Below, piece after piece: positions 1 to 64,000 of a stretch of DNA of 64,000 bases; position 1 is the first letter of the stretch; each line of letters begins with the position of its first letter. The DNA comes from Siphonodentalium dalli (taxonomy: Eukaryota > Mollusca > Scaphopoda > Gadilida > Siphonodentaliidae). The stretch is from the NCBI GenBank assembly GCA_032622095.1, contig CP136062.1, forward strand, positions 223,958,578 to 224,022,577, in the 5' to 3' direction. The notes beneath the pieces were generated by a model that searched no databases, was not told the origin of the DNA, and worked only from the letters and a program-made list of their open reading frames with translations. Made by a program: the position numbers and the translations under genes.

Positions 1-59
1 TGACAAAGATGACTCAGTGAAGTTTATAAAGTGAACATAAAAATATTAAGGTAAAAATC

Positions 60-1450
60 TTTTTAAGCATTACTAAACCGTTTAGCACAGTCCACTTCAC
101 TCATCCGATCATCACTAAACTTCATATTTATCTTGATATTGATCTATCAGATGAGAGCTATCAAATATTTTTTTAATTTTATAGGAAAAAATGGTCGCCA
201 GCGGCCATATTGCATTTACGTTATATGTTATCGCGTCATGTCGATATCTAGTATTACTTAGAAATTTCACCTTTCCAGATTCATAATTGCTCCATTGACT
301 GTAACAGATGGAATTATTCCCCTCTTCGGATAGAGTGTCACTGAAACTTTATTTTGTCAGACTGTCTGTATAGTCACTGATTATATATGGCAATAATCTG
401 TAATAAGATGTAGCACTATTTTATTTTATATTTACATGCAGTGCTGTTTTTATACAACAATTCTAATCCCCCCTAGATCATCATGTGATCGACCATACAT
501 CGCGCGAGGACCTGGTTGAATTAAGGGGGGTTTTTATGGATAACTTCTGTCCTCAAGCTAGATTATACTTATGACATTTAATGGCATGTTTCTAACATGG
601 AGGGTTAGATATGCGTGAGACACCACCACTCTTCAATTCACACCAAGTTATCAGCTGTCATATTCGGATATTAGAACCCATAGCCATGATATATGGTTTA
701 TTTTGTGTATACTAGTAATATTGTTATTTTCAGTACCTTTATATACCAGTACTGTGTATAACAATGCATATACATTAATCCATGTATACATGTATATTGA
801 TTCAACGGATTCAGTGGTTTTGTCCATCAGTCTATCAAATTTGCGGGGAAAACATGGCCACAAGCAGTACACCCTGTTAAATTTCGAATTTGAATCAATT
901 GGCGCACCCTGCAGCCAGCTTTTATTGGAGAACTTTTTCTCATGTGGATAGTTTGGGTCACCGCTAGATGTGAGCCATGTTTTGTTCTCAAGCTGTCCTT
1001 GTGAAGACATCACTGCCAGCGGTGATCTTGAATTTTACTATTTTTATGGCTAAATAATTTGGTTGATCCTACAGACGACACCCCTTGTCCGATCGTCACC
1101 AGATTCCACAATGATCTTCTGGATAACCAGGGGGAGAGTAATCTAATTTTCCCGAATTTCGTTAAAAAACATTACCACAGGCAGCAATTTGGTATCTTAC
1201 TGTTTGATCCTCTTTTGCGTGACTGAATTGTTTAGCAACTGTACAGTCATATCCCTCATCTGATAGTCACCACACTTTATATTGATCTTCGGGCTGACAA
1301 CTAGATGAGAGCTATCGAATTCTTTGAATTTTTTTGGAAAACATTGTCGCCAGCAGTCATCTTCTATTTTGGTTTTTATATACATGTATATCTCTTCATT
1401 CGGATAGCCAGTATTACGTAGGTACTTCAACTTTCCGCATTCCTGTCATC
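60..1450. repeat. cluster of diverged dispersed repeat units
   Basis: Several diverged copies of one repeat lie here, around 90-240, 835-1010, 1070-1160 and 1195-1440. Each carries variants of 'atgagagctatc' followed by 'gccagcggccat' or 'gccagcagtcat'. The same unit recurs at 40730-40810 and 42965-43410. Short open frames in this stretch differ between copies and look like chance. I see no host gene. Confidence 0.55.
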
Positions 1451-1624
1451 ATTTGAAATATAAAAATTTACCTGATACCATGCACCCTTCAAAATTTGTT
1501 TCGTCGTATCTATTTTAATGACCCGTATGGTAATATTGATACAGATATATTTGTCAAACATTTCTTTGTACAATATACAGGTATTTAGTTTGTAACTAAA
1601 TCTAGAAATATATAATAGTAGCTG

Positions 1625-2180
1625 GTGGACCCTACTTCGTCCGGGATGTTCCCCTCTGATTTTCGGAGAATTGCGCGATTTAACCTTGAATTGACCATTT
1701 TAAAGGTGAACGTCATGTCGGGTCACGATTTGACCCGCCCAAAACACTCCCCGGACAAAAGTCACGACAAAAGTACCCGTCGAAATCCGCCCGGCTTTAC
1801 CCGATTTGACAATTTTGAATGTCCAGATCAGGTCATGGTCATAATTTGACCCACCCGAAACACTCCTGGGACAAAAGTAACAGTAGGTATTATATTTCGT
1901 TGAAATACTTCGTTTTACCAGATTTGACCTTGAATTGATCTTTTTGAATGTCAAAGTCAGGTCGGGATCAAGATTTGACCCGTCCAAATAGTCCAGAAAC
2001 ATGCCTACATCAGCACGTTCGAGAACATGGTCCCACGTGAAATTGGACCCGTCAATATTGCTCCCGGGATCGAAGTAGTCCTACACACAAATTTTTAGTC
2101 GGATCGGTCAAGGTCCAGAAACATGCCTATGAGCGAGGTCAAGTTGACACGTTAAATACCAAATCCGAGTCGGATCAGTC
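1625..2180. repeat. dispersed repeat with internal subrepeats (TTTGACC / CCCGGACAAAAG type)
   Basis: A block of roughly 120-130 bp is repeated about three times, with 'accttgaattgacc', 'gatttgacccg' and 'ccggacaaaag' as shared words. A related copy is at 18836-19125. The open frames seen on both strands are by-products of the repeat. Confidence 0.55.
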
Positions 2181-2815
2181 GAGCAGTGTTAGAGTCTATA
2201 ACACATACACACATGCATTCATGCATACACACATACATACAGACAGGTGTTCCAAAATGTATAATCGATAGCTACAACAATTCTATGGTAGATAGTTCAC
2301 GGCCGACCTGATGCATGCATCTTAGTTTTCTTGTGTTCTCTGTTGCCGACAGACGTTCTGGAGTGTTATCTGATAAACAAGACCAAAATTTGTATGGCAC
2401 GTGGGAGTGAGCATTTTCGCGAACTCAGAACTTAATCCTATTTTTAATTATCTCTGAACACAAACAGCTTTAAGTTCTCCTCTGTATCCATCAATTGTAT
2501 TCATTATTTCTAGGGACCCTAGATTTTTGATCCATTTTGTATAGTTTAAAGGATCACGTAATTTTCGAATCTCCCATTCCGGGATTCCCCAGCTGGTCCC
2601 AGATTACAATTACATCTTTTGTCTTGACTATTAATAGTCAGACTATAGTATATTCTAATATGATTACGTCAGTACGTATGGACAACCCAAAAACACGTAC
2701 GTCCATCTATAAAATGAAAAATGTATGTTTCATAGGAGTGCCTGTATTTCTGGCCAACTTGGGATATATACGATCACGCCAGTACGTATGGACCGTAGGA
2801 CGGCGACATGTCACT
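2181..2815. other. no gene recognised
   Basis: Low-complexity acataca/gcat sequence near 2205-2240 and a short duplicated word 'cagtacgtatggac' (near 2671 and 2779). I see no coding or RNA gene. Confidence 0.4.
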
Positions 2816-2817
2816 CT

Positions 2818-3372
2818 GTGTCCAAAGGTTCGCTAATCCCAAGGTTCATTATACCGAAGTTTCGCCATTCCCAAGGTTCTCTATATTCCTCGATATTCAG
2901 AAGGTTTTTAATTTTATAACTTTTATTTTGAAGTTTCATTCTATATTCTAAAGTTTTGAGAGGTTTCTTTATCATAAGACTCTTTTTATGAAGGAAATAA
3001 CTTAAAGGTACTCAATCCGATAAGACGCTGCTAAATTACTCCTTCCTTGGTTTCGGTGGGGAAAAAAATATTTGATTAGTGTCGAGGAACCCACCCATCA
3101 AAGCTCAGAGTAATTAGATATCGATCTTTGCAGTTTGCTATTTTTATTGTTTCTGGGCCTGATCGTGCCAGAAGGACGAGGTCAAATGGGCGGTCTTCCA
3201 GATAAAGATGGATAACTGTAAAATCGTGGTAATAATAACTACTTGGTATTAGAGTTGTCCATCTTTTCTGGTTATATACGCCCAGAATAGCAAACCTTCA
3301 GAATAGCGAACCTTCGATGTCTGAATAAGAACCTTTGGAATAGCGAATATGGAACCTTCGAAATAATGAACG
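2818..3372. repeat. AAGGTTC-type inverted short repeats enclosing a MITE fragment
   Basis: The left side (2824-2900) has repeated 'aaggttcgc'-like words. The right side (3290-3370) has the inverse 'gcgaaccttcg' words. Between them, from about 3003 to 3240, is a truncated copy of the MITE family that starts 'ttaaaggtactcaatccgat'. Confidence 0.4.
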
Positions 3373-3896
3373 CGATCCTGTATGAAGAGCCCGTGACACG
3401 TCCATCAATAAATGTATACATGTTTCATGGGACTGTTTATATATACATATATAAGACTGGAGTAAAGTTGAGACCAACATGTCTTTGTTAATTTTGGTGC
3501 CCAGATTTCAACGAAATTTGGTGTGGTGACGCAGGGTGCCCTGGCAGAGTGTATAATGGTGTTAGTTTTTCTAAATTTTGATTTAAACAAATTTAAATGA
3601 ATAAAAAAATTATGAACATATGTGAATATTCAGGTACAAATAAACCTATTTGCACGAGAATATGTTGCAGCACCAGATATAGAGGAATGTGGGCCACAGT
3701 TAGACATGGGTCAGAGTGAGATATTGCCTCTAACATTTCTCTAATTTCCAGACCAATATACATGGCGCCAGTCAAGCGATATTAGCCATAGAGCACATTT
3801 TACTATATTTCTTCAAAATGCAATCATCAGGTGAAGGTTGAATCTGGCCAAGCGCCAATTTTCAAGGCAAAATTATTTTAATTTAATTTTTGCAAT

Positions 3897-4325
3897 TTTA
3901 AAGGTACTCAATCCAAATTAACCCTCGCAGATTATTATTTCCTTGACTTCGGAGGTGAAAAATATTTGATTCAAGTCGAGGAACCCACAACATCAAAGCT
4001 CATAGATATCAGATACCGATTTTTAAAATATATCATTTAATTTTTTTAGTGGCCCAGCAAACAGCAGACGAGAATACTTTTTCTGACCAAATTGCAGATG
4101 AAGATGGATAATTCTAAAATCAACTGTTTTTTTGTGTGTGTGTCAGATGTTTGACAAATCAGCAATTTGTTGAGCAAAAGTTTTTGTCAATTTTATGCTA
4201 TAATTGACTGCAGTTTTTTTTGGAGCAATTAATCGATTCTGTCAACTGAAGCGCATTTCAAAAAATCTTCTTGTTGTTGGAATCTGATGATATGGGGACT
4301 ATTGATTCGGATTGAGGACCTTTAA
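3897..4325 (+). mobile_element. MITE, TTTAAAGGTACTCAATCC family
   Basis: About 430 bp with inverted ends: 'tttaaaggtactcaatcc' on the left and 'ggattgaggaccttta' on the right. Relatives are at 3003-3240 (partial), 53996-54448 (opposite orientation) and 62234-62650. All share inner words such as 'tcgaggaaccca', 'catcaaagc' and 'ttaatcgattctg'. There is no coding capacity, so it is a non-autonomous DNA element. Confidence 0.7.
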
Positions 4326-6389
4326 GGGAAAAATATCTTTATTGGATAAATTTACATATAATACTGAATACATTTTTATGAAAACGGGTTACGTGGATGG
4401 GGCACAATGACTCAATGAGACATAATTTATGGCCTGTGGTAGGATCCAACTTCAGTAGATGATAGGCACTTCAAAAATGAATGAGATAATTTGCCAAATG
4501 ACTATTGTTTTGGGGCTGGAGTGGATAAATATATTAGATCAAACAAACTGATGTCATTGTGCAATAGTGATATGTTTGGTGCATTTCCTATATGGTTACT
4601 ACTTAGGGGTGACCCCTTCTGTGAAGTAGATGATAAGAAACAAGTATTAAGGGTGGTCCCAGCTCGAGATTGCATGCTTGTTCGTGAAAATGCTACTAGA
4701 TTAAACATTTATATGATTGCCTCATTACTACATTAGTCATGTACATGTATAACTAGAAGGTCGTGACAGTTCAACTAAGTTGGCCTGGAATTATTATGTT
4801 TAGCATACATATTATTCCAATCCCAATGTGTCAAGTCGACAATATCAAGTACGCAGGGCTATATTTAATAATTTTTCCACAAATAGCCACTAGTTAATAT
4901 ATATATGCTAGCCATGCTGATCAAGCTCCCGCTTTATGCTTAAGGTTTAAATCGAGAACACAGTGTTAAAATCATGAATTATTTAATATGTGAGAATGCT
5001 AAAACTAATCACCGTGCAATATAATTATTAAATTTAACTTGATATGTCCATCACAGGAAACAGAATTCATACACACAGATGGAAAGTTGGCCCGGAAGCA
5101 TATCCTCTCACCAGTCACTGGATGAACTATTCAGTGTGCCGAGACCAAGTGGGATTGGGAGATGTTCTTTTCCTTCACTCAACAAGAAGATAAATGACTC
5201 ACTTTGTTAGTCACCAATTCACTGGGCTTCACATGTTTGTTACATCTGTGTGTCGAGTCTGTCGACTGTAGATGGCTAGAATTGTATTTTGACCTGAGTC
5301 ACATTCACAGTGAGTGGGTGAGGCTGAAGTCGTTGATAACTAAATTTAGTAATCTGTAATCACTAAATTGACTAATACAATCCTAATATTATTAGATTAG
5401 TAAGCCACATGAACGCTTTCACCGATTACTGCGTCCACAAGTTCCAGCTACGCGCTACGTTCAACGGTTCATGACTAAACTATACTGTGTATAGTAAATC
5501 AGTCAGCTCTAAAATGTCCATTTTCTGATTTCCTTGACCCAAGTTGAGGTTTGACATGACAGTGTTAGATATTAACAATAAAATTTACTATTTAGAGAAG
5601 TAGTTAGTAGATTGAACGATTTGCCGCTTGCAGTTGAAACTCTAAGTCTAACCACTAAACCAGTCCAGGTGAAAACAGACTTAAAATTGAACAATAACAG
5701 AACAAGTCAAATCGCCGTGGTGATCAGTCTGCACAGACCAGTCCACATTCCATTCCAGTGACCTTCATTTTCATATTTTTTTCAGTCACAGATTCGTCAT
5801 TGAGTTTCTTTCCGACTGACTGATTTTCACTTTGAACACAGTTCACTTCAACTTCAAAACAACTTTAACTTAAGAACTTAACAAGTTGTTGTTGTTGTTG
5901 ACATGTTGTTGTTATTCTTCTTCTTCTTTTGACTGCTTTGACTCTAAAGTCATTCCAGTAATTGGCTCGTAGTGCTATCTTCGCTTGTGCTTTCTCGTTT
6001 GTTCTCAACGCTTACGTACTGTGATACCGTTGTACATTTAAAATACGAGCGATAACAATAACAAACAATTCCATTTCAAATTTCACAAACAAGAGAGCGC
6101 CACCATTTTGTAACGAAATTACGTCATCATTTCCAACGTTGCTATGGCCTGCCAGGGGACGTAATATTCTAACTGTAACGGTACGGAATCTGGCGAGGTT
6201 TGCCGAATGCTATGCGTCCGCGTCAGCTAAATCCACATTAAGCATTTAATTTTGAATAAGGTTGATTTTGTTTTTCAAATTTAATAGTGTTGCTATAGGG
6301 AGGCTGATCGAAGAAGAAAATAAATTCGTTTTATTAATTTGACAATTCTATTCCAACATGGCGGCCACCATTAGTAGGGCGGCTCCGTG
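4326..6389. other. no gene recognised; microsatellite at about 5885-5930
   Basis: AT-rich sequence with a (GTT)n/(TTC)n patch near 5885-5930. An 81-codon open frame at 4491-4736 has no recognisable motif or splice context, so I do not call it a gene. Confidence 0.4.
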
Positions 6390-6900
6390 TCAAAAAAAGG
6401 GTGAATCGTGCATTTTATGGTAAAAGCAACAACCTTTGTATACAACATCCTGAGGTGATATCTTGTGGATTTGGATATCATGCCAAGCTAGGGAGAACCC
6501 ATGGTTGCCATGGTAACCACCGAAAAACATGGCCGCCAAAAATGCCAAAAATGCCAAATTGGCTTTTTGCGGAAGTGCGATTTTGGTGCCCCTCTCCCTG
6601 CACTGCACCCCTGACTCAAATAGCGCCACTTTTGCCATCTTGAAATCATACGATTAGATTCCTCGTTTCATGGAGAAGACTGTGTATCAATTTTGTGGAA
6701 ATCGGCGCTAAACAGGTTTATTAATTCTTGTGCACCTCTCCCCTTCCGTGCATCCCTGACTCAAATCACGCCACTATTGACGTCTGTAAACCACACCATT
6801 AGATTCCTCATATCATGGAGATGATTATGTATAAGTTTGGTGGAAATCGGCGACAATTTTTTTTCGCCCTTCTCCCCTTTTGTGCCCATGACAACAACAG
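6390..6900. repeat. dispersed repeat (gccatggtaacc / caaatagcgccac type)
   Basis: 6400-6540 is an inverted relative of 14940-15075, with shared words 'cattttatggtaaaag', 'ggatatcatgccaagct' and 'ggttgccatgg'. 6560-6900 holds about two copies of a 125-bp block ('attagattcctc', 'gtggaaatcggcg') related in inverse orientation to 22610-22770. Confidence 0.55.
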
Positions 6901-7469
6901 CGTCGCTTTATAAAATTCTAACCCGCACTATCTTATTCATTATCTTTCTTGTAAAAAAAAGTGCCAAAAATAGACATCTCTATTGTTATCGAGATGGTCC
7001 CTGTAAGTTTTTATGGAACACAGACAGACATTGGCAAATATATATATAACATCTAATAAATATTCATCTTATTCACAACTTTAGGGAGTCCGTCTGGCAC
7101 ACGAGAATATTTATCGCCGTTTGATTTGCACCAAGTGAACTCGGCGCATATATAATTGATAGAACACACCTCTATTATGATGATCGATCGATGCGTTTGT
7201 CATGGTTTGGACGATGAACCCATTTCTTTGTGATAGATGCCAAGATTAATCAATTAATTTGCAATTTAGTTAAAGGGAGGTAAAAGCTATTCTGCACCAT
7301 AAGTTTCAAGATCTATCGAAGTAGACCCACGGAGCGTCGATAAACCTAGCGGTATTTTCAATTAGGAGATTCATTTCAACAGAACATTGTGTGTCAGTAT
7401 CTAAAGAGTGATTTTTAATCACCTCTCCAATTCTGTTCGCTGGCGACCACAAATATATGGATTTCCAGA

Positions 7470-7685
7470 ATAACAGGTGCGCCTTGGGTGGTAAAAGCCT
7501 TTTGTATTTATCACATTGAGTGCTTCTTTCAACGGTTTACATTTAAACATCAGAATCCCCTTCCTGCTGAAACTTTGACGAGCGACAGAGACATGCCAAT
7601 CGATATAGGTCACGTTGGGCATGTAGTGACAAGGCTGAAATCTAGCTCCAGTCTAATAATTGATGCCACGTACACAGAATGACAA
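7470..7685 (+). repeat. diverged inverted copy of the 10161-10400 block
   Basis: Reading + here and - at 10400 to 10161 gives similar sequence and also similar peptides. For example, a motif of the form P-[IV]-[DN]-IG-x(3)-[YH]-V-[AV]-x-RLK occurs in both. The shared frame suggests remnants of a mobile-element protein, but I cannot name the family. Confidence 0.35.
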
Positions 7686-8648
7686 TGCTTTCATGAAATT
7701 CCTATCCGATTGATTTAAAAATATTACAATACAAATTGGCATTGTCTTGGAGAATGACTATATACATATATTGCATATTTTGGTTATAAATGTTGGAATC
7801 GTTGTCCGACTTAAGTTGGCTTAATATCAGGCACAAATCAATTGCTAGTTTTCCGGGTGACACCCTGTCTGAATGTAAACAAGAAGTCAAGACTGTCACC
7901 GTATAATCAACTTGTTTTATAGTATTAGTGTATACTTAATGCAGATATAAATAAATAAAAATACCGTATACATGAAGATGTTGTCCGGGTGGGATGAGGT
8001 GTGTTGACAATTAATTTGGAATTGCCGCGTCGCCTCATACATGTACTATAGCCTATAGTCCCGGGTTTGGCCAATGGGTCGATAGTCGGTGTGACTATAC
8101 AGAGCGTTTAGGATTTCAAGTGGGTTTCGCTGATCTCTTCGTGGTATACCTGCCAGTATCTTGGGTTCTGGGACTTCTCTTCCAGATATCGTGACGTCGT
8201 ATCGTTTATACCACTATATAGACATGGCCGAAAATCGCCACCATCTGCTCCTCTGGTATTTAAACAATTAAATCGACAATATGGATAGAGAAACCCCAGA
8301 TCCATCAGGACCTAAAACTCATACGTATTTTCAACAACAGACTGGGAGATGTTACAAAAAACAAAAAAATGCTTTTGAAAACCGTTTCGCAGCCCATAAA
8401 CATGATTACGTAGCTAGAAGCATGGCGGCCTCCCGGGAATCCTTGCATTTTCATGCGGTGCCACTCGGTGGGCGTCCATAGGACAGGGACGCAACCATAT
8501 AACCCCTTCCAAATTTTCGATAATTGGGCTGAAGTCGTGCACGGAGCTCAACATTGCAATTATTTATTGCTAAATCGGCTGCGTGGCCAGAACCATGGCA
8601 TTCACAAGGGAATCCTTCCGTGTATATATGGTTGTTATATATATTTGT
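7686..8648. other. no gene recognised
   Basis: Two overlapping short open frames (8281-8481 and 8453-8728) show no known motif, and no splice sites or repeats support them. Confidence 0.35.
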
Positions 8649-8650
8649 GC

Positions 8651-9200
8651 ATTAGATTAGACGCCTTCAATCATAAACAATCATTTTATAGAACTGGAAG
8701 TGGAATTACGAACAAAAATCTGCGATAAGAAATTATGTAAGATGGTTGGCTGTGGGCTGGGGGGGGGGGGGGGGGGGGGGTATCGAATAACTTTATTCTC
8801 AATACTTAGATGTCATATGAGTTTGTTATTTTGTGCATAAGATTAGATAATCCTTCAATCAAAAACAATCATTTTTAGAACTGGAATTGCGAACAAAAAT
8901 CTTCTGAATTGGGTGGGGGGTGGCGAATAACTTTATTCTTCAAACTTGGGGTGGCGAATAACATTAGTCTTTAAACTCGGACGTAGATAAGTTTCTTACT
9001 TTTTGTATTTGATTAGACGATCCTTCATTCATAAACAATCATTTTATAGAACTGGAAGTTGAATTGCGAATAAAAATCTGCGATCTGAAATTATGTATTG
9101 GTTGGTGGGTTGGCGGGGTGGTTAATAACTTTATTCTTAATACTTGGATGTCAGATGAGTTTCTTATGCTGTATACTAGATTAGTCGATCCTTCAATCAC
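8651..9200 (+). repeat. three-copy tandem repeat, unit about 170-186 bp
   Basis: The anchor 'gattag' followed by 'tccttcaatc' or similar recurs at 8655, 8841, 9011 and 9179. The units share 'aaacaatcatttt', 'agaactggaa' and 'taactttattct'. The first unit carries a run of about 22 G at 8759-8780; the others have shorter G-rich stretches at the same place. Confidence 0.75.
8759..8780 (+). repeat. poly-G run (about 22 G)
   Basis: Uninterrupted G homopolymer inside the first unit of the tandem repeat. The exact length in such runs is often unreliable in assemblies. Confidence 0.9.
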
Positions 9201-9374
9201 AAACAATAGACAAGAAACAATAAACAAATGTGTTCGTTACAACTTGTTCTATCTAGTTACTTAACGCACAACAGCGGTTCTGGGGTTAGGACGAAAAGTT
9301 GCGAACGGACGGACGGATAGATAGACAGATCTCATAATCTGTCTATATAAACATACATGTAAACACACCAACTT

Positions 9375-9611
9375 TTGTCTTTTCGGGTAAAGCATCTTGC
9401 GGAAAACCACAAACAAAGTGGTGAACAGCACGTGAAACTCGCGTCGAGAGACATGCCCTTTGCCAGATTTGTTCAAACGCAGAATAAGAATGGATTTGTG
9501 GTCCTTGAGCGATACTTGTTTCTCAATGAATACATATCGTTCGCGATAATTTATGGCGTGTCAATAAGCGTTTTATCGGCCTGCATATTGTTCCGATTGG
9601 TAACAAGGTAG
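9375..9611 (+). other. unassigned 78-codon open frame with a hydrophobic segment
   Basis: The predicted peptide ends with a hydrophobic stretch of about 18 residues followed by a basic tail, as a membrane segment would. I recognise no family. No splice context, start context or second copy supports it, so it may be chance. Confidence 0.15.
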
Positions 9612-10160
9612 TTTGACTGCATGTTCATACCACCGAATATAGTTATCAATTAAATGACAACTGAACGACAAGATGCGCCCTTTGACCACCAATATAGGTC
9701 TAAACCAGGTTTAAACTCCGAGGTTTAAACTGGAGATGATGACTCCGGCCTATATGTTCAAACATAAAACCCAACATCATAATTTTGCATATATACATAA
9801 TAACTGCTAGTATACAATTTATATGCATACGTAAAAATTGGAGCACATAACAAATACTGCTCAGTTGTATGTATTTGATTGTATATATCGAGTATAACAT
9901 GTCATACAAGTGGGTTTATTCATAGGCCATGTTAAGTGATACGTGTTTATCTGGCTGGTATATATATATATGACATGCACCACGGATACAGACCAAACAT
10001 TTGGTAAAACATTTTGTCGCCATCAAATTGTTTCCATCAAATTACCGTTCGATTAAGGGATGTGAGAAGGGAAGAGTACACACGCTAATACTTATAATTT
10101 ATTTGCACATGACAATGGACCGGTTTTAGTCTGAACATGTCATACCGTTACTTTCAGACT

Positions 10161-11215
10161 TTAAGTTGTGAACGTATTGTCTGTATGTGTATGTAGCCTT
10201 AACGATAGGAGTAGAGGCAACTTGAGCCTCACTGCCACATATTCACGATCACCTATATTGACTGGTAAGTGTCGCTTTTTACCAATCCAGCAGGAAGAGA
10301 ACTTTGAATGTTTAATTGAAAAACTTTGAATGAATAACTCGACACGACAAACACAAAGGGCGCTTACTATCTCCAAGACACACCTGTTGTGTTGTGATGT
10401 TGTAGATCGCTCATATGAGGTTGATGGCCTTTTGTTGTCGCTCGATTATCGTGATAGGTCAGATTGGAGAGGGGTCCAAAATTAGCCTTTAGTTTATCAA
10501 ACAACGTTCTATTGAAATTAAATTTCTATGGGAAATACCATAATGCCTATCGAAGCTCTCCAGGTCTACCTTGATAATGACTTTGCTTAGGATAAACTAG
10601 AACAATAAACCATTAAATTTGCGAAACACAATGACAATTAAATTTTCTAGCGGGATGTAGCCTTTATGTCTTTTGCAAAGAAACTGGCTGATATTGACCA
10701 CTTTTACACACTAATTGGTTCATTATTCTAACATCCGACCCAAGACTAACAACTCACAAACTCTAAAATATTTAAAAAAAACGTTGAATGAGTTACTAAA
10801 CACGACAAGCACAAAGGCCGTTTACTGTCCAAGACATACCTGTTGTTTTGTGATGTTGTATATGTCTCTTATGAGACTGGTGCCCTTTTTGTCGCTGGAT
10901 TATCGTGAGAGATCATAATTGGAGAGGGGTCCATAATTAGCCGTTGGTTTATCAAACAACGTTCTATTGACATTAACGTTCTATAGGAAAGGCCATAGTA
11001 CTCATAGAAGCTCTCCAGATCTACTTGGAAAATTGCTTTGTCTGGAATAGACTAAAAGATTAAACGGGTGAAATTTGCGCACAATGGCATTCAAATTTCG
11101 AGAAGGATGTAGGCTTACGTCTTTTGCAAAGAAACTGGCTAATATTGACCACTTTTACAAACTAATTGGTTGATCGTTCTAACGTCCGAACCAGTTATTC
11201 ATGAACTATAACACA
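10161..11215. repeat. direct duplication, unit about 450 bp
   Basis: 10310-10735 and 10775-11200 are diverged direct copies. Matching anchors include 'acaacgttctattga' at 10501 and 10956, and 'gtcttttgcaaagaaactgg' at 10668 and 11119, giving offsets of 451-455 bp. The left flank (10161-10400) is the inverted partner of 7470-7685. Confidence 0.75.
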
Positions 11216-11529
11216 TTTGACGAATATGGCACTGCATGAGCATCCATGTGTGCATTTCCAATGGCATAGCGTCCAATTAGAACATTAACATAAAACGGAT
11301 TTAGTGGTAAGCTAATATATATGTCGGAAGTGACTTCAATGTTCATTAAATATTATGATTATGTATATATATCCACATGTTTATAATTATGATGGCTAGT
11401 ACACTTGCTTGAATACATAATGCTATCATGAGAATGAGTATCGATGAGCATGCCATGCACAATCGATAGCAACATCCAGTAAATTCGCCTCTTATCGTAT
11501 TATCAAGACCTCATTTGAACGAGAAAGTT

Positions 11530-11860
11530 ACCTATCAATAACAAACCACCGAGTCGTGCAAAGCATCCTTCTCTTCCGAACGAGGAACCACAGACTCCCA
11601 ATAGAATATGGCACGTGGACCAATGCCGCATATTCAGATAGATTATGTGCCCTCTGCAACTCATAAATAGGCGCGAGTATCATGTCATCCTTAAATGTAT
11701 TGAACCCCAAGACATACGCGTACAATACCTGGGACCATACTATTACCGGAGACCAAACGCTAACAAGTTAGCAGCACTATTCAATAACCACAACAGAAGA
11801 ATTACCAAGAATCTCTCAGTTTTTATAAAAAAGGTCATTGATATATTTCGGAACTCTTGA
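11530..11860 (+). pseudogene. 3' end of a LINE reverse-transcriptase ORF (degenerate)
   Basis: One frame (about 11567-11670) reads FRTRNHRLPIEYG followed by RLCALCN. A second frame (11645-11860) continues with REYHVILKC, then LGPYYYRRPNANKL, then FIKKVIDIF. This order (R-x3-H-x-L-x-IE-x-G, a C-x2-C pair, E-x-H-x3-x-C, then YY-x-RPN-x-x-K) matches the extreme C-terminus of non-LTR retrotransposon polyproteins seen in many invertebrates. The change of frame and the missing upstream polymerase domain show a short, dead 5'-truncated copy. Confidence 0.65.
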
Positions 11861-12789
11861 GGCTACATTTTCGGACAAACAAGTAACCCCCCCCCCCCCG
11901 CCTTCAAAATATACCGTTATAATATACTTGTTTCTTACACATGTACCAACATTTTATGAAGAAGGACCCCAACACCAATATAATAGTTTATGGCTGCAGA
12001 TGCGCTTATTTGATAAGCACAACAAGTAATACAATCTCATTCCTCTTGAGGATTAATCACTTAAACCATTCAAAATCCATATCCATTGACCGAACACGCA
12101 ACCATTACGCCGAAATTAATAACAATAACCCTATATATCTATCAGACAAATATAAATATAAAAGAAGCATCTTTCCCTTCCCGCGCTCTCTCTCGCTCTC
12201 CATTCTCCATCTATATACCTTGTCTTTCACTCTTTATTATCTCTCTCTGCGTATGTCGTACATATAATGTTTGTGTTCTATTGAAATAGTGTTCAACTAT
12301 CCTTTCCCAGTATTCAGTCATTCAAAGCAATCAAACAGAAACAAAAGGCCCATTGTCTATTTAAAAAAACTTAATGTCGTTATCGCGATATATAACTTGA
12401 ACAAACGTCGACCGATTTGATGCATAGTTGATAAACGGATTTTTCATAGCAACATCTCGGTCGTTTTCGCAAAGCGGATGTTTTACCTGAGATATGGATT
12501 TTAAATTGTGTACTTGAGTAATCCCAGGGCGATAACTTTAAAGCACTTCAACTGAACTGATCCCTGTTCTACGACAATATCTGGCAATAAATAAAAAACA
12601 TCGATGCTCAACAGTTGTTAAATATATATTATTATTATTATTATTATTATTGGCGTACATGCGTCCTATTACCATACTGTTGGGGATAGCATTTTGAATC
12701 TACCCATATATAAAATTTATTTGTTCTTAAAAGTATATGACCCAATTACAATAGATGCACAGCGGACAGTTTTTATGAGGTTGCTGGTC
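11861..12789. other. no gene recognised; C-run, CT-rich patch and (ATT)n
   Basis: A run of about 13 C lies at 11887-11899, a CT-rich patch near 12180-12245, and (ATT)n at about 12627-12651. No gene is visible. Confidence 0.5.
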
Positions 12790-13060
12790 ATTAGCAATAC
12801 ATAATGGAGAGTGTATGGCAAAAAACAGGTGATTTCACCAAAATGGTTGCCATGCCAACGGTGTACGTTATTCGGATCATATCCAAAATGATATATAATG
12901 GTGTGATATACATGTGTGCCAACTGCGATGCTTTTACCACAAAATTGACGATTGTGTCCTCTTTCCACCCAACTAATGGTGTGGCCATTGTCTATCGGGA
13001 AGAGCAATTTCTAATTTTAAGGGTCGCCAATTGGCCCGGTCACATGTTTCGTAAAATCTC
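12790..13060 (+). repeat. dispersed repeat related to 14940-15075
   Basis: Shares 'aaaatggttgccatg', 'catatccaaaatg', 'gtgtgccaa' and 'gcttttaccacaaaattg' in the same order as 14940-15075, and in inverse order at 6400-6540. The open frames here are repeat-derived. Confidence 0.55.
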
Positions 13061-13698
13061 TCACACAAGTAATAATCAGCCTATGGATAAGATATGTGTA
13101 TCAAAATAAAGGCTAAGATCTCCAGAGTGTAACAAAATATCAAAATGATGTAACAAATTGAGAAAGGTTCCTCATAAAGACAAATAATAGCACATGAAGT
13201 GATAACACACTTGGCCTTTCATAGTCACCTTGACTCTTGGGATCAGTGCTGGCGGTTCGTCTTGGAGAATGTAGGCATACAAGTATTATTATATAACTAT
13301 ATCCACCAACAAGTCCACCGTTCTCACTAAAATAATTCATATATGATCATTTTCCAGAATTCTCAGAAACCACATACTGTTGCTATGGTAACGCCATTTT
13401 TTTAGGCTACTAATCGATAAGAAGCTTATCAACAATGGTTTCCAATGTCTCCAGTATATGGGATTTACGATTAACTACATTGCCCAAAATCCCCAATTTG
13501 TTTACGAAACCCATTTTTTATACAAATGACAGGCTACTATGAAGGAAGTTGAAGTGTGACATGGACCGATCTTCATGGAGCATCCAAAGGTTGCCAAGAA
13601 CTATTGCGAAGTGGTTGCAAGAATGGGTGCAAATCCAATTGTAAATTCTCGAGGGCATCATTACGCTGTACTGCTCTATGCAGTTGCAATTGCAAATA

Positions 13699-13854
13699 CA
13701 GTAATGCCCTAAGTAATCGACCCCTTAACCACCTCATAATTATGGGTAATTTTCAGGATTTAGTCGGAAATAAATATCCATATTTCCGACTAAATCCTGA
13801 AAGTTACCCATAATTCCGCTGTGGTTAAGATGTCGATTACTTAGGGCATTACTG
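13699..13854. mobile_element. palindromic MITE, CAGTAATGCCC ends, TA target
   Basis: A 156-bp near-perfect inverted repeat beginning 'cagtaatgccctaagtaatc' and ending with its complement, flanked by TA on both sides (13697-13698 and 13855-13856). CAGT-type tips with a TA duplication are typical of Tc1/mariner-mobilised MITEs. Longer copies are at 25020-25232 and 25758-25973. Confidence 0.85.
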
Positions 13855-13859
13855 TAATG

Positions 13860-14755
13860 TTGCCAACAGTGACATATATGCAAATTTTTCCAACTCTTTA
13901 GGGTGCGTTCACACAACTAGCAGAATTGACTGGCGATTTGTCATGAATTCTTCATACATGACTATCCATTGCACATTCTTGAATGCCACTTATCGCAGAA
14001 TGAGTGTCTTCGACTGTTTTATCCCATATTGGAGCGGCGAAATGCCACGAGTTATTGCACGATTGATTCTCATAATATATTAGAATCAAATTTTTTAGCA
14101 CACTTCAGATGTATAACAACTATATAGGGAATTACATATATCTCACGATATTGCTACTGCAAATGTAAACAATTCATATCATACCTTGTCGCACATAATT
14201 CGCACCTACGCTCGTAATAAAAACATTTGCTTACCTCTATTTTGAAGAATTATAGTTAAAATCATAAATATGTAAACCTTGCGGTACTTGTATGTTCCGC
14301 ATATAATATCACAATGATTAGCAGCTTGTCAAATTGTGAGTAAGTGTAATTATAGCTGCACAAAGGTAATCGGGTAGCTCCATAGCAACGGTTGCCAAGC
14401 AGTTTTGTACCAGACCAATATTGTCCACACACACTCGCTAAAATGATATGATATAAAGTTAACGCGGAAGATTGTCATAATCAACTTTCAGATAGTTTTA
14501 TATCATAGAAATGCTTCTCGTGTCATTGTAACCATCAATTGTAGTAATCAAAACAAACAACCCATTGTTTTTTTGTTTGCATTTATATTTACGCTATTCC
14601 ATCATCTTCTAGCCTATAATTGTTATTTTGCAATCCTTAGAATTGTTATATATATACAGAGTGATTTATCAGTTTATATTTTCTTGTCAAAGTACATTTT
14701 ATAATAAAAAATGTACACACATCTCAATAAAATGTTGATACACGCAGCCAATAAT
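13860..14755. other. no gene recognised
   Basis: AT-rich sequence without a recognisable ORF, RNA or repeat structure. Confidence 0.4.
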
Positions 14756-14756
14756 A

Positions 14757-15245
14757 GGGACTTTCAAACAAATGGCGGCCATTTTATCCGCCATTTTGAT
14801 TCTACCCAACTATAACGGACACATGAGTCAATGTATATATAGCCTGATCCCTTTTCAGTACAAGTACATAAGACATTGTTTTTCGATCAGAAACTGAGTC
14901 ATAACGATGCATACTTGTTGGGATTGAGAGAAAAACAAGATTTGTTGTCAAAACGGTTGCCATGGCAACCATGGGCATTCTCCAGCTTGGCATGATATCC
15001 AAAATGTCTTATTTTTATATGTAGTACATGCGTGTCAAGTTTGGTGCTTTTACCATAAAATGCACGATTTTGTCATCTATCCGCCCCACTACATATAGTA
15101 TAGTCGTTGTGGTGATTTTGGACGGTGAACGTAGAAAAAATTGTTATAAAGCCAGTTTTGGTGTCATTTTGACCGGGAATGTTTGGATAACAATATATCC
15201 AAAATCCGATTTGGGGAAATTGTTTTACAGTCATTTGAATACAGG
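14757..15245 (+). repeat. dispersed repeat (gccatttt / ccaaaatccg family)
   Basis: Contains 'aatggcggccatttt', 'ggttgccatggcaacc', 'catgatatccaaaatg', 'ttgttataaagc' and 'caatatatccaaaatccg'. Parts recur at 6400-6540, 12790-13060, 18540-18705 (inverted) and 63290-63370. Confidence 0.6.
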
Positions 15246-15534
15246 ACGTTTCGTCATTATGCCACAAAATTTCGTAATGCAGATAAATACAAACATTTTA
15301 CTTGTGTTAGCTCGCAAACCACTAAGGCGTGGCAAGTTCGCATGAATAATATATTGTCATATGATGATACGACAACATGACCCACCACAGTGTACGCCAT
15401 ATTTGCCCCCACCAATAAAGAGCGTTAAGTAAAATACCATACATAAAGAGCGTTTTGTGAGCGTTGGAGGAAAAGTTGTAAATTAGCTTTTTTAGGAGTC
15501 GGACAAATGTTTCCTGCTGAAAACTAACGGTGAC

Positions 15535-18265
15535 AACGTACGCAGGAGAGATTTTACCGACACAAAAAGAAAGACACAAGATAATTTGGTGGTTTCAGAA
15601 GCGAAAAGACTACGATCTGATGCAACGCCAATCAATATAACAGAAGACTGCTTAATATGTGGAGTTCATACAAGCACTGATGTTAGACACCCAGATAGGT
15701 CCACACAAATGAGCCAAGCAGAGACCATCCCTTTCAGGGACAAGCTCTTACAATGCTGTGCGCATAGACAGGATGCTTTAGCATATGACGTGGAGAAGCG
15801 CATTCAAGGGCGCATTGACTTGGTAGCAGCATAGGCCGTTTACCACCACGGACATCTGACTCGATTCTTGCAAGGCAAGGATGTGAGTCAACCCGAAACA
15901 GGAAAAGCAGGTCGAAGATCAGATCAGGGTATGAAACATTGGTTCCAAACTATTTGTAATTGGTTCGAGACAGAAGCTGGTGCTGAATTATACACTGTTA
16001 GTGAGTTACATTCCAGAATGGTTGAATTCGCAGGCGAGTCAGAGGTTTATACTATTAAAAGTTTGAAAGGTAACTTAGAGGAATACTATGCAGAATTCAT
16101 TTTCTTCGCCGAGGTTAAGGGACGAAAGGATGTCGTTTGTTTTCGAAATATGGCCAAATTCATTATAAATGAAAAGTGGTACACTGATAAAAAACAGGAT
16201 TTAGATGAGGAGGCAGACAGGATTGTCTTGACTGCAGCAAGAATAATAAAAGCACAAATAAGGGAGGCCGATTTCAGTCGCGAATCTTATCCACCCAGTG
16301 ACGCTATATGTATTATTAGTCAGGGGCGAAATTGGATCCCGAATCACCTGCAAAGCCTACTAAAGATTTTAATTCGTCCGATGTCAAGCATAATAGCATC
16401 GGTCATTCCATTGTACAGGGTGCTCGTCCACATTCGGTTATAACACCAACGCTGTTTGGACTGGGTGTAGAAATGGAAAATGTGTTTGGTTCCAAATGGC
16501 TAGTGAACGAGTTATCCTGGTTGGGATTCTCTGTTACCCACGATGAAGTTGAGAGGTACAAGCAATCCGTCATTCAGACCGAAACGCCCAGTCAAATACT
16601 AACTGACTATGCACCCGGTGCCTTCGTTCAGTGGGTGGCAGATAATGTTGACCACAACATAGCAACTCTATATGGCAAGGGGACCTTCCATGGAATGGGG
16701 ATAGTTGCAATATATGCACCCATGAATCAATCAGCACTGAACATGAAATCGCGTGTAATCATGAGACAAAAGCGGTTGAGGGTTGATGAGCTCGTGAAAA
16801 ACAAAGGAGTGTCCATCTCCCAATATGTTGATGTTATTGGCAAAGGAATTTCCAATATCAAACTGAAACCTCTTCTTCATTTGGCCACACCATATACCCT
16901 CCCATCTGACCTCAGCACAGATCTGCTGTGGCACTCAGCATGCTTTTTCAGTAAGAGTGAAAAACCTAGCGCGAAATGGTCAGGTTTCATGCAAAGTGCT
17001 TACTCGCAGGACGACACTCTGACCGCTGAGAAATCAGATGTTCTGTTCCTTCCCATCATCGATCTGAATCCGTCAGATGACAATTGCATTTATTCTACAC
17101 TCATTTATGTTGAGGAACAGGCACGTAGATTGAACATCCATACGCCATATATCACTTTCGACCAGCCGTTGTGGCTCAAGGCTGTAAACATAATAAGTTC
17201 TAAGTCGATGAACATAGCGTGTAGGCTGGGCGGATTTCACACTGTAATGAGCTTCATGGGGAGTATCGGTTCGATGATGAAGGGGTCGTGGTTAGAAGAA
17301 GCTTTGGAGAAAGTGTACGGTCAGAACACAGTGACCCATATGATATCTGGAAAGGCAGCGTCGAGGGCATTGCGTGGTTACTACCTAGTTGAGGCTGCGC
17401 TTTTCAATAAGTTGATAGCTGAAGTTGTCCCAGTTGAAAAGGACGACAGTTCTGCGGACATCGAATCGGTAATGGAACAAGATGACATAGAAGCCTCGCA
17501 CATGCAACAGTGTGATGTACACGTTGTTGGTGAAAACACGATGGGCAAAATGCACCAGAGTGGAATGGACAGAATACAAATACTGCGTGAAGAGATTGAA
17601 ATTGGCGTTGTTCCTATATCCGCGGCTGCGGACTCAACTGAACTGTTGAAGGTCGAGCAATGTATCAATTGTTATAAATCACTGCTTGTCAAAGAATCCC
17701 TCACAGCAAAATTGTGGGTGCAGTATATGGATTATGTGCAAACCTTAAAGAACTGCATCCGTGCTGAGCGAACAGGGGATTGGAATCTGCATATTGTAAC
17801 ATTAGGGAAGATGCTGAACCTCTTCGCAGCCACTAGTCATATAAATTACGCAAAGAGCTGCAGACTATATCTCTAAATGATGCTAGAATTACCAGTGAAG
17901 CATCCTTGGGTACATCAGTGTTTGAGGAACATGGCTTGCATGTAGCCCGTAGAAGTAGCAGATTATGGGCGGGGTTATCAACCGATCTTATACACTGAAT
18001 AATGAGGTATTGAATGCTGAGGGGTGGGGTTGGGAACGACGTGGTGAGGATCTTTCCCCAGTCATGACTGACCAGAATGCAGCCCCAGACGAATTGCTCA
18101 AGTTTGTACGGTGCAAGTGTAAGATGTCATAAAAAACCATGTGACACCAATGTGTGTACATGTCGCAAACATGGTCTGAAATGTGTTATCGCTTGTGGAG
18201 ATTGTCGTGGAGAGGGCTGCGTGAATTCAGAAGAGGTTCTCATAGACGACGAGGGTGAGGTCTGA
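15535..18265 (+). pseudogene. broken copy of an uncharacterised multicopy gene with a CXC-type cysteine tail
   Basis: Three consecutive frames form one decayed protein. Segment 1 (about 15541-16430) has a C-x2-C pair (CLICG) and 'DLVAA' followed by an in-frame TAG at 15832; the frame then continues (YHHGHLTRF). Segment 2 (about 16380-17873) is the core, with GHSIVQGARP, LFGLGVEMENVFGSKWL, IDLNPSDD, FDQPLW, LGGFHTVMSFMGSIG and SGKAASRALRG. A TAA at 17874 interrupts LYL/MLELP. Segment 3 (about 17920-18265) has LWAGLSTDL, MTDQNAAPDELLKFV and then a cysteine cluster (CKCK ... CDTNVCTCRKHGLKC ... CGDCRGEGC) like Tesmin/TSO1 CXC zinc-binding domains. There are at least two nonsense codons and frame changes near 16375, 17920 and 18125. 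From memory this order of motifs recurs in high copy in many invertebrate genomes, often labelled as a CXC-domain protein. Mobile-element origin is inferred; the biochemical activity is unknown. Confidence 0.75.
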
Positions 18266-18360
18266 GTATAAATGATATATTTGACACACAAGTGTCGAAA
18301 TCATGAAGTATTTCTCATTCTGGTCATCACTGGCTGATTTCGATCAACAAAATAAACAAA

Positions 18361-18705
18361 AGAAATAATTGTCATTTTAGCGGCCATTTTGGTTGCCATC
18401 TTTTGTCTCTGCGACTGATATTTGGTCAGTGTGACTCCCGTGGAATCCTTTGTCAAACGTGATGACATTTGTACGAGAGCAAACTCATTACCCCTACCTC
18501 ACAATGGACTAATGCTGATTGGGGAATATTTAAAATCGTTGGCCGCCACATTGGACGCCATCTTGAATCCTGAATTTTCCCCAAGGCGGATTTTAGCGGT
18601 TTTTGGATATGTTATTCCTGATACTTTTGCGCGCAAAATGAGACCAAAACCAGCTTTATAACAATTTTTTCCAGGTTCAACCTCCCGACGACCACACTAA
18701 TAGGG
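18361..18705 (-). repeat. dispersed repeat, inverted relative to 15103-15215
   Basis: Read on the minus strand, 18705 to 18590 matches 15103-15215 (words 'aaaaattgttataaagc', 'cattttg', 'atatccaaaa', 'ttggggaaa'). With that copy it forms an inverted pair around the broken gene. Confidence 0.55.
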
Positions 18706-18835
18706 CCCCATAGGTCTGAATCGCCCGGATGTAAAAACAATTTTTTCATGTTGATGGGGTATAGAAATTACGGACGTCACAACTATACTTGCGTCGCTTA
18801 TGTTACTGTAAAACAACCCTTTGGGTTGTGACTAG

Positions 18836-19125
18836 CTGGTGGGCCCGACTTCGTCCGGGCTATTCGTCCAGACTATTTAGGGATTTCTTTGCTAGAAACA
18901 TGACTATATGAGCGTATATGGATCTATATGAACAAGGACACGATCGCATTCGAAATTGGACTCGATTTTACCTTGAATTGACCATTTTGAAGGTCAAGGT
19001 CAGGTTGGGGTCACGATTTGACCCGTCCAAAACATTCCCCGGACAAAAGCATCCCTAGGTATAAAATTTCGTTGAAATCCGTCTGGCAGTTTTCCCGGCC
19101 ATATAGCTAACAGACAGACAGACAG
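18836..19125 (+). repeat. dispersed repeat, TTTGACC / CCCGGACAAAAG family
   Basis: Same words and order as 1625-2000 ('accttgaattgaccattttg', 'gatttgacccgtcc', 'ccccggacaaaag', 'tttcgttgaaatccg'), ending in a (CAGA)n patch near 19111-19125. Confidence 0.65.
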
Positions 19126-19199
19126 AAGTCCCAACATATATATTAGACTACTAGTGGAGTACCGTACATTGTATCTTAACACAAACTCGTTCACTTTTG

Positions 19200-19795
19200 G
19201 ATTAAAGCATGAAACTTTCAGAAACTTCTCACCCCCCAACTTTGGTCGAAATTTTCAATAGTTGGAAATTTCATATCTGCCAAAACATTAGTTGGAAATT
19301 TCACATCAACAATAGGTTGAAAATGTTCTTCTAGTTTGATTTTCAAACAATTTATTGGGGGAATTAATTGTTTTTGGACCAATATTTGCATGTTTTCCAA
19401 CCTTAGGGGGGGTGACCGGTTGGAAATTTCCAACACTTGGAATGCTTGTGTCCTCCCTCCACCGTGGCCAGTCAAAAACTGCTAGTTAATTTAAGAAAAC
19501 AATATTGTCATACATTTGGTCAATATTGTCATTGGAATTGTCATCAGTTGGAAATTTTCCAACCTAAGTGGGGGTGTCAGGTTTGAAATTGTCATTGTCC
19601 CTCCCCTGGCCAATACAAAACTCCTAATTAGTTTAACAAAACAATATTTTACTACATTTGGTCAAACTTGTGGACTGAAATGGTCATCAGTTGGAGACTT
19701 TTCCAACCTGAGGGGGAGTATGAGGTTTGAAATTTCCAACACTAGGAAAGCTGCAGTTGAGGCCAGTCTAGATGCTAGGATTTGCGATTTTATTG
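19200..19795 (+). repeat. imperfect tandem repeat, unit about 142 bp
   Basis: 'catttggtcaa' recurs at 19513 and 19655, and 'agttggaaattt'/'tccaacctnag' words recur throughout. Two to three diverged units. The open frames on both strands are repeat artefacts. Confidence 0.6.
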
Positions 19796-20072
19796 TATAG
19801 TTTTCAATATGTTCTCACACCGGGCTGAACAACCATGGTCAGCCCAGTGTGTCCTGGTCCCTTGCCCGTAGCCGTGTGCATTTGTCTGGAGTTAGACCAC
19901 TAGATGTTAGGATTTATGCAATTTTTCAGGTTAAAATATCTGAATGCTCTCATACCGGGAATATAGAATCATGGTTTATGAATATATAGGATATTAGGCC
20001 TGAGTACTAAGGTGCAACGGGTGTGCAAATGGAATTAAGCAAAACTTGTGTTTGGTCTGATTTCTGATTCAA

Positions 20073-20093
20073 GGGGGGGGGGGGGGGGGGGGG
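20073..20093 (+). repeat. poly-G run (about 21 G)
   Basis: Second long G homopolymer of the window, in otherwise AT-rich sequence. Confidence 0.9.
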
Positions 20094-20159
20094 TGCAGTT
20101 GGAATTTCCCCAAGGTGGACACACCCCCCTCTTGTAGTCACGTCCCTGAATATAGTGGC

Positions 20160-21180
20160 TGTATTAAAGGATATCTATATAATATCTTTAAAATTAGTTT
20201 CTGCTTTTTGGAATTATTTGAGAACTGTAACTTTATTTTGTATTGGTCATGTTAACTGACCATTGGAGCAATGAAATATGCCATTCGTGGGCTCCCTGCC
20301 ACCTCCCATCCCTTAAAATTTTTATTTTACAGAACACGGTATAAAAATTCATCAAAAATCACCATTGGTATTCTAGTCATATTTCGTCAAGAAATGGGAA
20401 GAACTGTGGAATCTAAGTGACAAATCGCCATTTCTTATTAATATTCCAACTAAATTGTACCCAAGTTGTCACTTTGGCACAAAATGGCAGCCAAAATATG
20501 GAAAAAATGTAAATATTGCCCCAGCGAGTCATGCAACCGCATACAAGTTGTGGTTGATGAAAAAATTACTATTCTGTCTTATATATAGATATTGAATACT
20601 ACCATTTCTGATCCACCTTGGTTAATTGTTACTATTTTAAACACTGACATTACCAGAATTATTGGATTTTTCTGTCACAATTCACAAACTTGACATCAAA
20701 ATCGTCAAAAATTAACTTTTCAGGTTAAGACAATTTTGTCAAGTAAAATGGAACTATCTTTGGTATGAAGGTGTTTATTGTTTTTATCTTATTGTCTTAA
20801 ATGGGTCACACTGATCTGTTTTTGGATAAAAATTACCCAAGATGGTTTGCAAAATGGCAACCAAATTTGGTAAAAAAGTTGATTTTTCATATATATCCCG
20901 AATATTATTCTCTGATGTTCTGAAAAGGTAGCAAATTGTGACTCACTTTGTATTAACCATGTTACTTATCATAGTTATGAGGCATGACATATTAATTATA
21001 AAGGATGCAGTATGGAATTTTGCCAAAAACTTGTTTTGGGATTCTGACCATTTTTTTTGCACAGAAATGAACAGAACCTTGAAACTGAACTGAAAGGGGC
21101 ATTATTATAAGGCTAATCAGGCCAATAAAGTTGTGGCTCATTGGCATCAAAATGACTGATGTCAGGAAAACCGTTTCCCC
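20160..21180. repeat. diverged repeat with AAAATGGCNNCCAAA words
   Basis: Two related blocks of about 700 bp share 'tattggtcatgtta' and 'tattaaccatgtta', and 'aaaatggcagccaaa' and 'aaaatggcaaccaaa'. Similar words make up the arms of the large inverted-repeat element at 54744-60863, so this is probably an old relative. No gene is visible. Confidence 0.4.
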
Positions 21181-21289
21181 CATTGTGCATATAAACCACC
21201 ATCAGGATGTAGTACTCTCTGACATTACCTCTATATCGATTAACATATCCCTCTCAGAGTTATTGTGTAAAGCTATACCCACCCAAATT

Positions 21290-22450
21290 TACATATGTAC
21301 AACCCACCCATGACCATACATTCGCTCCATATATACATAAACACCACATAAATGACCATGTAGCCACTCGCTTTTTACACATAGACCTCAACCATGACCG
21401 TACATCCATACTTAGGTATACCCGTACACCACGCACTTGACTATATAGCCACAAGTAACCATGCAGGCACACCAGGTATACTTCTACACCTCACCAAAGA
21501 CCGTATACCTTACTCGTATTTAATTTCGCGCAGTACTATTTTTCGGGCATCCAATGGTGCACGAATTTAAAACTGAGCGAAAAATAGTACGACTCCCAAG
21601 TTTAATCTAAACCACAGTCCATATGAATACTACAAGAGGGCTACGTTGCTGAATTTACATTTATTATGAACGGTTGAAAAGACAATTACACCAAAACATG
21701 TACCGGGTATGCATATATTTACATTCGGCCAACTGCTATCAAGACCATTGCTCACAAAACCAAGCGACAAAACATGGTAACATAGACATTGTTGAAATGC
21801 TTGTATAAGAAATACTAAAATTCCAGGTCGCCACAAAATTAAGATGTAATACTATGTAGTTACTAGTTTATTGTCAACACGATGTAAATCCACCGTGATT
21901 GTGTTCAATATACACACATACTATCTCCAGCAATGACTAAGAACCAAGAACCGAAACTTCCATCAGCTTCAAGATATACGAAAATATCACGGAAATATTT
22001 TTGTCAGTTTTGAATTCGCGCAGCTAGGTGCACGAATTTAAAGTGCGCGAATTCAAAACTGAGCGAAAAATAATACTGCGCGAATTTAAATACGAGTAAG
22101 GTAGTCACTCTATATATATAGCTCTACACCACATTCATGATCATACAGTCACTTCTTGTACACAAATTCGCCTCACCATTGGCCATACAATTACTCCATG
22201 TATATATATTTGCCACACCCATGGCCATGTAGTCAATCAAGATATACATATACACCACACCCATAACAATAGAGTCACTCCAAGTATACATATATGCATC
22301 ACCAATGACCATACAGATGTGCTATATATACCAATACCCCGCTCACACGACCATTCATACACTCCAGGATTGCATATACACCTCACTCATGACAATTCAG
22401 CCACTCACTGTATACTCATAACCACATTCGTGGTCATATAGTCAATCATT
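21290..22450 (+). repeat. degenerate minisatellite, roughly 40-50 bp unit
   Basis: Variants of 'cacccatgaccatacagtcactcc' words separated by 'tatacatatacacc' recur from 21290 to 21505 and again from 22104 to 22450. They are split by the element at 21506-22103. Short - strand open frames here are by-products of the repeat. Confidence 0.6.
21506..22103. mobile_element. MITE with TACCTTACTCGTATTTAA ends
   Basis: The left end 'taccttactcgtatttaa' is mirrored on the right by 'ttaaatacgagtaaggta'; subterminal 'ttcgcgcagta' is also inverted. About 598 bp, non-coding, inserted in the minisatellite. A lone end-like fragment ('taccttactgtatttaaa') is at about 53894. Confidence 0.75.
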
Positions 22451-22830
22451 ATACCCCCCGCAACGAGTTGTGGGGGGTATACTGGAATAAGCTTGTCCGT
22501 CCGTCTGTCTGTCGAGCCGGACGTCCGTCCGTGGACACAAATTTGTCCGGAGTTTTTCTCAGTCGTTTTTTTTATCAATTTCTGTGAAACTTGGCACAGA
22601 CCTGACGTTTGAGTCATGAATGGGGAGGGGCACCAAAGGTGATACAAATATATTTAGCACCAATTTCCACCAAATTCATACTCATTCTTCTCCAATGATG
22701 TGAGGAATCAAATCATGTGGGTTAAAGATGCCACATTTGGTGCCGTTTGGGTCAGGGATGGAGAGAGGAGGGGCACTAACATTGAAAAGAATGTTTTATT
22801 CGCTGATATCCACCAAAGTTATATTTAGTC
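22450..22830. repeat. CCCCC/TCCGTCC dispersed repeat
   Basis: 'ccccccgcaacgagttgtgggggg' style inverted tip, split here as 'ataccccccgcaac' and 'gttgtggggggtat', followed by 'tccgtccgtctgtctgtc' and the 'gtcatgaatggggaggggcacc' block. Related pieces occur near 29038-29110 and 63048-63115. Confidence 0.55.
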
Positions 22831-24462
22831 ATCTCCATATTTCATTCTATAGAGGTTTGGCATTCAAATTTCACAACATCAACAAAGGTGACCGAATAAA
22901 GTCAATTCAACAAATTTATCCTCTCAACTCTCATATTTATACAGGGACAGGAATTAGGGCATTCATATAGTGAGCTAGCTAAATAGATTACCATTAAAAG
23001 TATATTGATCATTCTATTTAGGAGATACATATATTCTACCAAAATGAGGGACCTTCAACTGTCAGAGGATTGGCATGTTAGAATGGCTCATGTATTATAA
23101 CACAATTGAGTCTCTCATTCAAGATATTTTTCTAAAATAAGATACAATTTGTTAACAGAGATGGAAATGTGTAGAAGGCCTATTCAAAAATGGTGGTCAC
23201 AGTGTGCAGTCAAATATAGTTTCTTCTGAGATAAAGGAAAGCAGTCAGTAGCACATGACTTTTCAGGATCCTCCAATACTGGCATCTGACAAGGGTACAT
23301 CTGCCCGATACAGAGGATTTCTTCCATTTTTTTGGAACAGAATTGTAGTCTAGCTAACAGAAAAAACTTAAAAATCTGTTTTGGGACAAGTAGCTGATAT
23401 ATAGCAACATTTCTTTTAACATGATACAAAACACTCCGGTAGAGTGATCAAATAGAAATGGAGAAAATAATCTTGTTCAAAGTAGTTATTTTTACGAATA
23501 TTATATCCAAATTGACAACAATTACACCGCAATTCTTATATAATAATTAAATGCTATGACGCTAGATGGTGAAATCGTTAGAGTTAGTTTTTCGTCGATT
23601 GTTGCGTCCAGAATTGAGATGTAAATATTTACAATTGAGCGTAGCTCAGTCGATGTTTTCTATGGAGTGGTATGGTCCATTTCTTCAGAAATTTTCGGTG
23701 ATTTTAAAGTAGAGCATAAAGCCTGAGAACTAACTTATAAGTTTATCGCACATATTCCAACAAGTACATAATATGTCTTTAAACAGAAGAATTAGCCAAT
23801 ATAGCACCATGAACAGAGGATCACCTACATTTCTTTAAAACATCTGTATCTTCATGGAGATATGATAACCAGGTGTCCTCAAAATCTTAGTCTAACCCAC
23901 TAGATTGATTTATTCATCTCTATGTAAATCCCAATTGTTGTCTTTTATTTTTGCAAACTAATGTATTTATGATGTTCATGTTTTGATCCCAATAAAAAAT
24001 AAACAAAATAAATAAATAAAAATACAAACGTCAATTCCAACCAATTTTCTACTGAGACATACTTCATCAGTATTGTTAGCTGTTATATTATGCATTGTGT
24101 TCCAGCAATAAAATCTTCAAGAGTGGCCCAGCCATTGTTCATGTCTAAATATTGAAAGCAATTAACGCGGTGATAAAAGTTACATACTGCAACAATGAGA
24201 CATCCACAAAGATACATCTGTGAATACATACATCCTGCAAAAAGTCTAACCTGTATGCAATATAGCGAGTATATTTTTAATCACAATTACTCCATAGTGC
24301 CTATGACATTGCCAGATATGTCTGGCAGTATACACCCTGGAGGGTGTAATAAAATTAAAAATCAAAACTCTACCACCCCGCAACCCCTGTTTTTTTCTCC
24401 CGTTACCCTAAACACAGGTATTATTTTATTTAGCAAAATTTGCCTCATCAATGAATATTTAT
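22831..24462. other. no gene recognised; A-rich AATAAA tail at about 23940-24030
   Basis: AT-rich sequence. 23960-24030 ends in 'gatcccaataaaaaataaac' and repeated AAATA, as a retroposed 3' end would, but no coding part is recognisable. Confidence 0.35.
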
Positions 24463-24851
24463 GTGGAGCTCCATGGTCTGGTGGTTAGCGTGTCAGACTT
24501 GTATTCGCTGTAAACACATCGATAGGCATGGCCGCTTTGAGCGATGTGCATTGTCCAATTGCTCGCTGTTTCAAATACCGCGCCAAGTTGTGACCCTTGA
24601 GCAAGGTCGCTCGTACTGTGTCGGCTTCGCATCACTCATGCGTTAAAAGAGTACCAGTCAGCTTGTCATACTGATGAGTATCAGAGCATGTTCTGATCAA
24701 ACTAGAGCAGCGCCTGCAATGGCTGCAGCCGGTTCATTGGTTGGCTAACTTGGCTTGTACAAATGACTGGGGTAATATTGTACCAAGCGTGTTAGAGCAA
24801 GTAATTGGTTAATCGCTATATAAAACTGGTCATTATTATTATTATTATTAT
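24463..24851 (+). mobile_element. tRNA-derived SINE with (ATT)n tail
   Basis: Starts 'gtggagctccatggtctggt' and has an A-box-like 'tggttagcg', then the conserved 'cgccaagttgtgacccttg' and 'agcaaggtcgctcgtactgt' blocks. It ends 'cgctatataaaactgg' and an ATT tail. The second copy at 61498-61941 matches the head. It ends 31 bp before the splice acceptor of the first EGF exon. Confidence 0.75.
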
Positions 24852-24882
24852 TTAGTAAAGAACATTTTTCTTTTCTCATCAG

Positions 24883-25002
24883 GTCGGACACATGGGAGTG
24901 AATGTGACCCGGATCCTTGTATAAATGGGACCTGTATGAACAGCACTGGCTCTGTATACTGCAACTGTACAGGTGGCTATAACGGCACTTATTGTGATAC
25001 AG
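24883..25002 (+). CDS. EGF exon 1
   Basis: Acceptor 'cttttctcatcag', donor 'gatacag/gtatgt', 120 bp, phase 1-1. It encodes GSECDPDPCINGTC, MNSTGSVYCNC and TGGYNGTYCDT. This domain has all six cysteines but lacks the D-x-[DN]-E calcium motif before the first one, so it is probably a non-calcium EGF or the first of the array. The acceptor lies just after the SINE tail, and a palindromic MITE starts 17 bp beyond the donor. Confidence 0.85.
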
Positions 25003-25019
25003 GTATGTATATGTATATA

Positions 25020-25232
25020 CAGTAATGCTCTAAATAATCGACTCCTTAACTACAGCATAATTATGGGTAAATTTTCAGGATTTAGTCGGAAATATGGCTT
25101 GTTGCCATTTATCGGAAAGCTCTTAGTGAGAGCTTTCCGATGAATGGCAACAATCCATATTTCCAACTAAATCCTGAAAAGTTACCCATAATTCTGCTGT
25201 GGTTAAGGAGTCGTTTATTTAGGGCATTACTG
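25020..25232. mobile_element. palindromic MITE, CAGTAATGC ends, TA target
   Basis: 213-bp inverted repeat in intron 1 with TA on both sides (25018-25019 and 25233-25234). The centre is 'agctcttagtgagagct'. Same family as 13699-13854. A transcript would fold into a stem of about 100 bp directly after the 5' splice site. Confidence 0.88.
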
Positions 25233-25265
25233 TATGTTATAGAGTGGATTTAGTATGTCTGACAT

Positions 25266-25360
25266 CTGCCGTATGAGGTCTACAGAGGGTGAATTTAGTG
25301 ACGCTATCCCGCACAGTGGGCTAGCATCACCAAATTCACCCTCTGGGAACCTCATTCTGC
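25266..25360. mobile_element. palindromic MITE, AGAGGGTGAATTTAGTGATG family
   Basis: The arms 'agagggtgaatttagtga' and 'tcaccaaattcaccctct' form a hairpin of about 95 bp. Other copies: 25547-25612 (partial), 26105-26722 (split), 32055-32248 (two), 39584-39672 and 39862-40323 (split). Confidence 0.75.
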
Positions 25361-25757
25361 TTAGACATCAACTGCTATGGGAGACCAAGGATCAGATTGA
25401 AGATCCCCAGTTGAAGTTGGTGATGTTCACCCATTAGTTCCCTCATTAAAATTTCATCTGAAAATTAGGGGATGTAGAAACTTAACAGAATGGAAAAAGT
25501 CACTAAAAACAATGTTAACTTGAGACTATATATACTGACCAGAAGATGAGGTCTATGCAGATTGAGGCCCCATAGGGTGAATTTAGTGATGCTAGACCTC
25601 TGCGGAGTGACAGACCCACTATATCAAGGCTTGTGCTTTCCCTCATTCGTAAATACTAATTTACATACGGTTGTTGAGCCTGAGAATGTTGAAAATCTGA
25701 TAGCCCAAACCATACCAGATTGAAAGAAACAAGAGAATATTTGAAAATATTGCTATA

Positions 25758-25973
25758 TGTAATGCCCTAAGTAATCGACTCCTAAACCACAGCAGAATTA
25801 TGGGTAACTTTTCAGGATTTAGTTGGAAATATGGCTTGTTGTCATTTATCGGAAAGCTCTCAGTGAGAGCTTTTCGATGAATGGCAACAATTAAGCCATA
25901 TTTTTGACTAAATCCTGAAAAGTTACCCATAATTCTGCTGTGGTTAAGGAGTCGATTACTTAGGGCATTACTG
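25758..25973. mobile_element. palindromic MITE, CAGTAATGCCC family, third copy
   Basis: 216-bp inverted repeat in intron 1, with arms 'aatgccctaagtaatcgact' and the complement. The right tip 'gggcattactg' is followed by TA; the left tip has lost the first bases. Confidence 0.85.
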
Positions 25974-26148
25974 TATGTAATTACCTTCAAATCTCAGAAG
26001 GGCTTGTGTGTCGTATCTAGTGAAGTGACCCATCTTATTTAACCAACATCAACTGGGGAACTTCAATCTGATCCTTAAGGTCGAACTCCCATAGCAGTTG
26101 AGGCCTCAGCAGAATAAGGTTCCCAGAGGGTGAATTTGGTGATGCTTG

Positions 26149-26357
26149 TGTAGCGGTCGCGTTGTAAATATAGAAGACCGCGATGACTTCTCTGATCGAG
26201 AGGTCTAGATCTCTTGGTCACGGTCGCTTTGTGTGATCACCGAAGTTAAGCAACCGTCGAGCTCGGTTGGTCCTTGGATGTGTGACCCGCTTGGGATTCC
26301 GGGTGCTGCCAACTTTTGGTGTGACTCCTGCACTTCTCTCTCTCTCGTTCCGTTACA
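26149..26357 (+). repeat. left LTR of the TRIM element
   Basis: 209 bp, TG...CA ends. It shares with the right LTR the word 'tgtaaatatagaag', the 5S-like unit, a CT-rich stretch and the end 'gttaca'. It lacks the 7-bp 'gttagac' seen in the right LTR. Confidence 0.88.
26203..26316 (+). ncRNA. 5S rRNA-like sequence inside the left LTR
   Basis: About 114 nt. The conserved parts are 'gatcaccgaagttaagca' (box A region), 'cttggatgtgtgacc' (box C region, one change from the usual ggatgggtgacc) and 'ccgggtgctg'. The 5' third is more diverged. It is probably an internal Pol III promoter relic rather than a functional rRNA gene. Confidence 0.75.
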
Positions 26358-26455
26358 CTGGGGGCTCGTCCGCTCCTCGGATTCTGTGTCATGATGCGAC
26401 TGCTCTGGGGGAGGACTCGTGTGAGATTCGGTGAATCGATCTAAAAAAGAAGTGG

Positions 26456-26666
26456 TGTAGCAGTTGCATTGTAAATATAGAAGGCCGATGACTTCTCTGA
26501 TCGAGAGGTCTAGATATCTTGGTCACGGTCGTTAGACGCTTTGTGTGATCACCGAAGTTAAGCAACGTCGAGCTCGGTTGGTCCTTGGATGGGTGACCGG
26601 CTTGGGATTCCGGGTGCTGCCAACTTTCGGTGCGACTCCCGCACTTCTCTCTCTTGTTCTGTTACA
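26456..26666 (+). repeat. right LTR of the TRIM element
   Basis: 211 bp, TGTAGC...TTACA, followed by the CTTG target duplication. Its 5S box C ('tggatgggtgaccg') is intact. Confidence 0.88.
26508..26627 (+). ncRNA. 5S rRNA-like sequence inside the right LTR
   Basis: Exactly 120 nt, the usual length of 5S rRNA, from 'gtctaga' to 'caactttc'. The 3' two thirds are close to metazoan 5S, with box A 'gaagttaagca', 'cggttggt', 'cttggatgggtgaccg' and 'ccgggtgctg'. A tandem genomic 5S array is unlikely because the repeat boundaries are LTR ends, not rDNA spacers. Confidence 0.78.
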
Positions 26667-26874
26667 CTTGCCTGCCATGCAGGATAGCGTCACTAAATTC
26701 ACCCTCTGGGGACCTTATTCTGCAAATGACAGACACACAATTTCAAGTCTTGGGAATGCAGGACTTCAATTTTTTCAATTTCGCATTATTGATGCCTGAT
26801 GCATGATGCTGACAGCCGAGATTTTGGCTGTTGTTTGGTTTGTATATCCGCATGTAAATACTAATAACTGTAAT

Positions 26875-27870
26875 AATAAATTATTGACATCCCATATAAT
26901 TCTATATTCTATTCGTATTAAATATCTGTATCGAAAAGCTAAATTTCTAACTCAGCACTGTGGAAACTTATGGCTATGTCTCTTATCCAATGTCATTTTG
27001 ATTATGCATGCAACTTTTGGTTCTCTCCACTTACAGTCAAAACTAAAAGAAAACTTCAGACCTCCCAAAATAGGATGGTTAGATTTATTCTTGGTCTAGA
27101 AAGTTTCAGCCATATAAATTTAGATCACTTTCAACATCTCAAGATGTTCCCATTAGAGAATAGGATAATTCAAAGAAAATTGATACTCATGAAAAAGATC
27201 TATGATAATAATGGCCCAAATTACCTCAATTCTATGTTTACCTTAGCAAATTCTTCCCATGACACAAGATGTGGAAAATTCAAATATAATATCCCCTCTG
27301 TTGGACCCTTTGGTTCGAAGAGTTTGATGTATTCCGGCATTAAATGCTGGAATAATGTTGTAAAGTATTTAGATCCTTCATGTGATGAGAAACAATGGAG
27401 AGCCCACATCATTGATAGAATCTGGATAGATATCAAACAAAGTGATGAAAGCATCTATAAATACTTTTGAAATAAGTTTGAATTAAGCAAATCCCCCTTT
27501 GATTGATCATTTTTGGCATTTACATAGTGTATATAGTTGGAAGCAATTTTCATGGTGTGGTCGAGGAGTCATGTGATCTGAGGTCAGCAGGGTCCACAAT
27601 GGAATCAAATTGGCTACGCCAGCTTTTTGTGCAACCCTGTTGGCTCTAGATCTCATGAAACTTGTCCCACTCTGTGACATGTCACACTGAATCTGCTTAT
27701 ACTTATCTATCTTATTACTGATTCAATTTATACTCTACAGTCACATCTAGATTCCATTTGCAACCTCATATAACACATATACATATGTTACCTTAATTCT
27801 TACTCTGTTACAATGTTTCATGATTCTAGTGCCAATAAACTTATCTTATCTTATCTTATCTTATCTATCA
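26875..27870 (+). pseudogene. 3' end of a LINE (reverse transcriptase C-terminus) with (TTATC)n tail
   Basis: One frame gives LYRKAKFLTQHC (ending about 26960). The next (26970-27470) gives SLIQCHFDYACNFWF, LQTSQNRMVRFILGL, HINLDHFQHLKMFPLENRI and the end GPFGSKSLMYSGIKCWNN. This succession (alhQphFDYAc-x-W, k-x-QN-x-x-R-x-i, l-x-WLP-like, G-x-x-x-WN) is the usual C-terminus of jockey/CR1-group non-LTR retrotransposon proteins. A 3' untranslated part of about 370 bp ends in 'cttatcttatcttatc' at about 27837-27866, consistent with target-primed insertion. The 5' part is missing and a frameshift separates the two pieces, so the copy is dead. Confidence 0.72.
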
Positions 27871-28598
27871 TTAGAAATTCATTAAATGTTAAAAACAGGG
27901 TACACAATGCAATTCTAATTAAAATTAGACTCTTGAACAGCTTTGTGTTATCAAGTCTAAAGAAAATAGCTGTGTTCACATTACCGGCGCTATAAATAAC
28001 TTCTGCATGCAATCCAAAGTGAAAGTTGATCTAGGGGATTAATGTGGGAGTCCATCATTAGGGTTAGCTCAATTATGCCCCTGATGGCCCAATTGCATCT
28101 GAACCTTATTAACAAATCATTACACTATGATTCATTTTATTATTTTCCCACTGGTCGCCATCTGTGTCTTTCGATTTCCCACATCTTATTCGTAACTCAA
28201 AGTAATCATTTTCCATTGTGAATTTATTGTCCTGACAATAATAGATGCCCAGAACAAACAGCAGTCAGTTGTAATGAATTATAACTCGCCTTATCAGATA
28301 CATTTTGTAAAGTCTTATATATTGCAGTCATTATACTTACGATTAACCGATAATTGATTATAAAAATGCAACTAGCATAATTATGACACAAAACGCACTT
28401 GGCAAGTTAACATACACATGTAGGTATGAATGCACGTTTAGATTGATTAGAAGAATACATTGCTATATTAACTAAATAAAAGTATATGGACCGTAGATGT
28501 CTTGAATTTTTACCTGTGTATATAGTGATTATAGTCACTTATATACTACATTTTACCCCAACATGTACAAGAACCACCAATGTTAGGAGTGTTGCATG
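27871..28598. other. no gene recognised
   Basis: Intron sequence of the EGF gene with no recognisable element. Confidence 0.4.
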
Positions 28599-28815
28599 TA
28601 AACATCCGTGAAAGGGTGACAGACTGTGATTTGATGTTATGCTGAATTAGTATAAACTCTAAATTACATCCGTGAAAGGGTGACAGACTGTGATTTGATG
28701 TTATGCTGAATTAGTATAAACTCTAAATTACATCAGACATGGAGAGTGGGTGACAGACTGTGATTTGATGTTATGCTGAATTAGTATAAACTCTATATTA
28801 CATCAGACATGGAGA
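28599..28815 (+). repeat. tandem repeat, about 64-70 bp, three copies
   Basis: 'gtgacagactgtgatttgat' starts at 28616, 28680 and 28750. The units carry 'atgctgaattagtataaact'. The first spacing is 64 bp and the second 70 bp because the third unit has a different lead ('catggagag'). Confidence 0.88.
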
Positions 28816-29029
28816 GACCTCCAGACAGGAAAAAAAACGTACAATGCGCAAATTACCCCATCAATTTAGCTCCATAAATAACTAATTTAGTTGTTTGTCC
28901 CCATAAACGGGAAAGAATGGGCCGATAAAAAAGTATCTCAATCTGAGAGCTGATTCGATATCGATCCCGAATCTGGTCACCGATGACGACACCGAGTCAA
29001 ATCTTCGAAGCTTCGCAGGGCCCTCTAAA

Positions 29030-29115
29030 CAGGAAATAGTGGGGGGATATAGGAATGGGTTCCGTCCATCCGTCCATCCGTCGTACCGTCCGTCCGTCCG
29101 TCCATCCGTGCCGAA
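29030..29115. repeat. GGGGGATAT + TCCGTCC repeat
   Basis: 'gtggggggatataggaatgg' followed by runs of tccatccg/tccgtccg. Same class as 22450-22550. A similar tctgtctg/tccgtccg run is at 29535-29583. Confidence 0.6.
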
Positions 29116-29247
29116 TTTGTAAGAGTCATAACTTGAACAAATGTCAAAGATTTTTTTATTTAAGTATGTTTTCTTGAGGTTTTGGATCATGTAATATATG
29201 TGTTATATGTGTTTGACTTATTAACATTTCTCATTTCCTTCCATCAG

Positions 29248-29361
29248 ATATCAATGAATGTGATAGTAATAGCCCTTGTATCAATGGAAACTGCACAAAC
29301 ACCAACGGCTCATACTACTGCAATTGTACAGCTGGGTATGAAGGCAATCTCTGTGATACAG
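29248..29361 (+). CDS. EGF exon 2 (cbEGF)
   Basis: Acceptor 'cttccatcag', donor 'acag/gtcagt', 114 bp, phase 1-1. It encodes [27 protein letters not shown] and [11 protein letters not shown]. Calcium-binding D-I-N-E and the hydroxylation motif [12 protein letters not shown] are present, with three potential N-glycosylation sites (NCT, NGS, NCT). Nearly identical to exon 5. Confidence 0.88.
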
Positions 29362-30139
29362 GTCAGTATACAGATATTTCATTTTACTCAGGTAGTCAAT
29401 TCATGTTTATATCGAAATCTTTCTACTTCAGACACCGTTCAGTCCTTGCCTGTGATTGATTTATTGTATGCCCATTTTTATGTTTACGGTAAACATAGTG
29501 TCATTGTCCGGATTGACCACTCGTCGTTCGTCCTTCCATCTGTCTGTCTGTCTGTCTGCCTGTCTGTCTGTCTGTCCGTCCGTAGACACTTTACATGTAA
29601 TGCGATAACTCAAACATTTTCTATCCAATTGGAACCAAAATTTTGTATTTTGAAATGTTATCTATCTGATCGGTACCAATTTTTTTATATATGAGGTTCT
29701 CAGCTCATGAAAATGTTTTTATTTTATTTTTATTTAGATTGAACTCTTTGTTTATATTTAATTCTAATTTTACATTTCCAGGTTTTTGATAAAGCACCTC
29801 TCACCCCCTATCGTTTTAGTACTGATCAGTTGATCATTTAAAAAAATATTAACCTCTTTTACCCATTCGATGTCATTTAACCTTTCCCGTTAAATTAAGG
29901 TTCTGTATTAAAATTTTCACCAGAGTTTCAGCCATTTTTGTTGGAATTTGTACTCAATTTTGTTTCCGAAATGATTACTTTAGTGAGTCTGAACTGAATG
30001 GAATGAAATTTTGTTTGTGAGTTTAATTACTAGCCCAAAATACAGCTCATGTTCAAATTTGGGTTCCGGATGCCAATTTTCACCCAGAGTTATGGCCCTT
30101 TGACATATTTTGTTAAAGTTTCTAATTTCCTTTCATCAG

Positions 30140-30250
30140 ATTTGAATGAATGCGTTAGTAGCCCTTGTATCAATGGAAACTGCACAAACACCAACGGATC
30201 ATACTACTGCAATTGTACAACTGGATATGAAGGCAATCTGTGTGATACAG
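30140..30250 (+). CDS. EGF exon 3 (cbEGF)
   Basis: Acceptor 'tttcatcag', donor 'acag/gtcagt', 111 bp, phase 1-1. It encodes [26 protein letters not shown] and [11 protein letters not shown]. It is one residue shorter than exon 2 between the first two cysteines. A 25-bp copy of its 3' end plus donor recurs downstream at about 30309-30333. Confidence 0.87.
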
Positions 30251-30308
30251 GTCAGTATAAATATATCATTATCAGTATATGTATATATGTATACAATGAG
30301 CTTCATAT

Positions 30309-30333
30309 GTGCAATCTGTGTGATACAGGTCAG
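30309..30333 (+). pseudogene. duplicated 3' tip of an EGF exon with donor site
   Basis: 'gcaatctgtgtgatacag' followed by 'gtcagta' repeats the end of exon 3 and its 5' splice site, 77 bp downstream. No acceptor or upstream half accompanies it. It could act as an alternative donor that extends exon 3. Confidence 0.6.
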
Positions 30334-30807
30334 TACGTGTAAAAATGTATATTCAACACAACTAAGGCCAAACAAAAAAAAATTATTCTCAGGTAATTAT
30401 TTTTTCAAATCAATGAGGGAGCGAGGGTTTTATTTTTTATTTTTTTCCGACCATAGACTGACATCGTAAACGTGGGTTATTATATACCTTCCCAGGTTGA
30501 GAAAAATTTTGGGACAACTTTGTAATGGATATAAACTAATTAAATCTGATATAACGAATTACAATTTATGACATTGTACTACTCATACATCATATAGGGA
30601 TTACCTAGAATGATACGTATATTGATATGATTTTAACATTGGCACTATCATTTTTAACAACAAGCAGAACTACATATCCGATTCATATAAAAATACTGAA
30701 TGTAAATACAGTTGAAACGAAAAGATAAAGTGATCTTCCAAACTATTATTGAAAGTCTTGATTCACTTATTCCGCTGACTAATCGAGACTGTATATGTAC
30801 CGTAATG

Positions 30808-31378
30808 TAGGGCTTCACGGTTTTTCGGTATTTAGTCATACCGCGGTTTTATTTTTAATACCGTGTAGTCGGTATTGGATTACTTGAATAGTCGGTATAT
30901 CGCGGCACGCTATATTTTCTTCTTTTAGTCGGTGTTACGACAGCAAATGTCAACAAATATAATATATTCCGAGGCAATAACGCGTGCTTGTAAGTAATGA
31001 AAGAGAACTAGCGAGACGAAACGAGAAGATATAACCAGCCTGACAAGACGCCCAGAGCAAAACTGAAGAAAGTGCTAAAAGCATTCACAACAAAGGGAGC
31101 GTCAACGCGTTGTATAATGATGGGTGTGTATTTATAGTCGTCTCATATATGCAGCTCAAATTAGTTATGATCACAAGCGACATGCATTGCGTTGTCCTAT
31201 TTGCGTGTGTCGGCGTGACACTACATTCACACTCAAATATTAAATTGCGTACTGCATATTCCAAAGGATCTTGACTAGCAAAATGTTTGGAAATTATTCT
31301 TGACGGTATTTAGTCATACCGCGGTATTTCATCGAATATCGTAGTCGGTATTGTGAAGGTGGATACCGTGAAGCCCTA
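30808..31378. mobile_element. non-autonomous hAT element with 8-bp target duplication
   Basis: The ends 'tagggcttcacggt' and 'accgtgaagcccta' are inverted. Subterminal 'cggtatttagtcataccgcgg' words recur near both ends. CCGTAATG is duplicated exactly at 30800-30807 and 31379-31386. TAGGG-type tips and 8-bp duplications are diagnostic of hAT. No transposase ORF. Confidence 0.9.
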
Positions 31379-32017
31379 CCGTAATGGATGACAGACAATA
31401 AAACTTCAAATAACCATCATAAATATGGCCAAAATACCCGCTTGTCAAACTGTATTGCACTCTGGTTTGAGTACCTTCAATCAAAATAGTGTAGCAAGGG
31501 GGAAAATTCTTATCTTGCAGTGTTACTTACTTACTGTGCAAAGGTCGCAATGGTCAAATATCTAATGTCTTGCTGATCTTTTACAAAATATTCAACACAT
31601 TTGACCAATAAACTTGGAGGTTTGGACAGCCTGTGGTGACAATATATCTGATAGTTATCTTTGCCTATGGTCTTTTGTTGAATACCCAACATACACCGTT
31701 GTATTTAGCTTCTATACGATATTTGAAACATAACTAATTTCCATATGACAATTTCATATTTACGTGTTACAACTACGGTGAAATCCAAAATCCAAATAAA
31801 ATGGTCCAATGAGGGCCATTTTTTTCAATGAGGCTATGTCTGAGAATCAAAACCCTTTTTTTGGCCTAATATTCTCACAATTATTCCATCTTCAGTTCAA
31901 CAATTTCACCAATCTGTCAGCTGAGAATCTGGATGTTGTCCCCTGAAAAATTCTTATTGGGGGACTATTAAAATAGCCGGTGTCCGTCTGTCATAATGTG
32001 TTGTACCGTTTATACAT

Positions 32018-32285
32018 TTGAGCAAGCCTTGAAATAGGGTGTCTGTCATTTGCAGAATGAGGTCCCCAGAGGGTGAATTTAGTGATGCTATCCCGCATAG
32101 CAGGCTAGCATCACCAAATTCACCCTCTGGGGACCTCATTCTGCTTACACCTCGGCAGAATGAGGTTCCCAGAGGGTGAATTTGGTGATGCTAGCCCGCT
32201 ATGCGGGGTAGCATCACTAAATTCACCCTCTGGGGACCTCATTCTGCAAATGACAGGCACCCTATTTCAAGGCTTGCATTTGAGC
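32018..32285. mobile_element. double palindromic MITE block
   Basis: Two hairpins (32055-32149 and 32158-32248) of the 'agagggtgaatttagtgatg' family lie 9 bp apart. They are framed by a further inverted pair ('aagccttgaaatagggtgtc' on the left, 'caccctatttcaaggctt' on the right), so the whole 268 bp is palindromic. Confidence 0.85.
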
Positions 32286-32459
32286 CTTAGGGGATCATGG
32301 GAGGAGCCTAAGACAAAAGAAAGCTTGACATGATCGACCACCTAATGTCAAACTGCCACCTAATGCCTGTTATTCCGTACAATTTGGAGTAAAGTGGTAG
32401 TCTTTAAGTGGTCAAAACAAAAGAAAGACAAATTAAGGACCAAATGTATGGAAAGTGTG

Positions 32460-33080
32460 CGGAAAGTTTCCTGATGAGAACTTTATTTTGGGCTATCGAT
32501 CGCAACCGAATTTGTTATGTGAATTTATCAGGTCAAAAAACAGGTCAAGTTCAAATATAGGTTCGATCCACCCATTTTTGCCGGAGTTATGGCCCCTTTT
32601 CGACTTAGAATTTTGTTATTTTGAGGTTTCCGGATGATAACTTTAGTTTGTAAGATCGGATCTAAACCATATTTGGTATGTCAGGTTATCAGCTCCAACT
32701 ACAGGCCAAGTTCGAATATGGATTCGGTACGCCCATTTTTCCAGAGTTATGGTCCTTGTCAACTTAGAATTTACTGATTACTTTGGTTTCCAGATGATAA
32801 CTTTATTTATTGTAATCTGATTGTTTTTTAATTTGGTATGTGGATAAACCACATGAAGATACAGGTAAATTTCGTATTTGGGTTTGGCCAACCCATTTTT
32901 GCCAAAGTTACAGTCCTTGTCGACTTAAAATTTGCTGATTATTTTGGTTTCTGGATAATAACTTTGCTTTTAGTTATCTGATTGTTTTAAATTCAACTGA
33001 ATCTCTTGATATTTGGTAGGTGGTTCAAATTTCAGAAGACAAAGGCCAAGTTTGAATTAGGTCACAGTCCGATGAATTTT
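32460..33080 (+). repeat. tandem repeat, unit about 160 bp, nearly four copies
   Basis: 'gatgataactttagtttg'-type words start at about 32471, 32631, 32791 and 32952, which is a 160-161-bp period. The units share 'cccatttttgcc', 'gagttatgg', 'ccttgtcgactta'. A related single block is at 29925-30110. Confidence 0.8.
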
Positions 33081-33502
33081 GACAGAGCTAAAAAAAACCT
33101 ATCCTTACTAAAAAGCCACCTTTTCGGGAGACACGTGGTCGGCAACATTTTATTTGGTTGTATCCTAAAATATGTTAAATTATCACCACATGATCATATA
33201 TTGCACGACTCGATTGCAGAGACCACCGTGCGACAAAATGTTGTGTGATTTCCCACTGCACACGCTATGATTTCACCCATAACTGGTGCCCGATATTTAT
33301 CATATGACATATATCTCATAAATGCATATGGTCAAAGTTTCCTTCGCGTTAAAACAGCATGTGATATTGATTGTTCTCATCATGCTGGTTTATGTTGAAG
33401 ACCCGTTCCATTAATCTCCTATAGCAGAGTTTCAGAGATACTTTAGACACAGTTAACTCGTCTGTGGTTGATTTATTAACATTTCTCATTTCCTTTCATC
33501 AG

Positions 33503-33613
33503 ATGTGGATGAATGCATCAGTAGCCCGTGTATCAATGGGAACTGCACGAACACCAACGGGTCATACTACTGTAATTGTACAACTGGATATGAAGGCAAT
33601 CTGTGTGACACAG
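33503..33613 (+). CDS. EGF exon 4 (cbEGF)
   Basis: Acceptor 'tttcatcag', donor 'acag/gtcagt', 111 bp, phase 1-1. It encodes [26 protein letters not shown] and [11 protein letters not shown]. The following intron shares a long stretch ('cattatcagta', 'gattcgatgtgaaatccttg' type, 'gacatgattcgattcgagat') with the introns after exons 5 and 7. Confidence 0.88.
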
Positions 33614-34149
33614 GTCAGTATAAATATATCATTATCAGTACATGTATATATGTTCATACAACTAGCTTTCGTTGTTGAAAAACTCCTCTCGGTATGCTGG
33701 CAATAACCGACTGCTCAAAACTTATTGTTAGAATTTTAATAAATGAAAGTTCAATTCGATGTGAAATCCTTGACATGATTCGATTCGAGATTCAATTTGA
33801 GCCGCAAAATGCCTGATTCGTCGGACTCTAGATATTACATTATCAACAAATATCTTTGTACACCGAGTATTTATGACAATGACAAAAATTCTTTGTCGAC
33901 AGTTTGACATTTCCTTGACTAGTTACTTTATATTTATTGATTTTTGGATGATATCTCCAAATATTTATAGTTATCATTGTGAAAATATATTAGAAGGAAG
34001 CCAACAGGAGCATTATGCCATGAGTGGTGTTACTCTTGTTAGCTGTTATAACAGGTTATAAAGTTCTGAGATTTTAAGCAATGTTTTCAATATATTCTTG
34101 AAGCATATTTTTAACATTATTTTTAACATTTCTAATTTCCTATCATCAG

Positions 34150-34263
34150 ATATCAATGAATGTGATAGTAATAGCCCTTGTATCAATGGAAACTGCACAA
34201 ACACCAACGGCTCATACTACTGTAATTGTACAGCTGGGTATGAAGGCGGTCTCTGTGATACAG
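34150..34263 (+). CDS. EGF exon 5 (cbEGF)
   Basis: Acceptor 'tatcatcag', donor 'acag/gtcagt', 114 bp. It encodes [27 protein letters not shown] and TAGYEGGLCDT. It differs from exon 2 by very few bases, one of which changes N to G before the last cysteine. Confidence 0.88.
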
Positions 34264-34648
34264 GTCAGTATAAATATATCATTATCAGTATATGTGTATA
34301 TATTTATACAACGAGCCTTCGTTGTCGGAAAACTCATCTCTGTAGGCTGCAATAACCGATTATTCAGAAGTTATTGTTAGATTCGATTCGATGTGAAATC
34401 CTTGACATGATTCGATTCGAGATTCAATTTGAGTCGCAAATGCCCGATACATCAGACTCTACATATTACATTATCAATGAGTAGCGTTGCTCTAATGTTA
34501 GCTTCTCTAACAGGTTATTATAAAGTTCTGAGATTTTAAGCAATGTTTTCAATATTTTCTTGAATCTAATTTATAACCCTGAGACACCCACACAACTGAG
34601 ATTATAAACCATTAAACCACATTAACATTTCTCATTTCCTTTCATCAG

Positions 34649-34759
34649 ATGTGGATGAATGCATTAATAACCCTTGTGTCAACGGGAACTGCACAAACAA
34701 CAACGGCTCATACTACTGCAGTTGTACAGCTGGGTATGAAGGCAATCTCTGTGATACAG
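34649..34759 (+). CDS. EGF exon 6 (cbEGF)
   Basis: Acceptor 'tttcatcag', donor 'acag/gtgagt', 111 bp. It encodes [26 protein letters not shown] and [11 protein letters not shown]. Only the first part of its downstream intron resembles those after exons 4, 5 and 7. Confidence 0.88.
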
Positions 34760-35150
34760 GTGAGTATAAATATATTATTATCAGTACATGTATATATGTT
34801 CATACAACAAGCTACATAGTGAATTTATCACAATGACATGGATTCATTTTCAACAGTTCAACTAGAAGCTTTAGTCTGATTAAAAACATATTATGGACTT
34901 GTTTGGGTGCGTGAAACCGATCAATTAGTACTCAGGCTCTATGCCAACTGGGGGAATGTAGCAGTCTACTAACATCGCCAAAAATCTCAAAGAAATCGAT
35001 CATATAACTCTATAAAAACACCATCTGAACTACGCTGAATTGTAATTATTTACATCTCGATTCAGGACGCAACAATCGGCGATAAACTAACGCATATGAT
35101 TTCGCCATCAATACTCATTGCATTTAATAAATATATAAGACTGATGATTC
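34760..35150. other. intron, no element recognised
   Basis: AT-rich intron sequence between exon 6 and the long inverted-repeat element; nothing recognisable. Confidence 0.4.
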
Positions 35151-35157
35151 CCATTCT

Positions 35158-36682
35158 AATGTATGTAAATGAAATCCTTTTACCTAAAAGTCTGACACAG
35201 CAGGTTACATCACCTCTGGTCGGCGCCTGACAATGAATGGCTAACTATATCGCTATTCCATGATTATATATGTCCATCATTTAACCGCAAAAGTGGTATA
35301 TCACACACTTTATTCGGCGGCTCCATTCATTAAGTGTGTTTCGACCTATTATTTATTGACCGGGTCATCTTCAGGGGCGCTGGTCATTATGTGAGTACCA
35401 TGTGTACTAGCAAAAACTAGAAAACCTAGTAAAATCAGCCGATCCCAGAACCAATCACTATGGCGATGGTCGCATTCACAAGTGATAACAGCTGAGCCAA
35501 AATTTCAATCTCTGTGGCGAGACATAGGTGGATTAACCACAATTAGGCTGTATCAGCTTAAGGCCAGGAATATACATCGCTCTATGGTGGGAATCTCAGG
35601 TGGATTAACCACAAGCTTGAGTCACTGGCATCTTCACTCGGCCGAGTCTATCGCGAGACTGACAATTCGTGCCAAAAATTGTCTTGACGTGGGATCACGC
35701 CTTGCCAGATGGTGGCAAATTGGATTTTCAATAATGCCGCCAATCCCGTGATACGCGCTTAGATTGACACCCGTCGACTATTACACGATTACATAATATC
35801 TACGGGTGCACTCGATATTCGCTCCCAGTATTGTGCTGTCCGATACGAAACAGAACCAGATGATTCAATGGAGTCCACCCGCCGGCGTGAATAGATTTGG
35901 ACGAAATTTAAAACGTGGTTAGATATGGCTGCAATTATTCAAACCGTGTCAAAAGTGCACAAGAGTGCATGATTAGGTGACTGACGGAACTATTGGTGGC
36001 AAAGCTGCCTGCTTCTCGATCTGGATTTTATGATGTACAGTGGTTGTCGAGGAAATTCCTTTCGACCTAAAATCTCTGATGAGTTTTATTGGCGGTCAAG
36101 CCACATAGTGCTATCCGGTTTCGCTTTGACCATGTACATAGAACGCCCTGTTGCATTTTGATAGCGAAGCAAGTGCCTAGATCCGTGTTGACCCTCACTC
36201 TAATGGATTAGTCGACCTTGTTGAACACGATTAGAAGTAGCTTCCACAATTTCGTGCATTTACATTCATTTAGTAATTGGCCACCTATGTGCACCAAGCG
36301 ACATCTAGCCCTTTAATGGAGAGAACACCGATCAGCGTGAGGCCTAATGTCATCACTTGTGAATAATCCACATGCGACAATCGCCATAGTGATTGGTTCT
36401 GGGATCGGCTGATATTACTAGTTTTTCTAGTTTTTGCTAGTACACATGGTACTCACAGAATGACCAGCGCACCTGACGATGACCCGGTCAATAAATAATA
36501 GGTCGAAACAATGAATGGAGCCGCCGAATAAAGTGTCATATACAACTTTTGCGGTTAAATGATGGACATATATAATTATGCAATAGCGATCTAGTTAGCA
36601 ATTCATTGTCGGGCGCCGACCAGAGGTGACGTAACCTGCTGTGTCAGACTTTTAGGTAGAAAAGGATTTCATTTACATACAC
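35158..36682. mobile_element. element with inverted repeats of about 340 bp
   Basis: 35158-35495 and 36340-36682 are inverted copies (for example 'tgtatgtaaatgaaatcc' against 'ggatttcatttacataca', and 'ccgatcccagaaccaatcac' against its complement). The interior of about 840 bp has no recognisable protein. The arms carry 'gaccgggtcatcttcagg' and 'ttcgacctattatttatt', a style of sequence often seen around Penelope-like elements. That assignment is only a guess. Confidence 0.75.
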
Positions 36683-36773
36683 TAAGGGCATTACTGTATA
36701 CCCCTAAGACACCCACACAACAAATATTATAAACCAGTAAACCACATTAATGTTTCTCATTTCCTTTCATCAG

Positions 36774-36884
36774 ATGTGGATGAATGTGTTAATAACCCTT
36801 GTATCAACGGGAACTGCACAAACACCAACGGGTCATACTACTGCAATTGTACAGCTGGGTATGAAGGCAATCTCTGTGATACAG
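36774..36884 (+). CDS. EGF exon 7 (cbEGF)
   Basis: Acceptor 'tttcatcag', donor 'acag/gtcagt', 111 bp. It encodes [26 protein letters not shown] and [11 protein letters not shown]. It is the last of the nearly identical single-EGF exons. Its downstream intron again carries the duplicated block (36885-37320). Confidence 0.88.
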
Positions 36885-37320
36885 GTCAGTATAAATATAT
36901 CATTATCAGTATATGTATATATATTTATACAACGAGCCTTTATTGTCGGAAAATTTATCTCGGTAAGCTGCAATAACCGATTACTCAAAACTTATTGCTA
37001 GAATTTTAATAAGTGACGATTCGATTTGATTCGATGTGAAATCCTTGACATGATTCGTTTCAAGATTTGATTCAAGCCGCAAATGCCTGATTCGTCTGAG
37101 TCTAGATATTATTTTATCAATAAATATCTTTATAGTATTTATGACAGTGACAAAAATTCATTGTCGACGGTTTGGCATTGGGATTTCATTCACTTAGAAA
37201 CTTTAGTTTATAGATTTTTTGATGATTAATGATTAATGTTTATAGGATTCCTTGTGAAAATAAATTTGAAGGAAGCCGATAGGAGTATTATGCCATGAGT
37301 GGCGTTGCTCTTGTTAGCTG
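36885..37320 (+). repeat. intron block duplicated after exons 4, 5 and 7
   Basis: Also at 33614-34065 and 34264-34560. Shared words in order: 'aaatatatcattatcagta', 'gcaataaccgatta', 'gatgtgaaatccttgacatg', 'atcaataaatatctttgta' (partly missing after exon 5). This shows duplication units of exon plus intron. Confidence 0.85.
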
Positions 37321-37338
37321 CTATAATGATTATAAAGT

Positions 37339-37411
37339 TCTGCTTACCTGTATACTTATCAAAGAGCAGAGCTTACCTGTATACTTATCAAAGAACTTAC
37401 CTGTATATTTC
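37339..37411 (+). repeat. 24-26 bp tandem repeat, left part (continues at 39047-39155)
   Basis: Units like 'agcttacctgtatacttatc' + 'aaag' recur here and, after the hAT insertion, as 'agctaaccagtgtatacttc' + 'tcaaag' up to 18 bp before exon 8. Confidence 0.8.
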
Positions 37412-37672
37412 TCATAGAGTAGGCTCCTGCGAATATTCGATATTCGATTCAAGATTCGATTCGAAAGTCAAATTCCATTCGAATTCGAGTCGAAATTGCC
37501 AACTCGAAATTTCGAATATACTATGACGGAAAAGTAGGCTGTTTCAGGACAAGTACACATGTCGATCTTAGGTGTTTGTGGCATTTAATTCCAGAAAATC
37601 TCCCCCCCCTCCTAGCATCCCGGGATGCGACGGGAGGAGAGGGATTTTTTCTTATATTGGAATGAACGACGA

Positions 37673-38139
37673 GGAGGGATAAACATGCATCCTAATTTGT
37701 TATGCGATCAAATGCTGGCTTTTTCGGTTTTATTATTACCGACTTTATCTTGTTAGGCGAGGGTAACGGGCTGATCAGTCTTGGAACTGCGCCGCTGTAG
37801 ATACCGTCACCGTCAGTTGCGAAACCCAACAGTTCGCGATCCTCTGAATCACTTGCGTAAGAATCTCTAATTTGTCGTTGAGACATGTCTTCTAATATAG
37901 CGATGAGCTAAACTGGAGCGATGAGCTCTGTATAAACGTAGCGATGAGCTAGAGTGTGACCTTCGTTGATCGCTCAACAAAAAAAGTCGCTCTCACTGTA
38001 GTGACACAAACCTATATAGCAGAGCTGGTCATCAATCATGACGTCATAATCCGCTCTGCACGGTCGAATTTTCGACCTGCTCTCCTAATTATTGAGTGAT
38101 TTGATCGCATAACAAATTAGGATGCATGTTTATCCCTCC
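37673..38139. mobile_element. nested element with inverted ends of about 40 bp
   Basis: 'ggagggataaacatgcatcc' on the left is mirrored by 'ggatgcatgtttatccctcc' on the right, continuing into 'aatttgttatgcgatcaaat'. It sits within the hAT element. A 64-codon - strand frame (37692-37886) starts close to one end, is acidic at first and basic later, and could be the first exon of a lost transposase. This is unproven. Confidence 0.75.
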
Positions 38140-38519
38140 GAGGAGTGAATGGAGATATGGGAAAAAATTATGTATATATGCACATTATAATTCTTATTGT
38201 ACATAGCCAACAATTAGCCACGATAGGACGACTAAATACGTCTGAATTATATAGCTTTAAAATGGTAGCAAAAGCTAGCAGATAGCCAATGGGCCGACGA
38301 CGCGGTAAATTATAATAGCTATGAGACTGGGCTACCGATAGCGGTATCCATCGTCTATTCGATTCCGCGTTATGTAATATGGGTGAGAATGTAAACAACA
38401 CATGTTCCTGGTGTCGAAAAGTGCATTTTGGCACTGTTCTCTTTTGAAGTTGACTTTCAGTTTCGGAGTTTTCTTTTACAATGGACAAAATGTCGTCCAT
38501 CATTCATGTTTATATTAAA

Positions 38520-38664
38520 CATGATAAAGCTGCAGGCACGTGTGATGAATGCAACATGCATGGTGTATAAATCGCAAGCATCTGGGACAATGACCCATCT
38601 ATGGAATCATCTGTTCAAGAAGCATCAACCAATACATGAAGAGGCTACACTGCAACTGTTGTAG
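38520..38664 (+). pseudogene. BED-type zinc-finger remnant of a hAT transposase
   Basis: One frame gives GTCDEC (the C-x2-C pair). After a frame change the other gives KSQASGTMTHLWNHLFKKHQ, the GT-x2-L-x2-HL-x3-H half of a BED finger. Its position inside a hAT element with matching target duplications supports this. The rest of the ORF is not recognisable. Confidence 0.65.
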
Positions 38665-39172
38665 CATCTTCAAGTTTATAACAACGGGTGTTTCCGAATG
38701 CCAATTTGCAATTTTGCATGTACATGCAAACTGTAGAAATTTCGTGTGATTTTAGTTTGATAATCCGTTTAGTGGTAATATATTAATCGTTGTGATGGCC
38801 GCATGGACGTTTTAATCTGCTTTGTTTTCTTGACAATTATAAATTGAAGTTAATAGTATATCAAACGACGGTTTATCGCCACATAAGTTCTGATGGAACT
38901 TCATGCATGTAGTTCATAGAACGTTTCACAAATAATCTAATCTAATTGAGAATGCAACACACAGATATGATTCGATTCGATATTCGATTCGATTTCGTGA
39001 ATTCGATTCGATCAAAATATCCAATTCGCAGGACCCTATCATAGAGCTAACCAGTGTATACTTCTCAAAGAGCTTACCTGTATACTTCTCAAAGAGCTAA
39101 CCAGTGTATACTTCTCAAAGAGCTAACCAGTGGTTACATCTCAAAGAGCTAACATGTATTCATCTATTCCAG

Positions 39173-39505
39173 ATATAAATGAATGTGAGTCGAATTCTTG
39201 TCAGAATGGCATGTGCATTGATGAAATCAACAGCTACAAGTGTAACTGCTCAGATGGTTATAACGGAACATTTTGTGAGATTGACATCAACGAATGTCCA
39301 ACGGATCCTTGCTGGAACGGGACGTGTGTCAACGAAATAAACATATTCAGCTGCAATTGTAACCCAGGCTATAATGGAACATTGTGTGAGATTGAAATCA
39401 ATGAATGCGGGTCAAATCCTTGCTGGAATGGGACGTGTTTGGATGAAATCAATGGATTCATCTGTAATTGTTATGCTGGTTATAACGGAACACTTTGTGA
39501 AATAG
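39173..39505 (+). CDS. EGF exon 8, three cbEGF domains
   Basis: Acceptor 'tctattccag', donor 'aatag/gtaagc', 333 bp, phase 1-1, three complete domains of 37 residues. They read DINECESNSCQNGMC, then DINECPTDPCWNGTC, then EINECGSNPCWNGTC. All carry the hydroxylation pattern (for example CIDEINSYKCNC) and NGT sequons. The sequence differs clearly from exons 2-7, so this exon belongs to an older part of the array or has lost introns. Confidence 0.9.
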
Positions 39506-39583
39506 GTAAGCTCTATTTAATGGTGAATATTCCCCTCGTAGATAAGTTACCAGGCCTCAAAACATGGTTCTAAACATTTGCAT

Positions 39584-39672
39584 AAAGATGTCCCCAGAGG
39601 ATGAATTTAATGATGCTACCCCACACAGAAGGCTAGCATCACTAAATTCATATTCTGGGAACCTCATTATGC
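39584..39672. mobile_element. palindromic MITE, AGAGGGTGAATTTAGTGATG family
   Basis: The arms 'ccccagaggatgaatttaat' and 'ctaaattcatattctggga' are slightly diverged, so this is an older copy. It starts 78 bp after exon 8. Confidence 0.7.
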
Positions 39673-39927
39673 ATGGCTTCATCTGCTATAGGAGACCTAG
39701 TCTCAGAATTAAGTCAACAGATGGTGAGGATGTTGATGTGCACCCATTGGGCACCTCAATTATGCATTGTGTCGTCTGCCAATTTGGGGATATAGAAACA
39801 AAACTAAAAAACTTGTTAACTTGATAATAAAGATACTTTCCAGAGAAGATGAGGCCTGAGCAGAATGAGGGCCCCAGACGGTGAATAATTTAGTGCGGGG
39901 TAGCGTAACTAAATTCACCCTCTGGGG

Positions 39928-40315
39928 CAGGGACCAGCCTAGGGTCAAAATATAGGGAGAAGTGACTTCTCCCTCTTGGAAAAATAAGGAGAAGTGAGGG
40001 CTTACCAGGGAGAAGTGGAGCATTAGTGCGACTATTTGTCGCTAGTAACTATTCATTAGAACTGATTGTTTTAGCTGTTATTATTGTCCACAATAGATTT
40101 TCTACATGTGTGAGGATAAACTGGAAGTGTTAAGCTGAGCAGTAGATCATCCAGTCACCAATTCTTCAGGGAGATTAAAAATTTAACTAAAAAATTTTTT
40201 TTTTTTTTTTTTTTTTTTTAGGGAGACATCCACTTCTCCCTGACGTCATTTCAGGGAGACTTGAGGCCACACAGGGCGACTATTTCGCCCACGTCGCCCC
40301 CTAGGCTGGTCCCTG
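39928..40315. mobile_element. non-autonomous hAT element nested in a palindromic MITE
   Basis: The ends 'cagggaccagcctaggg' and 'cctaggctggtccctg' are inverted. CTCTGGGG is duplicated at 39920-39927 and 40316-40323. Inside are repeated 'agggagaagtg'/'cacttctccct' words and a run of about 25 T at 40195-40219. No ORF. The target is the 'accctctggggc' arm of a MITE at 39862-39927. Confidence 0.9.
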
Positions 40316-40323
40316 CTCTGGGG

Positions 40324-42290
40324 CAAGTCACTTTTTAATCCCTCAAGAAAAGTTGAACAATATTGGTCAATCAATACCATTCATTTCAGGAAACTCTAAC
40401 AACATCATTATATTAGTGGTGTTTTATAAGGTTTAGGAATGTTAACACCTCTAATAAGATGCAGTTAATCTCATAGCATTTAGTATCGACGGATGGAAGG
40501 ATAACTAGTATTTAGTGTGGTGGTTGTGTTTACATAGCTATTAATCCTCCTGTGATGTGCCCTTCTGATGAAGAAAACCCCCAACAGTCTTTCAAACCGT
40601 GCGTGTTGAAACAAAAGACTTAAAGTGGCAGGTTGCTGAAAATGATACTATCAGGATAGCATTTGGCAAATGCTAAAATAATTTGGCAAAAACTAATTTC
40701 ATTTGGCAATTATTTGGCAAAAGTAAATTTTGTTCCAGCGCGGACCCTGCCTACAGGTCACATATCTCATCCTATCATCACCAAACTGTGTACGGATCTT
40801 CATTTTTCCGATATTCGTTAAAGGAGAGGCCGATCACGATCGGCAGATGTTTAACCCATACCTTAGCGATAGCGATCTTTTTATGAGTGCAAGAATTTCA
40901 ACAATTCACAGCGTACTATTATTTATTAGTTTCATAGTGGAATCAGACATATTGAGCAACTTGCTCATTTAAACACAATAGGAACATGGATATGACATTG
41001 AATTTCAACCTATTCGGTCACTCCAACAGAGATACATGTATGTGTGATAGATTGATAAAGATAATTATACCCAAACACAGTCAGACAGATGCACCATAGC
41101 TGTTAAAGATATAATAGTTACAATATTAACATCATAATAACTCTATTTATTTACTTCTTACAATGGAACCTGAGTCATAACAGATTATGTTGTTGTGTTA
41201 GCTGCATAGTAAAAGTTATGGGATGATTGAGATTAGAGACCAACGAACACCTGAACATCTATATAAGTGAGGGGTGTATAGACCTTGATATTAAATATGA
41301 TTGATAATGGTTGGATATAAAATATTTTAATACAGAATTATCAGATAACTAAAGGAGAGATGTGAGAAGGGTCAAATTGAAAATATTAGAGTCATAACAT
41401 TGGATCGCGTACAGTATACATGTACCTATGGTTAATTTTATTCTAAGCTGATCATTGGAAAGATACAATGTCTGTAACAGCAGAAATATTATTAAATATT
41501 GGGTTAATATTCTCAAAACCATTCAATCAATACCAAAATCTATACATGTGAAGAATGTGTCACAATCAACCTGAATGAGATTATAAAAGTGATTGGGTGA
41601 AAAATATTTGACCAATAAGTCAGCTTTAAGAATACCAGAACCATTATTATTATCCTGCAGCCCAAATGCAATAGAGGGAATTTCAAAATAAGGTATATCC
41701 TCAAATGATGAATATTCAATTGGTGGCTTATAATTAAAATAGAAATTCTTAGTGAACCTGGCCCAAGGCGAAAGAGATAATTTAAAATCTGCCTATCAGA
41801 TATGATGTGTCTATGGAATAGGTTAATTTTAATCCTGAAATACATGCAAGTGAAAAGTGGATCACGATCAACCTGGACATAGAATAGGAGAATGAACATA
41901 TGATGTGTGGAGAGTGTTAATCATTTTCAATGACATATCATATGATGGAACTAATGTGTGGATAAATATTTTTCTCAAAATAAGACAACAGTGTCTCTGT
42001 AAAGAACAATTCTCTAAACAGCCATGCCCCAGAACATCCTTCACATGGACAATGGACTATTTGTATTAATGCCATGAACATGTTTCAACAGGTTGGGTTA
42101 AATTACTATTGCACACAAACTGGAGTAAAGTATCATCAATCACTTAAATTTGACAGCTCTGGGAGGAGCAGTGGTTTAGCAAAGAGTATCCAGTGTCATT
42201 TTCTGATTCCAATAAAGCAGATTACTGTGTAAAGTTGTTTGTCTTAAATTCTCACAGGGCATATACAATAGGTAGTAAATTACTTGAATT
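40324..42290. other. intron, no gene or clear element recognised
   Basis: AT-rich sequence. 40730-40810 resembles the dispersed repeat of 1-1450. A 119-codon - strand frame at 41540-41899 is hydrophobic but shows no known motif and no support. Confidence 0.4.
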
Positions 42291-43420
42291 ATAAAGGGCC
42301 ATAACTCTGTTAAAATATATCGGATCAAACCCAAATTTGAACTTGATCTCTATTTCGGGGTGATGACCACATGTACCAAATTTGGTGTAGATCAGATGAA
42401 AAATGTTTTGAGTCATAGCAGCTTGCGTGAGTACTAAGTAAACATAAGTGTGAAAAGGGTTAATTAAATGATACCAAAAACCATACAGATAAAGAACGTG
42501 CTAAGAAAAACCTAGGTAAGAAATATGAGGCATATCAGAAGAAAATTGTTTGACTTAGATGCATCAGATAGCATTTGTGTGCAGGGTTAATTATTTTCTA
42601 AACTGATCAACTGATCGATACCAAAAACTATACAGGTGAGGGGTGTGTCATTATAAACCTACATATCAAATATGAAAACAATCGAACAAAAAATACTTTG
42701 GTTACAGCATCGGATAGCTCATGCCTATGTGCAGAAGCAAAGTGTTAATAATTTCTAAACCGATCAACCGATCGATACCAAAAACTATACAGGTGAGAAG
42801 TGTGTCATCATAAACATGCACATAAAATTTGAACACGATTCGATAAAAAATGTTTGAATAAATGAATCGGATAGAAAGTGTCTACGGACAGACGGACGGA
42901 CGGACAGACGAACGACGGATGGTTGATCCGGACGTTGGCATTATGTGTACCATACATGGTATGGGTACACATAAAAACATGGCTACCAGCAGCCATCTTG
43001 GATTTCAAATTTCAATCCATCAGCACACCATGCAGGCCGCATTTATTGGGGAATTGTTTTGAAAATTTAAAGGCATTTTAGGATCACCTATAGATAGGAG
43101 CTATCAAATTTGAAAAAATTTCAATGAAAACATGACTGTGACAGCCATCTACTGCATGTCTACTGCATGGGAGTCATCAAAATTTTCCGAATTTCTCTAT
43201 AAAACATGACTGCCAGTGTACTCTTTGCTTGTATAAATCCTTTAGAACACCCTACAGGCCACATCCCTCATCCAATCATCACCAAACTTTATACATATCT
43301 TAGGGGTTACCTCTAGATGGGAGCCATCAATTTTTTTTTCCGAAATTTGTTATGTTGGGTTTCAAATTTGAATCCATTGGCACACCCTGTAGCCCACATT
43401 TATTGGAGAATAGTACCCAT
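42290..43420. repeat. dispersed repeat blocks
   Basis: Repeated words 'aaccgatcgatacca', 'actatacaggtgag' and 'gtgtgtcat' between 42470 and 42800. A (GGAC)n patch at 42885-42912 follows, then units with 'catccaatcatcaccaaact' and 'gccagcagccat' shared with 60-1450. Confidence 0.55.
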
Positions 43421-43542
43421 AAATTTGTCCTGAATAGCTCATGAGTAAGCTAATGCCCACCATAAAAATCACTGTGTCTAGTTACATATTCATCCACAGA
43501 TTAGAATTGAACTTAACCCTTTACCCAACAGAACGGCCCTGT

Positions 43543-43611
43543 GCCAATGCATTCTCTTATATATACGAGTCGACCATAGGTCGCCTCGCATATATAAGAG
43601 AATGCATTGGC
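43543..43611. repeat. 69-bp hairpin, copy 1
   Basis: 'gccaatgcattctcttatat' and its complement form a 33-bp stem with very few mismatches and a 3-base loop. Other copies: 43691-43759, 60619-60687, 60769-60837, 61372-61440. Confidence 0.92.
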
Positions 43612-43690
43612 TTAACACATTAAAAATTATAAAATTGTTAAAGAATGTAAGAAAAAATGGTAAAAAGTGTTAAAAAAAGAGTTTGTTTAG

Positions 43691-43759
43691 GCCAATGCAT
43701 TCTCTTATATATGCAAGGCGACCTATGGTCGACTCGCATATATAAGAGAATGCATTGGC
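43691..43759. repeat. 69-bp hairpin, copy 2
   Basis: Same hairpin, reverse complement of copy 1 at its centre ('ggcgacctatggtcgactc'). The two hairpins are about 80 bp apart, and the pair ends in 'ggcattactg', like the tip of the CAGTAATGCC MITE family. Confidence 0.92.
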
Positions 43760-44105
43760 ACATGGCATTACTGTAACCATCACAATGTGGTCAATGAGCC
43801 GGTTCCAATGATATCCATATTTGTATGGTTTTATTGAGACAGACCCAAGATAATTTAGGCTGTTGAAACTTTATTTGGCCGGTTTTGGCCGGTTTGTTGG
43901 GTAAAGGGTTAAGGTGTATATTCTGACCCCCAGATCATTTTATATAAATATATGCCATAATATATACCATTTCCAAGAGGAAGTTTTATGAACTTATTTG
44001 GTGTACTAGTAATAAACTGTGAACATGTTGTTTTTGTTGAGATACCGACGTGTGTTCTGTGCTCAAGTTTCATCTGGGCTGTTCTGCAAGGCCTAATATT
44101 TTTAA

Positions 44106-44154
44106 TGGAAGGGGAATAACTCTATATCTTAAAGATATAGAGTTCTTCCGCTTC
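44106..44154. repeat. 24-bp-stem palindrome
   Basis: 'ggaataactctatatctt' is followed directly by 'aaagatatagagttcttcc'. Small hairpin in the intron before exon 9, possibly a MITE relic. Confidence 0.7.
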
Positions 44155-44414
44155 CTTTGAAAATAAATACATAGTTTGAATTCTGTCGCATTCTGGGAGC
44201 TGCAATGGGGAAAATGTTTCTATGATTTCACCTATTTTCTATTACTCAATGGGCACCTTCTGAGACACAGACATTCCAAATGGTGATGAATTAAAGTATT
44301 TTAATCATATTTTATGTTGTAGGTTATTAAAACTGTATATCAAGGCACTATAAAAAAAAAAGGTATATATTCTGAATTTTAAACTTGTCATCTTCATACC
44401 TATTTCTTCCATAG

Positions 44415-44528
44415 ATATCAATGAATGTGATTCGTCGCCTTGCCTCAATAGTGGAACCTGTCTCGATGCACTTAACAGTTACACATGCAAGTGTCTGAAC
44501 GGGACCGGTGGAGTACATTGTGAATCAA
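44415..44528 (+). CDS. EGF exon 9 (cbEGF, last seen)
   Basis: Acceptor 'tttcttccatag', donor 'gaatcaa/gtatgc', 114 bp, phase 1-1. It encodes [27 protein letters not shown] and [11 protein letters not shown]. It is the only domain here that fits the O-fucose consensus C2-x4-[ST]-C3 (CLNSGTC). The phase-1 donor requires at least one more exon, but none is recognisable in the remaining 19 kb. Confidence 0.85.
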
Positions 44529-44635
44529 GTATGCTATATATTATTTTCTTGTTTATTTTCCTTTTAAGCCCACTTTTTGAGGTCGCACCAATATTATATT
44601 TATCAGCTTAAAGGTCAACAAATCCAAGAGTTTAT

Positions 44636-47049
44636 TAACCCTTTCCATACTAAAGCATCATTGATGAGTAGTTATCCCATAGGAAATGTTCAGATAATAA
44701 GTTTAACCCTTTCTATACTAAAGCATCATTGACGAGTAGTTATCCAATAGGTTACCCTTTCCATGCTAAAGCATCATTGATGAGTAGTTATCCCAAATGA
44801 AATGTTCAGATAATAAGTTTAACGCTTTCTATACTAAAGCATCATTGATGAGTAGTTATCCCATAGGAAATGTTCAGATAATAAGTTTAACCCTTTCTAT
44901 AATAAAGCATCATTGATGAGTAGTTTTCCCATAGGAAATGTTCATATAATAAGTTTAACCCTTTATATACTAAAGCATCATTGATGAGTAGTTTTCCCAT
45001 AGGAAATGTTCATATAAAAAGTTTAACCATGTCTATACTAAAGCGTCACTGATGAATAGTTATCCCATATGAAATGTTCAGGTAATAAGTTTAACCCTTT
45101 CTATACTAAAGCATCATTGATGAGTAGTTATCCCATAGGAAATGTTCAGATAATAAGTTTAATCCTTTCTATTCTAAATCATCATTGATAAGTAGTTATC
45201 CCATAGGAAAAGTTCAGATAATAAGTTTAACCCTTTCTATACTAAAGCATCATTGATGAGTAGTTATCCCATAGGAAAAGTTCAGATAATAAGTTTAACC
45301 CTTTCTATACTAAAGCATCATTGATGAGTAGTTATCCCATAGGAAATGTTCAGATAATAAGTTTAACCCTTTCTATACTAAAGCATCATTGATGAGTAGT
45401 TATCCCATAGGAAATGTTCAGATAATAAGTTTAACCCTTTCTATACTAAAGTAGCATTGATGAGTAGTTATCCCATAGGAAATGTTTAGATAATAAGTTG
45501 AACCCTTTCTATACTAAATCATCATTGATGAGTAGTTATCCTATAGGAAATGTCCAGATAATAAATTTAACCCTTTCTATACTAAAGCATCATTGGTGAG
45601 TAGTTATCCCATAGGAAATGTTTAGATAATAAGTTTAACCCTTTATATACTAAAGCATCATTGATGAGTAGTTATCCCATAGGAAATGTCCAGATAATAA
45701 ATGTAACCCTTTCTATACTAAAGCATCATTGATGAGTCGTTCCCTTAGGAAATGTTCAGATAATAAGTTTAACCCTTTCTATACTAAAGTATCATTGATG
45801 AGTAGTTATCCCATAGGAAATGTTTAGATAATAAGTTTAACCATTTCTATACTAAAGCATCATTGATGAGTAGTTATCCCATAGGAAATGTCCAGATAAT
45901 AAATTTAACCCTTTCTATACTAAAGCATCATTGATGAGTAGTTATCCCATTGGAAATGTTTAGATAATAAGTTTAACCCTTTCTATACTAAAGCATTATT
46001 GAAGTATATGCCGTATGAGTCTGTGTCAATAATAAATGGGAATAAAAGAAAGTAACACCATTTAAGACTCATTTGAGTTTTTAAAAAACACGAGCTTTCG
46101 GCTATCTACTAAAGCATCATTTATGAGTAGTTATCCCATAGGAAATGTCCAGATAATAAATTTAACCCTTTCTATACTAAAGCATCATTGATGAGTAGTT
46201 ATCCCATATGAAACGTTCAGATAATAAGTTTAACCCTCTCTATACTAAAGCATCATTGACGAGTAGTTATCCCATAGTAAATGTTCAGATAATAAGTTTA
46301 ACCCTTTCTATACTAAAGCATCATCGACGAGTAGTTATCCCATATGAAATTTTCAGATAATAAGTTTAACCCTTTCCATACTAAAGCACCACTGATGAAT
46401 AGTTATCCCATAGGAAATATTCACATATTAAGTTTAACCATTTCTATACTAAAGCATCAGTGATGAGTAGTTATCCCATAGGAAATGTTCACATAATAAG
46501 TTTAACCCTTTCTATACTAAATCATCATTGATAAGTAGTTATCCCATATGAAATGTTCACATAATAAGTTTAACCCTTTCTATACTAAAGCATCATTGAT
46601 GAGTAGTTATCCCATAGGAAATGTTCAGATAATAAGTTTAACCCTTTCTATACTAAAGTATCATTGATGAGTAGTTATCCCATAGGAAATGTTCAGATAA
46701 TAAGTTTAACCCTTTCTATACTAAAGCATCACCTATGAGTAGTTATCCCATAGGAAATGTCCAGATAATAAATTTAACCCTTTCCATACTAAATCATCAT
46801 TGATAAGTAGTTATCCCATAGGAAATGTTCACATAATAAGTTTAACCCTTTCTATACTAAAGCATCATTGATGAGTAGTTATCCCATAGGAAATGTTCAG
46901 ATAAGAAGTTTAACCCTTTCTATACTTAAGCATCATTGATGACTAGTTATCCAATAGGAAATGTTCAGATAATAAGTTAATCCCTTTCTATTCTAAAGCA
47001 TCATTGATGAGTAGTTCCCTTAGGAAATGTTCAGATAATAAGTTCAACA
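44636..47049 (+). repeat. 68-bp tandem array, about 35 copies
   Basis: The unit contains 'taaccctttctatactaaag', 'catcattgatgagtagttat' and 'cccataggaaatgttcagat'. Spacing is 68 bp (for example 45241 to 45309). Copies differ by a few bases, one is shortened at the array end, and a 110-bp foreign piece interrupts at about 45996-46107. Every unit contains TTAACCCTTT, like the tips of the TTAA elements in this window. Confidence 0.93.
45996..46107. mobile_element. 110-bp insertion in the 68-bp array
   Basis: Unrelated sequence ending 'aaacacgagctttcggct' interrupts one unit. It resembles ends I associate with retroelements, but I cannot name the family. Confidence 0.4.
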
Positions 47050-47084
47050 AATGACCATTGTTGAACTTATTATCTGAACATTTC
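47024..47084. repeat. perfect 26-bp inverted repeat closing the 68-bp array
   Basis: 47024-47049 ('gaaatgttcagataataagt' and on) is repeated as its exact complement at 47059-47084 with a 9-bp loop. The left arm is the end of the last 68-bp unit. Confidence 0.93.
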
Positions 47085-47135
47085 AATAAATAAGACTCCT
47101 TCTGCACATGTATTATCTGTCGTCTGCTTATTTAT
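47085..47135 (+). repeat. flank shared with 54680-54735
   Basis: 'aagactccttctgcac' and 'tatctgtcgtctgctt' occur in the same order at 54683-54731, after a copy of 'aaatgttcagaaaataagtt'. The two copies bracket the 22-bp satellite. Confidence 0.7.
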
Positions 47136-47409
47136 CATAAACACCCCTCCAGATGAATAATTAACAGACCATTTCAATGTATACGTTTATAACTGAGTGT
47201 AAGAATTCAATTAGTAAAGAAGGGTTAATCCACACCATATAAAATGTATACCTTCAAATCGCCACACAAAGCGCTGGTTAAAATGTGACAAAATTGTTTT
47301 TTCAACTTCAAACAAATCCTGGATTACTTGACCCGAATTGTTCCTATCCCAATACTTTTCTTTTTACACAAGTTGCAAATGTTGCTCTTCACTCTAAAAA
47401 GAATACTGA

Positions 47410-50400
47410 GTGAATATGTGACAGCTGATTATCCAATGTGTGACAACTGATGAACTAATGTGTGGCAATTGATGAACTAATGCATGGCAACTGATGAACT
47501 AATGTGTGGCCACTGATGAACTAATGCATGACAACAAATTAACTAATGCATGGCAACTGATGAACTAATGTGTGGCAACTGATGAACTAATGCATGACAA
47601 CAAATTAACTAATGCATGGCAACTGATGAACTAATGTGTGGCAACTGATGAACTAATGCATGACAACAAATTAACTAATGCATGGCAACTGATGAACTAA
47701 TGTGTGGCAACTGATGAACTAATGCATGACAACAAATGAACTAATGCATGACAACTGATGAACTAATGCATGACAACTGATGAACTAAGTGTGACAACTG
47801 ATGAACTAATGCATGTCAACTGATGAACTAATGCATGACAACAAATGAACTAATGCATGACAACTGATGAACTAATGCATGGCAACTGATGAACTAATGC
47901 ATGACAACAAATGAACTAATGCATGACAACAAATTAACTAATGCATGGCAACTGATGAACTAATGTGTGTCAACTGATGAACTAATGCGTGACAACTGAT
48001 GAACTAATGCATGACAACACATGAACTAATGCATGACAACTGATGAACTAATGCAGGACAACTGATGAACTAATGCATGGCAACTGATGAACTAATGCAT
48101 GACAACTGATGAACTAATGCATGACAACAAATTAACTAATGCATGGCAACTGATGAACTAATGCATGACAACTGATGAACTAATGCATGACAACTGATGA
48201 ACTTATGCATGACAACACATGAACTAATGCATGGCAACTGATGAACTAATGCATGACAACACATGAACTAATGCATGGCAACTGATGAACTAATGCATGA
48301 CAACAAATTAACTAATGCATGGCAACTGATGAACTAATGCATGACAACTGATGAACTAATGCATGACAACTGATGAACTTATGCATGACAACACATGAAC
48401 TAATGCATGGCAACTGATGAACTAATGCATGACAACACATGAACTAATGCATGGCAACTGATGAACTAATGTGTGTCAACTGATGAACTAATGCATGACA
48501 ACATATGAACTAATGCATGGCAACTGATGATCTAAGTGTGACAACTGATGAACTAATGCATGGCAACTGATGAACTAATGTGTGTCAACTGATGAACTAA
48601 TGCATGACAACATATGAACTAATGCATGGCAACTGATGAACTAATGTGTGTCAACTGATGAACTAATGCATGACAACACATGAACTAATGCATGACAGCT
48701 GATGAACTAATGCATGACAACTGATGAACTTATGCATGACAACACATGAACTAATGCATGACAACTGATGAACTAATGCATGACAACTGATGAACTAATG
48801 CATGGCAACTGATGAACTAATGCATGACAACTGATGAACTATTACATGGCAACTGATGAACTAATGCATGACAACTGATGAACTAATGCATGACAACTGA
48901 TGAACTAATGCATGACAACTGATGAACTAATGCATGGCAACTGATGAACTAATGCATGGCAACTGATGAACTAATGCATGACAACTGATGAACTAATGCA
49001 TGACAACTGATGAACTAATGCATGGCAACTGATGAACTAATGCATGACAACTGATGAACTAATGTGTGGCAACTGATGAACTAATGCATGACAACAAATT
49101 AACTAATGCATGGCAACTGATGAACCAATGTGTGGCAACTGATGAACTAATGCATGACAACAAATGAACTAATGCATGACAACTGATGAACTAATGTGTT
49201 ACAACTGATGAACTAATGTGTGTCAACTGATGAACTAATGTATGACAACCGATGAACTAATACATGTCAACTGGTGAACTAATGCATGACAACAAATGAA
49301 CTAATGCATGACAACTGATGAACTAATGCATGACAATTGATGAACTAATGCATGACAACTGATGAACTAATGCATGACAACTGATGAACTAATGCATGAC
49401 AACTGATGAACTAATACATGACAACTGATGAACTAATGCATGACAACTGATGAACTAATGCATGTCAACTGATGAACTAATGCATGACAACTGATGAACT
49501 AATGCATGACAACTGATGAACTAATGCATGACAACTGATGAACTAATGCATGACAACTGATGAACTAATGCATGACAACTGATGAACTAATACATGACAA
49601 CTGATGAACTAATGCGTGACAACTGATGAACTAATACATGACAACTGATGAACTAATGTGTGACAACTGATGAACTAATGCATGACAACAAATTAACTAA
49701 TGTGTGGCAACTGATGAACTAATGTGTGGCAACTGATGAACTAATGCATGACAACAAATGAACTAATGCGTGACAACTGATGAACTAATGCATGACAATT
49801 GATGAACTAATGCATGACAACAAATGAACTAATGTGTGGCAACTGATGAACTAATGCATGACAACAAATGAACTAATGCGTGACAACTGATGAACTAATG
49901 CGTGACAACTGATGAACTAATGCATGACAACAAATGAACTGATGTGTGGCAACTGATGAACTAATGCATGACAACAAATGAACTACTGCATGACAACTGA
50001 TGAACTAATGCATGACAATTGATGAACTAATGCATGACAACTGATGAACTAATACATGACAACTGATGAACTAATGCATGACAACTGATGAACTAATACA
50101 TGACAACTGATGAACTAATGCATGACAACTGATGAACTAATGCATGTCAACTGATGAACTAATGCATGACAACTGATGAACTAATGCATGACAACTGATG
50201 AACTAATGCATGACAACTGATGAACTAATGCATGACAACTGATGAACTAATGCATGACAACTGATGAACTAATACATGACAACTGATGAACTAATGCGTG
50301 ACAACTGATGAACTAATACATGACAACTGATGAACTAATGTGTGACAACTGATGAACTAATGCATGACAACAAATTAACTAATGTGTGGCAACTGATGAA

Positions 50401-53400
50401 CTAATGTGTGGCAACTGATGAACTAATGCATGACAACAAATGAACTAATGCGTGACAACTGATGAACTAATGTGTGGCAACTGATGAACTAATGCATGAC
50501 AACACATGAACTAATGCATGACAACTTATGAACTAATGCATGACAACACATGAACTAATGCATGGCAACTGATGAACTAATGCATGACAACTGATGAACT
50601 AATGCATGACAACTGATGAACTAATGCGTGACAACTGATGAACTAATACATGACAACTGATGAACTAATGTGTGACAACTGATGAACTAATGCATGACAA
50701 CAAATTAACTAATGTGTGGCAACTGATGAACTAATGTGTGGCAACTGATGAACTAATGCATGACAACAAATGAACTAATGCGTGACAACTGATGAACTAA
50801 TGTGTGGCAACTGATGAACTAATGCATGACAACACATGAACTAATGCATGACAACTTATGAACTAATGCATGACAACACATGAACTAATGCATGGCAACT
50901 GATTAACTAATGCATGACAACTGATGAACTAATGCATGGCAACTGATGATCTAAGTGTGACAACACATGAACTAATGCATGACAACTGATGATCCAAGTG
51001 TGACAACTGATGAACTAATGCATGACAACTGATGAACTAATACATGACAACTGATGAACTAATGCATGACAACTGATGAACTAATGCATGACAACTGATG
51101 AACTAATGCATGGCAACTGATGATCTAAGTGTGACAACACATGAACTAATGCATGACAACTGATGATCCAAGTGTGACAACTGATGAACTAATGCATGAC
51201 AACTGATGAACTAATGCATGATAACTGATGAACTAATGCATGACAACTAATGAACTAATGCATGACCACTGATGAACTAATGTGTGTCAACTGATGAACT
51301 AATGCATGACAACTGATGAACTAATGCATGACAACTGATGAACTAATGCATGACAACTGATGAACTAATGCATGGCAACTGATGATCTAAGTGTGACAAC
51401 ACATGAACTAATGCATGACAACTGATGATCCAAGTGTGACAACTGATGAACTAATGCATGGCAACTGATGAACTAATGCATGACAACTGATGAACTAATG
51501 TGTGGCAACTGATGAACTAATGTGTGGCAACTGATGAACTAATACATGACAACTGATGAACTAATGTGTGGCAACTGATGAACTAATACATGACAACTGC
51601 TGAACTAATGTGTGGCAACTGATGAACTAATACATGACAACTGATGAACTAATGCATGGCAACTGATGAACTAAGTGTGAAAACACATGAACTAATGCAT
51701 GACAACTGATGATCTAAGTGTGCCAACTGATGAACTAATACATGACAACTGATGAACTAAGTGTGAAAACACATGAACTAATGCATGACAACTGATGATC
51801 TAAGTGTGACAACTGATGAACTAATACATGACAATTGATGATCTAAGTGTGACAACTGATGAACTAATACATGACAACTGATGATCTAATGTGTGGCAAC
51901 TGATGAACTAATGTGTGACAACTGATGAACTAATACATGACAACTGATGAACTAATGTGTGACAACTGGTGAACTAATACATGACAACTGATGAACTAAT
52001 GTGTGGCAACTGATGAACTAATACATGACAACTGATGAACTAATGTGTGACAACTGGTGAACTAATGCATGACAACTGATGATCTAATGTGTGACAACTG
52101 ATGAACTAATACATGACAACTGATGAACTAATGTGTGACAACTGATGAACTAATACATGACAACTGATGATCTAATGTGTGACAACTGATGAACTAATGT
52201 GTGAGAACTGATGAACTAATACATGGCAACTGATGAACTAATACATGACAACTGATGAACTAATACATGACAACTGATGAACTAATACATGACACTGATG
52301 AACTAATGTGTGGCAACTGATGAACTAATACATGACAACTGATGAACTAATGTGTGACAACTGATGAACTAATACATGACAACTGATGAACTAAGTGTGA
52401 CAACACATGAACTAATGCATGACAACTGATGAACTAATGCATGACAACTGGTGAACTAATGCATGGCAACTGATGATCTAAGTGTGACAACACATGAACT
52501 AATGCATGACAACTGATGATCTAAGTGTGACAACACATGAACTAATGCATGACAACTGATGAACTAATGCATGACAACTGATGAACTAATGCATGGCAAC
52601 TGATGATCTAAGTGTGACAACACATGAACTAATGCATGACAACTGATGATCCAAGTGTGACAACTGATGAACTAATGCATGACAACTGATGAACTAATGC
52701 ATGACAACCGATGAACTAATGCATGGCAACTGATGATCTAAGTGTGACAACTGATGAACTAATACATGACAACTGATGATCTAAGTGTGACAACTGATGA
52801 ACTAATGCATGACAACAAATGAACTAATGTGTGGCAACTGATGAACTACTGCATGACAACAAATGAACTAATGCATGACAACTGATGAACTAATGCATGA
52901 CAATTGATGATCTAATGCGTGACAACTGATGAACTAATGTGTGACAACTGATGAACTAATGTGTGTCAACTGATGAACTACTGCATGACAACAAATGAAC
53001 TAATTCATGACAATTGATGATCTAATGCATGACAACTGATGAACTAATGCATGACAATTGATGATCTAATACATGACAACTGATGAACTAATGCGTGACA
53101 ACCGATGAACTAATTTGTGACAACTAATGAACTAATGCATGACAACAAATGAACTAATGCATGACAACAAATGAACTAATGCATGACAACTGATGAACTA
53201 ATCCATGACACTGATGAACTAATGTGTGGCAACTGATGAACTAATACATGACAACTGATGAACTAATGCATGACAACTGATGAACTAATGCATGACAACT
53301 GATGAACTAATGTGTGGCAACACATGAACTAATGCATGACAACTGATGAACTAATACATGGCAACTGATGAACTAATGTGTGACAACTGATGAACTAATA

Positions 53401-53473
53401 CATGACACTGATGAACTAATGTGTGTCAACTGATGAACTAATGCATGGCAACTGATGAACTAATGCGTGACAA
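47410..53473 (+). repeat. 22-bp satellite, about 6 kb
   Basis: The unit is 'actgatgaactaatgcatga' + 'ca', about 275 copies. Variants include gtgtggca, acaaattaac, acacatgaac and the shorter 'gatctaagtgtgacaac'. Higher-order copies are visible: 'acaaattaactaatgtgtgg' occurs at 49688, 50370 and 50700, offsets of 682 and 330 bp, which are 31 and 15 units. All frames carry stops, so it is non-coding. Confidence 0.95.
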
Positions 53474-53995
53474 GCCATTGGTATTATCTATGTTAATACC
53501 TCCATGGACTATCAGGTCCAAACACAGTAAATCTAGTTTGATACTTTATTACACGTTTACTCTATATCGTTAGTCGGTCTACAGTGTCAGTCTATGAAAC
53601 TGCGCGAGTATATACCATGTGTGCATGCAATCTAATAAATGACCGGAATCTAAATTACTCCAAAGAGTTCGCGCTCCCACGTTATACTTTTAAACCATGC
53701 AAATTTAGAACATGCGAATTTGGTAACCCGTTAACAGTCGTCGGCTTTTATTACCTGCATGAACACCCTGAACAGCTGCTTCATTGAATCGGTGAAACTT
53801 CATAAATTAATGATAAGATTCCATCTCTGTGGGACTCTACACAGAAGGCACCAAACAATTCAGTTGTTTAATGACAATATAAAAAAAAACATATTACCTT
53901 ACTGTATTTAAATTCCCGCAGTACTATTTGTCTGCCCAGATTCCAACTAAAAGCTAGGAGAAATCTGGGACTTCTTTAAAATAGCATTATGCATT
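53474..53995. other. no gene recognised; lone MITE-end fragment
   Basis: Contains at about 53894 'taccttactgtatttaaa', like the end of the 21506-22103 element. Otherwise nothing recognisable. Confidence 0.4.
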
Positions 53996-54448
53996 TTAAA
54001 GCTACTCAATTCGATCAGACAGTCCCCATATCGTCAAAATACAACAACAACATATCTTCAAAATTCGCTTTAGTTATCATAATCGATTAATTGCAACAAG
54101 ATAATGTTAACCACTGTCAACTATGGTATCACATTTCCCGAAACATGTTATTTATCAACATTTTGTTCAACGAAATATGGCCGTATTATCACAAAATTTG
54201 GCCGTATTACCACTTGATTTTAGAGTTATCCATCTTCAGACGCAATTTTGTCCGAGACTGTCTGTTTGACAATGTTTTTCTGGGCCACAAATAATTGCAC
54301 ATCTCGAGAAATAAAAAACTTCAAAAATCGATATCTGATCACTCTGAGCTTTGATGGGTGGATTCCTCGACTCGAATCAAATATTTTTTACCCCTGAAGC
54401 CAAAGAAATAGTAATTTAGGAGCGTTAATTCGGATAATGCATCTTTAA
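53996..54448 (-). mobile_element. MITE, TTTAAAGGTACTCAATCC family, inverted copy
   Basis: Starts 'ttttaaagctactcaattcg' and ends 'aattcggataatgcatcttt'. Inner words 'aatcgattaattgcaacaag' and 'catcaaagctcagag' match the other copies in reverse. Confidence 0.7.
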
Positions 54449-56280
54449 CTAAAATCTCAGATTTGGTTAAAGCTAGGATAATCTGAGATTTCATTTTCTG
54501 TAATCTTGAATAATCTAGGTCAGAATACCGATAAAATCCTGGAAATATCTTAGAACATACTATGACTTGTCCAAGGTTATAACAGAATTAAGTTTGAGAA
54601 AACTCTTAGGATATCCCAAAAAAGTCCAAACTATATTTTTCATGAGCATATTGGAAATGTTCAGAAAATAAGTTCAACAAACGACCATAACTAGGACTCC
54701 TTCTGCACTTTTATTTATCTGTCGTCTGCTTTTATCACCTTAACCCTTTACCCAACAAACCGGCCAAAACTGGCCAAATAAAGCTTCAACAGCCTAAAAT
54801 ATCTTCGGTCTGTCTCAATAGAACCATTAGTAGAGGCTCTTATGTACTCCCGTGTGCACTTTGTGAAGAAATATAGCGACTATGCCAATGAGGTTGCTAG
54901 ATATCTCAGGCACCAGAAAACAAATGTTAGACACCTTGGGGTCGCGACTGGGTGGATTTATGACGTCATCAAGATGGCCGCCATGCACAATTTCACAGTA
55001 TGCACTGAGTCAGTTTGATCAATATCTACTTGTGAATTTATTATAGAAATTTGATTATCTCACCACTGACGTGAAACTAATACCCCATACTTCGATTTGA
55101 CAGAAAAAGTGGCCACCATAAACCAAGATGGCCGCCAAAATGGCGACTGAAATTTGGAAAATTGATGATTTTTCACACTTTCCTCTGGAATCATTAACCG
55201 ATGTTTGAAATTTGTAACGAATAAAGACCTAAATTTGAATAAATTCTAGTATCCAACCATTTCTACAACATAATATGTCATATTTCGGATCTCATTCCTG
55301 CCAGCAATCTTTAAAATGTGAATTCAAAAATGTGCTATGAAAGTTAACCAAAATTCAATTATGTGATTATGGCCAAGAGTTGAACAGAAAATAACTAAAT
55401 TTGATGAAGATAATGTAAAAATATTTTAAATATATGAATTGCCATATAGTTACACTGAAAATAGTGCATTTTCGTTTAAGATGGCGGCCAAGATGGCTGC
55501 CAAAATGGAGAAATCACTAAAATCTGTCCAATTTTTATTTATATCACTCATGTGTTGGGGAAAAGTTAATATATGTGAATATGTGCTACTTTTTCGCGTA
55601 AATCCATGGACTTATGGAATAATTTGTAAATTTGGTGAACCATATAGCCGCTTATACCCAAGAATTCAACAGAATTATACCACGAAAATATTAAGTCAAA
55701 TCATCTTCATGGCAGCCACACAAAATTGCAGAATGGGCACTGTGTGAGGAAGAAAATTTAACATAGAAAATAAACAATATTTCTACGGCAATGATAAAAT
55801 TGCACCATGCTTCCTTTTGAAAGAACAAGATTGATAAAAAAAACCAAGATGGCTGTCAAAATGCGACCGAAATATAGAAATGTGTTGAATTGTTACACAT
55901 GCCCCTTACATCATTTTCGGTTATTCGTAAACTGTGGCGAGTAGGACTTGTCTTTGTTTTTATCAGTCATGACACCAATTACTTTGGAAAACATATATGC
56001 TGTAATTTGTGTCTAATTGTTGTCCATACTCCGAAAAATGCAAATTAAATAATTCCCTATGTAATTTCACAAATAAACTTGCTTCTCGAGGTTCTAGATT
56101 AACATTGGACAGAAATAGGCATAATAAAATAAACAAAAGTGTACACAGTTTTAAATATCGTTAGTGTCATTCAATTACACTCGACATTGATCTATTTGAC
56201 CCAAGATGGTTGCCAGAATGGCCGCCAAAACTCAGTTATAAAATGTGACAAATGTTTATATTCTCAAACGGCATTTAGCA

Positions 56281-59279
56281 AAGGAGTTGGATATATTCGC
56301 CCAATCTAAATTAGATACTATCATGTTAAGGTATATTGTGACTATGTTTGACCAAACATAGTTTGTTTATAATCGAGAATATATCGGAATGGACTCTTAG
56401 AAACCTAACATGACATTGCCCAATATAATTTAAACGATCCTGTCCGTTTCATGGGAAGGAAGTCAAACCAGATATGTGCTGACTGAATCATTATAAGAGC
56501 ATGTCGAGTACTCGAACGCAAAAGAATCCCTGCAGTCATAATACAGACATAAATCCAACTTTATGGCTATATTATTTCGTTTGGGGCAGATCTGCTTTAT
56601 TCGTTGTCTATTCTTGATGAATTGTTGACCACGTTGATTTCGCCCGGCCACAAAAATTCAGAAGATTCAGGGAAAATATCACACCTTGACTTCATCGAAG
56701 TCGAAGTTGCATTGCTATCATACTGCCACCGGGAAATATAATTGCTCAACTTAGAAATACGCAGGCATTACATGTTAGTGCAAACAGTATTTCGTATATA
56801 ATTATGAAACAGTTGTGTCTAATAATATACAATAAAGGGATATTGCATGGTTCAGTTTCTTGTTTTTGGCATATCTGTTTCATCACCCGAAATTCGTTAC
56901 AATAGTTGAGACATTGTCACACTTATCAAGACGTGAGTCAGTACATGTACCACTCTTGTTACTTCGTCCAATAGATGGTCACATTGATGGTAGTCTATCA
57001 AAAACCAACTCACCCCAGCAACTACAGTTGAATTACAAACTCATCTCGCAAGCTAACAGAGCTCACCACAAAACTCTCCGACTGCATATCAGAGCATCCA
57101 TATAGAATATTTGCTTCGGTTGTGGAATGGAGTGTCCATGGTACAGACTTAATAAATAAATTTCAATACGGCCACTGACCTCATAGCAGATACATTGCAT
57201 ATTCACTTTGATGTAGTCTAACAGAGCTGTGCACATGACCGAGTTAATGCTTGTCAGTTTATTTTAGAATATGTAAAAACATCAGTATCGGGCAAAAATA
57301 GCCTAAGGTTTGTCATTCTCCATGTCGAGTCCAGCAAGTGACAATAACGGCTCCTCAACTTTTTCCTGGTTGTCAACGAAAAAATATCGTGAATCAAAAT
57401 GCCTATGCCTAGTGCCTGGATATTTAGTGATGAAATACCTCATCGAAACACCAGAAGCTCGTCTTTGGTCCATGCCATATGGTGGTGCATCGAAGTAATG
57501 AATACAGTGACGGGTCATCAAGATCATTTAATGGAACGTTATTAAGAACAAATGTAGTTTATATAATTTGCTGGCAAACCGTACAACCATGATAGTCGGA
57601 TCCACAAGTAGGCCAATAACAAGCTTGGAATATAGATACTGCGCAAATGTTGGAAGTAATAGATAACAAGGTTATGCTTGAATTGAGAGAATATTGTGGA
57701 TTGTTAGCTATTTGAAGAGTCCATAACTGAAATGTACTTCAACTATTGCTCAGGAAGGTATACGATTACAACGTTTAACGACCTGAGTTTTCCGCAGACC
57801 TGATTTCATTGTAGTGGGATATCAAAGGTTCCTCTATAAAATATCTGGAAAGAATACTACAAACTTTCCACCCAATAATAATACATGTACCTCAACATGT
57901 CGGTGAGTTGAATTGCCTCTACAACCAAATAGAACTGTGCATTGGTGCGACAAATGATTTTATCAATTTTATCTGCAACATTGCCGATAGCCGATAAAAT
58001 TACAGAAATGCAGGCATTTAAAGAAAATTTGGTGTGAATATGTTTCTTGTATGACATTTTGATGAGAACGCATAACGCAAGCATGAAAGAACTTCGATAA
58101 CACATGTGACAAACATGACATGGGTGTATCTAATATAAACTTGATGAGTGCATAAGTTCAGCACAGGAAGGTGTGGATCATACACGGAACGAACTTGCAG
58201 TATATGCGATGTCCAGAAAGCTATCTCTGTGGAACTCAAATACACATGTATACCAATTGAACTCATTATATGAGGCTATCTTCCTATCCTAGCTCGATCA
58301 AAATCAGCCACGCTTTCGCAAATCTTTGGTGTGGAGTCAGTGAGTTGACCTATGAGCTGACCAGAGCTCCACAGCAGTTTCTGTTTTGATACAAACCTGA
58401 ACATAATTTATATCTAGTCGCTATATATCGCATGTAATAAGCAGAGGTCTGGTAGAAATCCACCAATGCGATTCTTCTTCGCAGAAGACACATAGAGCTC
58501 ACATCTGAACGCTCTCGTTTTGTAGTCTGCGACAAAGCAATTACTGTCATATAATCCCCTGATGCACACACAATTTGAACTAGATGTTATTCAAGGACGG
58601 GCAATTGTAATTTTTTTCTCAGTTTCACAAAAGTATACCCTGTGTTTTCGTACATGTATTTAATAAGAACGAATCACACAAATATTAGATCCTATTCTTA
58701 TATTTGTAATAAGTATACACTAATTATTAAGCTTGTTAACATGGAAGATGTCTGTAATGTCAACGCATTATATGCCGCTACTGTTTTTGGGTACTGCATT
58801 GTGTGATGTCCATTCAATTAATTTCCGTGAGCAGCTGAATTTCGGTAGAATTGACTTAGTATGATGGCATTACATGAGCAATACAGGAGTCAAGTGAAAA
58901 ATTCTTAGCCAAAACCCCATAAGGGGGGCGCTATCAAGGGGAAGTAATTAAAGTATTGCTCAATACCGACAGCCTTATTGTTGAGGTGGGGATTTATCTC
59001 CAGTCGAGTACCCAATCAGGACATTTCCTATGTACATGTAATGATGGATGTAATCAGCATGTATTCAGATTTTGATATTTTCAAATAGGTCAACATCAGA
59101 TGAATTTATCTACTTTTCATGGTTTCTGTTTCCATTCTCATGAAATCTCGAATATAAGCAGCTACTTTTCGCAAATATTCATATTGTATCAGATTGTATC
59201 AGCATTCCTGGCACTTTTGTCAACAGCGGAACAAATATGTTTACCAGTAGTCACTGAAACCCACATTAGGAGCATTATC
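56281..59279. other. interior of the giant inverted-repeat element, no gene recognised
   Basis: Several short open frames lie here on both strands (for example 56860-57105 +, 57303-57527 -, 58350-58571 -). None has a motif I recognise, and none approaches the length of a transposase. Confidence 0.4.
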
Positions 59280-60618
59280 AATGAAAACTAGTAAATTTGG
59301 ATGATTTCTCCATTTTGGTAACCATCTGAGTCACCATCCTGAATTTAGATGCATATAGATAATAATATGTTAATCTAACATATCATGGTTGTCGAATGAT
59401 TAGATAGTATAATTCATTCAAAATAAGGTTGCTGGTAGCCACCGATTTCAAACCACTGTGAATAATTTAAGAGGCGAGTGTGAAAAATCATCAATTATTA
59501 GAATTTCGGTCGCCGTTTTGGGAGCCATCTTGGATTTTGAGGTCCAAATGGCACCGTCAAGGGGAAGTGTGATCCAATTGGTCGCGAAACATAATCATTT
59601 CACTATCTAAATTTTCCTCCCAGACTCAATGCCAACTCTGAAATTATTCATGGTTGGCATTTTGATGATTTCATCTCATTTTCGAAGTTTCATTCTCTCG
59701 AATTCTTGAGTATAAACAGCCATTGTTCACAAACTATTCATTTTGTTTCATGTCTCCATGTTAGTACGCCAACACGGAGCAAATATATTCACCTATATTA
59801 ACTAAATCGCACATTAGGAGTGATATCAATGAAAATTTGACAAATTTTAGTGATTTATCAATTTTGGCAACCATTTTGGTCGCCATCTTGAATACAGATG
59901 CACTTTTTTGGTTGTAATTATATGGCAATCTATATGTTTAAACCTGTTGCAAATGTTTGTCATCAAATTCAGCTATTTTCTGGCTAACACTTGGCTTGAA
60001 TTACAAAATCGATATTTGGTAAAATTTCATAGCATATTTATGAATTAATATTTTGACGAAATTTTGTATGAATAAGACCCCAAAGTATGACATATTATCA
60101 TGTTCAAATGGTTAGGTATTCAAATGTACTTAAAATTAAGTTGATATTAGCCACCGATTTCAAACAACCGTGAATGTTTTAAGAGATATGTGTGAAAATT
60201 CATCATTTTTCCGAACTTCGGTCGCCATTTTGGCGGCCATCTTGGTTAAATGTGGTCAATTTTTCTGTCAAAGTGAAGCCTGTTATCATAGTGTCACAAC
60301 AGTAGAGAAATATTATATTTCCTACTATAAATTCACTACTAGCTATTAATCAAACTGATCCAGTGCCTACTCTGAAATGTTGGATGGCGGACATCTTGAT
60401 GACGTCATAAATCCACCCAGTCGCGACCCCCAGGTGTCTAACATTTGTTTTCTGGTGCCCCAGATATCAGGCAACATCATGAGCATAGTGGCAATATTTC
60501 TTCACAAAATGCACACGGGAGCCAAAAAATGAACATAAGAGCCTCTACTACATACAAATATGGATATCATTGGAACCGGCTCCTTGACCACATTGTGATG
60601 GTTACAGTTATGCCCTGT

Positions 60619-60687
60619 GCCAATGCATTCTCTTATATATGCGAGTCGACCATAGGTCGCCTCGCATATATAAGAGAATGCATTGGC
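60619..60687. repeat. 69-bp hairpin, copy 3
   Basis: Same hairpin as at 43543, in the right arm of the giant element. Open frames through it on either strand are artefacts of the palindrome. Confidence 0.92.
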
Positions 60688-60768
60688 CTAAAAAAAATCT
60701 TCTTTTTTTTACACTTTTTACCATTTTTCTTACATTCTTTAACAATTTTATAATTTTTAATGTGTTAA

Positions 60769-60837
60769 GCCAATGCATTCTCTTATATATGCGAGGCGAC
60801 CTATGGTCGACTCGCATATATAAGAGAATGCATTGGC
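60769..60837. repeat. 69-bp hairpin, copy 4
   Basis: Partner of copy 3, inverted, 81 bp apart, as in the 43543/43691 pair. Confidence 0.92.
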
Positions 60838-60993
60838 ACAGGGCCCTTATGTTGGGTAAAGGGTTAACATCTCTCCAAATGAATTCCGATTTACAATTTA
60901 GCATAGAAGGGTTAAAGCATATGACTCCTCAGTAATATGTTCATGCAATATCAAATTCCTGTTTGTTGGGACACATAGATAAGCAGCATCTTT

Positions 60994-61240
60994 AATGCAT
61001 GGGTCCTTGTTTCTTTGTTGTGACATGTAGATATGCATCTGTAATGCATGGGTCTTTGTTTCTTTGTTGTGACATGTAGATACGCATCTTTAATACATGG
61101 GTCTTTGTTTCTTTGTTGTGACATGTAGATATGCATCTGTAATGCATGGGTCCTTGTTTCTTTGTTGTGACACGTAGATACGCATCTGTAATGCATGGGT
61201 CTTTGTTTCTTTGTTGTGACATGTAGATACGCATCTTTAA
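60994..61240 (+). repeat. 49-bp tandem repeat, five copies
   Basis: Unit 'aatgcatgggtctttgtttc', 'tttgttgtgacatgtagata' and 'cgcatctgt'. Starts at 60994, 61043, 61092, 61141 and 61190, an exact 49-bp period. The - strand open frame here simply reads the repeat. The last unit is cut by the TTAA element. Confidence 0.95.
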
Positions 61241-61486
61241 CCCTTTGAGTGTCAGGGGCCGATCTCATCGGCCCTAAACCTACAAAATAAGTCTGTTAAA
61301 GAATATATTAAGAATAAATTATTAAAATTGTAAAAAATTGTAAAAAAAAAAAAAAATTAAATAATTGTTGGGCCAATGCATTCTCTTATATATGCGAGGC
61401 GACCTATGGTCGACTCGCATATATAAGAGAATGCATTGGCACAGGGTATATGGGTTGATACAAAAATCGACCTGGCACTCAAAGGG
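61241..61486. mobile_element. piggyBac-like MITE, 246 bp, TTAA flanks, inserted in the 49-bp repeat
   Basis: 'ccctttgagtgtcagg' and 'cctggcactcaaaggg' are inverted and flanked by TTAA (61237-61240 and 61487-61490). It contains hairpin copy 5 (61372-61440). Removing it restores 'gcatctttaatgcat', the repeat unit. A different subfamily from the ccctttaccc elements. Confidence 0.88.
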
Positions 61487-61497
61487 TTAATGCATAT

Positions 61498-61941
61498 GTG
61501 GAGCTCTGTGGTCCAGTGGTTAGCGCGTTGGACTTGTCTTCGCTGTCAACACAGCGAGGCGAGTTCGCGGCTGGCTGGTGGTCTGTTATGAGTTTCCACA
61601 CAGCAGTGGCTTGGCCGACTTGAGCGATGTGCAATTGTTGGATTGTACACTGTTTGAATCTCGCGCCAAGTTGTGACCCTTGAGCAAGGTCGCTCGTACT
61701 GTGTCTGCTTTGCACCACCCATGCATTACAAGGGTACCTGATAATGAGCAGTGAAAGATCTTGTCAGTATGCTAGCCATATGGTATCCTCGCATACTCCC
61801 GGCTGTACCTCCCCCTGTCCCCGGGGAGCAGTAGATGGTTACTGAATGTTCAGGCTCATCAGGGTAATAATTGTAAAACTTTGAGCGCTTTGGGCCTCAT
61901 GGGAAAGGCGCTTTACAAATGCTATACATTATTATTATTAT
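61498..61941 (+). mobile_element. tRNA-derived SINE, full-length-looking copy
   Basis: The head 'gtggagctctgtggtccagt' has an A-box-like 'tggttagcgcg' and a B-box-like 'gagttcgcgg' or 'gtttgaatctc'. The body has 'cgccaagttgtgacccttg'. The tail 'aactttgagcgctttggg' and 'aaaggcgctttacaaatgct' ends in (ATT)n. Tails of this kind are shared with L2/CR1-group LINEs and allow reverse transcription by a partner LINE. Confidence 0.78.
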
Positions 61942-62233
61942 ATGTCCTTGTTTTTATTGGTGTCACATGGCCATTGTCAGTTATCCATTAATATGCATTA
62001 ATAATGTATAGATATATATCAAGCGTCTGATATTCATTGATCAGCATGAAGAATAAACAATTCATGAGGATATCAACAGTGAACGAAACCCATCCGATGT
62101 TCACTGTGTATTGTACGTGTTTACGACAAAGGGTGGAAATTGCCACTGAACTTATATCTAAAATCTACTTGAAACAGGTGTTATTCAGCAGCGTAGGGGC
62201 CTGTCGTCCATTATAATCTTTTAATCATTTTGA
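61942..62233. other. no gene recognised
   Basis: AT-rich spacer with nothing recognisable. Confidence 0.4.
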
Positions 62234-62650
62234 TTTAAAGATGCATAATCCTAATTAACACTCCCAAATTACTATTTCTTTAGCTTGGGGTCAAAAATAT
62301 TTGATTTGAGTCGAGGAGAGAAACCCACCCATCAAAGCACAAAGCGATCAGATATTGATTTTTGAAATTTGTTATTTCTCGAGATGTGTACTTATTTGTG
62401 TCCTGGAAAAAAGTCATCAAAATGACTGTCTCAGACAAAATTGCGTGTATAATCAAGTGATAATAGGGCCATAATTCGTTGAACAACATGTTGCTAAATA
62501 ACAAGTTTTGTGAAATTTTATAGCATAGTTGACAGTGGTTAGCATTATTTTGTTGTAATTAATCGATTCTGATAACTATTTTGAAGAAATGTTGTTGTTG
62601 TTGCAACTTGATTATATGGGGCCCATCTGATCGGATTGAGTACCTTTAAA
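62234..62650 (-). mobile_element. MITE, TTTAAAGGTACTCAATCC family
   Basis: Ends 'gatcggattgagtaccttta', the complement of the family's left tip, and starts 'tttaaagatgcataatcc'. Inner words are shared with 3897-4325 and 53996-54448. Confidence 0.72.
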
Positions 62651-64000
62651 CAAAATTAAATTTTGTTCTTAGATTGAATTCCGGCTTGCTCAGTTTAACA
62701 ACAATGTATTTTTTTTTTTTTTTAAATTAAATAAACTATTATTTTAGATTTTTTGAAAAACTAATGCCTTTATAATATCCGCCAGGGTACCCTGAGTCAC
62801 CACACTAAATTTAGTTGAAATCAGTTCAGGGGACTCTTTTTATATATATAGATACTCGGCCCAACCACTTATGTTCAGGATTTGATTGAAATTTGCCATT
62901 AGAACTTTCAATATTTGGTCACACATCTTTGCAAACAAGTAATTCACCCAAACATCTACTGCAAGGTTCAATACCAGTGATTTATTCTTTCTCCACAACA
63001 GTAATGGAGACATAATCGAAAATTGAGTAGAGTTGAAATTGTTCATATATTTGTCCCCCGACATTCCGTCGGAGGATATAGTAATGACACTCATCCATGC
63101 GTGCATGCGTGCGTCCGGAAATTTGTCCGAGTCTGTCATTTTCTGGTCAATTTAAAAAAAAAACTTTGCACATATATCAACCAGCATGGGAACCTGCACA
63201 CCTTAGTATGGTTGTGGTATTCGAAAAAGGGGGTTGACCCAGAAGAAATATATAAATAAGCGATTTTGGTAACAATTTTGATGGGGGAAGATCCCAGGAA
63301 TAATATATCCAAAATCCGCTAAAATCCGCTTTAGGGAAAATCCAGGAACCCACATGATGTCCAACATGGCCGCCATTCGTCAAGAGACACTGACTGAGAT
63401 TGACTCAATTTTTAGGGAGAAACTTTTGTGAAATATATACAACTGTATATCTCTTAATGAGCTATAACATTATGCTAGCTTTAAAGATGGATTATATCTT
63501 TAAATAACAAATTTGAAATAGTTGCGTGGGTATAAAATAATAAATATGAACTGAAGACCCCTGTCCGGAAACGCTTCTATCAATTAATATTGATTTTATT
63601 TCCAATATTTTATTGGGACCGTTTATTTGTCTATTTTTAGAACAGACCATTCGGGTGATACCATACAGCGAAATAGAGCATTAGGCTTTTCCTATGGCTA
63701 CATACCGAACGTCAAATGTCCCAGATTGATTGGTTGTATTGTTTTATTCCATACTTATAAGCGATAATGAGTATAATTAACGTTTATTTGTGCCAAAATT
63801 ACTAGTACACAATAAAATTTCTGGTCTCTGTTAACAGTAACTACTATTGTTCGTTAGCTAAACAACCACACCTTTTTAGATCAGAAAATATTCGAAATAA
63901 AATTAATAATAGCATTTCCCGGCAGGAATCTTCAATTCATATCTAATATTTTATACCCCGGTAACTATATAATACATGTTTACAAAGAGATAATCCACCT
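62651..64000. other. dispersed repeat pieces, no gene recognised
   Basis: 62780-62860 carries the 'agtcaccacactaaatttag' piece also seen inverted near 3500-3540. 63048-63125 carries the 'gtcccccgacattccgtcgg' + 'gcgtgcgtccgg' type. 63290-63370 matches the 18540-18640 repeat ('atatatccaaaatccgct', 'catggccgcc'). Beyond 63400 nothing is recognisable. Confidence 0.5.

What the first reader, a model, noticed from the sequence alone, without database searches (positions are those of the whole stretch)
26145..26670. Cassandra-like TRIM retrotransposon with 5S rRNA in its LTRs, in an animal-type genome
Seen directly: two direct repeats of 209 and 211 bp with TG...CA ends; TGGGGGCTCGTCCG one base after the left LTR; a purine-rich tract against the right LTR; CTTG duplicated on both sides; a 98-bp non-coding interior. 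Each LTR contains a sense-strand 5S-like unit (120 nt in the right LTR) with recognisable box A and box C. Known: in plants, Cassandra TRIMs carry 5S rRNA in their LTRs. I am not sure whether any animal counterpart has been described. Inference: an independent capture of 5S, giving the LTR a Pol III promoter, mobilised by a tRNA-Pro-primed LTR retrotransposon of the same genome.
Basis: partly seen in the sequence, partly recalled or inferred. Interest (0 to 1): 0.92.

Follow-up and report, generated by a model that had tools for sequence, protein, structure and literature searches.

The report
Mini-retrotransposon with a 5S gene promoter
This is one of hundreds of copies of a tiny, non-coding retrotransposon in an animal genome whose end repeats carry the promoter half of the 5S ribosomal RNA gene; the same kind of element was described in ribbon worms in 2024, but this family uses another primer tRNA, makes another target duplication, and one of its branches also carries a tRNA-like stretch.

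Summary
The element at 26149-26666 is real: a 518-bp LTR-interior-LTR unit with TG...CA ends, a 14-nt tRNA-Pro primer site, a purine tract and a CTTG duplication. The genome (2.23 Gb, 9 contigs) holds about 584 sites matching an LTR 26-mer and 239 matching an interior 27-mer (reversed controls: 0). Of 21 full copies, 17 have exact 4-bp target duplications; paralogous empty sites lie in the window. Found here: matching host tRNA-Pro genes; a copy that has copied 38 nt of tRNA-Pro; a young Ty3/Gypsy family with the same primer site, similar LTR tips and a 4-bp duplication; and a second subfamily in which a tRNA-like 5' half is fused to the 5S promoter half. Most likely Pol III makes the template from the captured promoter and a Gypsy element mobilises it in trans; both steps are inferred. 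The host phylum is unresolved.

The parts
26145..26148 (+). left copy of the 4-bp target site duplication (CTTG)
26149..26357 (+). 5' LTR (209 bp), TGTAGC...GTTACA
   Evidence: same ends in genome copies
26235..26308 (+). 5S-derived promoter half in the 5' LTR (host 5S positions 41-113)
   Evidence: 66 matches, 6 mismatches, 3 gaps to the host 5S gene found
26358..26455 (+). non-coding interior (98 bp)
   Evidence: interior 27-mer found 239 times in the genome
26359..26372 (+). primer binding site, 14 nt complementary to the 3' end of tRNA-Pro
   Evidence: host tRNA-Pro(AGG) genes with this 3' half; tRNA-Pro read-through copy L094
26443..26455 (+). purine-rich tract (AAAAAAGAAGTGG), decayed relative to other copies
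   Evidence: read; other copies end ...AAGAACGGGGGAGTAG or ...GAGGAAGGGAGGAA
26456..26666 (+). 3' LTR (211 bp)
26547..26619 (+). 5S-derived promoter half in the 3' LTR
   Evidence: 66 of 73 identical to the host 5S gene, no gaps
26554..26566 (+). box A of 5S (GAAGTTAAGCAAC), identical to the host gene
26586..26598 (+). box C of 5S (TGGATGGGTGACC), identical to the host gene
26667..26670 (+). right copy of the target site duplication (CTTG)
25253..25383 (-). unoccupied paralogue of the insertion site (same foldback repeat without the TRIM)
   Evidence: 86% over 131 bp, alignment runs across the joined flanks
32025..32153 (-). second unoccupied paralogue of the insertion site
   Evidence: 90% over 129 bp

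Best explanation
The element is a copy of a non-autonomous LTR retrotransposon (TRIM) whose LTRs carry a captured 5S rRNA promoter (the TRIMp3 kind). Shown: LTRs, tRNA-Pro primer site, purine tract, 4-bp target duplications, empty sites, solo LTRs, tandem arrays, hundreds of copies, no coding sequence, and a 5S promoter half nearly identical to the host's 5S genes. Inferred: Pol III, recruited to the internal 5S boxes, transcribes from inside the 5' LTR through the interior into the 3' LTR; tRNA-Pro primes reverse transcription; the proteins come in trans from a Ty3/Gypsy element of the same genome.
For: Same boundaries in many dispersed copies; 584 LTR and 239 interior sites, controls 0. 17 of 21 full copies with exact 4-bp duplications, offset control 0; isolated solo LTRs with 4-bp duplications. 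Empty sites. 5S part of the subfamily-A majority LTR 69 of 73 identical to the host 5S gene, the first 53 nt identical; between subfamilies the 5S core is the best conserved region, 0.87 against 0.67-0.80 elsewhere. Host tRNA-Pro genes match the primer site, and one copy holds a 38-nt read-through of tRNA-Pro. LTRs and interior mostly lack TTTT, a Pol III stop: 0 of 20 subfamily-B LTRs against 76% of shuffles, 12 of 69 subfamily-A LTRs against 61%. A Ty3/Gypsy family with RT/RNase H, the same primer site, LTR ends TGTA...GTTACA and a 4-bp duplication TATG, and copies with identical LTR ends.
Against: No transcript data. Within subfamily A the 5S core is not better conserved than the rest of the LTR. 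The Gypsy candidate shares nothing with the TRIM beyond primer site and tips; LTR tips and tRNA-Pro sites are short signals and several other tRNA-Pro-primed families exist. The lack of TTTT rests on only two related sequences.
Confidence: 0.85

Rival explanations
1. The family is a lineage of Ajax inherited from a common ancestor (or moved horizontally), not an independent capture; its primer tRNA and duplication length changed later.
For: Both are short TRIMs whose LTRs hold only the 5S promoter half; Helenus lineages are reported to change primer tRNA. Host phylum here is open and could be close to nemerteans.
Against: Primer site tRNA-Pro here, tRNA-Leu in Ajax; 4-bp duplications here, 5-bp in Ajax.
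Confidence: 0.3
2. The 5S stretch is a passive remnant (for example a 5S-derived SINE that landed in an LTR) and the element is transcribed by Pol II from the rest of its LTR.
For: Within subfamily A the 5S part is not specially conserved; no transcripts were available.
Against: Boxes A and C of the majority sequence are identical to the host gene, and the 5S core is the most conserved part between subfamilies.
Confidence: 0.12
3. A chance arrangement of 5S pseudogenes or a tandem 5S array.
For: Head-to-tail LTR-interior arrays exist.
Against: Identical boundaries, 4-bp duplications, primer site and empty sites at dispersed loci; true 5S genes sit in other arrays.
Confidence: 0.01

Closest known systems
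Ajax (5S-promoter TRIM of the nemerteans Notospermus geniculatus and Lineus longissimus; Kojima 2024, PMC10886601)
   Same: TRIM; LTR holds only the promoter part of 5S with box A, IE and box C; no coding sequence; hundreds of copies; animal host.
   Different: Ajax: 421-434 bp, tRNA-Leu primer site, 5-bp duplications. Here: 518-535 bp, tRNA-Pro primer site, 4-bp duplications, and a subfamily with a tRNA-like stretch. Sequence relation not testable here.
Cassandra (plants)
   Same: TRIM with a 5S promoter in its LTRs; tandem arrays known.
   Different: Plant lineage with a methionine primer site; host here is not a plant.
Helenus (TRIM with tRNA-like LTR sequence; PMC10886601)
   Same: Animal Helenus makes 4-bp duplications and is thought to depend on Gypsy; subfamily B has a tRNA-like stretch.
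   Different: The main promoter match here is 5S; no complete tRNA with intact A and B boxes was found.
5S-derived SINEs (SINE3) and 5S/tRNA composite SINEs (the latter from general knowledge)
   Same: Captured 5S, or 5S plus tRNA, promoters for Pol III.
   Different: SINEs have no LTRs and move by LINE machinery; these elements have LTRs, a primer site and 4-bp duplications.

Membership tests
TRIM | two short LTRs with TG...CA ends around a short non-coding interior | tested here: met
TRIM | primer binding site and polypurine tract | tested here: met
   purine tract of the window copy decayed
TRIM | target site duplications and dispersed copies | tested here: met
TRIMp3 (Pol III promoter TRIMs) | small-RNA-gene promoter sequence inside the LTRs | tested here: met
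TRIMp3 (Pol III promoter TRIMs) | actual Pol III transcription | not testable with these tools
   no RNA data
Ajax | partial 5S covering box A, IE and box C in the LTR | tested here: met
   against the description
Ajax | tRNA-Leu primer site | tested here: not met
   primer site is tRNA-Pro
Ajax | 5-bp target duplications | tested here: not met
   17 of 21 full copies 4 bp, none 5 bp
Ajax | sequence similarity to Ajax outside 5S | not testable with these tools
   Ajax sequences are in a supplement that was not available
Cassandra | plant host and methionine primer site | tested here: not met
   TTAGGG repeats at a contig end, tRNA-Pro primer site; Cassandra description
Helenus | tRNA-derived LTR sequence with boxes A and B | tested here: inconclusive
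   subfamily B has a D-arm-like stretch (0 of 1000 shuffles score as high) and a B-box-like motif with one mismatch; degraded in the window copy
mobilised by Ty3/Gypsy | autonomous element with the same primer site, tips and duplication length in the genome | tested here: met
   mobilisation itself not shown

The most novel reading that the evidence does not exclude
A separate origin of 5S-driven TRIMs in animals through a composite promoter: an LTR that held a tRNA-like (Helenus-type) Pol III promoter took in the promoter half of the host's 5S gene, giving a tRNA/5S chimeric LTR (subfamily B), while subfamily A (the window copy) lost the tRNA character. It is mobilised by a tRNA-Pro-primed Ty3/Gypsy that is still young in the same genome.
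Probability: 0.4. Interest if true: 0.65.

Novelty: new variant of a known kind. Interest (0 to 1): 0.5.

Why it matters
Only one animal 5S-TRIM group (Ajax, two ribbon worms) turned up in the library searched. A second family with another primer, another duplication length and a possible tRNA/5S composite promoter suggests that LTR elements have taken up Pol III promoters repeatedly. The genome also holds a candidate autonomous partner, a link reported as missing for Cassandra (PMC10886601), and a copy that has recorded its tRNA primer, so trans-mobilisation can be tested directly.

Tried and rejected
Rfam at its usual thresholds does not see the 5S part because only the promoter half is there. 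A 120-nt 5S unit was rejected. A SINE source for the tRNA-like plus 5S block was looked for: every sampled site of the tRNA-like 29-mer was an LTR of this family. Two other tRNA-Pro-primed loci (L116, L118) gave no coding domains. A shared interior between TRIM and Gypsy was not found. Host identity: mollusc haemocyanin, annelid erythrocruorin linker and arthropod cuticle family gave no match, each without a positive control; the 18S search failed. A desert scorpion genome of 2.23 Gb in nine chromosomes (PMC11126328) was considered and set aside: its N50 is 280 Mb (here about 264 Mb from the contig lengths printed), and TTAGGG repeats plus the missing cuticle proteins speak against an arthropod. 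Limpet, chiton and scaphopod were considered without a result.

Full report
What is there. The described unit is exact: 5' LTR 26149-26357, a single C, the 14-nt stretch TGGGGGCTCGTCCG (26359-26372), a 98-bp interior with a purine tract, and a 3' LTR 26456-26666, flanked by CTTG on both sides. The two LTRs differ by 11 substitutions and 5 gap events (K2P 0.056); other full copies range from 0.014 to 0.079.

It is a mobile family. A search of the window's own genome (2.23 Gb, 9 contigs) found dozens of near-full-length copies with the same ends; only 40 of 2002 candidates were scored. A 26-mer of the LTR occurs 584 times with at most 2 mismatches and a 27-mer of the interior 239 times; the reversed control patterns occur 0 times. 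Of 21 full copies with both flanks readable, 17 have an exact 4-bp target duplication and 20 have one with at most one mismatch; none has a 5-bp one, and an offset control gave 0. Isolated solo LTRs also carry 4-bp duplications, and head-to-tail arrays with three or four LTRs occur. The window copy sits in the middle of a foldback, MITE-like repeat; unoccupied paralogues at 25253-25383 and 32025-32153 align across the joined flanks.

The 5S part. Host 5S genes were found in tandem arrays. The LTR matches only positions 41-113 of the host gene: 66 of 73 in the right LTR, and no better than shuffles upstream of that. The majority sequence of 69 distinct subfamily-A LTRs matches the host gene at 69 of 73 positions, the first 53 without a difference, which covers box A and box C. 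Rfam's full 5S model therefore scores below its cut-off. Between subfamilies A and B this core is the best conserved part of the LTR, although within A it is not.

A second subfamily (B; L085, L086, L088, L096-L113) has the same LTR tips, primer site and 4-bp duplications. Directly in front of its 5S part lies GCTTCTTTGGTCCAGTGGTTAAGACGCCTTGTC, which resembles the D-arm half of tRNA-Ser, Leu or Glu (score 13, reached by 0 of 1000 shuffles; the tRNA sequences used were written from memory). Downstream, GGTGCGACTCC differs from the tRNA B-box consensus at one position; alone this is within reach of chance, 6% of shuffles. In subfamily A the tRNA-like stretch is degraded. This suggests a tRNA/5S composite promoter but does not prove it.

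The primer. The primer site is complementary to the 3' end of tRNA-Pro, and tRNA-Pro(AGG) genes with exactly this 3' half stand in tandem arrays in the genome. In L094 a 38-nt copy of the tRNA-Pro 3' half (one mismatch) lies between two LTR ends. This is what copying into the primer, stopping near the anticodon, would leave; the join shares CTCTCG with the LTR end. A palindrome of the same stretch occurs at another LTR family (L087).

The likely partner. 42 exact 18-nt tRNA-Pro primer sites were found, on TRIM copies and on several longer LTR families. One of these families has RT and RNase H domains, a protease-like match, a CCHC knuckle and a PNMA/Gag-like match. Its pol is closest to Ty3 among solved structures. 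It has LTR ends TGTAATAG...GGTTACA, a purine tract AAGGGGAGAA and a 4-bp duplication TATG, and copies whose LTR ends are 100% identical. Apart from primer site and tips it shares no sequence with the TRIM, which is expected if the TRIM LTR uses a different polymerase. The mobilisation itself is inferred.

Mechanism. Inferred: the 5S boxes recruit Pol III, the transcript starts inside the 5' LTR and runs through the interior into the 3' LTR. The subfamily-B LTRs hold no TTTT and most subfamily-A LTRs hold none, against 61-76% of shuffles, so read-through is plausible. tRNA-Pro then primes reverse transcription with proteins from the Gypsy family, and integration leaves 4-bp duplications.

Comparison. 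Kojima (2024, PMC10886601) described Ajax, TRIMs with the 5S promoter part in their LTRs, from two nemerteans, with a tRNA-Leu primer site and 5-bp duplications, and grouped Ajax, Helenus and Cassandra as TRIMp3. The present family meets the TRIMp3 description at the sequence level but fails two stated features of Ajax. Whether it is homologous to Ajax could not be tested. A text search for the group's names found no further animal case in the library.

Host. One contig end carries (TTAGGG)n. Cuticle-protein, mollusc-haemocyanin and annelid-linker families gave no match, without positive controls. From memory the 5S gene looks lophotrochozoan. The phylum stays open, which limits the claim of a new host lineage.

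Noticed in passing
26109-26148 with 26671-26723; 25253-25383; 32025-32274; 39575-39694: A foldback, MITE-like repeat present several times in the window; the TRIM is inserted in one copy.
   Followed up: partly
25091-25161 and 25793-25937: Long near-perfect inverted repeats that the miRNA models of Rfam hit weakly; probably foldback transposons.
   Followed up: no
C3:244.76-245.66 Mb of G000 (L115): Long tandem arrays of tRNA-Pro(AGG) genes, about 1.4 kb per unit.
   Followed up: partly
L087 (C2:216064820-216065393): A palindrome made of two inverted 38-nt tRNA-Pro 3' halves between LTR-like ends of another tRNA-Pro-primed family.
   Followed up: no
L114 (C7:72165055-72171606): Two near-identical subfamily-B copies about 6 kb apart flank a stretch with long LINE-like reading frames.
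   Followed up: no
15835-17876: Two overlapping long open frames without a Pfam match in the first; the second was not searched.
   Followed up: no
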